From the NCBI GenBank assembly GCA_024644015.1, contig JAHELV010000006.1, positions 44,052-94,911 on the forward strand: a DNA stretch of 50,860 nt. Direction: 5' to 3'. Source of the DNA: Nitriliruptorales bacterium. GTDB lineage: Bacteria > Actinomycetota > Nitriliruptoria > Euzebyales > JAHELV01. Under the pieces are notes generated by a model, which made no database searches, was not told the origin of the DNA, and saw only the letters and a program-made list of their open reading frames with translations. This document shows, one piece after another, positions 1-50,860 of this stretch. Positions within the stretch are counted from its first letter, which is position 1, and each line of letters begins with the position of its first letter. The position numbers were made by a program, and so were the translations under genes.

Positions 1-102
1 GTCACACGACCTACCGCTCCGCTACTTGAGGTCCGTCACACGACCTACCGCTCCGCTACTTGAGGTCCGTCACACGACCTACCGCTCCGCTACTTGAGGT
101 CC
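1..102. repeat. three tandem copies of a 34-bp repeat
   Basis: Identical 34-bp units occupy 1-34, 35-68 and 69-102 with no spacers. Each begins GTCACACGACCTACC and ends CTTGAGGTCC. Within a unit, GACCT and AGGTC form a short inverted pair. The last copy ends two bases before the GTG of ispF, and its GAGG (96-99) sits where the ribosome binding site should be. The array may continue to the left of the window. Confidence 0.95.
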
Positions 103-104
103 CC

Positions 105-599
105 GTGGAGGTACGCATCGGTCAGGGTGTCGATGTGCACCCATTCAGCAGCAACAACGAGCGGAGGTTGGTGCTCGGCGGCGTCCGCATCCCCGACGAG
201 CCCGCACTCGACGGCCACAGCGATGCGGACATCATCCTGCACGCGACCGTTGACGCGCTGCTCGGCGCTGCCGGCCTGGGCGACATCGGCACGCTGTTCG
301 GTAGCGAGGAGCCAGAGTACGCAGGTGCCGACTCGCAGCTGTTCCTCGCCGGCGCACTCAGCCAGGTGGAAGGGCACGGCTGGCAGGTTGCGAACGTCGA
401 CATCACGCTGATCGGCCAACGGCCCCGCATCGGACCGTACCGCGATCGCATCTGCGCGTCGCTTGCCACACTGCTCGGCATCAAGTCCGAGCAGGTCAAC
501 ATCAAGGCGACGACGAGCGATGGCATGGGCTTCACCGGCAGGGGAGAGGGCCTGGCGTGCATGGCGATCGTCCTGCTGCAGGCCGCGCGCCCAGCCTGA
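105..599 (+). CDS. ispF: 2-C-methyl-D-erythritol 2,4-cyclodiphosphate synthase
   Basis: IspF cyclises CDP-ME 2-phosphate, releasing CMP, in the cytosolic MEP pathway of isoprenoid synthesis. The 164-residue product is close to the usual 157-160. Metal ligands Asp10 and His12 lie in GVDVHPF and His38 in GHSDAD. The family signatures GAAGLGDIG and GFTGRGEG are present near residues 66 and 145. GTG at 105 is chosen because the family begins just before RIGQGVDVHP. An in-frame ATG at position 60 lies inside the repeats and would add 15 unrelated residues. The only Shine-Dalgarno-like sequence is the end of the third repeat. Followed 21 bp later by cysS, an arrangement common in Actinobacteria. 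IspD, often next door, is not in the window. Confidence 0.95.
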   Translation: MEVRIGQGVDVHPFSSNNERRLVLGGVRIPDEPALDGHSDADIILHATVDALLGAAGLGDIGTLFGSEEPEYAGADSQLFLAGALSQVEGHGWQVANVDITLIGQRPRIGPYRDRICASLATLLGIKSEQVNIKATTSDGMGFTGRGEGLACMAIVLLQAARPA

Positions 600-608
600 G
601 ACAACCGG

Positions 609-614
609 TAGCCT
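609..614 (+). promoter_or_regulatory. candidate leaderless -10 element of cysS
   Basis: TAGCCT fits the actinobacterial TANNNT -10 consensus and is followed by exactly six bases before the ATG of cysS. No Shine-Dalgarno sequence is visible in that gap. The same spacing recurs at several genes in the window. Confidence 0.4.
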
Positions 615-620
615 GATCGC

Positions 621-1997
621 ATGCGTCTGTTCAACACCTTGACCGGTGCCGTCGAGCCGTTGCGCCCACGCGACGAAGGGCGCCTCGGCATCTACGTGTG
701 CGGCCCGACGGTCCAGGGCCCACCCCATTTCGGGCACGCGCGCACCTACACGACCGTCGATGTCCTGCGGCGGTTCCTCGAGTGGACCGGGCTCGACGTC
801 TACGTCGTGCGCAACGTGACCGACATCGAAGACAACATCATCGCGAAAGCCGATGCCGAAGGGTGCACGGCCGCAAGCCTGGCCGAGCACTACACGCGGG
901 TCTGGGAGCAGGAAATCGGTCGCCTCGGCATCCGCCCGCCAGACGTGACGCCTCGCGCCACCGGCCATGTCCCGGAGATACACGAGCTCATAGTGCGGCT
1001 GATAGAACGGGGTGCCGCGTATCCCGCCGGCGGCGATGTGTACTTCTCGGTGCGCGCGTTCGAGGAATACGGCAAGCTGTCAGGCCGCCGTCCCGACGAC
1101 CTGCGCGCCGGAGCTCGGGTCGCACCGGACGAACGCAAACGCGATCCGCTCGACTTCGTGCTGTGGAAGGGTGCGAAACCGGGCGAGCCGAGTTGGAACT
1201 CGCCGTGGGGTCCGGGGCGTCCCGGTTGGCACATCGAGTGCTCCGCGATGGCCACGAAGTACCTCGGCGCGGATTTCGATCTCCACGTCGGCGGCAGCGA
1301 CCTGCGGTTCCCCCACCACGAGAACGAGATCGCCCAGTGGGAGGCGGCGACCGGCACGCCGTTCGCACGCATGTGGATGCACACCGGCATGCTCACGCTC
1401 GACAACGCGAAGATGTCGAAGTCGGTCGGCAACATCATCGCATTGACCGAGGCGACCGATCGCTATGGCCCGGCAACGCTGCGCATGTTCTATCTGCGTG
1501 CGCACTATCGCAAGCCGGTCGACTTCAGCGAGGCGCGGCTCGAAGAGGCCGCCGCGGCCTACGAACGCCTGGCCGGCTTCGTCCGGGCGACCGCTGCACT
1601 TGACTCGGACACACCGCTGGACAGCACGGCTCGGGAGGAGTTCGCCACAGCGATGTCGGACGATCTGTCCACCGCACGCGCGCTGGCCGGCCTGTTCGAT
1701 CTTGTCGCGACCGGCAACCAGGAGCTCGAGGCCGGTCGGACCGGCCGCGCCGCCGCGCACCGTGACGCAGTGGTCGAACTCGCTGGCGTGCTGGGCTTCG
1801 ACTTTGCTGAAACGGGTGCGGCCGATCAGCGACTGATCGACGGGCTCGTCGCAGAGCTTGTGACGTTGCGCGACGAGGCCAGGAGCCAGCGGGACTTCGC
1901 AACGTCGGACCGCATCCGTGAACGTCTGCGCAAGCTGGGTGTCGAGCTCGCCGATTCGCGCGACGGTACGCGCTGGCATGTCGCCCGGCGGGTGTAG
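621..1997 (+). CDS. cysS: cysteinyl-tRNA synthetase
   Basis: Class I synthetase that charges tRNA-Cys in the cytosol; 458 residues, normal for the family. The HIGH-like motif HFGH is at 36-39 and MSKS at 265-268. The zinc site that selects cysteine is intact: Cys27, Cys207, His232 and Glu236. The C-terminal region has the usual DFATSDRIRERL helix of the CysRS anticodon-binding part. The actinobacterial paralogue MshC was considered, but the full-length C-terminal domain and the ispF/rlmB neighbours favour CysS. The stop codon directly abuts the GTG of the next gene. Translation may be leaderless, since TAGCCT lies six bases before the ATG and no ribosome binding site is seen. Confidence 0.97.
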   Translation: MRLFNTLTGAVEPLRPRDEGRLGIYVCGPTVQGPPHFGHARTYTTVDVLRRFLEWTGLDVYVVRNVTDIEDNIIAKADAEGCTAASLAEHYTRVWEQEIGRLGIRPPDVTPRATGHVPEIHELIVRLIERGAAYPAGGDVYFSVRAFEEYGKLSGRRPDDLRAGARVAPDERKRDPLDFVLWKGAKPGEPSWNSPWGPGRPGWHIECSAMATKYLGADFDLHVGGSDLRFPHHENEIAQWEAATGTPFARMWMHTGMLTLDNAKMSKSVGNIIALTEATDRYGPATLRMFYLRAHYRKPVDFSEARLEEAAAAYERLAGFVRATAALDSDTPLDSTAREEFATAMSDDLSTARALAGLFDLVATGNQELEAGRTGRAAAHRDAVVELAGVLGFDFAETGAADQRLIDGLVAELVTLRDEARSQRDFATSDRIRERLRKLGVELADSRDGTRWHVARRV

Positions 1998-2708
1998 GTG
2001 CACGTCATCCCCGGCCGGCGGCCCGTGGCGGAGGCGCTGCGAGCCGGGCGTCCGCTGACTGAGCTCGTCGTCGACCGTCGCCGGGTCGACCGATTGGGCG
2101 ATCTGCCCGAACGAGCCGCAGGGGCGGGTGTCGCGGTCCGCACGGTTCCGGTGTCCGAGCTCGACGAGCTGACCGGCGGCGTGACCCATCAGGGCGTGGC
2201 GGCGGTCGCTGCCCGGATGCCCAACGCCGCAGTACGAGACCTCACCGGAGACCTGGTCGTCGTGCTCGACGGCATCACCGACCCCCACAATCTCGGCGCG
2301 ATCGCCCGCACCGCCGAGGTCGCGGGCGCAGGCGGCCTCGTCCTGCCCCGTCGTCGCAGCGCGCATTCGTCACCGGCCGCCGAGAAGACGTCCGCCGGCG
2401 CGCTGAGCTGGCTGCCCGTGGTCGTGGTACCCAACATCGCAGCCGGCCTGGCCCAGCTCGCCGACGCAGGGTTCTGGTCGGTCGGCCTCGACGGGGCGGC
2501 GACGTCGACGGTGTGGGACAGCGAGCTGCTTGGTGGCCGGGTGGCCGTGGTGATCGGTGCAGAGGGCAGTGGGCTGTCACGCCTGGTCGCCGAGCGCGTC
2601 GATCAACTCGTCGCCATACCGATGTTGGGCCACCTGGCCTCGTTGAACGCCAGCACCGCCGCGGCGGTCGCGCTCTTCGAGGTCGTTCGCCGCCGGATCA
2701 CCGCCTGA
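1998..2708 (+). CDS. rlmB: 23S rRNA (guanosine-2'-O-)-methyltransferase, SpoU/TrmH family
   Basis: SAM-dependent ribose methyltransferase of the SPOUT (knotted) class; RlmB acts on G2251 of 23S rRNA. The N-terminal substrate-binding part carries GRRPVAEALRAG. The catalytic domain has motif 1 (DPHNLGAIARTAE), motif 2 (VIGAEGSGL) and motif 3 (IPMLGHLASLNASTA). The length of 236 residues suits RlmB. The GTG start immediately follows the cysS stop, so the two are probably translationally coupled. The exact target base is inferred from family and operon; other TrmH-family enzymes look similar. Confidence 0.9.
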   Translation: MHVIPGRRPVAEALRAGRPLTELVVDRRRVDRLGDLPERAAGAGVAVRTVPVSELDELTGGVTHQGVAAVAARMPNAAVRDLTGDLVVVLDGITDPHNLGAIARTAEVAGAGGLVLPRRRSAHSSPAAEKTSAGALSWLPVVVVPNIAAGLAQLADAGFWSVGLDGAATSTVWDSELLGGRVAVVIGAEGSGLSRLVAERVDQLVAIPMLGHLASLNASTAAAVALFEVVRRRITA

Positions 2709-2760
2709 CGGCGGGGTGTGGCGGCTGGCTGCCGGCGAGGGTCGCTGGGAGCCACGCGGG

Positions 2761-3360
2761 TCAATCGGCACGGCTCCGTAGACCAAGCTGGTGGAGGGCG
2801 AACGTCGCAAGGCGCCGACGGCTGGACGGGTCGCAGAAGGGGTCGTGCCCGACGTCGAATCGAGCGAGCTTGTCCAGCCGCGACGACGTCAGCGCCTGCG
2901 CGGCGAGCAGGCCGTCTCCGTGGCCGCTGTCGCGAAGCCGTACCGCCGCCGTCGCGCGGCGGATCCAACGACCCCGGACGGCCAGCCACACGCTGAGCGC
3001 GAACAACACCGGAAACAGCGCCGTGAGCAGGATCGACAGGTCGGCGAGACGGGCGATCGCCGCCTGGCCGTTGGCGCTGGCGGTCGACAGCTCGCGGGCA
3101 CCCGCGACGATCGCATCGAACGGAGACGCCAGCACGTCGCCGACGAGCTGCAGATTGCGCACCTGGTCGCTGGTGTTCGCCAGCGACGCCGCGATCTCGT
3201 CGCTGACCTCCCCCACACGCTGGGTAGGGCGCCGCAGCGCCTCGAGCTGGTCGTGCACCTGCAGGCCCAGCCAGATCCACCCGCCGATCCACGCGACGAG
3301 GAACAGGTCAGCGGCCACCTGTCGGGCGATTCGGGGCACGCGCTCGGCGTAGATCTTCAC
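2761..3360 (-). CDS. hypothetical two-helix membrane protein
   Basis: I do not recognise this family. With the GTG at 3360 it has 199 residues. A first hydrophobic segment lies around 15-33 (LFLVAWIGGWIWLGL). An Ala/Glu/Arg-rich, probably helical, stretch follows, then a second membrane segment around 105-128 (LADLSILLTALFPVLFALSVWL) and a basic tail. It is convergent with rlmB and divergent from the SURF1 gene. An upstream ATG at 3444 would add 28 residues but would overlap the first 42 bases of the SURF1 gene and its ribosome binding site, so the shorter form is preferred. Neither start has a strong Shine-Dalgarno sequence. Confidence 0.7.
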   Translation of the reverse strand: MKIYAERVPRIARQVAADLFLVAWIGGWIWLGLQVHDQLEALRRPTQRVGEVSDEIAASLANTSDQVRNLQLVGDVLASPFDAIVAGARELSTASANGQAAIARLADLSILLTALFPVLFALSVWLAVRGRWIRRATAAVRLRDSGHGDGLLAAQALTSSRLDKLARFDVGHDPFCDPSSRRRLATFALHQLGLRSRAD

Positions 3361-3402
3361 GATGCGCCCGATCTCAGACGGCGGGGCAGGATGGAGTAGG
3401 TC

Positions 3403-4170
3403 ATGTACCGGTTTCTGCTGCAGCCCAAGTGGATCGTTGGCCATCTGCTGGTGATCGTCACCGTGATCACGTTCGTCAACCTCGGATTGTGGCAGCTCGG
3501 GCGGCTGGAGGCGCGTCAGACCCGCAACGCACTGATCACCACGCGCCTCGCCGCGCCCCCGCAGCCGCTCGACCAGGTGCTCAGCGATGTCGGCGGCGAT
3601 GCTGAGCTGGCGCAGTTCCGGCGTGTCGAGGTCGACGGCACCTTCGCCGCCGGGCAGCAGCTACTGACGGCGCCACGCTCGTTCGAAGGCCGCCCGGGCC
3701 AGCAGGTGCTCAGCCTCCTCCAACGCGACGGCCGCCCGGCGGTGCTCGTCGATCGCGGCTGGATCCCGTTCGATCGGGCAGCCCGGCCGCCACCCGTGCC
3801 CGACGGCGCTGTGCGGATCGAGGGCATCGTGCGTGCGGCCGAGCCCGGAGACATCGGCGGAGGAGCTCAGGTCGCGCGGATCGCACCGGGTCAGATCGCT
3901 GAGCGGCTCGATCGACCGCTCGAGGTGGTGTTCGTGCAGGCGGCCGGGCAGTCGTCGCCGGCGCCGGGGTCGCCGCGGCCCACACCGCTGCCGGAGCTGA
4001 CGGAGGGCAGCCACCGCTCCTACGCCGTCCAGTGGTTCACGTTCGCCCTGATCGCGTTGAGTGGTTACCTCGTGCTCATCTGGCGGAACGCGCCGCCACA
4101 GACAGCGGGTAGCGACACCCAGTCATCGGGCACCCGTCGGCGGGATGTCACCGGCACCTCCGTACCATAG
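3403..4170 (+). CDS. SURF1 family cytochrome oxidase assembly protein
   Basis: SURF1 (Shy1) proteins assist heme a insertion and assembly of aa3-type cytochrome c oxidase in the cytoplasmic membrane. The 255-residue protein has the expected two-helix layout: residues 12-31 (VGHLLVIVTVITFVNLGLWQ) and about 207-228 (YAVQWFTFALIALSGYLVLI), with a soluble domain between. Family signatures NLGLWQLGRLE, VLVDRGWIP and YAVQWFTFA are clear. GGAG eight bases before the ATG supports the start. No oxidase subunit genes lie nearby, which is common for actinobacterial SURF1 genes. Confidence 0.93.
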   Translation: MYRFLLQPKWIVGHLLVIVTVITFVNLGLWQLGRLEARQTRNALITTRLAAPPQPLDQVLSDVGGDAELAQFRRVEVDGTFAAGQQLLTAPRSFEGRPGQQVLSLLQRDGRPAVLVDRGWIPFDRAARPPPVPDGAVRIEGIVRAAEPGDIGGGAQVARIAPGQIAERLDRPLEVVFVQAAGQSSPAPGSPRPTPLPELTEGSHRSYAVQWFTFALIALSGYLVLIWRNAPPQTAGSDTQSSGTRRRDVTGTSVP

Positions 4171-4216
4171 TGCCGTAGGGTACCCGCGGGTTCGCCGTCG
4201 GGCTCCGCGAGACGAT

Positions 4217-4222
4217 TAGGCT
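4217..4222 (+). promoter_or_regulatory. candidate leaderless -10 element of the NagD-like gene
   Basis: TAGGCT (TANNNT) is followed by six bases and then the ATG at 4229, with no ribosome binding site between. Confidence 0.4.
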
Positions 4223-4228
4223 CTGCGC

Positions 4229-5020
4229 ATGAGCGATCGCAATCACCGCACGAACATCCTGCTCGACATGGACGGCGTGCTCGTGCACGAACAGCAGGCG
4301 ATCGAGGGTGCGGCCGGGTTCGTCAAGGCGCTGCACGAACGTGGCCTGCGGTTCATGGTGCTGACCAACAACTCGATCTACACACCGCGCGACCTCAGCG
4401 CACGGCTGGAACGGTCGGGCCTCGATGTGCCCGAGGAACGCATCTGGACGTCAGCTCTGGCCACGGCGGGGTTCCTCGACGATCAGCGGCCGGGCGGCAC
4501 CGCGCATGTCGTGGGGGAGGCCGGTCTGACGACCGCGCTCCACGAGATCGGGTACGTGATCGTGGACGCCGACCCCGAGTACGTCGTGCTCGGCGAGACC
4601 CGCAACTACAGCTTCACCGCGATCACCGGGGCGATCCAGCACATCAACGCGGGTGCACGGTTCATCGCCACCAATCCGGATCCCAGCGGACCGTCGCCAA
4701 CCGGCATGCTGCCCGCGACCGGTGCGGTCGCGGCGTTGATCACCAAGGCCACCGGCGTCGACCCGTACTTCATCGGCAAGCCCAACACGTTGATGATGCG
4801 CTCCGCGCTCAACGCGATGGACGCCCACTCGGAGGACACGATCATGATCGGTGACCGCATGGACACCGACGTGGTCGCTGGCCTCGAGGCGGGCCTGCGC
4901 ACGGTGCTGGTGCTGTCGGGCTCCACTCGCGGCGAACAGGTCGAACGGTTTCCCTACCGGCCCTGGAAGGTCGCCGACTCGGTGGCCGACCTCGACCTGG
5001 ATGCGCTGACCGCAAGCTGA
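4229..5020 (+). CDS. HAD-IIA family (NagD-like) phosphatase
   Basis: Haloacid dehalogenase-superfamily hydrolase of the NagD/p-nitrophenyl phosphatase group, which dephosphorylates small phosphorylated metabolites. Motif I is DMDGVL (nucleophile Asp12, Asp14), motif II LTNNS, motif III Lys in IGKPN, and motif [10 protein letters not shown]. The IIA cap domain fills the middle of the 263-residue protein, which is a normal length. It stands alone between SURF1 (58 bp upstream) and a convergent sensor kinase 14 bp downstream. The substrate cannot be read from the sequence, so no gene symbol is given. The start looks leaderless. Confidence 0.9.
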
Positions 5021-5034
5021 AGCCGCGGGGTCGC

Positions 5035-6654
5035 TCAGCTGCGCGAGTCGTGCCGGGCCGGCCTGACCGGCACGCCGGCACGCGGGAACGACAGGATCAC
5101 CGACGTCCCGGCACCGGGCACCGAGTCGACGTCGATGGTGCCGCCGTGATGTTCGATCACCGAGCGGACGATCTCCAGCCCGATGCCACCGCGGCCGCCC
5201 TGACCCATCGCCTTCGGGCGAAGCCACCGTATGCGGGGGCGCTGCCGGTCGTCGTCTGACATCCCGATGCCCGTGTCGGTGACCGTGAAGTCGACATGCT
5301 GGTCCCGGCCGCGCACCCCGATGGTGACTTCCCCGCCGTCCGGCGTGAACTTCATCGCATTGTCGACCACGTTGGCCAGCGCGCGATGCACCTGCGCCTC
5401 GTCGCCCAGCAGCATGAGGCTGGCTGGCGGCTCGGCGAAGTTGAGCAGCAGCTGGCGGTCTCCACGGACGTTGTTGGCGTAGCGGCGCAGCCCTTCGATC
5501 AAGGGCGCCACCGGTACGACCGAGAACGTCGCCGTCGCGGCACGCGACTCCACCCGCGACAGTGTCAGCAGTCCTTCGAGGACCGCCGCGAGTCGCTCGC
5601 TGTGGATCTTGACGATGCGCAGGACCCGGCGCTGTTCGGCGTCGAGACGTCCCGCGGTGTCCTCGTCGAGACGGTCGAGCGAGCCGGCGATGGCCTGGAG
5701 CGGCGTGCGCAGCTCGTCGGACACCGAGGTGATGAAGTCGCGCTGCACGCGGTCGAGTGCGTCCAGTCGCGACAGCATCTCGTGCTCACGCTGCTGCGCG
5801 CTGGTGTGCTGCACGGCGGCGGCCAACTCGCGGGCGATGGCACGGACCAGACGAAGGGAGGCGTCGGGCCAGCCGGCGGGTCGGCCGGCGTTGACCACGA
5901 CGGCCCCCAGTGGGGTCTTGCCCGTATAGACCGGGGTGATGAGCACCGCCTGGATTCCCCGCGCCAGCAGCGCCGCGCTGATCGCCCCGTCGTCGCCGAA
6001 GTCGAACGCGGCGACGTCGTCGACCGCGATCACGTCGCCGTGGACGATCGCCGCCCGAATCAGCAGAGCCTCGTCCAGCGCGTCCTCGTCGGCGTGATGG
6101 ACGATGTGCACCTCGCCGCTCGTGTCCCACACTGCGTGGGAACAGTCGCCGAGGCCTTCCACGAGGGTGATGATCACCTCCGTCGCCGGCAGCGCCGATG
6201 CGAGCTCCCGGACCGTGCGCTCGAGGACCGCGTCGAGTGAGCGGGGCTGGCGGACCAGGTCGGCGATGCGCGTGATGCTGGCCTCCAGCCCTGCCTGGGT
6301 CTGGTGTCGCTCATGGAGCAGCCGCAGCTGGATCAGCACATCGGACAGCGTGGCGCTGAGCTGATGGACCTCGGGCACCCCGGTGACTTCGGCGGACACA
6401 CCGAGCTCGCCGGCGCGGATGCGCTCCGCGGTCCTGCCGAGCTGTGCCAGCGGGTCTCGGACCGTGCGCAGGATCAACCCCAGGCACACTACGGTCGTGA
6501 TCCACGCGCAGCCCAGCATGACGGTGCCGCCGGCGCCCAGCGCAGGTGACCGCCACAGCACGGTGGCGGCGGCGATCGCCTGCGCCGTCGTGGCGACGGA
6601 CAGCAACTGCCGCAGCGAGGGTGTCCAGCCGTCTGAGCGACCGGTCGATCTCAC
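5035..6654 (-). CDS. GAF sensor histidine kinase-like protein lacking the phospho-acceptor histidine
   Basis: 539 residues from a GTG at 6654 preceded by GGAG. Order: two hydrophobic segments at about 15-32 and 40-62, a HAMP-like linker, a GAF domain (about 140-285), a HisKA-like dimerisation helix (about 295-365) and a HATPase domain (about 400-530). The ATP-binding domain keeps its N box (NVVDNAMKF, Asn432), G1 box (DTGIG, 460-464) and a G2 box (GRGGIGLEIV). The H box reads SVSDELRTPL, so the invariant His is Asp313 (codon GAC at 5716-5718). The F box (RQRPRIRWLRP) is also poor. By family knowledge it cannot autophosphorylate in the usual way. No response regulator is adjacent. A pseudokinase or sensory scaffold seems likely. 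A longer frame upstream of 6654 lacks domain character. Confidence 0.88.
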   Translation of the reverse strand: MRSTGRSDGWTPSLRQLLSVATTAQAIAAATVLWRSPALGAGGTVMLGCAWITTVVCLGLILRTVRDPLAQLGRTAERIRAGELGVSAEVTGVPEVHQLSATLSDVLIQLRLLHERHQTQAGLEASITRIADLVRQPRSLDAVLERTVRELASALPATEVIITLVEGLGDCSHAVWDTSGEVHIVHHADEDALDEALLIRAAIVHGDVIAVDDVAAFDFGDDGAISAALLARGIQAVLITPVYTGKTPLGAVVVNAGRPAGWPDASLRLVRAIARELAAAVQHTSAQQREHEMLSRLDALDRVQRDFITSVSDELRTPLQAIAGSLDRLDEDTAGRLDAEQRRVLRIVKIHSERLAAVLEGLLTLSRVESRAATATFSVVPVAPLIEGLRRYANNVRGDRQLLLNFAEPPASLMLLGDEAQVHRALANVVDNAMKFTPDGGEVTIGVRGRDQHVDFTVTDTGIGMSDDDRQRPRIRWLRPKAMGQGGRGGIGLEIVRSVIEHHGGTIDVDSVPGAGTSVILSFPRAGVPVRPARHDSRS

Positions 6655-6841
6655 CTGAACTCCGCAGTGCGGTGCCTGGGGCGGCCGCCGATCGGGCGGT
6701 TGCACGTGTCCGCGCTCACGGTGGCCTGCGCACCTCTTTCGCCCTGTCGATCTGCCGCCGCACCGGGTGCGGTGCGGTGACACAGCCAGTCGGCCTGTCC
6801 GCCCGGGGCTTGAGGGCGGTAGGCCACGACGGGCGGTCGGG

Positions 6842-8236
6842 TCAGATCGTGCGGACCGCACCATCCCTGCGGGGGTCCGCCCCACCGCCGCGGGTGGTCA
6901 GCAGGCTTGCGCCGCCGAAGTAGTGGTGCAACTCGTCCCACTGCTTGACGCGGTACCCGGCTTCCCGCAGCCCGGCGATGCCGTCGCCGGGATACCCCGG
7001 CTCGACGTGTGCGACATCGCCGACCGGGTGCAGCCGCGGACGGCGGGTCGCCGCCGCCGGTTCCTCCCCCTCGAGCAGCGTCGCGGCCAGGACCTGCGCG
7101 AGCGCGGTCCGGATGCGCGATCCACCGGCCGCTCCGGCGGCGGCGACCAGGTCGCCGCGGTCGTCGATCGCCAGGCTGGGGACCATCATGCTGCGCATCC
7201 GGCTTCCGGGAACCGAGGCCGCGGTCAGCAGTTCGGTCTCGCCGAGCATGCTGTTGAGGTGCAGGTCCAACCCCGGCACGTAGTGACCGGCCCCCAGTCC
7301 CAGACTCGACGTGACCACGCACGCGTTGCCCTCGGGGTCGACGACGGCCAGGTTGGTGGTGTCGCCGTACCGGTCCGGCGCCGCGAAGGCGTCGGCGAAG
7401 CCGGGAGCCCATCGTCGTGGCGTGCCGGCGTAGGCGGCGGGCACTCGTGCCAGCGATGCGAGGTACCCGGCGAGGTCGTCGCGCGCGGTGACGTGATAGC
7501 GGCCCAGTCGTGCGCCGACGGGAGCCGGGCGCACTTCGACCTCGTACGACTCCAGGTCCTGGCGGGTCAGTAGGCCGCCGCGCTCGTCGGACAGCGCAAG
7601 GATCCGCTCCGCGATCGTGCCCTTGACGAAGGTCTGCGCGCCCTCGGTCGCCAGCATGTCGAACGCGGCTGCCAGGCCCGGCTGGCGCAGCAGGTCTCCG
7701 GTGTCGAGCGGCACGCCGTCGGGCGTGTAGATCTCGCTGCCCCGGTCGCGGCGCAGGCCTTCGAGGATCATCCGCATGGTCAGTGCATGGCGGCGTGGCA
7801 TCGGGACGCCGGCCAGGGCGAGCGCGCGGGCCGGCTGGACCAGCGTCGACCACTGGAGCCTGCCCCAGCGAGCGTGGATCTCTCCGCAACCCTGCGCGAT
7901 CCCCGGGACCGCGGCGGTCGCCATGCCGATCTCGTACGGGATGACCTGCGGGCCGAACGCGACGTCGATCGTGAAGCGCTCGCCACTGCGGTCGTGGCCA
8001 CCGATGCCGGGCACGGTCACGAAGAAGTCGATCAGGTACGCTTCGCGCAGCTGAGCGTCCCAGTAGACGGCGTACCCGCCCCCACCCAGGCCGGTCATGA
8101 CCGTCTCGGCGACGCAGCACGCGAAGGTCGAGGCGACGGCCGCATCTGCGGCCGTGCCGCCGGCCAGCAGTATTTCGAGACCGGCGGCGGCGGTCGCTGG
8201 GTGACCCGCGGCCACCCCGGCAACAACAGCAGTCAT
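6842..8236 (-). CDS. gamma-glutamyltransferase family protein
   Basis: N-terminal nucleophile hydrolase related to GGT, which cleaves gamma-glutamyl bonds after autoprocessing at a threonine. The start region GVAAGHPATAAAGLEILLAGG and the segment DTTNLAVVDPEGN, which contains the expected nucleophile Thr, are recognisable. The GAAGGSRI loop near the C terminus matches the family. The ATG at 8236 follows AAGGA and begins at the conserved domain. At 464 residues it is shorter than secreted GGTs (about 550-580) and has no signal peptide, so it probably acts in the cytoplasm. Related acylases such as CapD or cephalosporin acylase cannot be excluded. Confidence 0.88.
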   Translation of the reverse strand: MTAVVAGVAAGHPATAAAGLEILLAGGTAADAAVASTFACCVAETVMTGLGGGGYAVYWDAQLREAYLIDFFVTVPGIGGHDRSGERFTIDVAFGPQVIPYEIGMATAAVPGIAQGCGEIHARWGRLQWSTLVQPARALALAGVPMPRRHALTMRMILEGLRRDRGSEIYTPDGVPLDTGDLLRQPGLAAAFDMLATEGAQTFVKGTIAERILALSDERGGLLTRQDLESYEVEVRPAPVGARLGRYHVTARDDLAGYLASLARVPAAYAGTPRRWAPGFADAFAAPDRYGDTTNLAVVDPEGNACVVTSSLGLGAGHYVPGLDLHLNSMLGETELLTAASVPGSRMRSMMVPSLAIDDRGDLVAAAGAAGGSRIRTALAQVLAATLLEGEEPAAATRRPRLHPVGDVAHVEPGYPGDGIAGLREAGYRVKQWDELHHYFGGASLLTTRGGGADPRRDGAVRTI

Positions 8237-8379
8237 GATTGATCTGTCCTTGCTGGGCTCCGGTCCCGAGCGGTTCCCATGGAGATCTCGCTCGCACGGA
8301 CGTGCGATCCTGGGACCGGGCGTGTGATAGGACGATAGTCCATGTGGTCGAGTGTTGGTGCAGCGACAGGCCTGAAAAC

Positions 8380-9798
8380 GTGACGACCTCCTCCAGACTC
8401 GCCGACAGGGTGCAGCGGTTCGTGGCGGCGACAACCCCGTTGTTGCGCGTGCTCGCCGCCGACGCCGGGCTGCGGACGGACAACGTCCGGCGGGACATCC
8501 TGGTCGACGCATCGGGTCTGGTGGCCGGCTTCGTCGCGGCGGACGGCGTGGTGACCGACGCCGAGCTGCTGGCCATGATCGCGTGCTTCGGGGAGCTCGA
8601 CGATCCGCGGGTGGCCGCAGCGACGCCTCTGGAGCAGCGCAGGGCGATGCTGCTCGAGGCCGGGTCCGAACGCCTGCGCACGCCGTCTCCACTGTTCAGC
8701 CTCCTGCGCGACGCGGATCTGCGCGACGGTGGAGGACGGTCACGGACGTACTACGAGCACGCCATGGAGGTCGCCCACGCCACGGTGTCGCTCGACGGTT
8801 ACACGGGCCGACTCGAACTGGCGGCTGTCGAGGAGCTGCGCGGCATGCTGCTGCGGCTGCTGCCCCCGGGGGAGCGGCCGGCGGGGTCCGACTCCGATCA
8901 ACCGGCCCGGGACGAGCCGCAGAGCGCCATCGGGACCCTGGAGAACCTGCACGCGCCCGTCAAGACCACAGACGAGTTGTTCGCCGAGCTCGACGGCCTG
9001 GTGGGTCTCGAGCCGGTCAAACGGGAGATCCGCAGGGTGGCCGACCTGATCACGGTCGAGCGCCTGCGTCGGGAACGTGATCTCCCGGTGGCCACGCAGA
9101 GCCGGCACCTGGTGTTCACCGGCAACCCGGGCACGGGCAAGACCACGGTGGCGCGGCTGGTCGCGCAGCTGTACCGCGCCCTGGGTGTCGTCGAGCGGGG
9201 GCACCTCGTCGAGACCGATCGGGCTGCCCTGGTCGTCGGCTTCATCGGGCAGACTGCCACCCGCGTCAGCGAGGTCGTCGACGCCGCCGCCGATGGCGTC
9301 CTGCTGATCGACGAGGCATACGCGTTGGTCCGCGGCGACGATCGCGACTTCGGGCGTGAGGCGGTCGACACGCTGGTCAAGCTCATGGAGGATCGGCGCG
9401 ACCGTCTGGTCGTCATCGTCGCCGGCTATCCGCGCGAGATGGACGAGTTCATCAACTCCAACCCCGGCCTGCGTTCCCGGTTCCCGCGCGTCATCTACTT
9501 CCCCGACTACAGCACCGACGAGTTGCTGGCGATCTTCGAGATGCTCGGGGAACGGCACCACTACGAGCTGAACGACGCAGCGCGTGAGCGGGTGCGGCAG
9601 CATTTCAACGCGGTGCCGAGGGGGCCGGGGTTCGGCAACGGCCGGCTCGCGCGCAACCTGTTCGAGGAGGCGTGCGCGCAGCAGGCCAGCCGTCTGGTGC
9701 GCATCGACGATGTGTCGCGGGAGGACCTCGTGTGCCTCACGGCCGCTGACATCCCGGCTCCGGACGCGCTCGGTGATGCGACCCCACGCGGCGCGTGA
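8380..9798 (+). CDS. AAA+ ATPase of the CbxX/CfqX (EccA, SpoVK-like) family with TerB-like N-terminal region
   Basis: 472 residues from a GTG at 8380. The C-terminal AAA+ module has Walker A GNPGTGKTT (248-256), Walker B VLLIDEAY (about 307-314), the pore-region GFIGQT and an arginine-finger stretch NPGLRSRFP. CbxX-family ATPases form hexamers that remodel partners, such as Rubisco (CbbX) or type VII secretion clients (EccA). No Rubisco or ESX genes are here, so the client is unknown. Residues 35-165 contain GLVAGFVAADGVVTDAE, typical of TerB-like helical domains. It is convergent, with a 4-bp gap, to the pseudokinase gene. The true start is uncertain; another in-frame GTG lies at 8344. Confidence 0.88.
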   Translation: MTTSSRLADRVQRFVAATTPLLRVLAADAGLRTDNVRRDILVDASGLVAGFVAADGVVTDAELLAMIACFGELDDPRVAAATPLEQRRAMLLEAGSERLRTPSPLFSLLRDADLRDGGGRSRTYYEHAMEVAHATVSLDGYTGRLELAAVEELRGMLLRLLPPGERPAGSDSDQPARDEPQSAIGTLENLHAPVKTTDELFAELDGLVGLEPVKREIRRVADLITVERLRRERDLPVATQSRHLVFTGNPGTGKTTVARLVAQLYRALGVVERGHLVETDRAALVVGFIGQTATRVSEVVDAAADGVLLIDEAYALVRGDDRDFGREAVDTLVKLMEDRRDRLVVIVAGYPREMDEFINSNPGLRSRFPRVIYFPDYSTDELLAIFEMLGERHHYELNDAARERVRQHFNAVPRGPGFGNGRLARNLFEEACAQQASRLVRIDDVSREDLVCLTAADIPAPDALGDATPRGA

Positions 9799-9802
9799 GC
9801 GG

Positions 9803-12115
9803 TCAGCGCTGGTCTGTCTCCGGTGGCGTCTCGAGTCGGGTCAGCCTGCCGTCGTCGGTGGCGACGAACACGGTCCGGTCGGTGGCCGTCATCGCGGTGA
9901 TGCCGCCGAAGGGCGCCGACTCCCACAGCGACGCGCCGTTGCGTTGCGCGAGGGCCTCGACCGTTCCGTCGGGTGCGGCGATGAACGTCGCGGAGCGGTT
10001 CGAGGCGATCGCCGGCTGCATCTGGAGGTCCGACACGATCCGCCAGAGCGTCCTGCCGCTCGTGAAGTCCACGGACATGATCTCGTTGGAACCGGCGACG
10101 ACGACCCGCCGGTTGCGGACCTGCACGATCGACAGCGGCGTGTTCGGACGTTCCAGGGTTGCGCACTCCGACCATGCCAGACCGCCGTCGCGGGCATCGT
10201 AACGGCACAGCAGGCCGTCCTCGTCGACCGCCACGATCGCGCCGCCGATCGCGGTCAGTGACGCCGGCCGGACGTCGGGCAGCGCGACCGTCCAGCGAAG
10301 TCGCCGTGTGATGGTGTCGAACGAGTACAGCTGGTCGGCGTGGGCGACGTACAGCGAACGTCCACCGCGTTCGCTGCCGTCGAATGCGATCGCTGCCGGT
10401 CGGTCAGCCGTGCGGGTCGACTGACCGGCGATGGACCAGCCGATCTCGCCTGTCCTGGGGTCCATCGCGTGGACCGTGAGGCGTCCCGAGCGGTCGGAGA
10501 CGGCGGCGAACATCCGGCCGCGCCCGGTCGCGACATCGTCGACGTCGGATAGGGCGGTGTCCTCGGATCGCCACACCACGTCGCCGTTCGCGCGATCCAG
10601 TGCGGTCAACCCGTTCGCGGTGGTCACGATGGCGGTCGGGCCGACGGTGGTCACGTCGGTCACGGCAGCATCGACCACGGTGCGCCAGCGCCCGAGACCG
10701 GTCTCCGGGTTCAGGCTGGTCACGGAGTCGCGCGTTGCACCCAGCAGGCCGTCGTCGGCTGGGACGAGGTGGGTCAGGGGACCGTCGGCAACTGGGCGGC
10801 GCCAGGCGGCCTCGATCTCGAGGGCGGACGCGCCGGTGGGTTGCACGGCCACTTCCGGCGCGGCGGTCGTGCGCTGTGGCGCCGCCCGTGTCAGGGCCAC
10901 TGCGGCGGCGACGGCGGCGATGACGACGACCACGAGGCCGACGCCGAGCGACCGGCGCCGCCGGGCTCGTCCGCGTCCCGGCGCAGCGCTGCGGTCGTCG
11001 GTGCCGTGCGAGCGCGGTGGCTTCACCGGCCGCTGTGGTCCCGTCCTGGTCGCCGAGGCCGGCAGCCAGTCGACCTCGGCGAGCGACCGGGCAGTCAGTG
11101 GCGGCTCCTCGGCTCCAATGACGGTTCCACGCTCGTCCGTGGGCGTGCGCGGTGATCGCCCGCCGGAGGCTGCGGTCGGCCCGACGTCGTCGCGGATGTC
11201 GATTTCCCGTGGCGCGCCCGAATGCGGTTCCGCGCTGTCGGGGGCCGAGGTGTCTTCGATCATCCATGACCATGAACGGTGTGCGGGGCCACCGATCGCG
11301 AGCGCGAACGACATGCTGCTGTCGAAGCGGTCGGCAGGATCCGTGGCCAGGGCACGACGCAGGCCGTCGACGATCCGGTGGGGGAGTTGCACGGCGTGGA
11401 GGACCGAATCGTCCGCAGCGGCCGATCGCTTGGCGTCGAACAGGGCGTCGATGGTCGTCCGCTCGAACGGCGGAGCCCCGGTGAGACAATGCAGCGTCAT
11501 GCACGCCAGGGCGTACTGGTCGGTGCGATCGCTGGGCTCGCGGCCCGCGATCTGCTCGGGCGCCACGTAGAGCACGTCAGGTGGTGGGGGGCGCTGCCGT
11601 TCGGCGCGGAGACGGTGCGCGAGCACGGCGGCAGCGCCGAACCCGTGCAGCGAGACGTACGGCGCGGAGGGCGACCGGCTCCGGTCGTTGACCCAGACCG
11701 TGCACGGACTGATCGCGCCGTGGACCACGCCGGCCGACGCGAGGATCTCGAGCGCGTCGGCCAGTTCGGTGCACATCGCAAGCGTCTGGTCGTGCGGCAG
11801 CCTGGGCCGTGTCGCCAGCGTCGAGGCGAGCGAGCGCCCTTCGACCGCATTGCTGATCGTGTACGGCATGCCGTCGGCTTCGCCGACCTCACGGATCGTG
11901 GGGATGACGGGGTGTCGGATGCCGGCGACGGCGTCGATGGCCGTGCGGAGGGAGGACGCGTCAACGGCGCCGCCGTGATCCCCCGACACGATCTGCAGCA
12001 GAACCGGGTAGCCGTCGGAGACGCGCGACGCGAGGTAGGTCGCGCCGACCAGGCTGGTCTCGAGCCGTTCGTGCACGACGTATCCGGGGATCGTCCGTAC
12101 ACCCAGCTCTGTCAT
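9803..12115 (-). CDS. transmembrane Ser/Thr pseudokinase with PQQ-like beta-propeller
   Basis: 770 residues. Residues 10-275 have a eukaryotic-like kinase fold: the APE motif (185-187), DQYALACMTLHCLTG in place of helix F, and a final Arg in DPADRF. Every catalytic position is changed. The VAIK lysine is Gln41; HRDLKPxN reads HGAISPCT (Asp to Ala135, Lys to Ser137, Asn to Thr140); DFG reads GFG (Gly158). A basic linker leads to one membrane helix at about 389-410, then an extracytoplasmic region with repeated PQQ-type blades such as DGLLCRYDARDGGLAW. The architecture copies actinobacterial PknD/AfsK-type receptor kinases, but it should not phosphorylate. A scaffold or ligand-sensing role is inferred. 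Confidence 0.9.
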   Translation of the reverse strand: MTELGVRTIPGYVVHERLETSLVGATYLASRVSDGYPVLLQIVSGDHGGAVDASSLRTAIDAVAGIRHPVIPTIREVGEADGMPYTISNAVEGRSLASTLATRPRLPHDQTLAMCTELADALEILASAGVVHGAISPCTVWVNDRSRSPSAPYVSLHGFGAAAVLAHRLRAERQRPPPPDVLYVAPEQIAGREPSDRTDQYALACMTLHCLTGAPPFERTTIDALFDAKRSAAADDSVLHAVQLPHRIVDGLRRALATDPADRFDSSMSFALAIGGPAHRSWSWMIEDTSAPDSAEPHSGAPREIDIRDDVGPTAASGGRSPRTPTDERGTVIGAEEPPLTARSLAEVDWLPASATRTGPQRPVKPPRSHGTDDRSAAPGRGRARRRRSLGVGLVVVVIAAVAAAVALTRAAPQRTTAAPEVAVQPTGASALEIEAAWRRPVADGPLTHLVPADDGLLGATRDSVTSLNPETGLGRWRTVVDAAVTDVTTVGPTAIVTTANGLTALDRANGDVVWRSEDTALSDVDDVATGRGRMFAAVSDRSGRLTVHAMDPRTGEIGWSIAGQSTRTADRPAAIAFDGSERGGRSLYVAHADQLYSFDTITRRLRWTVALPDVRPASLTAIGGAIVAVDEDGLLCRYDARDGGLAWSECATLERPNTPLSIVQVRNRRVVVAGSNEIMSVDFTSGRTLWRIVSDLQMQPAIASNRSATFIAAPDGTVEALAQRNGASLWESAPFGGITAMTATDRTVFVATDDGRLTRLETPPETDQR

Positions 12116-12431
12116 CGACGCTCACACACCCCTGCCCTGGCGCGTGGCCGGCTGGCGGTCAGTGGCGAGCGTGGACGCGCTGCACTTGCGGGTCGGCCGT
12201 GCGGACGATGGTCACGTCAGTCGGCACCGCACCGCTGTCGAGGCCCACCGAATCAGTGACGGCGACGACCGGACGCTGCCGACTGGTCGCACCGTCGATC
12301 AATGGTTCGCAGCGTACTGGATCCGCCGACCGAATGCGAACTCACAGTTGGTATGCGATGACACAGAGTGTTGTTCTGGGATACCGGCGACGGGTGTCGG
12401 CCCGAAGCGGTCGCGTGGCTAGGCTGCACCC
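12116..12431. other. divergent intergenic region, 316 bp
   Basis: Separates the pseudokinase gene from the rightward binding-protein operon. The stretch around 12340-12390 is visibly more AT-rich than its surroundings. No convincing open frame, RNA gene or repeat is seen. It should hold the two divergent promoters. Confidence 0.6.
12420..12425 (+). promoter_or_regulatory. candidate leaderless -10 element
   Basis: TAGGCT followed by six bases and the ATG at 12432, with no Shine-Dalgarno sequence. It would start the operon that ends with pspA. Confidence 0.4.
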
Positions 12432-13457
12432 ATGTTGTTGCGACGTCTGCTCGCTGTGCTCGTGGCCGTTGGCCTCGTGCTGGCAGCCGCCCTCATCCGC
12501 GAGCGGCTGTTCTCCGGCGACACGGGAACGGCCACCGCCGAGCAGGTACGCGTGGTCTGCGTGGAGGAGTTGGCGAGCGTCTGCGACACGCTGCGCACGC
12601 AGGACAGCGTTGACGCCATCGAGGATGCTGCGACGACCGTCGAGCGGTTCGCGCTGCCCGATCCGGGCGTCGACGTGTGGATCACGTTCGACCCGTGGCC
12701 CGAGCTGGCGGCCGCCGCCCGAGCCCGTCAGGGCCTGCCAGAGCTCGATTCGATGTCCAGCGACGTCCTCGCGCGGTCGCCGGTCTTGCTGGCCGCGCGT
12801 GCCGACCGGCTGGCCGCACTGGAACCAGCCTGTCCGGGCGGCGAGCTGACGTGGCGCTGCATCGGCGACCGGGCGGGCGCCCCGTGGGAGGACATCGGGG
12901 GCCAGGCGGCATGGGGCGACGTGAAGGTCAGCTTCAACAGGCCGGCCGTCACCGCCGAAGGGCTGCTGACGCTTGCCCAGGTGACGTCCGGCTACTTCGA
13001 CGGCAGCTTCACGAGCCGGTCGCTGGAGGCACCCGACTACTTCGCGTGGCTGTCGGATCTCGCGGGCGAGGTCGGCGGGACGGGTGGCCAGGCACCACTG
13101 GAACGCATGCTGCTGACCGGTGGTGCGGACGTCGAGTTCACCGGCGTGCTGGAGGGCACCGCGCTGCCGCTGCTGCGTAGCGCGCCACAGCGGGGCGAGC
13201 AGATCGAGTTGCGGGCGCTGGACCCGGGCGTCACGGCCGACGTCCGGGTCATTGGCTACGGCGAGGCCGGCCAGCGCGCGGTCGCCGACGTCGCCGAGCG
13301 CCTCACGGCGCCGCTGGCAGACGCCGGCTGGCGGACAGCGGACGGCCCTGCACCTTCCGAGTTGGAAGATGCGGCCGTACCGGATGACAATGGACTGCCG
13401 TCGTCTGCGGCGCTCGAAGGGCTGCGACAGACGTGGATCGAGGTGGCTCGTGGATAG
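12432..13457 (+). CDS. membrane-anchored solute-binding-like protein
   Basis: 341 residues. It begins with a short basic N-terminus and a hydrophobic stretch (RLLAVLVAVGLVLAAALI), either an uncleaved anchor or a signal peptide; no lipobox follows. The rest is soluble, extracytoplasmic and rich in Leu, Ala and Asp. Features such as GVDVWITFDPWPELA and DVKVSFNRPAVTAEGLLTLAQ resemble degenerate periplasmic-binding-protein folds. It carries pairs of cysteines (VVCVEELASVC) that could form disulfides. Its last eight bases overlap the next gene, which has the same kind of domain fused to VWA. The two products probably work together, but the ligand is unknown. Confidence 0.8.
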   Translation: MLLRRLLAVLVAVGLVLAAALIRERLFSGDTGTATAEQVRVVCVEELASVCDTLRTQDSVDAIEDAATTVERFALPDPGVDVWITFDPWPELAAAARARQGLPELDSMSSDVLARSPVLLAARADRLAALEPACPGGELTWRCIGDRAGAPWEDIGGQAAWGDVKVSFNRPAVTAEGLLTLAQVTSGYFDGSFTSRSLEAPDYFAWLSDLAGEVGGTGGQAPLERMLLTGGADVEFTGVLEGTALPLLRSAPQRGEQIELRALDPGVTADVRVIGYGEAGQRAVADVAERLTAPLADAGWRTADGPAPSELEDAAVPDDNGLPSSAALEGLRQTWIEVARG

Positions 13458-15294
13458 CAGATCAACGGCGCGGAGGATCACGGGGTTGTTGGTCGCCGCA
13501 TGCGTCGTGCTGGCCGGCTGCAGCGCGGCACGCGATCTCGTCACCGGCGGAGATGAGGCGACACAGGACGGTGCCGCGCCGGTCGACCCGGGGAACTGCA
13601 TCACCGTCGACATGGCGGTGAGCTCCGAGAAGATCGACCTGCTGACCGACCTGGCTCGCGAGTTCAACGCGTCGGACGGCGCGACGGTCGACGGCACGTG
13701 CGTGTTCGTCCGCCCGGCGTCGAAAGCCTCGGGCGCAGCGATGCAACTGCTGGCCGACGGTTGGCCTGACGAGGGCGTCGAGGGGCCGCGTCCGGTCATC
13801 TGGTCGCCGGCTTCGGGTGCGTGGGGTGCGATCCTCAACCAGCTGCGCGGCGCCGCGGGTGAACCCGACATGGTGGGCGAGGGCCGGCCATTCATGCTGA
13901 CGCCGCTGGTCATCGCCATGCCCGAGCCCATGGCCACCGCGCTGGGCTACCCCGACACCCCGATCGGGTGGTCCGACATCCTCGAGCTCGCGCGCTCCGA
14001 CGAGGGATGGGGGGCCTATGGCCATCCCGAGTGGGGTCCGTTCCGACTCGGCAAGACCAACCCCAACTTCTCGACGTCGGGTCTGTCGGCGCTGATCGCC
14101 CAGACATACGCGGCGACCGGATCGACCGACGAGCTGACAGCGGAGGACCTCGCCCGCGCCGACGTCAACAGGTTCGCGACCGACATCGAATCGGCGGTCG
14201 TCCACTACGGCGACACGACACTGACCTTCCTCAACAACCTGGCGCGCAACGATGCGCGCGGGACGGCGCTGACGTACGCGTCCGCCGTGGCCGTCGAGGA
14301 GGTCAGCCTCATCAACTACAACCGTGGCAACCCGGATGGGGTCCTGGCGCCCGGCGAGGAGCTGATCGAGCCAAAGGTCCCGTTGGTGGCGATCTACCCG
14401 AAGGAGGGCACGCTGTTCAGTGACAATCCGTTCTTCGTCCTGGACGCAGACTGGGTGACCCCCGAACAGAAGGCTGCGGCCGCACTGTTCGAGGACTTCG
14501 TCCAACAGCCGGAGAACCAGCGGCGTGTGCTCGAGTTCGGGTTCCGCCCTGGCAACCCGCAGGTGGCGATCGGCGCGCCGATCACCCCCGAGCTCGGCGT
14601 GGACCCCGAGCAGCCGCAGACGACGCTGGACGTCCCCGATCCGGCAGTGCTGGTCGAGCTGCTCGAGCGGTGGGACACGCAGCGCAAATCGGCGCGGGTG
14701 CTGATGGTGCTCGACGTGTCAGGATCGATGGGCGATCCCGCCGGCGCCGGCGACGCGACCAAGCTCGAGCTGGCGGTCGAAGCGGCCAGTGCGAGCCTGG
14801 ACCAGTTCCAGGATCGCGACGAGGTGGGGTTGCGGATCTTCTCCACCGATCTCGAGGGACCGGGAAGCCAGACCGATCAGCTCGACCTCGTCGCCGTTGC
14901 GCCGATCGGTGAGCAGCGAGATCAGCTGCGCAGCCGGCTCGATGGGCTGACGCCCATACTCGGGACGCCGCTGTACGACGTGACCGCCGATTCGTACGAG
15001 AAGATGGTGTCCGAGTACGACCCCGAACGCATCAACGCCGTCGTCCTGCTGACGGACGGCCGCAACGACGATCCTGATGGCAGCTTCGACCTCGCCGGTC
15101 TGCTGGACAGTCTGGCGGCGGGTTCCGAGGGGCGCCAGACGCAGCCGGTGCGCGTGTTCCCGATCGCCTACGGGGGCGACGCGGACCTGGCGACGCTGCA
15201 GCGGATCGCCGACGCGACGAACGCCGCGGCGTATGACGCCAGCGACCCGGGCTCGATCCGCAAGGTGTTCGACGCCGTGATCTCGAACTTCTGA
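13450..15294 (+). CDS. lipoprotein with solute-binding and von Willebrand factor A domains
   Basis: 614 residues from a GTG preceded by GAGG and overlapping the upstream stop by 8 bp. A signal sequence ends in the lipobox LAGC (about 22-25), so it should be lipid-anchored outside the membrane. Residues 45-380 look like a type 2 extracellular binding domain (KIDLLTDLAREFN, VIWSPASGAWG, PLVIAMPEPMA, IGWSDILELA). Residues 410-614 form a VWA domain with a MIDAS motif DVSGSM and LLTDGRND, expected to bind a metal ion and a protein partner. SBP-VWA proteins of this type are known in Actinobacteria and occur near PspA or tellurium-resistance-like genes. The function is not established. Confidence 0.88.
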   Translation: MDSRSTARRITGLLVAACVVLAGCSAARDLVTGGDEATQDGAAPVDPGNCITVDMAVSSEKIDLLTDLAREFNASDGATVDGTCVFVRPASKASGAAMQLLADGWPDEGVEGPRPVIWSPASGAWGAILNQLRGAAGEPDMVGEGRPFMLTPLVIAMPEPMATALGYPDTPIGWSDILELARSDEGWGAYGHPEWGPFRLGKTNPNFSTSGLSALIAQTYAATGSTDELTAEDLARADVNRFATDIESAVVHYGDTTLTFLNNLARNDARGTALTYASAVAVEEVSLINYNRGNPDGVLAPGEELIEPKVPLVAIYPKEGTLFSDNPFFVLDADWVTPEQKAAAALFEDFVQQPENQRRVLEFGFRPGNPQVAIGAPITPELGVDPEQPQTTLDVPDPAVLVELLERWDTQRKSARVLMVLDVSGSMGDPAGAGDATKLELAVEAASASLDQFQDRDEVGLRIFSTDLEGPGSQTDQLDLVAVAPIGEQRDQLRSRLDGLTPILGTPLYDVTADSYEKMVSEYDPERINAVVLLTDGRNDDPDGSFDLAGLLDSLAAGSEGRQTQPVRVFPIAYGGDADLATLQRIADATNAAAYDASDPGSIRKVFDAVISNF

Positions 15295-15400
15295 CCACAC
15301 GACGCGAACGACGGGTGCACACTGGTCGGTGGCCGCCGACACGCACGACGTCCGCGGCGCCCGCTCCCCGGCGACCACGAGTCAAGGAGGTGCTGGACTG

Positions 15401-16168
15401 ATGCCGCCGCCACAACGCGTGCAGCGTTCCGCACCGCGGATGTCCTTCAAGGATCGGTTCTTCACCCGTCAGACCGCCGAGGCGATCATGGCACCATCGT
15501 CGATCGTGGCGGCGGGCGTCGGCACGGCGGCAGGCGTGCTCGCCGGTCTGCCGATCATTGCGGTCGGCGCGATCGGGGCGGCCGCGTACGCGGGCTGGGT
15601 GCTGGTGCGGATGCCGCGGAACCCGCGGGCGGCCGACACGATGATTGACCCCCGCCGCCTGCGTGATCCGTGGCGGGCCCACGTCCGCGATGCGCTCCAG
15701 GCCGAGCAGCGGTTCAATGCCGCCGTGGCAGCGACCCCACCGGGTCCCCTGCACGACCGCCTGGCCGACGTGGCGGGGCGTGTGGCGGACGCCGTGCAGG
15801 AATCGTGGCGCATCGCGAACCGTGGGCAGCAGCTCGAGGCGGCACTGGGCAAGCTCGATCCGATCGACCAGCTCGAGCGGCAGTTGGCCTCGAGCCAGGG
15901 CCGCGACGGCGTCGCGGCATCGGTTCGCGCGCAGATCGACACCTACCATCGCATCGAGGCCACCGCGATCGACGCGAGGGAGCGATTGCGGCTGCTCGAC
16001 GCCAGGCTCGACGAGACGGTCGCGCGCGCGGTCGAGGTCGGGTTGCGCGCGGGCGACCCGCTCGAGGTCGGAGTGCTCGACGACGATGTCGACTCGGTGG
16101 TCACCGAGCTGGAGGCGCTGCGCCGCGGCCTCGACGAGACGGCGGGCCAGGCTGTGCAGGGTGCGTGA
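15401..16168 (+). CDS. hypothetical membrane protein with long helical tail
   Basis: 255 residues from an ATG preceded by AAGGAGG at 15384-15390. Residues about 30-67 form a hydrophobic hairpin (SSIVAAGVGTAAGVLAG, then LPIIAVGAIGAAAYAGWVL), probably two membrane helices. The remaining 180 residues are charged, Ala-rich and probably coiled-coil, facing the cytoplasm. I do not recognise a named family. Position between the SBP-VWA lipoprotein and PspA suggests a membrane adaptor for PspA or for the VWA protein. Confidence 0.8.
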   Translation: MPPPQRVQRSAPRMSFKDRFFTRQTAEAIMAPSSIVAAGVGTAAGVLAGLPIIAVGAIGAAAYAGWVLVRMPRNPRAADTMIDPRRLRDPWRAHVRDALQAEQRFNAAVAATPPGPLHDRLADVAGRVADAVQESWRIANRGQQLEAALGKLDPIDQLERQLASSQGRDGVAASVRAQIDTYHRIEATAIDARERLRLLDARLDETVARAVEVGLRAGDPLEVGVLDDDVDSVVTELEALRRGLDETAGQAVQGA

Positions 16169-16269
16169 GCGCTCGCTGCGCCCCGCGACGGGGGGATGCG
16201 GAAAGAATCGCGGAATGAACGCGTACGGTTGCCTATCCTGGCGACACACCATCGAGAAAGACCCATTAC

Positions 16270-17106
16270 ATGTTCAGACGTTTTTGGAATTACCTGAAGG
16301 CTCTGCTGACCGGGAAGTTCGAGGAGGTCGCGGATCCCAAGATTCAGATCGAGCAGGCCATCGCCGAAGCTCGCAGCCAGCATCGGCGGCTCCGTGAGAC
16401 GGCGGCGAGCGTGATCGCCAATCAGAAGAAGGCGCAGATGGACCTCGACCGCGCGCTCGAGGACCTCGAGAAGCTGAACCGCAACACCCAGCAGGCGGTC
16501 CTCATGGCCTCCGAGGCCGAGCAGAGCGGCGAGGAGAAGCGCGTGATCGAGCTGACGCAGACCGCCGAGGCCTTCGCCAATCAGCTGATTGCCAAGGAGC
16601 AGGAGGTCGACACGCTGAAGTCGATGGTGCTCCAGACAACCCGGGCGACGGAACAGGCCAAGGGCGCCGTGGTACAGAACGCCCAGCAGTTGCAGGCGAG
16701 GGTGGGCGAGCGGCAGAAGCTGCTCAGCCAGCTGGATCAAGCGAAGATGGCCGAGCAGATGAACCGCGCGATGGAGACCATGAGCGCAGAGGTCGGCCAG
16801 GATGTCCCGACGCTCGACGAGGTCCGCAGCAAGATCGAGACGCGTCTGGCAAGGGCGCAGGGCGCCACCGAGCTCGAGCGGGAGTCGGTGCAGGGTCGCA
16901 TGCTCGAGGTCGAGCAGGCGGCCGCCGCCAGCCAGGCTGCCGCTCGGCTGTCGGAGATCCGCTCGAAGCTGGGCATCGAAGCGCCCAAGGGCGCTGAGGC
17001 GCCGACCGAAACCGCACCAGTGGAGTCGGCGCCCGCCGACGGCGAAGTGGCCGAAGCTGCCTCAGCCGACGCGTCCGCGGAGTCGGGGACCGAAACCGCC
17101 GGCTGA
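16270..17106 (+). CDS. PspA/IM30 family protein
   Basis: Phage-shock-protein A homologues are peripheral membrane, ESCRT-III-like coiled-coil proteins that polymerise on stressed membranes. The amphipathic N-terminal helix FRRFWNYLKALL and the following DPKIQIEQAIAEAR are diagnostic. About residues 25-225 form a continuous coiled coil rich in Glu, Gln and Ala. The last 45 residues are low-complexity Ala/Glu/Pro and probably disordered. 278 residues is slightly longer than usual because of this tail. It follows the membrane protein by about 100 bp, with a possible -10 TATCCT at 16234, so it may have its own promoter. Confidence 0.93.
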   Translation: MFRRFWNYLKALLTGKFEEVADPKIQIEQAIAEARSQHRRLRETAASVIANQKKAQMDLDRALEDLEKLNRNTQQAVLMASEAEQSGEEKRVIELTQTAEAFANQLIAKEQEVDTLKSMVLQTTRATEQAKGAVVQNAQQLQARVGERQKLLSQLDQAKMAEQMNRAMETMSAEVGQDVPTLDEVRSKIETRLARAQGATELERESVQGRMLEVEQAAAASQAAARLSEIRSKLGIEAPKGAEAPTETAPVESAPADGEVAEAASADASAESGTETAG

Positions 17107-17111
17107 CCGAC

Positions 17112-18038
17112 GTGCCGGGGGCGGCCAAAGGTGCGGTCATCGGCGCACTGCTCGGCGCGCTGTCCGGAGACTGCGTGGGCGCGCCCTCCGAAGGAAGTCG
17201 CGGCGTCCCCGTCCCCGTCGCGCGCCGCAGGGTGAGGCGGGCGCTCGCACGCCGCACCCTGCGCTACACCGACGACACCCAGCTGACGCTGGCGCTGATC
17301 GACCACCTGGTCCTCGACGACGACCGTGTCGACGCCGACCTGCTCGCACGCAGGATGCTCGCGCGGTACGACGACCGGCGCGGCTACGGCGCCGGCATGC
17401 GACGGCTCGTCGGGCTCTGGCGGGACGGGCTGCCCGTCGGTGACGCGGCGACCGCGGTGTTCCCAGACGGCTCGTTCGGCAACGGCGCCGCCATGCGGGT
17501 CGCGCCGGTCGGCCTGCGCTGGGCCGGCCAGCCGGATCTGCTCACCGCCGTCGCCGAGCGGTCCGCCCGCGTGACCCACGCGCACCCCGTGGGGATCGAC
17601 GGCGCGGTCGTCCAGGCCCACGCCGTCGCCGTCGCCGCGACGACGGGCAGGTTCGGCATCGACGATCTGGCTGCGCTGCCGGCCGGGACCGACGAGCTGC
17701 GCGACGGTCTCGCGGCGGCCGTCCGCCTGCCAGATGGTGCCAGCGCCGGCACGGCGGCAAGCACGCTGGGTACCTCGCCGATCGCGCAACGGTCGCTGCC
17801 GGCCGCGCTGTGGTGCGCGGCGACGTGTGAGAACATCGAGGAGACGGTCACGCTGGCGATCGCGATGGGGGGAGACACGGACACGGTGGCGGCGATGGCA
17901 GGAGCGGTGCGGGGTGCGGCCCTGGGCGCGGACGCGATCCCAGACTCGTGGCACAGGGCGCTCGAGGGTTTCGACGAGGTGCTGGACGCTGCGGTTCGGC
18001 TGCACGCCCGTGCGGCGGACGATGACGCGGGTTCATGA
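17112..18038 (+). CDS. ADP-ribosylglycohydrolase family protein
   Basis: DraG-type hydrolases remove ADP-ribose from arginine or other targets using a binuclear magnesium site. The metal motifs are visible: YTDDTQ near residue 52, and GGDTDTVAAMAGA near 255. GNGAAMRVAPVG, also conserved, is at about 120. 308 residues is typical. GTG starts five bases after the pspA stop, and the gene overlaps the next by ATGA, so it sits in the same transcription unit. The target could be a protein, nucleic acid or free ADP-ribose derivative; nothing in the sequence decides this. Confidence 0.9.
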   Translation: MPGAAKGAVIGALLGALSGDCVGAPSEGSRGVPVPVARRRVRRALARRTLRYTDDTQLTLALIDHLVLDDDRVDADLLARRMLARYDDRRGYGAGMRRLVGLWRDGLPVGDAATAVFPDGSFGNGAAMRVAPVGLRWAGQPDLLTAVAERSARVTHAHPVGIDGAVVQAHAVAVAATTGRFGIDDLAALPAGTDELRDGLAAAVRLPDGASAGTAASTLGTSPIAQRSLPAALWCAATCENIEETVTLAIAMGGDTDTVAAMAGAVRGAALGADAIPDSWHRALEGFDEVLDAAVRLHARAADDDAGS

Positions 18039-18631
18039 TGGCGTCGCGACGATCGTCCCGCCCGCGGCGTCGCGGCGGCAGACGCGGCCGGGCACGGGCA
18101 CTGGCTTGGCTGGCGGTGCTCACAGGGGCCGCGACGTATGTGCTGGTTGCCGGTGTCCCGTCGCCGAACGCAACCTCGCAGGCGGCCGGCGACGTCGACA
18201 TCACGGTCGGCGAGGTGCTCGACCGAGCGGTGGAGAACGCCAGCGGGTCGGTCACGGTCACGTTGACCGAGGCCGAGACCGCTGCGCTGGTGCGTGACGG
18301 TCTCGCGCGGTCGCAGGCGCCGCCCCTGCGCGACGTCGACGTCGACCTCGTTGCCGCCGACAACGGGCAGCAGGGGCAGATGATCGTGGGCGGCACGCTC
18401 GCAGACCGGCCCCTGCCTGTGCGCGCGACGGTGGATCTGGCCGTTGTCGATGCAGCGGTGCGCCCAACCGTGCGGGCCGCGACCGTCGGGCCGGTCTCCG
18501 TCCCCGAGTCGGTGCGCAAAGACCTCAATCGGCAGTTGCGGCAGCTCGTCGTGATCGCCGATCGCAACATCGTCGTCGAGGATCTGCGCACGACCGATAC
18601 GACACTGGTGTTGACGGGCAAGCGCCGCTGA
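18035..18631 (+). CDS. hypothetical secreted or membrane-anchored protein
   Basis: 198 residues. A very basic N-terminus (RRSSRPRRRGGRRGR) precedes one hydrophobic segment (ALAWLAVLTGAATYVLVAGV), so the bulk should lie outside the membrane. The pattern of alternating SVTVTLTEAE, GGTLADRPLPVRATVDLAVVD and VPESVRKDLNRQL resembles YpmS/LmeA-type lipid-handling beta folds, but this is only a resemblance. The start overlaps the ADP-ribosylglycohydrolase stop (ATGA). The gene ends 18 bp from the convergent M20D gene. Confidence 0.75.
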   Translation: MMASRRSSRPRRRGGRRGRARALAWLAVLTGAATYVLVAGVPSPNATSQAAGDVDITVGEVLDRAVENASGSVTVTLTEAETAALVRDGLARSQAPPLRDVDVDLVAADNGQQGQMIVGGTLADRPLPVRATVDLAVVDAAVRPTVRAATVGPVSVPESVRKDLNRQLRQLVVIADRNIVVEDLRTTDTTLVLTGKRR

Positions 18632-18649
18632 CCTAGAGCGTGTCAGACC

Positions 18650-19915
18650 CTAGTCGGGACCCATGGCGGGCAGCGACTCGACGGTCAGCAACCGGCGGAT
18701 CGACTCGGCGAACACCGCGACGCCGACCGGTAGGCACGACTCGTCGATGTCGAAGTGCGAGCTGTGGTGCGCGGCGGTGATGCCGCGCGACGGGTTGGCC
18801 ACACCGAGGCGGAACATGCACACGGGGATGCCGGTGCTGCCGAACTCGAAGAAGTCCTCCGCGCCCATCGACGGGTGCTCTTCGATCGTCACACAATCGT
18901 CGGTGCAGATCGAGCGCGCGGCGCGCTCGACGAGCCGCGTCAGCGCCGTGTCGTTGTAGCCCGCGGGGTAGCCGTTCTCGACCGACACCGTGACCGACGT
19001 GCGGTTGGCCGACGCGATGGCGTGGGCCATCTGCTGGATCCGCTCGATCAGGTACTCCCGGGTGTCGGGGTACAGCGAGCGCATCGTCGCCTCCAGCGTG
19101 ACGCTCGACGCGATGATGTTGTGCCGTGTGCCGCCGTGGATCGACCCGAAGGTGAGCACGGCCGGCTTCAGTGGATCGATCTCGCGTGTGATGATCTGCT
19201 GCGCGTTCGTGATGAAGTTCGCGGCGACGGGGATGGGGTCGATCGCACGATCGGGGTGTGCCGCGTGCCCGTCGATGCCGTGGATGGTGATGGTGATGTC
19301 GTCCACGGCCCCGGTCACCGGGCCGCTGCGGAGGCCGACCGTTCCCGCCGGGTGGTTGCTGGCGGTGTGCAGCGCCAGGATCGCGTCGGGCGTGGGGTCT
19401 TCGAGCACACCCGACGCCACCATCGGCTCGGCACCGCCACCGCCCTCTTCGGCGGGCTGGAAGTACAGCACGACGGTGCCGGGCAGCTCCGCTTGACCGA
19501 CCAGCAGCTCGGCGAGGCCGAGCGCGGCGGCGACGTGCGCGTCATGCCCACAGGCGTGCGAGACGCCTTCGTTCTCGGAGCGGTACCCGTCGCGACCGGG
19601 CGCCTCGGGTACCGGCAACGCGTCCATGTCGGCCCGGACGCCGATGCAGCGCTCGCCGCGACCCTCGATCACGGCGACCACGCCGGTACCGACGACACGA
19701 CGGTGCTCGACACCGAGGTTGGCCAGCACCGACTCGATGTAGGCCGCTGTGCGATGCTCGCACCAGGCGAGCTCGGGGTGCCGGTGGATCCGCCTCCGGT
19801 GCTTGACGAGCGTCTCTCGAAGGGCTACCGCATGGTCGTGGATCATCATCGGCGTCCACGTCGACGTCGATGGCAGCAGCGTTCTGAGTCCACTCGGAGA
19901 GGCAGGTTTGACCAT
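18650..19915 (-). CDS. M20D family amidohydrolase/peptidase
   Basis: Metal-dependent amidohydrolase of the hippurate hydrolase/IAA-amino acid hydrolase/aminoacylase group. Signatures: HRHPELAW near the N-terminus, VRADMDALPV, the metal ligands in HACGHDAH, PAEEGGGG, and the dimerisation-domain motif GIDGHAAHPDRAIDP. A final metal ligand is in the HHSSHFD region. With the ATG at 19915 it is 421 residues; TAGCGT eight bases upstream suggests a leaderless start there. Internal ATGs at 19849 and 19846 would give about 399 residues, also normal. It lies alone, with a palindrome about 100 bp upstream. The substrate is unknown. Confidence 0.92.
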   Translation of the reverse strand: MVKPASPSGLRTLLPSTSTWTPMMIHDHAVALRETLVKHRRRIHRHPELAWCEHRTAAYIESVLANLGVEHRRVVGTGVVAVIEGRGERCIGVRADMDALPVPEAPGRDGYRSENEGVSHACGHDAHVAAALGLAELLVGQAELPGTVVLYFQPAEEGGGGAEPMVASGVLEDPTPDAILALHTASNHPAGTVGLRSGPVTGAVDDITITIHGIDGHAAHPDRAIDPIPVAANFITNAQQIITREIDPLKPAVLTFGSIHGGTRHNIIASSVTLEATMRSLYPDTREYLIERIQQMAHAIASANRTSVTVSVENGYPAGYNDTALTRLVERAARSICTDDCVTIEEHPSMGAEDFFEFGSTGIPVCMFRLGVANPSRGITAAHHSSHFDIDESCLPVGVAVFAESIRRLLTVESLPAMGPD

Positions 19916-20014
19916 AGGCCGCAACGCTATCCCGTTGTCATCCGCACCGCGAACCGCACGCCTGCCGGTCACAGCGCCAGGTTCGTGTCTGATACTCAAT
20001 CACACGGTATCACG

Positions 20015-20037
20015 TTGTGTAACAAGGCGTGACACAA
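20015..20037. promoter_or_regulatory. near-perfect inverted repeat, candidate operator upstream of the M20D gene
   Basis: Arms TTGTGTAAC and GTGACACAA are separated by AAGGC, with 8 of 9 positions complementary. It lies about 100 bp before the M20D start. CACGTTGTG, overlapping its left edge at 20011-20019, also occurs at 39461-39469 beside the GntR gene. Confidence 0.4.
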
Positions 20038-20151
20038 CTGTGGATCGTTTCTGCTGTCACTGCGCACCTGCGAATCCGAGCGATCACAGGGAGTAGCCGA
20101 CAGAACTGCAAACGTCAAGCTGCGGCTCGCGCAGCCGGCGCCCGCGCCCCG

Positions 20152-20538
20152 TCAGCGGCTGACACGTCGCCGGGTGGACCCGACCGCCGGTCGTCTGTCC
20201 GCGCCCCTGCGCCGGACCTGAAGCAGGATCAGCATGTTCAGTGAGTGCATCGCGCCCAGGCTGAGCAGCAGCACGCCGAACTGCTGGACCGACGAGCGCA
20301 GCGCCATCGTGGGCGTCGCATCGGCGTCGATGCGCAGCAGTAGCAGTGCGTAGCCCAGGGTGAATACCACGAAGCCGGTGACCAGCAGACGACTGATCGC
20401 GGCGGCCAGGTCGGACTGGTCTCTGAACACGTCGTCGAGGAAGATGCGGCCGTCACGGTACAACAACACGCCGAGCCACGAGATCAACGCGATTGCCAGC
20501 GCGACGTAGACCACGTAGACGACGACCGCGCCGGTCAT
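20152..20538 (-). CDS. small three-helix membrane protein, paralogue of the upstream gene
   Basis: 128 residues with three hydrophobic segments: about 3-27 (AVVVYVVYVALAIALISWLGVLLY), 48-69 (ISRLLVTGFVVFTLGYALLLLR) and 84-108. It is clearly related to the gene just upstream, sharing SRLLV.GF..FTLGYA.LLL and GVLLLSLG.MH.LN. The ATG overlaps the stop of that paralogue (ATGA). A basic tail (RRRGADRRPAVG) should be cytoplasmic. I do not know the family; a role as a paired membrane complex is inferred from duplication and coupling. Confidence 0.82.
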   Translation of the reverse strand: MTGAVVVYVVYVALAIALISWLGVLLYRDGRIFLDDVFRDQSDLAAAISRLLVTGFVVFTLGYALLLLRIDADATPTMALRSSVQQFGVLLLSLGAMHSLNMLILLQVRRRGADRRPAVGSTRRRVSR

Positions 20539-20984
20539 CGCTCGCCACGTCGCTGGCGCGCCTGCTCGCTGGGTGGCCCGTCGCTCGGCGCGGGTGCCGG
20601 CCGTTTGGTGCGCCTGCCCGAGCGCTCGGCCTCGTTCTCCTCGTCGGCTCGCGCCCGCCGGAAACGAAGGAAGATCAGCGTGTTGAGCAGGTGGATCAGC
20701 CCCAGGCTGACCAGCAGTATCCCCAGGCGGCGGATCAGGAACTGCAGGGCCACGACGCCGCTCATCTCCTCGCTGATGTTCAGCAGCAGGAACGCGTAGC
20801 CCAGCGTGAACAGGGCGAAGCCGATCACCAGCAGCCGGCTCGTGGCCTGGGCCAGCAGTGGCTGCTGATCGTCGCGCTCGCGCAGCAGCTCCAGCCCGTT
20901 GCGGTACAGCGTGCTGGCGAGCCAGATGGTCAGGCTGACGGCGACCACGATGTAGAGCACCGAGACCACCAGGGCGTTGCCCAT
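20535..20984 (-). CDS. small three-helix membrane protein with charged tail
   Basis: 149 residues from an ATG with GGGGAGG eight bases upstream. Membrane segments lie at about 3-25 (ALVVSVLYIVVAVSLTIWLASTLY), 46-68 (SRLLVIGFALFTLGYAFLLLN) and 82-104. The final 40 residues are charged, Pro-rich and likely disordered. It is the longer member of a tandem paralogous pair with the next gene, aligning over all three helices. An earlier in-frame start at 21074 would add unlikely Arg-rich sequence and skip the strong ribosome binding site. Function unknown. Confidence 0.82.
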   Translation of the reverse strand: MGNALVVSVLYIVVAVSLTIWLASTLYRNGLELLRERDDQQPLLAQATSRLLVIGFALFTLGYAFLLLNISEEMSGVVALQFLIRRLGILLVSLGLIHLLNTLIFLRFRRARADEENEAERSGRRTKRPAPAPSDGPPSEQARQRRGER

Positions 20985-21216
20985 CAGTACACCTCCCCGC
21001 GGTGCGCGACCCCACCGTAGACCGACCGCGTAGTCGCGCGCGCCGCCGCGTATGCGGTCATGCCGGCTCGTCACCTGTCGCTGTCGACGCCACCTGTGGC
21101 GCAGAACCTACCGCGTCGGCGCCATGGTCAAAGGCACGCTCGGTGGCGCCGATGGCCCCTCGTGCGTCGGATGTCAGCTCATGTCGTCGGTCAGCAGGGC
21201 GCCAGGAGCACTGCAC

Positions 21217-22254
21217 CTAGGCGAGCTTGGCTCGTTCCTGGAACAGCGCCAGCCGCTTGTGCAGCAGCGCCCGAAACTCCGGCCAGCTGCGCTGGTCGAG
21301 CAGGTCCATCGCCGGTACTCCGGCCAGCTTCCCGACGAGGTCGACTCCGGCCGAGGTCGCGGTTGCCAACCCGGCGACGAGGTCGGGACGAAAGCCGAAG
21401 CCCTCGATCACCCCCACCACGGCGTAGGGATCGGAGGCACAGAGCAAGGTGAAGCAGAGATTCGACTCCAGGGCATCCATCGCCACCTGACCGTTGTAGG
21501 GCTCGAAGGGCGAGGCCCCGGCCTCGATCACGGCGACGTCGGGACGCTCCCGCTGAATCATCGACAACAAGGTGGCCACCGCGGCCCGGAATTCGTCCGC
21601 TGGACCGATGGACGACGTGAGGCCGGCGTCCACGAAGTCGAAGATGTGGTCGGCGCCGGCATCACGCATGGCCAGCACGTCGCGAAAACGCGCCGCTCCG
21701 GTCAGCTTGGCCCCAACCACCGAAAGGCCGGCCTCCTTCAGCAGCCGCACGATCAACCTCGCAGACGTCGTCTTCCCCGACGACATGGAGGTGCCGATGA
21801 TGAGGATCGTCGGCGTCGCGTACGGCACAGGTTCGACGATCCGAGCGAAGTCCTGGAGGCGCAGAGTTCGGTCACGTCGAGTCACGTGGCCGAGGTACCG
21901 CAGTGCGAGCGGCGTCGACATGAAGTACGACCTCGAGGTGACCTTGCCGATGAGACCGGCAGCGGTCATCGCGTGCATCCGCAGATCCGGCCCGATCTCC
22001 TCCCAGCTCCCCACCGCTTCGAGCGTGGCTCGCCGCTCCCCGAAGGCACCCACCACCAGGTCGCCACCGCAGATGCTGGCCATCCTGCCGTTGGTGAGCT
22101 CCACCATGGCCAGCGGCGTGTGGGCAGACCGCACCTCGCCCACCACGAGATCTCCGACACCCCACAACGCACGATCCTGCGGCATCACCTCGAACGAGTC
22201 GTGCTCGAGATCCGTGATGCGGGTGAGCGACCCGAAGAAGTACTTCTGCGTCAC
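21217..22254 (-). CDS. P-loop NTPase of unknown function
   Basis: 345 residues from a GTG preceded by AGGAGG and overlapping the M20 stop (GTGA). Residues 1-145 are a separate domain rich in beta-strand patterns (GDLVVGEVRSAHTP, ICGGDLVVGAFG). Residues 150-300 are a P-loop domain with GTSMSSGKTT (155-164), followed by LTGAARFRDVLAMRDAGAD and PDVAVIEAGASP. The layout recalls BioD/MobB/DUF1611-type NTPases. DUF1611 includes DgcN, reported as a D-glutamate N-acetyltransferase partner of an enolase-fold racemase. That link would suit the neighbouring racemase and deacylase, but the similarity here is weak and I cannot assign it. Confidence 0.78.
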   Translation of the reverse strand: MTQKYFFGSLTRITDLEHDSFEVMPQDRALWGVGDLVVGEVRSAHTPLAMVELTNGRMASICGGDLVVGAFGERRATLEAVGSWEEIGPDLRMHAMTAAGLIGKVTSRSYFMSTPLALRYLGHVTRRDRTLRLQDFARIVEPVPYATPTILIIGTSMSSGKTTSARLIVRLLKEAGLSVVGAKLTGAARFRDVLAMRDAGADHIFDFVDAGLTSSIGPADEFRAAVATLLSMIQRERPDVAVIEAGASPFEPYNGQVAMDALESNLCFTLLCASDPYAVVGVIEGFGFRPDLVAGLATATSAGVDLVGKLAGVPAMDLLDQRSWPEFRALLHKRLALFQERAKLA

Positions 22255-23414
22255 GTCCCTCCTCCTAGCGGCTGCTCCAACAGAAGCCCGGCGAGCAGTG
22301 CGGCTCGCTCCGGCATCCGGTCGATGTCCACATACTCGTGGTTGGCGTGGGCGCCGTCGCCAACCGCGCCCAACCCGTCGAGCGTCGGGATCAGTTGCGA
22401 GGTCTCGTTGCCGTCCGATGCGCCTCCGGCGCGGCCCGACGCAATGGTGATCTCCAGCTCGGCAGCAACCGCTTCGGCGATCTTCCACAGCCTCGAGGTG
22501 CCGTCCGTCTCCTCCATCGGCGGCCGGCCGAAGCCTCCCTCCACGGAGAGCACGGTCCCCGGAGTCGCCGCCTCGAGCGCACGGATCGCCGAGTCGACGT
22601 GCTCTGCGTCTTCGTGGGTCCACACCCGGACGTCGACCACCGCCGAGCTCTCCGGAGCGACCACGTTGGGACGGATACCGCCTTCGATCGTCCCGACATT
22701 GACTGAGAGTCCTCGCTCGAAGTCGTTGAGCGCAAACATCTCTTGGACGAGACGCGACAGCTCGACGATGGCGCTGGCTCCTTTGCCCGGGTCGAGCCCG
22801 GCGTGGGCGGCGACCCCGGTGACCCGCAACTTGTAGCTCGCCACTCCTTTGCGGGCCGTCTTGAGCGCACCGTTCGGACCCAGTGAGGGTTCCAGGATGA
22901 GTGCCCGGTCTGAGATGGCGGCGAGCCTGGCGATGTGAGGGCCGGAGTCGCTGCTGCCGATCTCCTCGTCGGAGTTGATCAGCAGTACGGGAGCCACTGC
23001 GGGTCGCAGGCCCAGCTCACCGAGAACGCGCAGCGCACCGATACCTTGGGCGAGGCCGGCCTTCATGTCGTAGGAACCGGCGCCCTTCAGCTTGCTGCCG
23101 GAGATCGCGGGCGGCCGTTCGGCGGTGGTCCCCTTCGGCCAGACCGTGTCGCAGTGACCGACGAGCAGCTGGATCGGGCTGCCCTTCTCCCGCCAGCGCG
23201 GGACCGCCAGCAGCGAGCCTCCACTTGTCCGGCCCGGGAGCCGCCGCACCCGGTAGTCGATCGCGGCCAACTCGCGCTCGAGGATCGTCTGCACGGCGGC
23301 CTGCGATTCGGGATCCGACGAGGGCGACTCGGACTCGACCAGCTCGAGGGTGAGTTCGGCCATGGCGTCGCGGTCTTCCCGCAAGGCGGCCGCAGCAGCC
23401 GTGATCGGGTTCAT
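22251..23414 (-). CDS. M20 family metallo-deacylase (carboxypeptidase G2/ArgE-like)
   Basis: 387 residues; two-zinc exopeptidase/deacylase. Metal and catalytic positions: His87 and Asp89 in VGHCDT, Asp116 in GSYDMK, catalytic Glu150 and metal Glu151 in NSDEEIG, and a C-terminal His in HANHEYVD. The dimerisation domain has VAAHAGLDPGKGASA. Its start overlaps the flavin-reductase stop and its stop overlaps the P-loop start, so the three are translationally coupled. In Geobacillus an M20 enzyme removes succinate from N-succinyl-L-amino acids beside an NSAR racemase. The same role is inferred here. Glutamate carboxypeptidase activity is the main alternative. Confidence 0.9.
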   Translation of the reverse strand: MNPITAAAAALREDRDAMAELTLELVESESPSSDPESQAAVQTILERELAAIDYRVRRLPGRTSGGSLLAVPRWREKGSPIQLLVGHCDTVWPKGTTAERPPAISGSKLKGAGSYDMKAGLAQGIGALRVLGELGLRPAVAPVLLINSDEEIGSSDSGPHIARLAAISDRALILEPSLGPNGALKTARKGVASYKLRVTGVAAHAGLDPGKGASAIVELSRLVQEMFALNDFERGLSVNVGTIEGGIRPNVVAPESSAVVDVRVWTHEDAEHVDSAIRALEAATPGTVLSVEGGFGRPPMEETDGTSRLWKIAEAVAAELEITIASGRAGGASDGNETSQLIPTLDGLGAVGDGAHANHEYVDIDRMPERAALLAGLLLEQPLGGGT

Positions 23415-24031
23415 CGTTCGAAGCCGGCGTGGAACGGGAAGGTGGCGCTGCGCTCGATGATGCCGTATCGCCCGGGCGGCAGGTAGGCCAACAACGGTGC
23501 GCCGGCGACCAACTCCTGGTCGTCCTGTTCGAGATCCCGCAACGCGTCTGGGTGCACTCTGGCGGCCACCACGGTCCCGACCACGAGGCCGTTCTCGCCG
23601 AAGCCTTCCACCACCCGGTCGAGGCGGCACTCCAGGTGTACGTAGGCGTCCGAGAGCAGCACCCCTTTCACGTCGGTTGCCGGCTCGGTGGGCAGGGCGC
23701 GCAACGACGGCTTCTGCGACTCGTCGCGAGGAGTCGCCGCCATCGAGGTGAACACCACCTGCTCGGGACGTGGGTAGCTGACGGTGAACTCTTCGGTCCG
23801 GAGCGCGTTGCGATAGGTGGCGTGGCGGGGGGTGCACACGAACCCGAAGTAGCCGTCCCACCCCATCGGCATGGCCAAGTGTTTCGGTGCCAGGTCGCTG
23901 GCGCCGTCGGGCTCGGTCGTTCCAATGATGACCAACGGGGCCACCAAGAAGAAGCGGTCCCAAACAGGCCCGGCATCCAGGTCGAGGTCGTGCATGCCCA
24001 ACGTCACCTCTTCACGTGATGGTGCCATCAT
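23411..24031 (-). CDS. flavin reductase-like (FMN-binding split barrel) protein
   Basis: 206 residues with the flavin-reductase-like split-barrel pattern: LVIIGTTEPDGASDLAPKH early, YFGFVCTPRHATYRNA, FTVSYPRPEQV, and a late HLECRLDRVVEGFGENGLVVG. Such proteins bind FMN and either reduce flavin with NAD(P)H or serve as flavoredoxins. First gene of the coupled three-gene set; ATG codons at 24031 and 24028 are both possible and neither has a good ribosome binding site. It is 150 bp downstream of the racemase stop. Its contribution to amino acid metabolism is unclear. Confidence 0.83.
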   Translation of the reverse strand: MMAPSREEVTLGMHDLDLDAGPVWDRFFLVAPLVIIGTTEPDGASDLAPKHLAMPMGWDGYFGFVCTPRHATYRNALRTEEFTVSYPRPEQVVFTSMAATPRDESQKPSLRALPTEPATDVKGVLLSDAYVHLECRLDRVVEGFGENGLVVGTVVAARVHPDALRDLEQDDQELVAGAPLLAYLPPGRYGIIERSATFPFHAGFER

Positions 24032-24181
24032 GGCGGCAGGCGTGCATCCGTCGAAGGGGCGATGGTCACCTCATCGAGGGCCGAATGGGTGGGACCGTTG
24101 CGGACCACTGCTCTGCGGCTTCAGTTTCGGGGCGCAATGCGGCGTCGGTCGGGCCAAGCCATCGCAGCGGTCCCGACGTCG

Positions 24182-25297
24182 TCACCGTCCGGCGCCGAAC
24201 GATTCGCTGTGCACGAGCGCCGACCGCAGCAGGGAGTGGTCGATCATCGCGCCGACGCCGGCGACGGTGGGGACCGCCACGGTGCCGGCAGGCGAGAGCG
24301 TCACAGCGGGGTCGATGATGTCGCTGTCCCAGTAGCGGTCGCTGGCCGAGGTGTCGCCGGGCAGGGTGAAGCCGGGCAGGCTGGCGAGCGCGATGTTGTG
24401 CAGACGGCCGACTCCCGACTCGAGCATGCCGCCGACCCACAGAGGGACGCCGACGCCGACGGCCCAGTCATGCAGCGCCAGCGACTCGGCGAGGCCACCG
24501 AGGCGCCCCGGCTTGCAGTTGATGATCGCGCATGCGCCGACCTGGAGTGCGCGGCGCGCGTCCGCGGCTGAGCGGATCGACTCGTCGAGGCAGAGCGGCG
24601 TTCGCAGCTGCGGTGACAGCGTTGCATGATCGATGATGTCGTCGTGCGCCAGGGGTTGTTCGATCATGGTCAGATCGAACGCGTCCAGCTTCGCCAGATG
24701 TCCGGCGTCGCCGAGCGTGTAGGCGGAGTTCGCGTCGGCCATCAGCGCGATGTCGGGGTACCGTCCGCGCACGGCCGCCACAAGCCCGACGTCCGAGCCG
24801 GGTGCGATCTTGACCTTGATCCGTGCATAGCCCTGTCCGACGAAGCCGTCGACCCGGTCGAGCAGGGCGGCCGTGCCGTCCTGGAGCCCGATGCTCACGC
24901 CCGCCGGCACAGCGGTCCGCGTGCCGCCGAGCAGCGCGGCCAGCGGCTTGTCGACGGCGGCCGACCATGCGTCCCAGACCGCCATCTCGACCGCGGCCTT
25001 CGCCATCGGGTTGCCGCGGATCCAGCGCCACCACGTGTGCACCTGCCTGGGGTCGTCGATCGGGCGCCCGATCACCGAGCCCACCAGGTGATCGCGCATG
25101 ATCGTGACTGCGGTGGCAACGGTCTCCTCGCTGTAGATCGGGTCGCGGCCGGCCACCAGCTCGCCCCAGCCGTCGACGCCCTCCGCCCGCACGCGGACCA
25201 GCACGACGTCGCGCTCGTGCTGGGGGCCGAAGCTCGTCACGAACTGCTCCCGTAGCCGCATCGTGAGATGCAGCAGTTCGATGCGTTCGATCCGCAT
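24182..25297 (-). CDS. N-acylamino acid racemase / o-succinylbenzoate synthase family (NSAR-type)
   Basis: Enolase-superfamily enzyme of the NSAR/OSBS group; 371 residues, the normal size. The full active site is present: Lys161 and Lys163 (KVK), metal ligands Asp188 (DAN), Glu213 (IEQPL) and Asp238 (LDES), and Lys262 (CKPG). These fall within one residue of the positions known in the Amycolatopsis racemase. No other menaquinone gene is near. A GNAT gene directly upstream and an M20 gene downstream favour racemisation of N-succinylamino acids over OSBS. A GTG at 25306 overlapping the GNAT stop is an alternative start. A 6-bp inverted repeat at 24148-24177 follows the stop. Confidence 0.92.
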   Translation of the reverse strand: MRIERIELLHLTMRLREQFVTSFGPQHERDVVLVRVRAEGVDGWGELVAGRDPIYSEETVATAVTIMRDHLVGSVIGRPIDDPRQVHTWWRWIRGNPMAKAAVEMAVWDAWSAAVDKPLAALLGGTRTAVPAGVSIGLQDGTAALLDRVDGFVGQGYARIKVKIAPGSDVGLVAAVRGRYPDIALMADANSAYTLGDAGHLAKLDAFDLTMIEQPLAHDDIIDHATLSPQLRTPLCLDESIRSAADARRALQVGACAIINCKPGRLGGLAESLALHDWAVGVGVPLWVGGMLESGVGRLHNIALASLPGFTLPGDTSASDRYWDSDIIDPAVTLSPAGTVAVPTVAGVGAMIDHSLLRSALVHSESFGAGR

Positions 25298-25302
25298 GTT
25301 GG

Positions 25303-26100
25303 TCACGGTACGCGCTCGAGCACGTAGGCGCTGTAGCCGTCGCCGGCGCCGCGCGCAAGGTCGACCGCCGTCAGTCCCGACGCGAACGCCGAGGACAGCG
25401 CCGTTCGCACCGCCGCCCTCCATGTGGTCGGACCGTTCGGGTCGGCCTGCCGCAGCCGATCGATGCTGTCGGGCACCGCGACCAGCACGGTGTCCGCCGC
25501 GACCGCCGTGTGGTCGGGCTCAGTGGGCTGCGGTGACCCTCCGATGGTGACCGCGCCCAACAGCCACGAGCCCTCCGGTATGGTCACGCGCCTGCCGACG
25601 CGCGGACCGCTGACCGGCCACTCGGCCAGCAGGCGGTCGGTTGGCAGCCCGCGGTTGATCGCGTCGTCCATGTCGCCGTAGTGGTCGACGTAGTACCGAC
25701 GCGCGTACGCCCCGAGCCGGTGCAGGTTGAGGTACGCATTGCGCGCCTGCAGCGGATCGAAGGTCCAGGTGATCTTCGCGAACCCCCGGGCCGCTGCGTG
25801 CCGGCGTTGCGCGAGCTTGAGCTCGCGGCCGACCCCCCGGCCCTGGACGTGCGGACGGACCGCGAGCATGTGTGAGCACAGGATCGGCTCGCCGTCCTCC
25901 AGGCCGACGAACCCGTAGCAGAACCCGACGGGCGAGCCGCCGTCCGTCGCCACCAGCAGCAGCCCGCCGTTGTGGACGATCGCGCGGATCTGCTCGGCGG
26001 GGACGACCGCGCGGTCGGTCATGCCCCACACCTCGAGCTGGATGTCCTCGACCAGGCGGCACGATGCCGGGTCTGCTGCGACTGCGATGTGGACGGCCAT
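25303..26100 (-). CDS. GNAT family N-acyltransferase
   Basis: 265 residues. The acetyl-CoA (acyl-CoA) binding motif A is clear: MLAVRPHVQGRGVG with the pyrophosphate loop at 86-91 (QGRGVG). LLLVATDGGSPVGFCYGFVG precedes it, and WTFDPLQARNAYLNLHRLGA follows. The long C-terminal extension (170-265) is typical of a subgroup found beside NSAR-type racemases. Such an enzyme in Geobacillus is a succinyl-CoA:D-amino acid N-succinyltransferase. It abuts the racemase gene (stop overlapping its alternative GTG). The ATG at 26100 starts at the domain edge. The acyl donor and acceptor are inferred from context. Confidence 0.87.
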   Translation of the reverse strand: MAVHIAVAADPASCRLVEDIQLEVWGMTDRAVVPAEQIRAIVHNGGLLLVATDGGSPVGFCYGFVGLEDGEPILCSHMLAVRPHVQGRGVGRELKLAQRRHAAARGFAKITWTFDPLQARNAYLNLHRLGAYARRYYVDHYGDMDDAINRGLPTDRLLAEWPVSGPRVGRRVTIPEGSWLLGAVTIGGSPQPTEPDHTAVAADTVLVAVPDSIDRLRQADPNGPTTWRAAVRTALSSAFASGLTAVDLARGAGDGYSAYVLERVP

Positions 26101-26220
26101 TGGACGCGAGTGTGTGTCCGCGCGAACACGAACGCAAGTTTGCCACGGGCGTTGGATAGGCTGATGGTGGGACCATCCGCCCACGGCACGCGAGGTCCGC
26201 GCAGAAGGAGATCATGGCTC

Positions 26221-26847
26221 ATGGCCGTCCATCAATGTTCCCGGTGCGAGTTGCGGTTCCGAACCGAGTCGGAGTACCACGATCACCTGCGGATGGAGCA
26301 CAAGGTCGATCCGCGGAACGTCGATCCGATCCGGTACCGCGCGACGCGCGAGCAGCAGCCGCTGTATCCGGACTTCGTCGAGAAGAAGTCGACCGAGCCC
26401 CGCAAGGTGCTGATCGTCAGCAACGCGACGCTGCGGGCCCAGCAGCTCCAGGACTCCCTGCTCAGTGGAGCGCAGGATCGTCCGACGACGTACCGGCTGG
26501 TGGTGCCGGCGGTCGAGCGCTCTCCCGTTGCGGGCGAGCACTCACGGTTCGCCACCGTCGGCAGCGTCGCGCATCCGGCGGAGGACACGCTGTCGGGCGA
26601 TGCGCTGGCCCGGCATCGGCTCGACGAGGCGCTGGACCGCCTGCGCGAGCAGGGGCTCGACATCGATGGTGTCGTCGGGCACTCGGACCCCATGCGGGCC
26701 GTCGGCCGCGCGCTGGATGGTTTCGACGCTGATGAGGTCATCGTGGCCACCATGCCCCAGGCGCAGTCGGCATGGCTCGACGCGGATCTCCCAACGGAGA
26801 TCGAGCGGCGGTACCGTCTGCCGGTGGCGATCGTCGAGGCCTCGTGA
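26221..26847 (+). CDS. C2H2 zinc-finger protein with UspA-like domain
   Basis: 208 residues; AAGGAG ten bases upstream supports the ATG at 26221. Residues 6-27 form a classical C2H2 finger: Cys6-X2-Cys9-X12-His22-X4-His27, with Phe13 and Leu23 at core positions. After a linker, residues 60-208 show a Rossmann-like/universal-stress-like fold (KVLIVSNATLRAQQL, DALARHRLDEALDRL, GVVGHSDPMRAVGRALDGF, DEVIVATMP). The second domain occurs alone in many actinobacteria; the finger is the unusual part. It could bind DNA or protein. A likely -10 TAGGCT is at 26157-26162. It is divergent from the GNAT gene. Confidence 0.83.
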   Translation: MAVHQCSRCELRFRTESEYHDHLRMEHKVDPRNVDPIRYRATREQQPLYPDFVEKKSTEPRKVLIVSNATLRAQQLQDSLLSGAQDRPTTYRLVVPAVERSPVAGEHSRFATVGSVAHPAEDTLSGDALARHRLDEALDRLREQGLDIDGVVGHSDPMRAVGRALDGFDADEVIVATMPQAQSAWLDADLPTEIERRYRLPVAIVEAS

Positions 26848-26931
26848 CAGCAACCGCCGATAGGCTCGTCAGCAGGGTCATGCACCGCGCCCGCCGGGCG
26901 TGGCACGACGATGGCGACCGAGGAGGGTCCG

Positions 26932-27339
26932 ATGGCTGAGCGTGAGGAGCGCACCGAGGACGACTGGCGTGCCCGGCTTACACCCGAGCAGTATCGGGTG
27001 CTCCGCCAGAAGGGCACCGAGCGGCCGTTCAGCGGCGCGTTCTGGGATGTCAAGACCGATGGCGTGTACCGCTGCGCCGCATGCAACACGGCGTTGTTCA
27101 CATCCGACACCAAGTACGACTCCGGCACGGGCTGGCCCAGCTTCTACGAGCCGGTGTCCCCCAACGCGGTCCGGACCGAGATCGACCGCAGCCTGGGCAT
27201 GGCGCGCACCGAAGTCGTGTGCGGCACGTGCGGAGGCCACCTGGGCCATGTCTTCGATGACGGGCCCCGGCCCACCGGGCAGCGCTACTGCATCAACTCG
27301 GTCGCGCTCGATCTCGAGGAGGCCGAGTCCGGCTCGTGA
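26932..27339 (+). CDS. msrB: peptide-methionine (R)-S-oxide reductase
   Basis: Reduces methionine R-sulfoxide in proteins, repairing oxidative damage in the cytosol. The catalytic Cys120 lies in RYCINS, and four zinc cysteines are at 48, 51, 97 and 100 (CAAC, CGTC). GTGWPSF and [12 protein letters not shown] are diagnostic. The ATG at 26932 is preceded by AGGAGG at 26921-26926; an ATG at 26911 would place that site inside the gene. 135 residues is standard. No resolving cysteine is evident near the usual upstream position, so recycling may use thioredoxin directly. Overlaps the next gene by GTGA. Confidence 0.95.
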
Positions 27340-28367
27340 CCGATGCGCTCGCGTTGTTCGACGCCGATCTCGCGCCCGCCGCCGCGGCGATCGTCGAGCC
27401 CGTCACGCCTCCGGCGCCCCGCCCGGGCCGCGGTGATCCCCCTGACGGGCCGCTGCTGCTGGCTGTCGACGGCAACGCACTGGTCCACCGTGCGTTCCAT
27501 GCCTACGGCGGCACCACCGGTGGCGCGCGGTACGGATTCTTCGCACTCTTGTCGGTCGTCTGCGATCAGGTTTCGTATGACGGGCTTGTGATCGGTTTCG
27601 ACTGCCGGGCACATTCCCGGCGGCGCGCGCGGTTCGGCGCCTACAAGGCGCAGCGTCCGGACAAGCACGAACAGCTCGAAGCGGCGTTGGACGAGCTGCC
27701 CGGCATCGCGTCCGCCATGGGCGTCCACGTCGTGGTGTCAGCGGGATGGGAGGCCGACGATGTGGTGGCGTCCGCCGCCGCAGCCGCGGAGACCGCCGGC
27801 TGGCGGTGCGTGATCGCCTCGCCTGACCGCGACGTGCTCGGCCTGATCAGTGCTCGGACATCCGTGCTGCAGATCACCGGTGGCGACAAGCCGATCCGCC
27901 GGGTGACCGCTGCGGGCTTCCGCCGTCGCTACCGGATCACGCCTTCGCAGTACCTGCAGCTCGCGGCGTTGCGTGGTGACAGCTCGGACAACCTCTTGGG
28001 CATCCCAGGGATCGGGGCCAAGAAGGCTGCTGCGCTGCTGCGGCTGTACGCGACGGTCAACGAGGCGGTCGCGGACCCGATGGGCTGCCGCAGCGTCCTG
28101 GGTCCCGAGCTGGGCCAGGCGCTGATCGACGACGTGCGCGGCGACGCCTCGGTCTTTCGGCGCAACATCGAACTGATGGAGTTGCAGCGCGACCTCGACA
28201 TCGCGTTGGAGCGGGCGCGACGCGACGCCAACCCCGACGAGATTCTGGCTGTCCTGCGCACCCATCGGATGACCGGCCTGCACGCCAGGATGTGCGCCGC
28301 ACTGTGCCCCCGCGACCAGGCTGCGCCACCGGTCGGCGACGCTGACGCGCCGCCCGACCGGTCTTGA
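27336..28367 (+). CDS. stand-alone 5'-3' exonuclease (Pol I N-terminal/FEN-like)
   Basis: 343 residues with the PIN-like fold and H3TH region of the 5' nuclease family, which removes RNA primers and flap DNA. Conserved acidic clusters appear in [46 protein letters not shown] and [32 protein letters not shown] is the H3TH/DNA-binding part. The first 35 residues are Ala/Pro-rich and not part of the domain. No polymerase domain follows, so it is a free-standing paralogue rather than polA. GTG overlaps the msrB stop, so the two are co-translated. Confidence 0.9.
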
Positions 28368-28404
28368 CGACTGGCCCCGACCACCCCGGCAGCGGACGTC
28401 GTCA
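28365..28404. terminator. inverted repeat between convergent genes, possible bidirectional terminator
   Basis: TGACGAC at 28365-28371 pairs perfectly with GTCGTCA at 28398-28404. The repeat spans both stop codons of the convergent exonuclease and pepN genes. There is no T-tract and the loop is 26 nt, so support is weak. Confidence 0.25.
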
Positions 28405-30945
28405 GTCCCGGTCCGCCGCACGCGTGCGGATGGAACGCCGCAGTTCGTCGAGCTGTTCGAGCACGACGCGGCGCCCGGCGTCGGGAAGTTCCGGCGTGTG
28501 CAGCGCCTCCGCGGTTGCGGTGGCGGTTGCCTCCTCGATGACAGCGTGGGGGAACAGGCCCTCGGTGAGGTCCAAGGATTCCTGTCGGACCTGACCCTGC
28601 CACAGCTCGCCGAGCCCGCCGACGTAGCGGTCGACGTACGGGCGTAGCAGGTCCTCCTGGTGGTACCGGTGGAACCCCGCGATGGCCGCCCGTCGCAACG
28701 CCAGCGGCTGGTCGCGGTCGTGCGCCATCCGCCAGGCCGCCGCCTTCTCGTCGGCCCGGGGTCGGGCCGCCCGCGCCGTCGTCGCGCGGCGCCGGCCCTC
28801 GTCGGTCCGATCCCCGGCGTGGACACGCGCGATCGCGTCATCGTCGAGCACACCTCGTGACGCGAGCTGGATGACGCCGTACCAGCGCAGATCGTGGTCG
28901 ACCGTGAGGCCGGCCGGGACGGCGGTGCCGTCGAGGATGCCAGCCGTCCACGCCGGGTCGCCCACCGCCATGCGGCAGCGGGCCCACACGAGCTGGCGGT
29001 CCGATCCGGGTTCGCAGCTCGTGATCGCTTCGCGCGAGGCGGCAGCGAGTATCTCGTGCGACGCGGCCCGACGATCAACCGCGCCGTAGCGGTCCGCGGC
29101 GGCGATGGCCTGCCGGATCAACGTGCGGAGCGTGTCGGTCTGTGTCTCGGTTCCCGCGTGGTCGGCCACCAGCTGCACGTACTGCTGCGCGGGGAGCAGT
29201 CCGTCGCGCACGAGATCCCAGGCCAGCAACCAGCCGTGCGACCGGCTCAGCGGATCGACGATGCCACCGAGGTGTCTGCGCAGCGCGGCCAACGACCCCG
29301 GGTCGAGCCGCACCTTGACGTAGCTGCGCAGACCATCGTTGGGCAGCGCGAGTGCCGCGGACCGGTGACCAACCAGCGTCGGCACCGGCGTGCGCTCTCC
29401 CGTGACGTCGAGCTCGACGGTCGTGCGTCGCACCAGCGCGTCGCCGTCGACGTCGTACAGGCCGATCGCGATGCGCTGGTCACGTAGTGGCTGCCTGGCG
29501 TCTGACTCCGGCGATCCAGCGGTGTCGCCGGCCGGCAGGTGCTGCACGATCTCCGCCCAGGCGTAGCGGCCGGCGGCGTCGATGGTCGTCTGCAGCTCGA
29601 GCGTGTTGACGCCGGTCGTCTCGAGCCACTGCCGTGCCCAGACGTCGAGCTTGCGGCCCGACGCTTTCTCTAGCGCGGTGAGGAAGTCGGTCAACGTTGC
29701 GTTACCCCACGCGTGGCGTGCGAAGTAGTCCCGAAGGCCGCCGACCAACGCGTCGGTGCCGACCCAGGCCACCAGCTGCGTGAGCACGAGCGCGCCCTTG
29801 GAGTACGTGATGCCGTCGAAGTTGTTCAGCGCCGTGTCGGTGTCGGGAGCGTCCGCCACGATGGGGTGGCTGGTCGGCAGCTGATCCTGCCTGACCGCCC
29901 ATGCGACCTCGCGGTTCACGAACGCCACCCACGCATCGGTGAAGCGCGTGACCTCTGCCTGTGCCCACGATGCCATGTACGTGGCAAAGCTCTCGTTGAG
30001 CCACAGGTCACCCCACCAGCTCATCGTGACCAGGTTTCCGAACCACATGTGTGCGAGCTCGTGCAGGATCGTGGCGCCCCGCGCCATCCGCTCCGCATCG
30101 GTGACCTTCGAACGGAACAGGTAGCTCTCGCTGAACGTGACGCAACCGGCGTTCTCCATCGCGCCCCAGTTGAACTCGGGCACGAACAACTGGTCGTACT
30201 TGGAGAACGGATACGGCTGACCGAACGTCGCGGTGTAGAAGTCCATCCCCGCCCTGGTGATCTCGAACATCTCCTCCGGCTCGAGATAGGGCGCGAGCGA
30301 GGTCCGGCAGTACAACGCCATCGGAATCGGTGCGTGCTCGTCGACGACGACGTGCAGCGGCCCGGCCACCAGCGCGGTGACGTAGGTCGAGATCGGCCGT
30401 GTGACCTCGAACCGCCAGACATGTACACCCGCTCCGTCGGGGTGTCGCGACGCGACCGGTTCGTTGCTGACCACCGTCCACGCTGCCGGAGCCCGGACGG
30501 TGAACCGGAACCGCGACTTGATGTCGGGCTGGTCGAAGCAGGCGTACGCGGAGTGCGCATCGAACGGCTCGAACTGGGTGTGCAGGTACACGGCGTCGTC
30601 GGACGGATCGACGAAGCGGTGCAGGCCGGTACCGGTGCGCTGGAAGGCGCAGTGCGCGACGACGACCACGTCGTTGGTCTCTGCGAGGTCGTCGAGGAGC
30701 ACACGGTGGCCTGCGGTCGCGACCGGTCGGCCGTTCAGCGTGGCCGACTCGACGTGGTGCGCCCTCAGGTCGATGAAGGTGGACGCCCCGGGCGCGGTGG
30801 AGGCGAACGTCACTCGTGACGTCGCCTTGAAGGTGTCGCCGCGCCCGTCGCTGAGGTCGAATTCGACGTCGTAGGCCACGTCGGCGACGAGCCTCGCGCG
30901 CTCTGCCGCTTCGTCGCGGCCAAGGACATCGCTGCGGTGTGACAT
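28402..30945 (-). CDS. pepN: aminopeptidase N (M1 family)
   Basis: Zinc aminopeptidase that trims N-terminal residues from peptides in the cytosol. 847 residues matches the actinobacterial PepN length. The substrate-recognition motif GAMEN is at 261-265, the zinc motif HELAH at 295-299, and the third zinc ligand Glu318 in NES. The N-terminal beta-domain, thermolysin-like domain and long C-terminal alpha-domain are all present, so it looks complete. Expressed divergently from the propeller lipoprotein. The ATG at 30945 is chosen because MSHRSDVLGRDEAAERARLV is typical; an earlier in-frame start at 31071 adds unrelated sequence. Confidence 0.96.
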   Translation of the reverse strand: MSHRSDVLGRDEAAERARLVADVAYDVEFDLSDGRGDTFKATSRVTFASTAPGASTFIDLRAHHVESATLNGRPVATAGHRVLLDDLAETNDVVVVAHCAFQRTGTGLHRFVDPSDDAVYLHTQFEPFDAHSAYACFDQPDIKSRFRFTVRAPAAWTVVSNEPVASRHPDGAGVHVWRFEVTRPISTYVTALVAGPLHVVVDEHAPIPMALYCRTSLAPYLEPEEMFEITRAGMDFYTATFGQPYPFSKYDQLFVPEFNWGAMENAGCVTFSESYLFRSKVTDAERMARGATILHELAHMWFGNLVTMSWWGDLWLNESFATYMASWAQAEVTRFTDAWVAFVNREVAWAVRQDQLPTSHPIVADAPDTDTALNNFDGITYSKGALVLTQLVAWVGTDALVGGLRDYFARHAWGNATLTDFLTALEKASGRKLDVWARQWLETTGVNTLELQTTIDAAGRYAWAEIVQHLPAGDTAGSPESDARQPLRDQRIAIGLYDVDGDALVRRTTVELDVTGERTPVPTLVGHRSAALALPNDGLRSYVKVRLDPGSLAALRRHLGGIVDPLSRSHGWLLAWDLVRDGLLPAQQYVQLVADHAGTETQTDTLRTLIRQAIAAADRYGAVDRRAASHEILAAASREAITSCEPGSDRQLVWARCRMAVGDPAWTAGILDGTAVPAGLTVDHDLRWYGVIQLASRGVLDDDAIARVHAGDRTDEGRRRATTARAARPRADEKAAAWRMAHDRDQPLALRRAAIAGFHRYHQEDLLRPYVDRYVGGLGELWQGQVRQESLDLTEGLFPHAVIEEATATATAEALHTPELPDAGRRVVLEQLDELRRSIRTRAADRD

Positions 30946-31085
30946 GGATCCCACGATTCGGATCTGGAGCAGTCTCTTCGGTTCGCGCAAGGCTAACCCT
31001 CTCCGACCGCGCGCCGTCGCGACGTTCGTCCGAACAGCCGGCGAGGCACACGGAACCAATCCGCCGGACACGACGTCGAACGGTC

Positions 31086-33134
31086 ATGACGATCACACAC
31101 ACGCTGTGGGCCGGCCTGCTGATGACCGCGGTGTTGCTGGCCGGCTGTGCTCCGACCGCGACCGGCGAGTCGACCGCTGACGCCGGCGTGCCATCCGCTC
31201 TGCGACCGTTCGACGGGTGCGAGGCGCTCGGTGCGCACATGCGGCGCGAGGCGCTGGATCAGGTGACGCCCTACGGCCTGCGAGGGTCCGTGCCACCGAT
31301 GGCCGGTGTCGTCGCCGACAGTGCCGCGCCAGAGGCCGCCTCGGCCGTGGGTGCTCGGGGTGGCGAGACGTTCTCGACCACGAACGTGCAGGAATCCGGG
31401 GTCGACGAGGCCGACCTGGTCAAGACCGACGGCCGGTCCGTGTTCGCGGTGGTTGACGGACTCCTGAGGATCGTCGAAGTGAGCGAAGGCCGCCCGCGGC
31501 TGACGGCGACGCTGCCGCTGACGGGTGGATGGGCGCGCGACATGGTGCTGCACGGGGACGACCTGCTGCTGCTGGGCGAAGGCGAACCCGTGGCGCTGCC
31601 GGGGTCGCCGGGGCGACCGGACGAGGGCGACGTGCACATCCTGCCGCCGGGGACAGCTCAGACGCGGTTGTGGCTCGTCGACGTCAGCCATCCGGCGGCG
31701 CCGGTCGTGCGGTCGACCATGACGGTCGACGGCGCGCTGCTGTCATCTCGGCTGACTGGGCCGACCGCCCGGGTCGTCGTGCGTTCCACGCCGCAGCCGG
31801 CGGGACTGGTCGCCCCGACCGGAGGTCCGGATGCGACGGCGCGCGCGTTGGCCGTCAACCGCGCGCGCGTGGAACAGGCTGACGCACGGGACTGGCTGCC
31901 GCGGGTGACCGTCGACGACGCGCCGCGGCGACCGCTGGTCGAGTGCTCGGCGGTGCAGCGCCCGTCGACGACCCCCGATCTGGGCATCGTGTCGGTGCTG
32001 TCACTCGACCTGACGCGAAGTTCACTGACCCCCCACCGCGCCCAGGCGGTGCTGGGAGCCGCTGACACGGTCTATGCGAGCGAGGACAGCCTGTACGTCA
32101 CCACGAGCCGGTGGCCCCAGCCGCCGCTGCCGGTCGACCCGCCGGTGCCGCCGGTCGAGCCGTTGCCCGACGTGCCGCTGCCGGTTGACCCTCCCGCGCA
32201 GCTGTCGGACGAGCTGACGCAACCGTCAGCCCGGTCGACGCCCGAGGAGCTCCAGCCGCCCCAGCCACCAGGCGACCTGCCGCCGGCGCCTGCCGTCGCG
32301 ACCGAGATCCATCGTTTCGATCTCGATCGACAGGGCGCGTCCTACGCCGCCAGTGGCTCGGTGCCGGGCCGTGTCCTCAACCAGTGGGCGCTGTCCGAGC
32401 ACGACGGCCACCTTCGGATCGCGACGACCGAGGACGCGGCCGTCGTGGGCGACACGTCGACGAGTGCGGTCCGGGTCCTCGGGCAACGCGGCGCGCGACT
32501 CGAGCAGGTCGGAGTCGTCGGCGACCTCGGGCGGGGCGAACAGATCTTCGCGGTCCGCTATGCGGGTGACGTGGGGTACGTCGTGACGTTCAGGCAGACC
32601 GACCCCCTGTACACGCTGGACCTGTCGGACCCCGCGGCGCCGCGGGTGCTCGGAGCGCTCAAGATCCCGGGCTACTCGGCGTACCTGCATCCGATCGGCG
32701 ATGACCACCTGCTCGGCGTGGGTCAGGACGCAGACCGGCAGGGCCGGGTGACCGGCGTGCAGATCTCCTTGTTCGACACGGCCGATCTGGCCGCGCCCGA
32801 ACGCATCGACCAGGTCCGTCTCGGACCGCAGACGAGCACCGACGTCGAGTACGACCACCGGGCGCTGCTGTACTGGCCCGACCGCGACCTCGTGGTCCTG
32901 CCGGTCCAGCGTTGGGCGGCCGGTGACGCCGGCGCGTTGGTGTTGACCGCTGATCCGACCGGTGGGCTGGTCGAGCGCGGCTACGTGCGTCAACCGTTGG
33001 CCGGCGGCGACATGCCCGCGACGATCGTGCGCAGCCTGATCGTCGATGATCACCTGCTCACCGTGTCACCCACCGGTGTCATGGTCACCGACGTCGATAC
33101 GCTCGCGGCCATCGGGGCGGTGTCGTTCGACTGA
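31086..33134 (+). CDS. beta-propeller domain lipoprotein
   Basis: 682 residues. The signal peptide ends with lipobox LAGC (about 18-21), so the protein is probably lipid-anchored outside. ETFSTTNVQESGVDEADLVKTDG and later LWLVDVSHPAAPVV and PIGDDHLLGVGQDAD are characteristic of the bacterial beta-propeller family (Pfam Beta_propel). A Pro-rich, imperfectly repeated segment (about residues 345-400, many VDPP and PLPV units) interrupts the propeller and may form an extended loop. The ATG at 31086 fits the signal peptide. It has no operon partner; function unknown. Confidence 0.88.
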   Translation: MTITHTLWAGLLMTAVLLAGCAPTATGESTADAGVPSALRPFDGCEALGAHMRREALDQVTPYGLRGSVPPMAGVVADSAAPEAASAVGARGGETFSTTNVQESGVDEADLVKTDGRSVFAVVDGLLRIVEVSEGRPRLTATLPLTGGWARDMVLHGDDLLLLGEGEPVALPGSPGRPDEGDVHILPPGTAQTRLWLVDVSHPAAPVVRSTMTVDGALLSSRLTGPTARVVVRSTPQPAGLVAPTGGPDATARALAVNRARVEQADARDWLPRVTVDDAPRRPLVECSAVQRPSTTPDLGIVSVLSLDLTRSSLTPHRAQAVLGAADTVYASEDSLYVTTSRWPQPPLPVDPPVPPVEPLPDVPLPVDPPAQLSDELTQPSARSTPEELQPPQPPGDLPPAPAVATEIHRFDLDRQGASYAASGSVPGRVLNQWALSEHDGHLRIATTEDAAVVGDTSTSAVRVLGQRGARLEQVGVVGDLGRGEQIFAVRYAGDVGYVVTFRQTDPLYTLDLSDPAAPRVLGALKIPGYSAYLHPIGDDHLLGVGQDADRQGRVTGVQISLFDTADLAAPERIDQVRLGPQTSTDVEYDHRALLYWPDRDLVVLPVQRWAAGDAGALVLTADPTGGLVERGYVRQPLAGGDMPATIVRSLIVDDHLLTVSPTGVMVTDVDTLAAIGAVSFD

Positions 33135-33161
33135 CGATCGGCGGCGTCACCGCCAACCCAC

Positions 33162-33185
33162 GGGGACGGTCGTCGTCGCGTCCCC
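33162..33185 (+). terminator. GC-rich hairpin after the beta-propeller gene
   Basis: GGGGACG (33162-33168) and CGTCCCC (33179-33185) form a perfect 7-bp stem with a 10-nt loop. It starts 28 bases after the stop codon. No U-tract follows, as often seen for terminators in high-GC genomes. Confidence 0.45.
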
Positions 33186-33314
33186 AACGACGGGGGCCGG
33201 CGTCTCCGCCGGGACACGGTTGACGGGTACCGACGGTCGTCGGCGGAGCGCGCGGCGATAGGTGATGATGGACGGCGACACCATGCGGCCGACGACGCGA
33301 AGGACCCACGCACA

Positions 33315-34295
33315 ATGCGCTATCGACGGCTTGGCAAGACCGGCTACAAGGTCAGCGAGATCGGGTTTGGCGCCTGGGCGATCGGTGGCGACTGGGGTTC
33401 GACGGACGACAAGGAAGCGATGGCGACCTTGCATGCGGCGGTCGACGCGGGAGTCACGTTCTTCGACACCGCCGACGTGTACGGCGACGGCCACAGCGAG
33501 CGGTTGCTGGCCCGCCTGCGCCGTGAACGCACCGAGGAGCTCGTCGTCGCGACGAAGGTCGGCCGACGAGGACCACTGGATCCCGACACCTATACGTACG
33601 ACACGCTGCGCGACTGGATGCAGCGTTGCTGCGACAATCTCAGCGTCGACCGGCTCGATCTCGTTCAGTTGCACTGCCCGCCGACCGACACCTATTACCG
33701 ACCGGACGTGTTCGAGCATCTGCGCGACCTGGTCGACGAAGGATTTGCCGCCGCGGTGGGCGTCAGCGTCGAACGGGTCGAGGAAGGGCTCAAGGCGATC
33801 GAGTTCGACGTCGTGTCGTCGGTCCAGATCATCTTCAACCTGTTCCGCCAGCGCCCAGCGGAGCTGTTCCTGGGCCGCGCCCACGAACATGACGTCGGGA
33901 TCATCGCCCGGGTGCCGCTGGCCAGCGGCCTGTTGACCGGCAAATACGACGCCGACACGACGTTCGCGGACGATGATCACCGCAACTTCAACGCCGAGGG
34001 CGAGGCGTTCGACGTTGGCGAGACGTTCGCCGGTGTCGGACTTCAGCGCGGCGTGTCCGCGGCGGAGCAGCTCCGCGCCCGCGTCCCCGAGGACGCCACG
34101 CTGGCGCAGTTCGCCCTCCGGTGGATCCTCATGCACCCGGAGGTCTCGACCGTGATACCGGGTGCGCGGACCACCGCCCAGGCGCGGGACAATGCGGCGT
34201 CGTCGTCACTGCCGCCACTGTCGGAGGACGACATGGCCGCAGCGACGTGGATGTACACCGAGCGCATCGCGCCGGCTGTGCACCAGCGCTGGTGA
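33315..34295 (+). CDS. aldo/keto reductase
   Basis: NADPH-dependent oxidoreductase with a TIM-barrel fold; 326 residues. The catalytic tetrad is intact: Asp51 (FFDTADVYG), Tyr56, Lys81 (VATKVG) and His120 (LVQLHCPP). The C-terminal cofactor region includes STVIPGARTTAQARDN. The opening MRYRRLGKTGYKVSEIGFGAW is typical of the AKR subgroup related to YajO/Tas. AAGGA lies about ten bases before the ATG. Tail-to-tail with the alpha-glucosidase gene (9-bp gap). The substrate cannot be deduced. Confidence 0.93.
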   Translation: MRYRRLGKTGYKVSEIGFGAWAIGGDWGSTDDKEAMATLHAAVDAGVTFFDTADVYGDGHSERLLARLRRERTEELVVATKVGRRGPLDPDTYTYDTLRDWMQRCCDNLSVDRLDLVQLHCPPTDTYYRPDVFEHLRDLVDEGFAAAVGVSVERVEEGLKAIEFDVVSSVQIIFNLFRQRPAELFLGRAHEHDVGIIARVPLASGLLTGKYDADTTFADDDHRNFNAEGEAFDVGETFAGVGLQRGVSAAEQLRARVPEDATLAQFALRWILMHPEVSTVIPGARTTAQARDNAASSSLPPLSEDDMAAATWMYTERIAPAVHQRW

Positions 34296-34304
34296 CCGGT
34301 CCCG

Positions 34305-35831
34305 TCAGTCGGCCGGCGTGAGCACCACGGCGGCGGTGCCGCCGAGCATGCCGTCGAACGCCTCGCCCTCCCGCTGCCGCGACGTCGCGAGCGACACCCG
34401 CCAGGACCCCTCGGACACGACCTCGACCGGGCTGTCCTCGAAGTTGGCCAGCACGCGCCGCCGGCCCGCCGGCCCGACCCGGTCGTAGGCCAGCACGCCG
34501 GCGGGGGCGTCGAGCAGTTCCAGCGAGCCGCCGTGCAGCGTCGCATCGTCGTGTCGGGCGCGCAGCAGTCGGCGGTACAGCGCGGCGATCGACGCTGTGT
34601 CCCGCCGTTGCGAGACCGCGTTGCGGGTGTCGGGCTCCGGCGGCCACGGCAGCCATGGCTTGCCCGCCCAGCCATGGTCGGGGTCGCTCGTCCACGGGAT
34701 CGGCGCCCGCTGGGGGTCTCGACCACCAGGGTCGACGTGCCGGTCGGCCGGGATCTTGGCGTCCTCCAGCCCCAGCTCCTCACCGGCGTACAGAAACGGC
34801 GTGCCGCGCAGGGTGAGCAGGATCAGCGCCGCTACCATCGCGCGGCGCTCGTCGCCGCCGTAACGGGTGCGGTGCCGCGGGACATCGTGGTTGGACAGCA
34901 CCAACGCGGGCCAGCTGCCCGCGGCGCTGGTCGCGTCCTCGACCGCCGCGATCGACTCGCGGAAGGCACGCGCGTCCCAGGGCGCGTAGGTCAGGGTGAA
35001 GTCGAAGGCCAGGTGCAGCTGCTCAGGTCCGGCGTGGCTGGCAACCTGTGCGTTGTCGGACAGATTGACCTCGCCGACCATCATGCGATCGCCGGGGTAG
35101 CTGTCGAGGACGGCGCGGATCTCGCGCAGCCATTCGTGGGTCAAAGGGTGGTAGTGCCAGGCGACGCGACTGCCGACAGGGTCGTCGGGATCGTCGGGCA
35201 GCGCGGGATCCTTGCCGATGAGATGCACCACGTCGGCGCGGAACCCGTCGACGCCGCGGTCGAGCCAGAAACGCAGCACGTCGTGCATGGCCGTGCGCAC
35301 CGCGGGGTTGTTCCAGTTGAGATCCGGCTGCTGCGGCAGGAAATGGTGCAGATAGTACTGGCCGGTGCGCGGATCGAGCGTCCATGCCGGCGCGTCCCGG
35401 AACGCCTGGCGCCAGTTGTTCGGCCGGTCACGCCACAGGTACCAGTCGCGGTACGGGTTGTCGCGTGAACCGCGCGAAGCCATGAACCATGGGTGCCGGT
35501 CGGAGGTGTGGTTCGGGACCCAGTCAAGCAGGACACGGATGTCACGTTTGTGCGCGGCGGCGATAAGCGCGTCGAAGGTCTCGAGCGTGCCGAACACCGG
35601 GTCGATGTCGGTGTAGTTCGACACGTCGTAGCCGAAGTCGGCCATGGGTGAGGTGAAGATGGGTGACGTCCACAGTGCATCGACCCCCAACCAGGCGAGA
35701 TGGTCGAGATGCCGCACGATGCCTTCGAGGTCACCGATCCCGTCACCTGACTCGTCGGCGAACGACCGGGGATAGATCTGGTAGATGACCCCGCGCTGCC
35801 ACCACGCGGGGTCGTTGAGCGGGGTCGTCAA
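34305..35831 (-). CDS. GH13 alpha-glucosidase (oligo-1,6-glucosidase/maltase type)
   Basis: 508-residue cytosolic glycoside hydrolase acting on alpha-glucosidic bonds of short oligosaccharides. The family regions are all present: DWVPNHTSD (region I), GFRADV with nucleophile Asp200 (II), VGEVN with acid/base Glu254 (III) and SNHD with Asp316 (IV). GVIYQIYPRSFADESGDGIGDL is the usual N-terminus. The start codon is TTG at 35831, overlapping the stop of the small upstream gene (TTGA). No other start precedes the conserved N-terminus, so translational coupling is likely. Exact specificity (maltose, isomaltose, sucrose, trehalose) is unresolved. Confidence 0.94.
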   Translation of the reverse strand: MTTPLNDPAWWQRGVIYQIYPRSFADESGDGIGDLEGIVRHLDHLAWLGVDALWTSPIFTSPMADFGYDVSNYTDIDPVFGTLETFDALIAAAHKRDIRVLLDWVPNHTSDRHPWFMASRGSRDNPYRDWYLWRDRPNNWRQAFRDAPAWTLDPRTGQYYLHHFLPQQPDLNWNNPAVRTAMHDVLRFWLDRGVDGFRADVVHLIGKDPALPDDPDDPVGSRVAWHYHPLTHEWLREIRAVLDSYPGDRMMVGEVNLSDNAQVASHAGPEQLHLAFDFTLTYAPWDARAFRESIAAVEDATSAAGSWPALVLSNHDVPRHRTRYGGDERRAMVAALILLTLRGTPFLYAGEELGLEDAKIPADRHVDPGGRDPQRAPIPWTSDPDHGWAGKPWLPWPPEPDTRNAVSQRRDTASIAALYRRLLRARHDDATLHGGSLELLDAPAGVLAYDRVGPAGRRRVLANFEDSPVEVVSEGSWRVSLATSRQREGEAFDGMLGGTAAVVLTPAD

Positions 35832-36064
35832 CTCGCGAGCGGAAGGTCGGGGCGGCGCTGGAGCCCCCGTACGACCCGGTCGAGCTGTGCGAGCAGGTCC
35901 CCGGCGTCCGACGCGACGCCCGCGTCGGGGCAGCCGGCGACTGCCGCCGCGAGCTCGTCGTGGACCAGGACGAGCGCCTCCGGGTCCTGCACCTCGACCA
36001 GGTGTTCGACAAATCCCGTCGCCTCGGTGATCAGATCACCGACACATGCCGTCGCCTCGTCCAT
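35828..36064 (-). CDS. small hypothetical protein upstream of the alpha-glucosidase
   Basis: 78 residues from an ATG with GGGAGG six bases upstream; a GTG at 36091 would add nine residues. Acidic and Leu/Val/Ala-rich, with no membrane segment, probably a short helical bundle (ATACVGDLITEATGFVEHLVEV). Two cysteines. It overlaps the TTG of the glucosidase gene by four bases, so its main visible role may be coupling. No family recognised. Confidence 0.65.
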   Translation of the reverse strand: MDEATACVGDLITEATGFVEHLVEVQDPEALVLVHDELAAAVAGCPDAGVASDAGDLLAQLDRVVRGLQRRPDLPLAS

Positions 36065-36090
36065 GCGCGCCTCCCACAAGCGAAATTCCA

Positions 36091-36131
36091 CAGCTGCAAC
36101 CTACCCCATCGGGTACGGCGATGTGCAGCTG
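36091..36131. repeat. nested inverted repeats between SDR and small-protein genes
   Basis: Outer arms CAGCTGCA (36091-36098) and TGCAGCTG (36124-36131) are perfectly complementary. Inside, TACCC-CATC-GGGTA forms a second hairpin. Could be a terminator for the SDR gene, a processing site or an operator for the small gene 27 bp downstream. Confidence 0.5.
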
Positions 36132-36163
36132 GGCGGCGAACTTGACGACTTCGTGGTGGGTCT

Positions 36164-36949
36164 TCAGGTGCGGTGTCGCCCTGCGGACGCCAGGATCCGG
36201 CGGAGCAACACATCGGGCACGACCTTGGTCAGACCCGCCCACACCTTGAAGGCCGGCCCCGGCACGCGGATGGCTCTGCCGGCAGCGAGCGCGGACAGCC
36301 CCTCTGCGGCGACCGCGTCGGGCTTCAGCCACAACCAGTCGGGGATCGGTGTGCGCGAGATCCCCGCCGCGTTCTGGAAGTTCGTGCGGGTGAACCCTGG
36401 GCACAGCGCGAGCACCTTGACCCCCTCGCCCGCCAGTTCGGTGTGCAGCGCCTTGGACAGGCTCGTAACGTACGCCTTGCTCGCACCGTAGTTCGCCCCG
36501 AACGGATACGGCTGGAACGCGTTCAGCGACGAGATGTTGATGATCCCGCCGTGGCGCCGCGCCCGCATCGCGTTGACGGCTGCGTGGCTCAGCCGCACCA
36601 GGGCGGTGATGTTCAGCGCGACGAGATCGACCTCGCGGTCCAGGTCGATCCCACCGAACGGGCCGCTGGTGCCGACGCCCGCGTTGTTGACGAGCAGGTC
36701 GATCGGTTCGTCGTCGTCGGCCAGTCGTCGGGCGACCGGTGCACAGCCCGCGGCCGTACGAAGGTCGGCGGCGAGCACGTCGACGGTGATGCCGTGGCGG
36801 TCGCGCAGCTCCTTTGCGACGTTCTCGAGTACATCGACCCCGCGTGCCACGAGCACCAGGTGGGTGCCCTCCGCCGCGAGTCGCCTCGCGAACGCCTCGC
36901 CGATCCCGCTGCTCGCGCCTGTTACGAGGGCCCGCTGCCAGTCGGGCAT
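36164..36949 (-). CDS. short-chain dehydrogenase/reductase
   Basis: 261-residue classical SDR using NAD(P). The cofactor motif TGASSGIG is at 10-17, NNAG at about 88-91, the catalytic Ser at about 140 (NISS) and Tyr154-X3-Lys158 (YGASK). AGGAG five bases before the ATG supports the start. The first 28 bases overlap the end of the upstream lipoprotein gene, so the two are probably co-transcribed. Sequence such as LCPGFTRTNFQ is shared with many fatty-acyl or steroid-acting SDRs; substrate unknown. Confidence 0.92.
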   Translation of the reverse strand: MPDWQRALVTGASSGIGEAFARRLAAEGTHLVLVARGVDVLENVAKELRDRHGITVDVLAADLRTAAGCAPVARRLADDDEPIDLLVNNAGVGTSGPFGGIDLDREVDLVALNITALVRLSHAAVNAMRARRHGGIINISSLNAFQPYPFGANYGASKAYVTSLSKALHTELAGEGVKVLALCPGFTRTNFQNAAGISRTPIPDWLWLKPDAVAAEGLSALAAGRAIRVPGPAFKVWAGLTKVVPDVLLRRILASAGRHRT

Positions 36950-38028
36950 GCCTGCTCCTGGGTCTCGTCGGATGCCGGAGACCGCTGCGGCACCAGCCAG
37001 ATGGAATCTACCCGTTCGCTGACCAGCCACAGCCCGCAGTTGTCGACCGCCAGCCCCTCCGGTTGGGGCAGCGCAGGGATGCCGTCGATCTCGCGGGCCG
37101 ACCACGTCGCCAGGGTGTCGAGCGACGCGCCGGCCCGCCGCGGCGTGTACTCCACCGCGTGATCGTAGGTTCGCAACACGACGCGGTCGCCGAACAGCTC
37201 GCCGCCGGTGACGACATTGCCGACCGCCGCCGCGGCAAGCCCCAAGGTCGGCTCGGGCAGACTGATCGGTCCCAGATCGCGGAGCACGCCGTCGCCCCAA
37301 CGCTCGGTCGCGAGCAGCCGCGGTGGAGGCGCGCGACCCGACTCGGGATCGCGACGCTCCTTGGTGACCAGATGCGGCCGGCCGTCCTCCACGAGCAACG
37401 CCTCGGCATTGACCGGTTCGCCTGCGTACGTGTAGGTCGCGACCGCGCCACCGGTCGTCACGATCTCGTCTCGACGTCGCAGCGACGGCTCGCGGACCCG
37501 CCAGACGTCCACCGACGTCCACTGGTCCTGGTTGTTGCCGATGTCGCCGATGAACAGGCACTGTCGGTTGCGGCGCGCGACGCAGGCGCCGAGGGCGAGT
37601 CCCTCTGTGTCCCTGCCCGACAGCCCCTCGATCACGACCCGGACGGTGGCGCCGCTACTGGTGTCGACCGCGACGACCCCATCGGCACCTGGCCCATCGT
37701 CCAAGACGTAGATCCAGCCTGGATTGCGTACGCTGACTGCGACACCGCTGGCTTCACCGACGACACTGAGGTCGAAGGTGCCGGCGATGAACGGCTCCGG
37801 GTCCGTCGGGTAATCCGACGCTCCGGAAGGTGGCGGGACCGTGCCGCGTGTCGGCGAAGGCAGATCGGCGTCGTTCACCGGCATGCGCACGACTCCACGA
37901 CATGCGCTGGTCATGCTCACGAGCAGGAGCAGCGCGACCACCGTGCCGCGACGGTGTCCCTGCCCATCCCGCCTGGGCAGGGACACCAGCCGCGTACGCG
38001 CACCAAAGTCCCTCACGGCGTGCGCCAC
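36922..38028 (-). CDS. secreted lipoprotein with propeller-like repeats
   Basis: 368 residues from a GTG at 38028 (another GTG at 38016). A basic start is followed by hydrophobic RGTVVALLLLVSMTSAC, ending in a plausible lipobox (TSAC). The extracytoplasmic part has repeating strand patterns (GVAVSVRNPGWIYVLDDG, DTEGLALGACVARRNRQCLFIGDIGNN, PQPEGLAVDNCGLWLVSERVDSIWLV). These resemble esterase-like or SdiA-regulated six-bladed propellers. Cys pairs could be disulfides. It overlaps the SDR start by 28 bp. No specific function can be given. Confidence 0.8.
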   Translation of the reverse strand: MAHAVRDFGARTRLVSLPRRDGQGHRRGTVVALLLLVSMTSACRGVVRMPVNDADLPSPTRGTVPPPSGASDYPTDPEPFIAGTFDLSVVGEASGVAVSVRNPGWIYVLDDGPGADGVVAVDTSSGATVRVVIEGLSGRDTEGLALGACVARRNRQCLFIGDIGNNQDQWTSVDVWRVREPSLRRRDEIVTTGGAVATYTYAGEPVNAEALLVEDGRPHLVTKERRDPESGRAPPPRLLATERWGDGVLRDLGPISLPEPTLGLAAAAVGNVVTGGELFGDRVVLRTYDHAVEYTPRRAGASLDTLATWSAREIDGIPALPQPEGLAVDNCGLWLVSERVDSIWLVPQRSPASDETQEQACPTGSGPS

Positions 38029-38063
38029 GACATCGTCAAGATGTGGGATGTTTCCCCCACGTG

Positions 38064-38077
38064 CCTCAACATTGAGG
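38064..38077. promoter_or_regulatory. 14-bp perfect palindrome upstream of the lipoprotein gene
   Basis: CCTCAA-CA-TTGAGG lies 36 bp before the lipoprotein start and 46 bp after the amidohydrolase stop. On the minus strand TTGAGG could serve as a -35 element. A second short inverted repeat, ACATC-GTCAA-GATGT, lies at 38030-38044. An operator is the likeliest reading; a weak terminator is possible. Confidence 0.4.
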
Positions 38078-38122
38078 TCTGGTCACATGGCTTGTCGCTG
38101 GCGCCGCCCGGACGCCGTCGCG

Positions 38123-39352
38123 TCAGCACCGGCCGTCGAGATCCTTGACGACGGAGCCATCCTGGATGACCAGCCGGACACGGTCGGGATCGTCGAACCC
38201 TTCGGGACTGTCGAGCGGATCGAAGTCGATGCCGATGCAGTCAGCCAGCTTGCCGGGCTCGAGCGTGCCGAGACGGTCGGCGACGTGGAGGATCTCGGCG
38301 TTGCTCCTGGTGGCCGACACGATCGCCGCCATGGGGGAGTGCAGCCGCGATCGCAGCGCCAACTCCAGGCCGCGCCGGTTCTGCTCCGGGCCCAACAGGT
38401 CCGTGCCCGACCCGACGCGGACGCCGGCCTCCATCGCGATCAGCACGGCTTTGCCCATGGCCTCCTCGACACCCTGCACGCGGGGCACGACGTACTCGCC
38501 GAGCCCGTAGCGTTCGTACTCCGTGGTCAGCAGGTGGATGACCGCCAGCGTCGGCACCAGGGACGCGCCGGCTGCGGCCATCCTGGCAGCCGTCGCCTCC
38601 GTGAGGAACGTCCCGTGCTCGAAGCACTGCAGTCCCGCCTCCAGCCCGCGCTCGATGCCGTCGACGTTGTGGGCGTGCGCGGTCACATACGTGTCGCGTG
38701 CCGCGGCCTCCTCGACCGCCGCGCGTAGCTCGGGGACCGTGAACTGCACGTCCTCGAGGCGATCGGTCAGCGAGACGACACCGCCTGACACGCACACCTT
38801 GATCTGTGTCGCACCGTGGCGGAACGCGTTGCGTGCGGCGATCCGCACCTGATCGGGTCCGTCGCAGCGCACGCTCGGCTCGGACAGGCCGGGCAGGCCT
38901 GTGAAATGGTGGTGATGGTCCAGGAACGGCGGGCCGAACTCGCCGTGACCACCGGTCTGTGTCAGCATCGGGCCGCTCGGGAACAGCCGGGGGCCACTGA
39001 TGAGCCCCGCGGCGATCGCCTGCGCCAGGCCGCCATCGGCGCCGGCGACCTCCCTGGCCGTGGTGTGGCCCGACGCCAGACACAGCTCGGCGTTGCGGAA
39101 CAGGTGTGCGGCCAGCAGTGCCGGTGGCATGACGCCGAGGCGGTCACCCTCGACCAGCCCCATGTGCGTGTGGGCATCGATCAGTCCCGGCAGCACGGTC
39201 AGATCCAGACAGTCCACGTCCGTGCCCGCGCCGCCGGGGGCCGGTGCTCCGACAGCGCCGATCCTGTTGTCGTCTATCGCGACGGTGCCGCGGTCAATGG
39301 GATCACGTCCCGTGCCGTCGACGATCGCGCGGGCGTGCAGGCGGTAACCCAT
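38123..39352 (-). CDS. amidohydrolase family protein (imidazolonepropionase/prolidase-like)
   Basis: 409-residue metal-dependent hydrolase of the amidohydrolase superfamily. The first metal motif HTH is at 61-63 (GLIDAHTHMG); ATQIKVCVSGG holds the likely bridging Lys; THAHN and FEHGTFL provide the later histidines; and SGTDLLGPEQN carries the catalytic Asp. The domain ends with the composite-domain strand LEPGKLADCIGID. AGAGGAG six bases before the ATG at 39352 fixes the start. It faces the GntR gene across about 200 bp, so regulation by that repressor is likely. Substrates in this group include Xaa-Pro dipeptides, hydantoin-like and lactam compounds. Confidence 0.9.
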   Translation of the reverse strand: MGYRLHARAIVDGTGRDPIDRGTVAIDDNRIGAVGAPAPGGAGTDVDCLDLTVLPGLIDAHTHMGLVEGDRLGVMPPALLAAHLFRNAELCLASGHTTAREVAGADGGLAQAIAAGLISGPRLFPSGPMLTQTGGHGEFGPPFLDHHHHFTGLPGLSEPSVRCDGPDQVRIAARNAFRHGATQIKVCVSGGVVSLTDRLEDVQFTVPELRAAVEEAAARDTYVTAHAHNVDGIERGLEAGLQCFEHGTFLTEATAARMAAAGASLVPTLAVIHLLTTEYERYGLGEYVVPRVQGVEEAMGKAVLIAMEAGVRVGSGTDLLGPEQNRRGLELALRSRLHSPMAAIVSATRSNAEILHVADRLGTLEPGKLADCIGIDFDPLDSPEGFDDPDRVRLVIQDGSVVKDLDGRC

Positions 39353-39457
39353 CGGTGCTCCTCTCACATCGCTGAGAACGTACACCCGGACACGGCATCG
39401 CACCGCGCCCGACGGCAGCGACGTCCTCGAGCGGGAAGGCGGCCCGTCAGAAACATT

Positions 39458-39470
39458 TCACACGTTGTGA
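39458..39470. promoter_or_regulatory. 13-bp palindrome in the amidohydrolase-gntR intergenic region
   Basis: TCACA-CGT-TGTGA, with perfect 5-bp arms. It is placed between the divergent amidohydrolase and GntR genes, where an autoregulatory GntR operator would be expected. TGTACA at 39494-39499 and TAGTGT at 39518-39523 are an 18-bp-spaced possible promoter for gntR. Confidence 0.45.
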
Positions 39471-39554
39471 CACCTACGGAGGGTTGTGTGATCTGTACAT
39501 TGTGGAAAACTCGCGACTAGTGTTGTTGTGTCGCACCCCGGGGGCCGATCGGAC

Positions 39555-40337
39555 GTGCTGCAGTCTCGAGTTGTGCCACTCGACCGTGCCAGTCCGGTAC
39601 CGTTGTGGGCACAACTCGAAGCGGATCTGCGTCGGCGCCTGGCGGAGGGCGAGTTCAGCCGTCAGTTCCCGACCGACCGCGAGCTGGTCGAGGCGTACGG
39701 GGTCAGCCGGCACACGGTGCGGGACGCGGTCGACCGTCTGTGCGCGGCCGGACTGCTCGAGCGGCGCCGCGGGCGCGGGACCTTCGTGCGCCCCGAGTTC
39801 GAACAGCCCGCAGGTGCGCTGTACGCGTTGTTCCGCTCCGTCGAAGCGCAGGGTGCGCAGCAGACGATCGAGTTGCGCGCACTGACCGAGTGTGCCGACG
39901 CCGCGGCCGCGTTGCATCTGGAGGTGCGCCCCAGCACGCCACTGGTGCTCATCGACCGAATGCGTCTGGCAGATGGCATCCCGTTGGCCATCGACCGGGT
40001 CTGGCTGCCGGCGGATGTCGCACGTCCACTGCTCGACGCCGATCTGGAGCACGGCGTGCTGTACCACGAGCTGTCACAACGCTGTGACGTCCACATCATC
40101 GGGGGCTGGGAGCGCATCCGTCCCGCGATCCCCTCGCAGCCCGACTGCGCCGCGTTGCGCATCACCCCGGATACCGCGGTGTTCACGATCGAGCGTCTCG
40201 GTCGAGACGCGACGCGCCCGATCGAGTGGCGGATCAGCAAGGTTCGCGGCGACCGCTACAGCTTCGTGACCACATGGGACCCTCGCACCGGCGTCGATCG
40301 CATCCCGACGTGGCAGACGGGCGGTGAGCCGCCGTAG
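39555..40337 (+). CDS. GntR family transcriptional regulator, HutC/UTRA type
   Basis: 260 residues with an N-terminal winged helix (about 8-75: PLWAQLEADLRRRLAEGEF, FPTDRELVEAYGVSRHTVRDAVDRL, GRGTFV) and a C-terminal UTRA ligand domain (about 95-245). UTRA-type GntR proteins are usually repressors released by a small metabolite. An in-frame GTG at 39528 would add nine residues, but it would sit only four bases after the possible -10 TAGTGT, so 39555 is preferred. It is divergent from the amidohydrolase gene, its most likely target. Confidence 0.9.
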   Translation: MLQSRVVPLDRASPVPLWAQLEADLRRRLAEGEFSRQFPTDRELVEAYGVSRHTVRDAVDRLCAAGLLERRRGRGTFVRPEFEQPAGALYALFRSVEAQGAQQTIELRALTECADAAAALHLEVRPSTPLVLIDRMRLADGIPLAIDRVWLPADVARPLLDADLEHGVLYHELSQRCDVHIIGGWERIRPAIPSQPDCAALRITPDTAVFTIERLGRDATRPIEWRISKVRGDRYSFVTTWDPRTGVDRIPTWQTGGEPP

Positions 40338-40371
40338 TCCGTGCGTGGCGCCACCGGTCCATAGGGACGCT

Positions 40372-40415
40372 GGGCCGGAATAGCGCCGACGCCGGGCCGG
40401 AATAGCGCCCACGCC
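40372..40415. repeat. two tandem 22-bp direct repeats
   Basis: Units at 40372-40393 and 40394-40415 begin GGGCCGGAATAGCGCC and differ at one base. They lie between gntR and the DUF427 gene, about 45 bp before the latter's ATG. Confidence 0.85.
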
Positions 40416-40457
40416 GGCCGACGTTGTCAGATCTGAACGCTCATTGAAAGGCACGCA

Positions 40458-41240
40458 ATGTCATTGACGCTCGGCCACGGACCGCTCAGTGGCGATCCGG
40501 CACGCGGCAACTTCACGATCGACGGCCCCGAGCACCGGATCTTCGTCCAGCGCTCACCGAAGCGCGTCCGCGTCGAGATCGGCGGCGAGATCGTCGCAGA
40601 CACGACCCGCGCGCTGCGGCTGCACGAGACCGGGCACCTGCCCGTCTACTACATGCCGCTCGACGACGTGCGTCGCGACCTGCTCGAACCCACCGACCTT
40701 GCCACGACCTGCCCGTTCAAGGGCGAGGCGTCCTACTGGTCGGTCGTGGTCGGCGACCGGATCGAGGAGAACGTCGCGTGGACCTATGCTGACCCGCTCG
40801 ACGGCGTCGACGTGATCGCCGGACATGTCGCGTTCTACCTCGACCGTGTCGACGCGATCTACGAGGAGTCGGTCCGGCTGGTCGGCCATCCTCGTGATCC
40901 CTACCACAGGGTCGACACGATGCGATCGGACCGCAGGGTGCACGTGTCGCTGGATGGGGAGGTGCTGGCAGAGACGAGGCGGCCGATGGCGGTGTTCGAG
41001 ACGGGTCTGCAGCCCCGGTGGTACATCCCGCGGGCGGACGTGCGGACCGCGCGACTGACGCAGAGCGACAAGGTCACCGTCTGCCCGTACAAAGGCGTCG
41101 CATCCTACTGGTCACTCGACGACGGGCCGGCGAACGTCGCGTGGTCGTATGATGAGCCGCTGCCCGAGGGGCTCGGTCTCGCCGACCACGTGTGCTTTCT
41201 CGGCGACGACATCACCGTGCAGGTCGACATCGACCGCTGA
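40458..41240 (+). CDS. tandem DUF427 domain protein
   Basis: 260 residues made of two DUF427 units (about 20-125 and 150-255). The repeated signatures align closely: ETGHLPVYYMP with ETGLQPRWYIP, and CPFKGEASYWSV with CPYKGVASYWSL. DUF427 is a small beta fold common in actinobacteria and fungi with no settled biochemical role. AAAGG precedes the ATG. It is monocistronic or paired with the dioxygenase-like gene 72 bp downstream. Confidence 0.9.
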   Translation: MSLTLGHGPLSGDPARGNFTIDGPEHRIFVQRSPKRVRVEIGGEIVADTTRALRLHETGHLPVYYMPLDDVRRDLLEPTDLATTCPFKGEASYWSVVVGDRIEENVAWTYADPLDGVDVIAGHVAFYLDRVDAIYEESVRLVGHPRDPYHRVDTMRSDRRVHVSLDGEVLAETRRPMAVFETGLQPRWYIPRADVRTARLTQSDKVTVCPYKGVASYWSLDDGPANVAWSYDEPLPEGLGLADHVCFLGDDITVQVDIDR

Positions 41241-41312
41241 TCGGGCGCACGGGTCGATCACGCGTCGTGCAGAGCTCGACCGCCGCGGTAGCGCCACACG
41301 AGGAGGTTGCGA

Positions 41313-42167
41313 GTGGTCCCTGTGACCGTGGTGACGGCGCCACCCGCCGACTGGCGGGCGAAGGTCTTCGCAGGCGCGCTGCTGATCGTGTGTCAGGCCG
41401 ATCCGCTGGCACCGTTCCGCAGATACGTAGAGGGGCTGTTGGCCGACGCTTTCGCACCGGCGGCGCCGCAGGATGCGCAGGGTCAGCTGGCGCGCGCGGA
41501 CTTCATGACCCGGATCGATACGCTGCGCGCGCAGTTCCGAACCGACCAGCGCGCCTGCGACCTGCTGTTGCCGGCCCTGGAACACCTGGGCCTCGATTCG
41601 GCGAACACGTTCTGGGACCGGCTCAACGTGCGCGTGCTGCCGGCCGGCGCGGAGCCCCAGCAGCACGCCGACCTGGCACTCGGCGCGCACCGGGACACCT
41701 GGGCGTCGAACGTCTACGCGCAGGTCAACTGGTGGCTGCCGCTGTACCCCGTCACGGCGGAGCGGGCGATCGCGTTCTACCCACGACACTGGGACACCCC
41801 GCTGCCCAACGGCAGTGCCGACTGGGACCTCGACCAGCTGCGCAGGCAACGCCGTGAGGGTGGCGTGGCCACGGTGCCGCTCGTGCCCGCGCCGATGCGG
41901 CCGCTCGACCCTTCGGATGCGCTGGCCGTCGTGATCCAGCCGGGCGACCTGCTGTTGTTCTCGGGCGCCCACCTGCATGCCACCGTGCCCAACACCTCTG
42001 GGCTGCCCCGCTTCAGCGTGGAGGTTCGCACGGTGAGCCTCGCGGACGTCCGAGCAGGCCGGGGCGCGCCGAACATCGACGGCGACGCCCCGAAGGCGCA
42101 GTGGCAGTGGTTCCGCCGCGTCGACGACGGCACGTCACTGGCCGCGCACCTCGGCGACCGGGCGTAG
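41313..42167 (+). CDS. 2-oxoglutarate/Fe(II) dioxygenase-like protein
   Basis: 284 residues from a GTG six bases after AGGAGG (41301-41306). The cupin-type facial triad can be read: His126 and Asp128 in GAHRDTW, and a distal His in FSGAHLHATVPNTSG (His220 or His222), with Arg233 placed to bind 2-oxoglutarate. The overall layout resembles phytanoyl-CoA dioxygenase-type hydroxylases. A TTG two codons upstream is an alternative start. The substrate is unknown; DUF427 upstream gives no clue. Confidence 0.78.
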   Translation: MVPVTVVTAPPADWRAKVFAGALLIVCQADPLAPFRRYVEGLLADAFAPAAPQDAQGQLARADFMTRIDTLRAQFRTDQRACDLLLPALEHLGLDSANTFWDRLNVRVLPAGAEPQQHADLALGAHRDTWASNVYAQVNWWLPLYPVTAERAIAFYPRHWDTPLPNGSADWDLDQLRRQRREGGVATVPLVPAPMRPLDPSDALAVVIQPGDLLLFSGAHLHATVPNTSGLPRFSVEVRTVSLADVRAGRGAPNIDGDAPKAQWQWFRRVDDGTSLAAHLGDRA

Positions 42168-42233
42168 CACCGCACGCAAGACGGAGGTCGGGGGTGGCCC
42201 CGACCTGATCTCGCGCGCCGCCCGGGCGCGACG

Positions 42234-43469
42234 TTACCCGCAGGCGCGGAACGCGTAGGGGTACGGGTTGGTGTTGCCGCTGCCGCCGGGCTGCACCTCC
42301 CAGTGCAGGTGCGGGATACCCGCGGCGTTGCCGGTGTCACCGACGTAGGCGATGTGCTGGCCGGCGCGGACGGACTGGCCGGCCGACACGCCGGAGACGT
42401 AGCCCGACAGGTGGGTGTAGAAGTACTGGTTGCCGCTGCGGCCCTGCAGGTACAGCGAGATGCCGCCCAGCGAGCTGTTGTTCATCCGGCTGATCGTGCC
42501 GTTCTCGTAGGCGTAGATCGGTGTGCGCATCGGCGCGAGGATGTCGACCCCCATGTGGGAGCGGCCACCCGAGCGTGGCGCGCCGTACGTGTCGCTGTAG
42601 CTGCGCGGCGTGCCGACCGGGCAGGCGGTCCCGCCGCTGACCGGGGCGCTGCCCGAGCCACCGCCGCCCGAACTTGAGCCACCGCCGCCCGAACTTGAGC
42701 CACCGCCGCCCGAAGTCGAGCCCGACGACGCCGTACTCGCCGCCGCGGCGGCGGCTCGCTCACTCGCCACCCGCTCACGTTCAGCGGCCGCGGCCTGACG
42801 CTCCCGGCGCCGGCGGACCGCAGCTCTGCGCTCGCGTTCGGCGGCGATCTGCTGGTCGAGCTGGTCGACCTCGGCCTGAGCCTGGGCCACCTTCGTACTC
42901 GCCTCACGCTGCGCGTCCGACAGCTCAGCGGTCTGATCGGCCAGGGCGGTCGTTGCCGCCTCGAGTTCCCCGGACAATGCCTCGGTGTGCAGCGATGCGC
43001 CCTCCGCCGCCTCCTGCTCCATGCGGCTGTCCTTGGCCATGAGGCTGAGCAGCCGGGCACGTTCCGTGACATCCTGCGGGCTGTCGCCACCGAACATCAG
43101 CACGATCGGGTCCGCACCGGTGCCGGTCTTGTACGCCTGTTTGTAACGTTCGGCGACCTCCGACGCGGCGCGTCGGGCGGTGGCCTGCTCGTCCTGCAGT
43201 CGCTCGCCGAGTTGTTCGATCTCGGACGCCTGTACCTCACGTGCAGCCTTCAGCTCCTCGATGCGTGTCAACAGGACGTTCAGATCCTGCTGCAGCTGCT
43301 CCTGCCGCTGCGCGGCCTGCTGGCGCTCCGCCTCGGCCTGCTCGAGGTCGACGGGCGCGGCGACGACCACGTTGGCCACCAGCATCAGGGCGGCCAGCAG
43401 GACCACAACCGCCGCCGCGCGCCGGCGGGTCGCGGCCGCGATGCGTCGCAGTCGACCGTTTCGTGGCAT
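42234..43469 (-). CDS. EnvC/NlpD-like M23 peptidase with coiled coil and glycine-serine linker
   Basis: 411 residues. A basic N-terminus and signal-anchor (AAAVVVLLAALMLVANVVVAAP) export it. Residues about 40-255 form a long coiled coil (EAERQQAAQRQEQLQQDL onward), as in EnvC-type amidase activators. A Gly/Ser linker with three SSSGGGG-type heptads follows at about 257-282. The C-terminal LytM domain (about 295-411) has zinc ligands in GRSHMGVD and HLHWEV, so it is predicted to be a catalytically competent endopeptidase rather than a degenerate activator. It cleaves or regulates peptidoglycan outside the membrane. Confidence 0.92.
   Translation of the reverse strand: MPRNGRLRRIAAATRRRAAAVVVLLAALMLVANVVVAAPVDLEQAEAERQQAAQRQEQLQQDLNVLLTRIEELKAAREVQASEIEQLGERLQDEQATARRAASEVAERYKQAYKTGTGADPIVLMFGGDSPQDVTERARLLSLMAKDSRMEQEAAEGASLHTEALSGELEAATTALADQTAELSDAQREASTKVAQAQAEVDQLDQQIAAERERRAAVRRRRERQAAAAERERVASERAAAAAASTASSGSTSGGGGSSSGGGGSSSGGGGSGSAPVSGGTACPVGTPRSYSDTYGAPRSGGRSHMGVDILAPMRTPIYAYENGTISRMNNSSLGGISLYLQGRSGNQYFYTHLSGYVSGVSAGQSVRAGQHIAYVGDTGNAAGIPHLHWEVQPGGSGNTNPYPYAFRACG
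42658..42720 (-). repeat. three 21-bp repeats encoding the Gly-Ser linker
   Basis: Two identical 21-bp units and a third with a variant end (42658-42678, 42679-42699, 42700-42720) encode the heptad S-S-S-G-G-G-G within the M23 peptidase gene. They preserve the frame, so copy number can change without frameshift. Confidence 0.9.
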
Positions 43470-43559
43470 GACCACCGCAACGTACGTACGGCCGCCGCGG
43501 TCGCGCATCCGCCGATCGGACACTTCGGGCCAGTGGCATGCGACCGGCGGATTGTTCTC

Positions 43560-43845
43560 GTCCATCCGTCCAGTGGCCGGACCAGCATGGCGCGCTCGTA
43601 CGGCCAGTAGTCGTCACCGTCATGCACGCCGGTCGTCGTCCCGGACAGGTCGACGCCGACACGTCGTAGCCGGCCTCCGCGAGCAGGGCGGCCAGCACGC
43701 CGCTCCCGCAACCGAGGTCGACGACGGCGCCCGCGGCGAGGCCGGCGGCCGGCAGATGGGGTTCGCGGCACGCCCGCCGCCTGGGCGTAGTGGCTGAAGT
43801 CCGCGTGTGCGCCCTCGCGAGCGTGTCGTCGTGGAAGGGACGATC
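43560..43845 (-). pseudogene. remnant of a SAM-dependent methyltransferase
   Basis: Reading leftward, recognisable class I methyltransferase pieces appear in successive frames: FHDDTLARAH, then ADFSHYAQA, then REPHLPAAGLAAGAVVDLGC with the motif I glycine loop GCGSG continuing to LLAEAGYDV, then VGVDLSG. Three frame changes fall within about 150 bases, and no downstream methyltransferase domain survives. It lies between the M23 peptidase and the ASCH-wHTH gene, which points left-to-right from 43885. Sequencing error is possible but would need several indels in a short span. Confidence 0.7.
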
Positions 43846-43871
43846 GGTCGTCGCCGCATCATCGCACGACG

Positions 43872-43877
43872 TACGCT
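43872..43877 (+). promoter_or_regulatory. candidate leaderless -10 element
   Basis: TACGCT (TANNNT) followed by seven bases and the ATG at 43885; no Shine-Dalgarno sequence. Confidence 0.35.
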
Positions 43878-43884
43878 TCGTCCG

Positions 43885-44469
43885 ATGCTGTTCTCCAAGG
43901 AGCTGTGGCCCGGCCTGGCGGACGGCTCGATCCGCGTCGCATTCCGCTGCTGGAAGCGTCCGACCGTGAAGTCGGGCGGCACGCTGCGGACGCCCGCCGG
44001 CGTGCTCGCGATCGACGCCGTGGCGACCATCGAGCCCGACCAGATCACCGATGCGGATGCGGTGCTGGCTGGTTTCGACAACCGCCGCGAGGCGCTCGGC
44101 GCGCTGCCCGGCGCAGCGGACCGCACGCTGTACCGCATCGACTTCCACCATGCGGGACGGGACCCCCGGACGGCACTGCAGGAGCAGGCAGCGCTCACCG
44201 ACGCCGACGTGGCCGCGCTGGTGGCGCGCCTCGATCGCCTCGACGAACGCAGTACCGACGGACCGTGGACGCGCCCGGTGCTCCAGTTGATCGACCGGTG
44301 CCCCGCGCGGCCGGCCGCCGAACTGGCCGTCACGATGGGACAGGACAGGACGCGGTTCAAACGCCGTGTGCGACGACTCAAGGAGCTCGGCCTCACTGTG
44401 AGTCTGAGCCCCGGCTACCGCTTGTCGGCGCGCGGCGCCGCGCTGCTCGATCGCCTGGGAGCGGAATGA
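43885..44469 (+). CDS. ASCH-domain protein with C-terminal winged helix
   Basis: 194 residues. The first half (MLFSKELWPGLADGSIRVAFRCWKRPTVKSGG, GVLAIDAVATIEPDQITDADA) fits the ASCH/PUA-like fold, which binds RNA or modified nucleosides. Residues about 125-192 look like a winged helix (PWTRPVLQLIDRC, ELAVTMGQDRTRFKRRVRRLKELGL, GYRLSARGAALLDRL). A nucleic-acid-binding regulator is inferred. Earlier in-frame sequence from 43807 overlaps the methyltransferase remnant and lacks domain character, so the shorter form is chosen. Confidence 0.82.
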   Translation: MLFSKELWPGLADGSIRVAFRCWKRPTVKSGGTLRTPAGVLAIDAVATIEPDQITDADAVLAGFDNRREALGALPGAADRTLYRIDFHHAGRDPRTALQEQAALTDADVAALVARLDRLDERSTDGPWTRPVLQLIDRCPARPAAELAVTMGQDRTRFKRRVRRLKELGLTVSLSPGYRLSARGAALLDRLGAE

Positions 44470-44559
44470 CGGCCGCTGTCGCGTCGCCGTCCGGCCGCGG
44501 TGGCAGGACCGGTCATCGAAAGGCGCTGAACGGGCCGATCAGCCACAGTTGCTGCCGGA

Positions 44560-46401
44560 CTAGATGGCCGGCGCCTCGCGGTAGGTGCCGAACACGTCCT
44601 TCATGGCCGCGCAGATCTCCCCGAGCGTGACGTCGGCCCGGACCGTCTCCATGATCACCGGGATCAGGTTGTCGTCGGTCGTGCAGGCTGCCCGGAGTTC
44701 GTCGAGCGCCACTGCGGCCGCGTCGGCCGAGCGTCGCGCACGATAGTTGCGCAGCCGCTCATTCTGGGACCGCTCGACCTCGTGTGAGATCCGAAGGATC
44801 TCGAGCTCGGGGTCGGCGTCATCGGTGTGACTGTTGACGCCGACGATCTTCTTCGCGCCCTTCTCGAGCTGCTGCTGGTAGCGGAACGCCGCGTCGGAGA
44901 TCTCCGACATGAACCACCCGGTCTCGATCCCGCGGAGCAAGCCGCTGGTCACGGTGCCGTCGTCGGACAGATCGAGGATCCTGGCGAAGTAGTCCTCGGC
45001 GTCGGCCTCGACCTTGTCGGTCATCCACTCGACGAACCACGAGCCGCCCAGCGGGTCGATGGTGTTGGTCACCTCGGTCTCCTCGGCGATGACCTGCTGG
45101 GTGCGCAGCGCGACGCGCGCGGCGTGATCGCTGGGCAGCGCCAGCACCTCGTCGAGGGCGTTCGTATGCAGCGACTGGGTGCCGCCGAGCACCGCCGCAA
45201 GTGCCTCGATCGCGGTGCGAACGACATTGTTGTCCGGTTGTTGGGCGGTCAGGCTCACGCCCGCGGTCTGCGTGTGGAAGCGGAGCAGCATCGCCCGGTC
45301 GGTTTTGGCGCCGTAGCGGTCGCGCAGCCACCGCGCCCAGATGCGGCGCCCGGCGCGGAACTTGCCGATCTCTTCGAAGAAGTCGATGTGGCTGTCGAAG
45401 AAGAACGACAGCCGCGGGCCAAATGTGTCGACGTCCAGCCCACGTGACTGGCCCAGCTCGACGTAGCTGAATCCGGCCGCCAGCGTGAAGGCCAGTTCCT
45501 GCGCGGCGGTCGAACCGGCCTCGCGGATGTGGTAACCCGAGATCGACAGGGGGTGGTAGCGCGGCATTCGTTCGGTCGTGAACTCCATCAGGTCACCGAT
45601 GAGTCGCAGGTGCGGCTCGGGAGGAAACAGCCACTCCTTCTGCGCGATGTACTCCTTGTAGATGTCGGTCTGCAGCGTGCCCCCGAGCTCGGCCAGCGCG
45701 AAGCCCTGCCGTTCGGCCGCGACGCAGTACATGGCGAAGATCACGACAGCGGGGGCGTTGATCGTCATCGACGTGGTGATCTCGCCAAGGGGGATGCCGT
45801 CGAACAGCCGCTCCATGTCGTCCATGGTGTCGACCGCGACACCGCAGTGACCGACCTCTCCGAGGCTCTCGGGCTCGTCGGAGTCACGGCCCATCAGCGT
45901 CGGCATGTCGAAGGCGACGGACAGGCCGTGCTGGCCGGCATCGAGCAGGTCGTGGTAGCGCTGGTTGGTGTCGGCGACGCTGCCGAACCCGGCGAACTGC
46001 CGGATCGTCCACGGTCGTCCGCGGTACATCGATCCGTAGACGCCGCGGGTGAACGGGAACTGGCCCGGGAACCCGATGCGTTCCGGGTCGGCGGTGTAGT
46101 TGTGCGGCCCGACCAGCGGCGGCACCTCCACGTCTGAGAGAGTGGTGAACACCTCGGCCGGGTCACGGCCGGCGCGCCGCATCGACTCCGCGTACCGTTC
46201 GTCCCACTTCTTGTCGGACCCGGACGCACGGTTGCCGTCGTCTGCTACGCCGCGCGGGTGTTCGGTGCCGTCTGTGGCGTCGGCGGGTGCGGCGGCGGTC
46301 TGATCGGCATCGTCGTCGGCGCCGCCGTGCTGGTGTGCGGTGTCGTGCGTGGCGTCGGCGGGTGCGGCGGCGGTCTGATCGGCATCGTCGGCAATGGCCA
46401 C
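44560..46401 (-). CDS. acyl-CoA mutase large subunit, isobutyryl-CoA mutase-like
   Basis: Adenosylcobalamin-dependent acyl-CoA mutase, TIM-barrel subunit without the B12-binding domain; 613 residues. The CoA-binding stretch YGSMYRGRPWTIRQFAGFG is clear. At the two specificity positions, methylmalonyl-CoA mutase has Tyr89 and Arg207, while isobutyryl-CoA mutase has Phe80 and Gln198. Here they are Phe136 (IRQF) and Gln254 (EYIAQKEW), with the same 118-residue spacing. The small B12-binding partner is not in the window. The N-terminal 55 residues are a low-complexity repeat. GTG at 46401 follows GGAGAG; a GTG at 46473 is also possible. Confidence 0.88.
   Translation of the reverse strand: MAIADDADQTAAAPADATHDTAHQHGGADDDADQTAAAPADATDGTEHPRGVADDGNRASGSDKKWDERYAESMRRAGRDPAEVFTTLSDVEVPPLVGPHNYTADPERIGFPGQFPFTRGVYGSMYRGRPWTIRQFAGFGSVADTNQRYHDLLDAGQHGLSVAFDMPTLMGRDSDEPESLGEVGHCGVAVDTMDDMERLFDGIPLGEITTSMTINAPAVVIFAMYCVAAERQGFALAELGGTLQTDIYKEYIAQKEWLFPPEPHLRLIGDLMEFTTERMPRYHPLSISGYHIREAGSTAAQELAFTLAAGFSYVELGQSRGLDVDTFGPRLSFFFDSHIDFFEEIGKFRAGRRIWARWLRDRYGAKTDRAMLLRFHTQTAGVSLTAQQPDNNVVRTAIEALAAVLGGTQSLHTNALDEVLALPSDHAARVALRTQQVIAEETEVTNTIDPLGGSWFVEWMTDKVEADAEDYFARILDLSDDGTVTSGLLRGIETGWFMSEISDAAFRYQQQLEKGAKKIVGVNSHTDDADPELEILRISHEVERSQNERLRNYRARRSADAAAVALDELRAACTTDDNLIPVIMETVRADVTLGEICAAMKDVFGTYREAPAI
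46274..46390 (-). repeat. duplicated 42-bp segment in the mutase N-terminus
   Basis: Copies at 46274-46315 and 46349-46390, 75 bp apart, encode the repeated DDADQTAAAPADAT in the extra N-terminal tail of the mutase. The period of 25 codons keeps the frame. Confidence 0.85.
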
Positions 46402-46516
46402 ACGCGCTCTCCCGGTCGGGCTCGGCTGACCCCAGTGTCGCCGTCCGCCACCCTCCGTCAACGCCCCCTGCACCAGACCCTTCCCACACCCCTCACCGCC
46501 ACCACCCCGCCGTCAC

Positions 46517-46551
46517 ACGACCACCTTTCGCACGAAGTACGGGGTGGTCGT
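46517..46551. repeat. 9-bp inverted repeat
   Basis: ACGACCACC (46517-46525) and GGTGGTCGT (46543-46551) are perfectly complementary with a 17-bp spacer. The core octamer CGACCACC recurs in the adjacent tandem repeats. Confidence 0.7.
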
Positions 46552-46576
46552 CGTTTGACGTGCATACGACGCGGTT

Positions 46577-46633
46577 CGGCGACCACCATGCGGTACGGCG
46601 ACCACCATGCGGTACGGCGACCACCATGCGGTA
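46577..46633. repeat. three perfect tandem 19-bp repeats
   Basis: Unit CGGCGACCACCATGCGGTA at 46577-46595, 46596-46614 and 46615-46633. Each contains CGACCACC, the same octamer as the nearby inverted repeat. The iteron-like spacing of 19 bp is close to two helical turns. Confidence 0.95.
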
Positions 46634-46749
46634 CGCAGACCGCCGCGACACTCGGCGCTGTGACAGCGTCACCGCCACGGCCGTACAGCCCGCGCTATCG
46701 TTCCGGCGAATCGGGACGCACAAGGCCGCCAGCGCAAGGCGTGTCACCC

Positions 46750-47124
46750 ATGGACGAGTTCATCGACGCGTACGCCGTCCTCGGCGTGGAGCCGACTGCT
46801 GACCAAATGACCATCAAGGCGGCGTACAGGCGGATGGCCGCGCGCCACCACCCGGATGTGGCGCCCGGCGATCGGCGGCAGGCGGCGACCGCACGCATGC
46901 AGACGATCAACATCGCCTACGGACTTGTCGGTCAACCCGACGTACGGCGGCAGTACGACCAGGTACGCGTGCTGCACCGGGCGCGCGGCACGATCGACGA
47001 CGCCGAGGCGTTGTGGTCGCAGCTGCTGTGGTCGGCTGGTCGATGGATCGGCAGCCGACGCACGGGCGGAAGTTGGTACCGCGCCGGCTTCGTCGTGGGC
47101 CGCTGGCTGCGCGGCGGTGCCTGA
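46750..47124 (+). CDS. short J-domain protein
   Basis: 124 residues. The J domain covers about 1-70 with DAYAVLGVEPTADQMTIKAAYRRMAARHHPDV; the essential HPD tripeptide is present. J domains stimulate the ATPase of Hsp70 (DnaK). No Gly/Phe region, zinc-finger or substrate-binding domain follows; the C-terminal 50 residues are Trp/Arg/Gly-rich (WSQLLWSAGRWIGSRR) and could lie on a membrane. An upstream in-frame GTG at 46741 has poorer spacing to AAGG. It points toward, and is convergent with, the thioredoxin gene. Confidence 0.85.
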   Translation: MDEFIDAYAVLGVEPTADQMTIKAAYRRMAARHHPDVAPGDRRQAATARMQTINIAYGLVGQPDVRRQYDQVRVLHRARGTIDDAEALWSQLLWSAGRWIGSRRTGGSWYRAGFVVGRWLRGGA

Positions 47125-47187
47125 TGTGGGCGCGCTCGCGGCCGGATGTCGGCCGCGCTGCACCCGTGTGGATGTGCTACGTGGTCG

Positions 47188-47562
47188 TCATTGGGAGTGC
47201 GACTCTTCGAGCTCGGCGATCTGAGCGCGGACGGCGTCCATGTCGAGCTCGCGCGCCTGGCTGATGAGGTCGTCGAGCGCTGCATCGGGCAGCACACCAG
47301 GTTGTGAGAACAGCACGACACGGTCCCTGACCACCATCAGTGTGGGGATCGACATGATGTTGAACATGCCGGCCAGCTCCTGCTGTGCCTCGGTGTCGAC
47401 CTTGCCGAACACGACGTCTGGGTGGCGCTCGGACACGGACTCGTAGATCGGTCCGAACGTGCGGCACGGTCCGCACCACGACGCCCAGAAGTCGACGAGG
47501 ACGAGGTCGTTGTCGTCGAGGGTCGTCGCGAAGTTGTCGTGCGTCAGTTCCACGGTCGTCAT
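47188..47562 (-). CDS. trxA: thioredoxin
   Basis: 124-residue thioredoxin with the active site Trp29-Cys30-Gly31-Pro32-Cys33 in FWASWCGPC and the cis-proline loop MSIPTLMV. It is cytoplasmic, with no signal peptide. GGAG precedes the ATG at 47562. A 20-residue C-terminal extension (DMDAVRAQIAELEES) is longer than in E. coli TrxA. It could recycle MsrB encoded elsewhere in the window, though the genes are not linked. No thioredoxin reductase is adjacent, so the symbol is by family only. Confidence 0.92.
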   Translation of the reverse strand: MTTVELTHDNFATTLDDNDLVLVDFWASWCGPCRTFGPIYESVSERHPDVVFGKVDTEAQQELAGMFNIMSIPTLMVVRDRVVLFSQPGVLPDAALDDLISQARELDMDAVRAQIAELEESHSQ

Positions 47563-47645
47563 TGAATCTCCAATTGAGGACGTCAGTGGGGACAACACCG
47601 TCGGTCGGCCTGGTATTTCACGTGCCGGCCGGGGCGTCGGACGGC

Positions 47646-48248
47646 TCAGCTGCTGCGCGCGTCCTCCCTGCTCGGACGTGCCAGCCGGAGTACGCCGTCG
47701 ATCGTCTGGTAGGCCGAGCCGCCGAGCCGCCCGACGGCATCGAGGCGCTCGGGCACGATCTGATCGCCGTCCCACAGGTCATGGGCCGTATGCACGCGCA
47801 CGACGTCGCCGAACACCATGCGCCCGTTACCGATCTCGAGCACCTGTCGCAGCGTGCACTCCAGCGCGGCGCGGGCGCGGGTGACCCGCGGCGGCTTGAC
47901 GACGCTCGAAGGAGTCCGCTCCAGCTGGGCCCAGCCGAACTCGTCCTCGTCGGCGGGGAAGTCGGCGGCGGTCAGGTTCATCGCGTCCAGCAGGTCGCGC
48001 GACACCACGTTGATTACGAACTCATTCGTAGCACGGATGTTTCGCAGCGTGTCCTTTTCGCCCGCCGAGGTGATGTGTACGACGGGTGGCGCGTTCGACA
48101 TGATGTTGAAGTACGAGTGCGGCGCGACATTCGGGGTGCCGTCGGGCGCCACCGTCGACACCCATGCGATCGGCCGGGGCACGACGAGCATCGTGAGCAG
48201 CTCGTACACACGGCGGTCGGGCAGATCGGCGGGATTGATCTCGCGCAT
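47646..48248 (-). CDS. flavin reductase family protein
   Basis: 200 residues with the FMN-binding split-barrel pattern: PRPIAWVSTVAPDGTPNVAPHSYFN, HITSAGEKDTLRNIRATNEFVINV, and LECTLRQVLEIGNGRMVFGDVV. This subgroup is annotated as flavin reductase or flavoredoxin-like. It is unrelated by close sequence to the split-barrel protein at 23411-24031. TACAGT six bases before the ATG suggests a leaderless start. An in-frame TTG at 48275 is less likely. Confidence 0.88.
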   Translation of the reverse strand: MREINPADLPDRRVYELLTMLVVPRPIAWVSTVAPDGTPNVAPHSYFNIMSNAPPVVHITSAGEKDTLRNIRATNEFVINVVSRDLLDAMNLTAADFPADEDEFGWAQLERTPSSVVKPPRVTRARAALECTLRQVLEIGNGRMVFGDVVRVHTAHDLWDGDQIVPERLDAVGRLGGSAYQTIDGVLRLARPSREDARSS

Positions 48249-48254
48249 TGCGCG

Positions 48255-48260
48255 ACTGTA
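48255..48260 (-). promoter_or_regulatory. candidate leaderless -10 element of the flavin reductase gene
   Basis: On the minus strand TACAGT is followed by six bases and the ATG at 48248. No ribosome binding site is visible. Confidence 0.35.
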
Positions 48261-48326
48261 CCCGCGCCCGCTCAAACCGCCCGTCTGCCGAGAGCCGCGA
48301 AGGTCACCGCCGCCATCGGCCCGACC

Positions 48327-48980
48327 TCATGACACGTCGCGCACCTCGATGCCGACATGTTCGGCCAGTCCCTTCGCGAAGACGACCAGCTGTGCGGTGC
48401 TGATGGTCGCTCCGCGCAGTCCCGCGTAGTCGCTCACGACGCCGATATCGGCGCCCGCCAGGTCGACCGACTCCAGGTCGGCCTTCGGACACGTCAGCCG
48501 CTCGACCGTGCAGTCGCTGAAACCGACCCGCCGCAGCGTCGCGTCGCCGATGTCGAGGTCGGTGATGGCGCAACGCTCGAACTGCACATCGGCGAGCGTC
48601 GCGCCGCGCAGATTGACGTATCCGAGTCGACAGCTCCGCACGATGACGCGCACCAACTCGGCATCGTGCACCTGCAACCCACCGATACGACCGGACGTGA
48701 ATGCGATGTCGCGGATCCTGGTATCCACCAGATCGAGGGTCGCGGCCTCGATCTGGTCGAGTTCGCACTCCGCGAGCAGCGCGCCTGACAGCGTGACGTC
48801 GTCCATCGCACAGCCGTGGAACCGCGAGCCGGTGATACGCGCGTTGCTCGCCCGCCGACCGGTGAGGTCGACCCCGTCGAACAGCATGCCGTCGTAGTCT
48901 CCGTGCGGCTCCAACCCCTCGCCGCGGATGAGCGGGTCGGGCAGTGCGATCACGGGATCGGCGATGCGGGTGTCGGTGGC
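48327..48980 (-). CDS. pentapeptide-repeat protein
   Basis: 217 residues from a GTG with AGGAG eight bases upstream; a further GTG at 49022 would add 14. From residue about 30 the sequence follows the A(D/N)LXX-type period: FDGVDLTGRRASNARITGSRFHGCAMDDVTLSGALLAECEL and onward to DLAGADIG. This predicts a right-handed quadrilateral beta-helix of roughly eight coils. Some pentapeptide proteins (MfpA, Qnr) mimic DNA and protect gyrase, but that needs a dimer interface not recognisable here. It lies upstream of the flavin reductase and downstream of etfA on the same strand. Confidence 0.88.
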   Translation of the reverse strand, partial: ATDTRIADPVIALPDPLIRGEGLEPHGDYDGMLFDGVDLTGRRASNARITGSRFHGCAMDDVTLSGALLAECELDQIEAATLDLVDTRIRDIAFTSGRIGGLQVHDAELVRVIVRSCRLGYVNLRGATLADVQFERCAITDLDIGDATLRRVGFSDCTVERLTCPKADLESVDLAGADIGVVSDYAGLRGATISTAQLVVFAKGLAEHVGIEVRDVS

Positions 48981-49091
48981 CACCGGCGGGCTCCTGTCGT
49001 GCGGATCAGTGCCGCGCTTCACGCGTTGGCCACCTCCGCGGGCGGGGCGGCGCAGCTTGGCTCGAGCGATCCTGCGCCGGCAGGCTGCCGG

Positions 49092-50069
49092 TTACACGCC
49101 CTTGCGACGGCGCACTTCCGCGACTACCGCGGGCAGCACCTCGTGCAGGTTGCCGATCACCGCATAGTTGCCGCGGGTCACCAGCGGTGCCTCGGGGTCG
49201 GTGTTGATCGCCAGGATGTTCTTGGCGTCCTTGCACCCGACCCAATGCTGTGTGGCACCGCTGATGCCGCACGCGATGTACAGCTGCGGCGCGATCTTGG
49301 TGCCGGTCTGACCCACCTGGTCGCTGTGTGAACGCCAGCCGTTGTTGGTGGCGACCCGCGAGCACCCGACCGCACCGGAAAGCAGGCCGGCCAGCTCCTC
49401 GACCATCGCGAAGCCGTCCGCACTCCCGACACCACGTCCCCCCGAGACGACCACAGGAGCGGACGCCAGGGACACGCCCCCGCCGCGCGCCTCGTGGTCG
49501 ACCACGCGAGCGTACGTGGCACCGTCGTCGAACTGCGGCTCGAACCGCTGTACCTCGACCTCATCCCCGTCGTCGAGCTGCGCGGTCTCGAACGCGTGGG
49601 GAGCGAGCGTCAGCAGCTTGGTCGGCGCGTGCAGCTGCGCCTCCTCCAGCAGGCTGCCGCCCCAGCGCATGCGGGTGAGCGTCCAGTCATCGCCGGTCGT
49701 GACCTCGGTGCAGTTCGCGGCCATCGGCAGGTCGGTGCGAGCCGCAACATGCGCGAGCACCTCGTTGCCCTTCTCGCTGCCGGAGGCGAGGACGGCCTCC
49801 GGTTCGTGCGCCGCCATGAGCTGGGTGATGGCGGCGGCGTAGGCGTCGGGGGAGTAGGACCGCAGCTGCGGGTGCTCGACGACATGCGCGCGGTCGACGC
49901 CGTGGGCGGCGAGCGCCGCCACCGCGTCGTTGGCGCCGGGACCGATGAGGATCGCCTCCGGTGACACGCCGAGCTCGGTGGCGATGCGCCGCCCCGTCGA
50001 CGCCAACTCGAGGCCCACCTCGTCGACGGCGCCGGAATCGTGCTCGACGACGACGAACAGCATCGTCAC
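49092..50069 (-). CDS. etfA: electron transfer flavoprotein alpha subunit
   Basis: 325 residues; FAD-binding subunit of the ETF heterodimer that passes electrons from acyl-CoA and other dehydrogenases to the quinone pool. The C-terminal FAD domain signatures are clear: VVSGGRGVGS, VGQTGTKIAPQLYIACGISGA and NILAINTDPEAPL. GTG overlaps the etfB stop by GTGA, so the subunits are translationally coupled. An ATG two codons later is also possible. The acyl-CoA mutase a few kilobases away fits a branched-chain or fatty acid catabolic context. Confidence 0.96.
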   Translation of the reverse strand: MTMLFVVVEHDSGAVDEVGLELASTGRRIATELGVSPEAILIGPGANDAVAALAAHGVDRAHVVEHPQLRSYSPDAYAAAITQLMAAHEPEAVLASGSEKGNEVLAHVAARTDLPMAANCTEVTTGDDWTLTRMRWGGSLLEEAQLHAPTKLLTLAPHAFETAQLDDGDEVEVQRFEPQFDDGATYARVVDHEARGGGVSLASAPVVVSGGRGVGSADGFAMVEELAGLLSGAVGCSRVATNNGWRSHSDQVGQTGTKIAPQLYIACGISGATQHWVGCKDAKNILAINTDPEAPLVTRGNYAVIGNLHEVLPAVVAEVRRRKGV

Positions 50070-50830
50070 ATCACCCCCAGTTCTTCGAACAGGTCGGCCA
50101 CCGCGGACGCCGCCTCCGGTCCGTGTCCGAGCACGACCGTCTCGGTCTTCTGCTCGCGCGGCTGCTTGAGCCGTAGCTTGCGCAGGCCGCCCGGGCTGGC
50201 CTGCGGAGCGAAGGTGCGCACGGTCGCCTTCCGTGCACGCATCCGACCCTTGATCGCGGGGTAGCGGGGCAGATTGAGCCCTTCTTTGACCGCGACGGCC
50301 GCCGGCAGGGGCAGCTCGTACAGCTCGTTCCCGTCATCGACCTGCCGTCGCACACGGATACCGCCGTCGACGAACTCGACACCTTTGATGCCGGCGACGA
50401 TCGGCACGCCCAACGCGTGCGCCACACGGATGCCGACCTGGTAGTTGCCGGCATCCGGCGACTCGTTGCCGAACAGGATGAGGTCGAACGTGGTTCCCTC
50501 GGACGCCAGCGTCGTGATCGCCTCGGTGATCGCGGTGGCGGTGGCCTGCGGATCCCAGTCGGTCTCGCTGATCTCGAGCAGGACGCCGTTGTCGATGCCC
50601 ATCGAGATCGCCTGCCGCACCTGCTCGTCGGCCTCGGAAGGACCCAGACTGAGCACGGTCGAGCTTCCACCGTGCTCGCCGACGATGCGTACCGCCTCCT
50701 CGACGGCACACTCGTCGTGCGGGCTCATCGTGAAGCCCAGATGGCGCGTGTCGATCCGCTGTTCGTCGGCGGTCAGGTTGATCCGTGCCCCCGGCGCGGG
50801 GACGCGCTTGATGCAGACCAGGACGTCCAC
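50066..50830 (-). CDS. etfB: electron transfer flavoprotein beta subunit
   Basis: 254 residues; AMP-binding ETF subunit that docks with acyl-CoA dehydrogenases. The start VDVLVCIKRVPAPG is typical. MSPHDECAVEEAVRI, LFGNESPDAGNYQVGIRVA and LPRYPAIKGRMRARK are family signatures; the last is the recognition-loop region near residues 188-203. GTG at 50830 follows GAGGT eight bases upstream. The upstream sequence up to the window edge contains AGCGAGCGGAGCGAGGTGAC, a short GC-rich motif reminiscent of the repeat at the other end of the window. Confidence 0.96.
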   Translation of the reverse strand: MDVLVCIKRVPAPGARINLTADEQRIDTRHLGFTMSPHDECAVEEAVRIVGEHGGSSTVLSLGPSEADEQVRQAISMGIDNGVLLEISETDWDPQATATAITEAITTLASEGTTFDLILFGNESPDAGNYQVGIRVAHALGVPIVAGIKGVEFVDGGIRVRRQVDDGNELYELPLPAAVAVKEGLNLPRYPAIKGRMRARKATVRTFAPQASPGGLRKLRLKQPREQKTETVVLGHGPEAASAVADLFEELGVM

Positions 50831-50860
50831 TTAGTCACCTCGCTCCGCTCGCTTCCTAAC

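Follow-up and report, generated by a model that had tools for sequence, protein, structure and literature searches.

A GNAT-racemase gene pair likely to serve D- to L-amino acid conversion, and a three-gene cassette in place of its native M20 hydrolase gene

The window analysed here, a stretch of 50,860 nucleotides from a draft genome of 161 contigs, carries on its minus strand a gene for a GNAT-family N-acyltransferase followed by one for an NSAR/OSBS-subfamily racemase. On balance we favour the view that the products of these two genes carry out steps one and two of a route for salvaging D-amino acids as their L-forms, and that the native M20 hydrolase gene of the locus was swapped for an acquired cassette. 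The GNAT-racemase pair is best read as converting D- to L-amino acids by way of N-acyl intermediates, probably N-succinyl ones. Judging by family and by conserved linkage, the GNAT enzyme would N-acylate D-amino acids, probably to their N-succinyl derivatives, and the NSAR-type racemase would equilibrate the N-acyl-D and N-acyl-L forms; an L-specific M20 hydrolase would then strip off the acyl group and so make the flow one-way. The GNAT protein is a probable succinyl- or acetyl-CoA:D-amino acid N-acyltransferase; no feature of the sequence fixes the acyl group (succinyl versus acetyl) or the D-amino acid substrate.

Two gene groupings on the minus strand

The GNAT gene (positions 25303–26100; 265 amino acids; passes Pfam models PF00583 and PF13508) and the racemase gene (24182–25297; 371 amino acids; PF13378, PF02746 and TIGR01928) are almost contiguous. 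After a gap of about 187 bp come three genes in the same orientation: FLAV, which codes for a flavin-reductase-like protein (23411–23995; PF01613, 4e-16); M20A', which codes for a carboxypeptidase G2 (CPG2)-like M20 metallohydrolase (22251–23414; PF01546 and PF07687); and a gene for a P-loop protein distantly related to the DUF1611 family (21217–22254; PF07755 at 20.9–22 bits, below the gathering threshold of 25). FLAV overlaps the start of M20A' (ATGA) and the P-loop gene overlaps its stop (GTGA). Because of these overlaps and the gap before FLAV, we consider M20A' to be coupled to FLAV and the P-loop gene rather than to the racemase gene, and the span to contain two gene groupings instead of one three-gene operon. 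An earlier note on this DNA had described it as a GNAT, a racemase and an M20 gene lying in order on one strand: all three are indeed on the minus strand, but FLAV, which separates the racemase gene from M20A', and the P-loop gene had been overlooked. Farther along the same strand lie genes for two small membrane proteins, TM1 (20535–20984; no Pfam match; blastn identity of 78–83% over ~800 bp to congeners) and TM2 (20152–20541, start approximate), both neighbours kept in congeners, and then M20D, which codes for a second M20 hydrolase, of the amidohydrolase type (18650–19951; TIGR01891, 340 bits). Promoter and terminator scans of the stretch were uninformative in this GC-rich DNA.

The racemase and the menaquinone pathway

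In a profile search the racemase, a full-length protein of the enolase superfamily, passed TIGR01928 with 333 bits (cut-off 201). Among solved structures it is closest to the N-acylamino acid racemases of Thermus, Deinococcus and Amycolatopsis (E-values 1e-101 to 1e-92), with near full-length matches to 2zc8, 1r0m, 1sja and 7s8w at 314–343 bits. The Lys-Lys/Asp-Glu-Asp/Lys site claimed earlier is complete: lysines K161 and K163, the metal ligands D188, E213 and D238 and the second-half lysine K262 were all found. Three residues past K262 lies R265 (K-x-x-R), a second-shell position at which we take arginine to favour NSAR over OSBS activity; 80 of the 89 aligned rows share this arginine. In the alignments shown, the Thermus and Deinococcus racemases have the same active site and K-x-x-R motif. 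The host lineage differs from those of these solved relatives. The same genome contains a further gene of the enolase superfamily, with 33% identity to the racemase (G000, contig C29:353–1408).

It is very improbable that the racemase is MenC, the o-succinylbenzoate synthase of the menaquinone pathway. That reading draws on the name of the model passed, TIGR01928 (o-succinylbenzoate synthase), and on the promiscuity of the subfamily. NSAR/OSBS-family enzymes are promiscuous, so that the name does not decide function, and some residual OSBS activity of the racemase is possible for the same reason. The genome, however, has a separate menC, which scores 362 bits against NF002782 (curated cut-off 288) and lies beside menA and menD (the latter at 421 bits) on another contig, C54; the racemase is thus not needed for menaquinone. 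Nearly every relative examined also has its racemase linked to GNAT, and most of the related racemase-bearing genomes carry a menC of their own; one genome (G050, 98% complete) has the racemase without a strong match to menC or menD. Being neither the sole menC of its genome nor linked to men genes, the racemase was rejected as a candidate for the OSBS/MenC role. The earlier note had seen no menaquinone genes close enough to back the OSBS alternative, and had named a racemase with OSBS activity only, in a genome lacking any other menC, as a situation that would speak against its own proposal; the menC on C54 is such another gene.

Linkage of the GNAT and racemase genes

Of 30 loci fetched from the class Acidimicrobiia, 28 have a GNAT relative near the racemase gene and on the same strand, as do most loci from the set of named genomes. 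The same pair was also seen in Oceanobacillus, Sporosarcina, Neobacillus, Lysinibacillus, Acidobacteria and further groups. Given these counts, the association across Acidimicrobiia, Bacillales and other phyla is not due to chance. In the congeners of the window genome the GNAT protein is 60–71% identical.

Plasmids annotated in RefSeq show GNAT and/or M20 genes beside a gene named 'menC', in several cases with genes for amino acid transporters or MurR/RpiR regulators as well; such neighbours fit amino acid salvage, perhaps from peptidoglycan. Hosts of such 'menC' neighbourhoods are Streptomyces, Arthrobacter, Deinococcus, Sulfitobacter and Cytobacillus, and serine hydrolases are among the neighbours. 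RefSeq calls the racemase menC in loci L189, L190, L191, L192 and L193, where GNAT and/or M20 adjoins it; the name is probably misleading there.

The closest described parallel that we considered is the NSAR pathway of Geobacillus kaustophilus, for which PMC8762209 cites Sakai et al. 2006 (doi 10.1021/bi060230b). The window resembles it in having a GNAT and an NSAR-type racemase with identical catalytic residues and an M20-family hydrolase nearby, and departs from it in that the adjacent M20 is CPG2-like and sits in an unrelated cassette. In the loci fetched from Bacillales, the group of Geobacillus, the typical order is M20D-GNAT-racemase: the adjacent hydrolase is of the M20D type and upstream, not CPG2-like. 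The Geobacillus-like pathway of three families put forward in the earlier note is therefore supported for the GNAT-racemase pair, which is widely conserved, but not for its third member, since M20A' is borne by a cassette and the Bacillales partner is an M20D.

Displacement of the native M20 gene

Three congeneric genomes (G001–G003) share the gene order GNAT-racemase-M20-TM1-TM2-M20D. In two of them (G002 and G003) the start of this native M20 gene overlaps the stop of the racemase gene (ATGA). The window proteins are close to those of the congeners for the racemase (76–78% identity) and for M20D (86–91%); the native M20s of the three congeners, 72–77% identical among themselves, are only ~40% identical to M20A'. 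DNA similarity to the congeners extends from 26294 to ~24190, breaks off and resumes at ~21020, and between the last two points only short stretches within the M20 gene match congener DNA. As congener synteny is interrupted from 24190 to 21020, the FLAV-M20-P-loop cassette has taken the place of the native hydrolase gene. A second copy of the native M20 was sought in the window's own genome and none was found. In the M20 tree M20A' groups with the M20s of cassettes found in other genomes (support 100/100), and a grouping with the native M20s was rejected (AU test, P = 4.3e-5).

The sequence comparison thus shows that M20A' is a xenolog: a set of three genes gained by horizontal transfer displaced the native M20 at its own site. 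A chimeric assembly at this site is unlikely. M20A' is not the inherited third member of the operon; it belongs to the cassette that displaced that member. In the ancestor of the genus the deacylase was most likely encoded by the M20 gene directly after the racemase gene, as in the three sister genomes.

Candidates for the deacylase

The metal and catalytic residues expected of an M20 enzyme are kept in M20A' (H87, D89, D116, E150, E151, E175 and H356). Its nearest solved structure is carboxypeptidase G2 (1cg2, 6xj5; ~130 bits), from which it is nevertheless distant, and, in contrast to that enzyme, it is encoded in one operon with genes for a flavin-reductase-like and a P-loop protein. M20D lies ~4 kb downstream of the racemase gene, and the structures nearest to it belong to IAA-amino acid hydrolase, YxeP and acyl-glutamine aminoacylase; by family, it fits the known N-acyl-amino acid hydrolases better than M20A' does. 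The deacylase of the pathway would be either M20A', which occupies the slot of a native enzyme of the same subfamily, or M20D. We give about even chances to M20A' having taken over the deacylase step, in which case FLAV and the P-loop protein would be passengers or modifiers.

A competing account, which we find credible while leaning somewhat against it, holds that the cassette plays no part in converting D-amino acids. Its P-loop protein and FLAV would produce or alter an N-acyl or amide compound, which the CPG2-like M20 would cleave, and the deacylase of the GNAT-racemase pathway would be M20D (18650–19951). In favour of this account, the cassette stands by itself in eight further genomes, whose fetched flanks gave no match to racemase or GNAT, and M20D, encoded beside the GNAT-racemase operon, is strongly conserved in the genus. 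The account gains also from the Bacillales, where hydrolases of the M20D type directly adjoin GNAT-racemase, and from the N-acyl-amino acid hydrolases among the solved relatives of M20D. Against it, the racemase gene of the congeners is directly followed by a CPG2-like M20 gene and not by M20D, with an overlap in two of them; clusters of CPG2-like M20, GNAT and racemase recur in other Acidimicrobiia and in Streptomyces; and the cassette landed exactly in the slot of the native M20.

The cassette and its P-loop protein

Related cassettes are present in eight other actinobacterial genomes (L172–L179), with FLAV 54–62% and the P-loop protein 48–55% identical. Seven of the eight keep all three genes, including L179, in which the P-loop reading frame is split in two; L176 shows the M20 and P-loop genes only, and its P-loop gene was read with an in-frame TGA. 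The split and the TGA-bearing P-loop genes could reflect decay or assembly error. As the cassette M20 is normally without GNAT or racemase neighbours, M20A' may have an unrelated substrate. We think it unlikely that FLAV-M20-P-loop is a mobile metabolic cassette not described before, in which the P-loop protein acylates and the M20 deacylates, and that its insertion here joined it to GNAT-racemase, giving a D-amino acid pathway of five genes, two of them for acyltransferases.

The likeness of the P-loop protein to the DUF1611/DgcN family lies in its P-loop segment; 9 of 11 of its homologues match PF07755, whereas the match of the window protein is weak, confined to the P-loop and below the cut-off. 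No NCBIfam model was matched, its alignment profile gave only weak generic P-loop matches when compared with solved structures, and a single-sequence structure prediction was unusable (mean pLDDT 36). Relatives encoded on plasmids are too distant for assigning a function. One distant relative (L186, Priestia megaterium plasmid NZ_CP085446.1) occurs among ATP-grasp, TPP-dependent, M20, LLM-oxidoreductase and PEP-mutase-family genes, a set that looks like a phosphonate biosynthesis cluster.

DgcN is presumably a member of the DUF1611 family, and with a racemase of the enolase superfamily close by, a D-glutamate pathway of the DgcN-DgcA type could be imagined, with the P-loop protein as N-acetyltransferase. 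This is very improbable: the racemase reaches 97 bits against a DgcA cut-off of 400, the P-loop protein lacks an NCBIfam match, and the P-loop cassette occurs elsewhere without any racemase match. On the cut-offs for DgcA (97 versus 400 bits) and PF07755 (20.9–22 versus 25 bits), membership of the DgcN-DgcA system was rejected.

Discussion

The present comparison gives genomic support for extending to Acidimicrobiia the pathway known from Geobacillus. It also shows that the M20 subfamily occupying the hydrolase slot of this pathway varies, and that gene transfer can exchange the occupant. The locus calls for caution as well: finding members of the expected families side by side does not make them an inherited operon. 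Finally, the FLAV-M20-P-loop cassette emerges as a conserved and well-bounded, though uncharacterised, unit that is open to biochemical testing.
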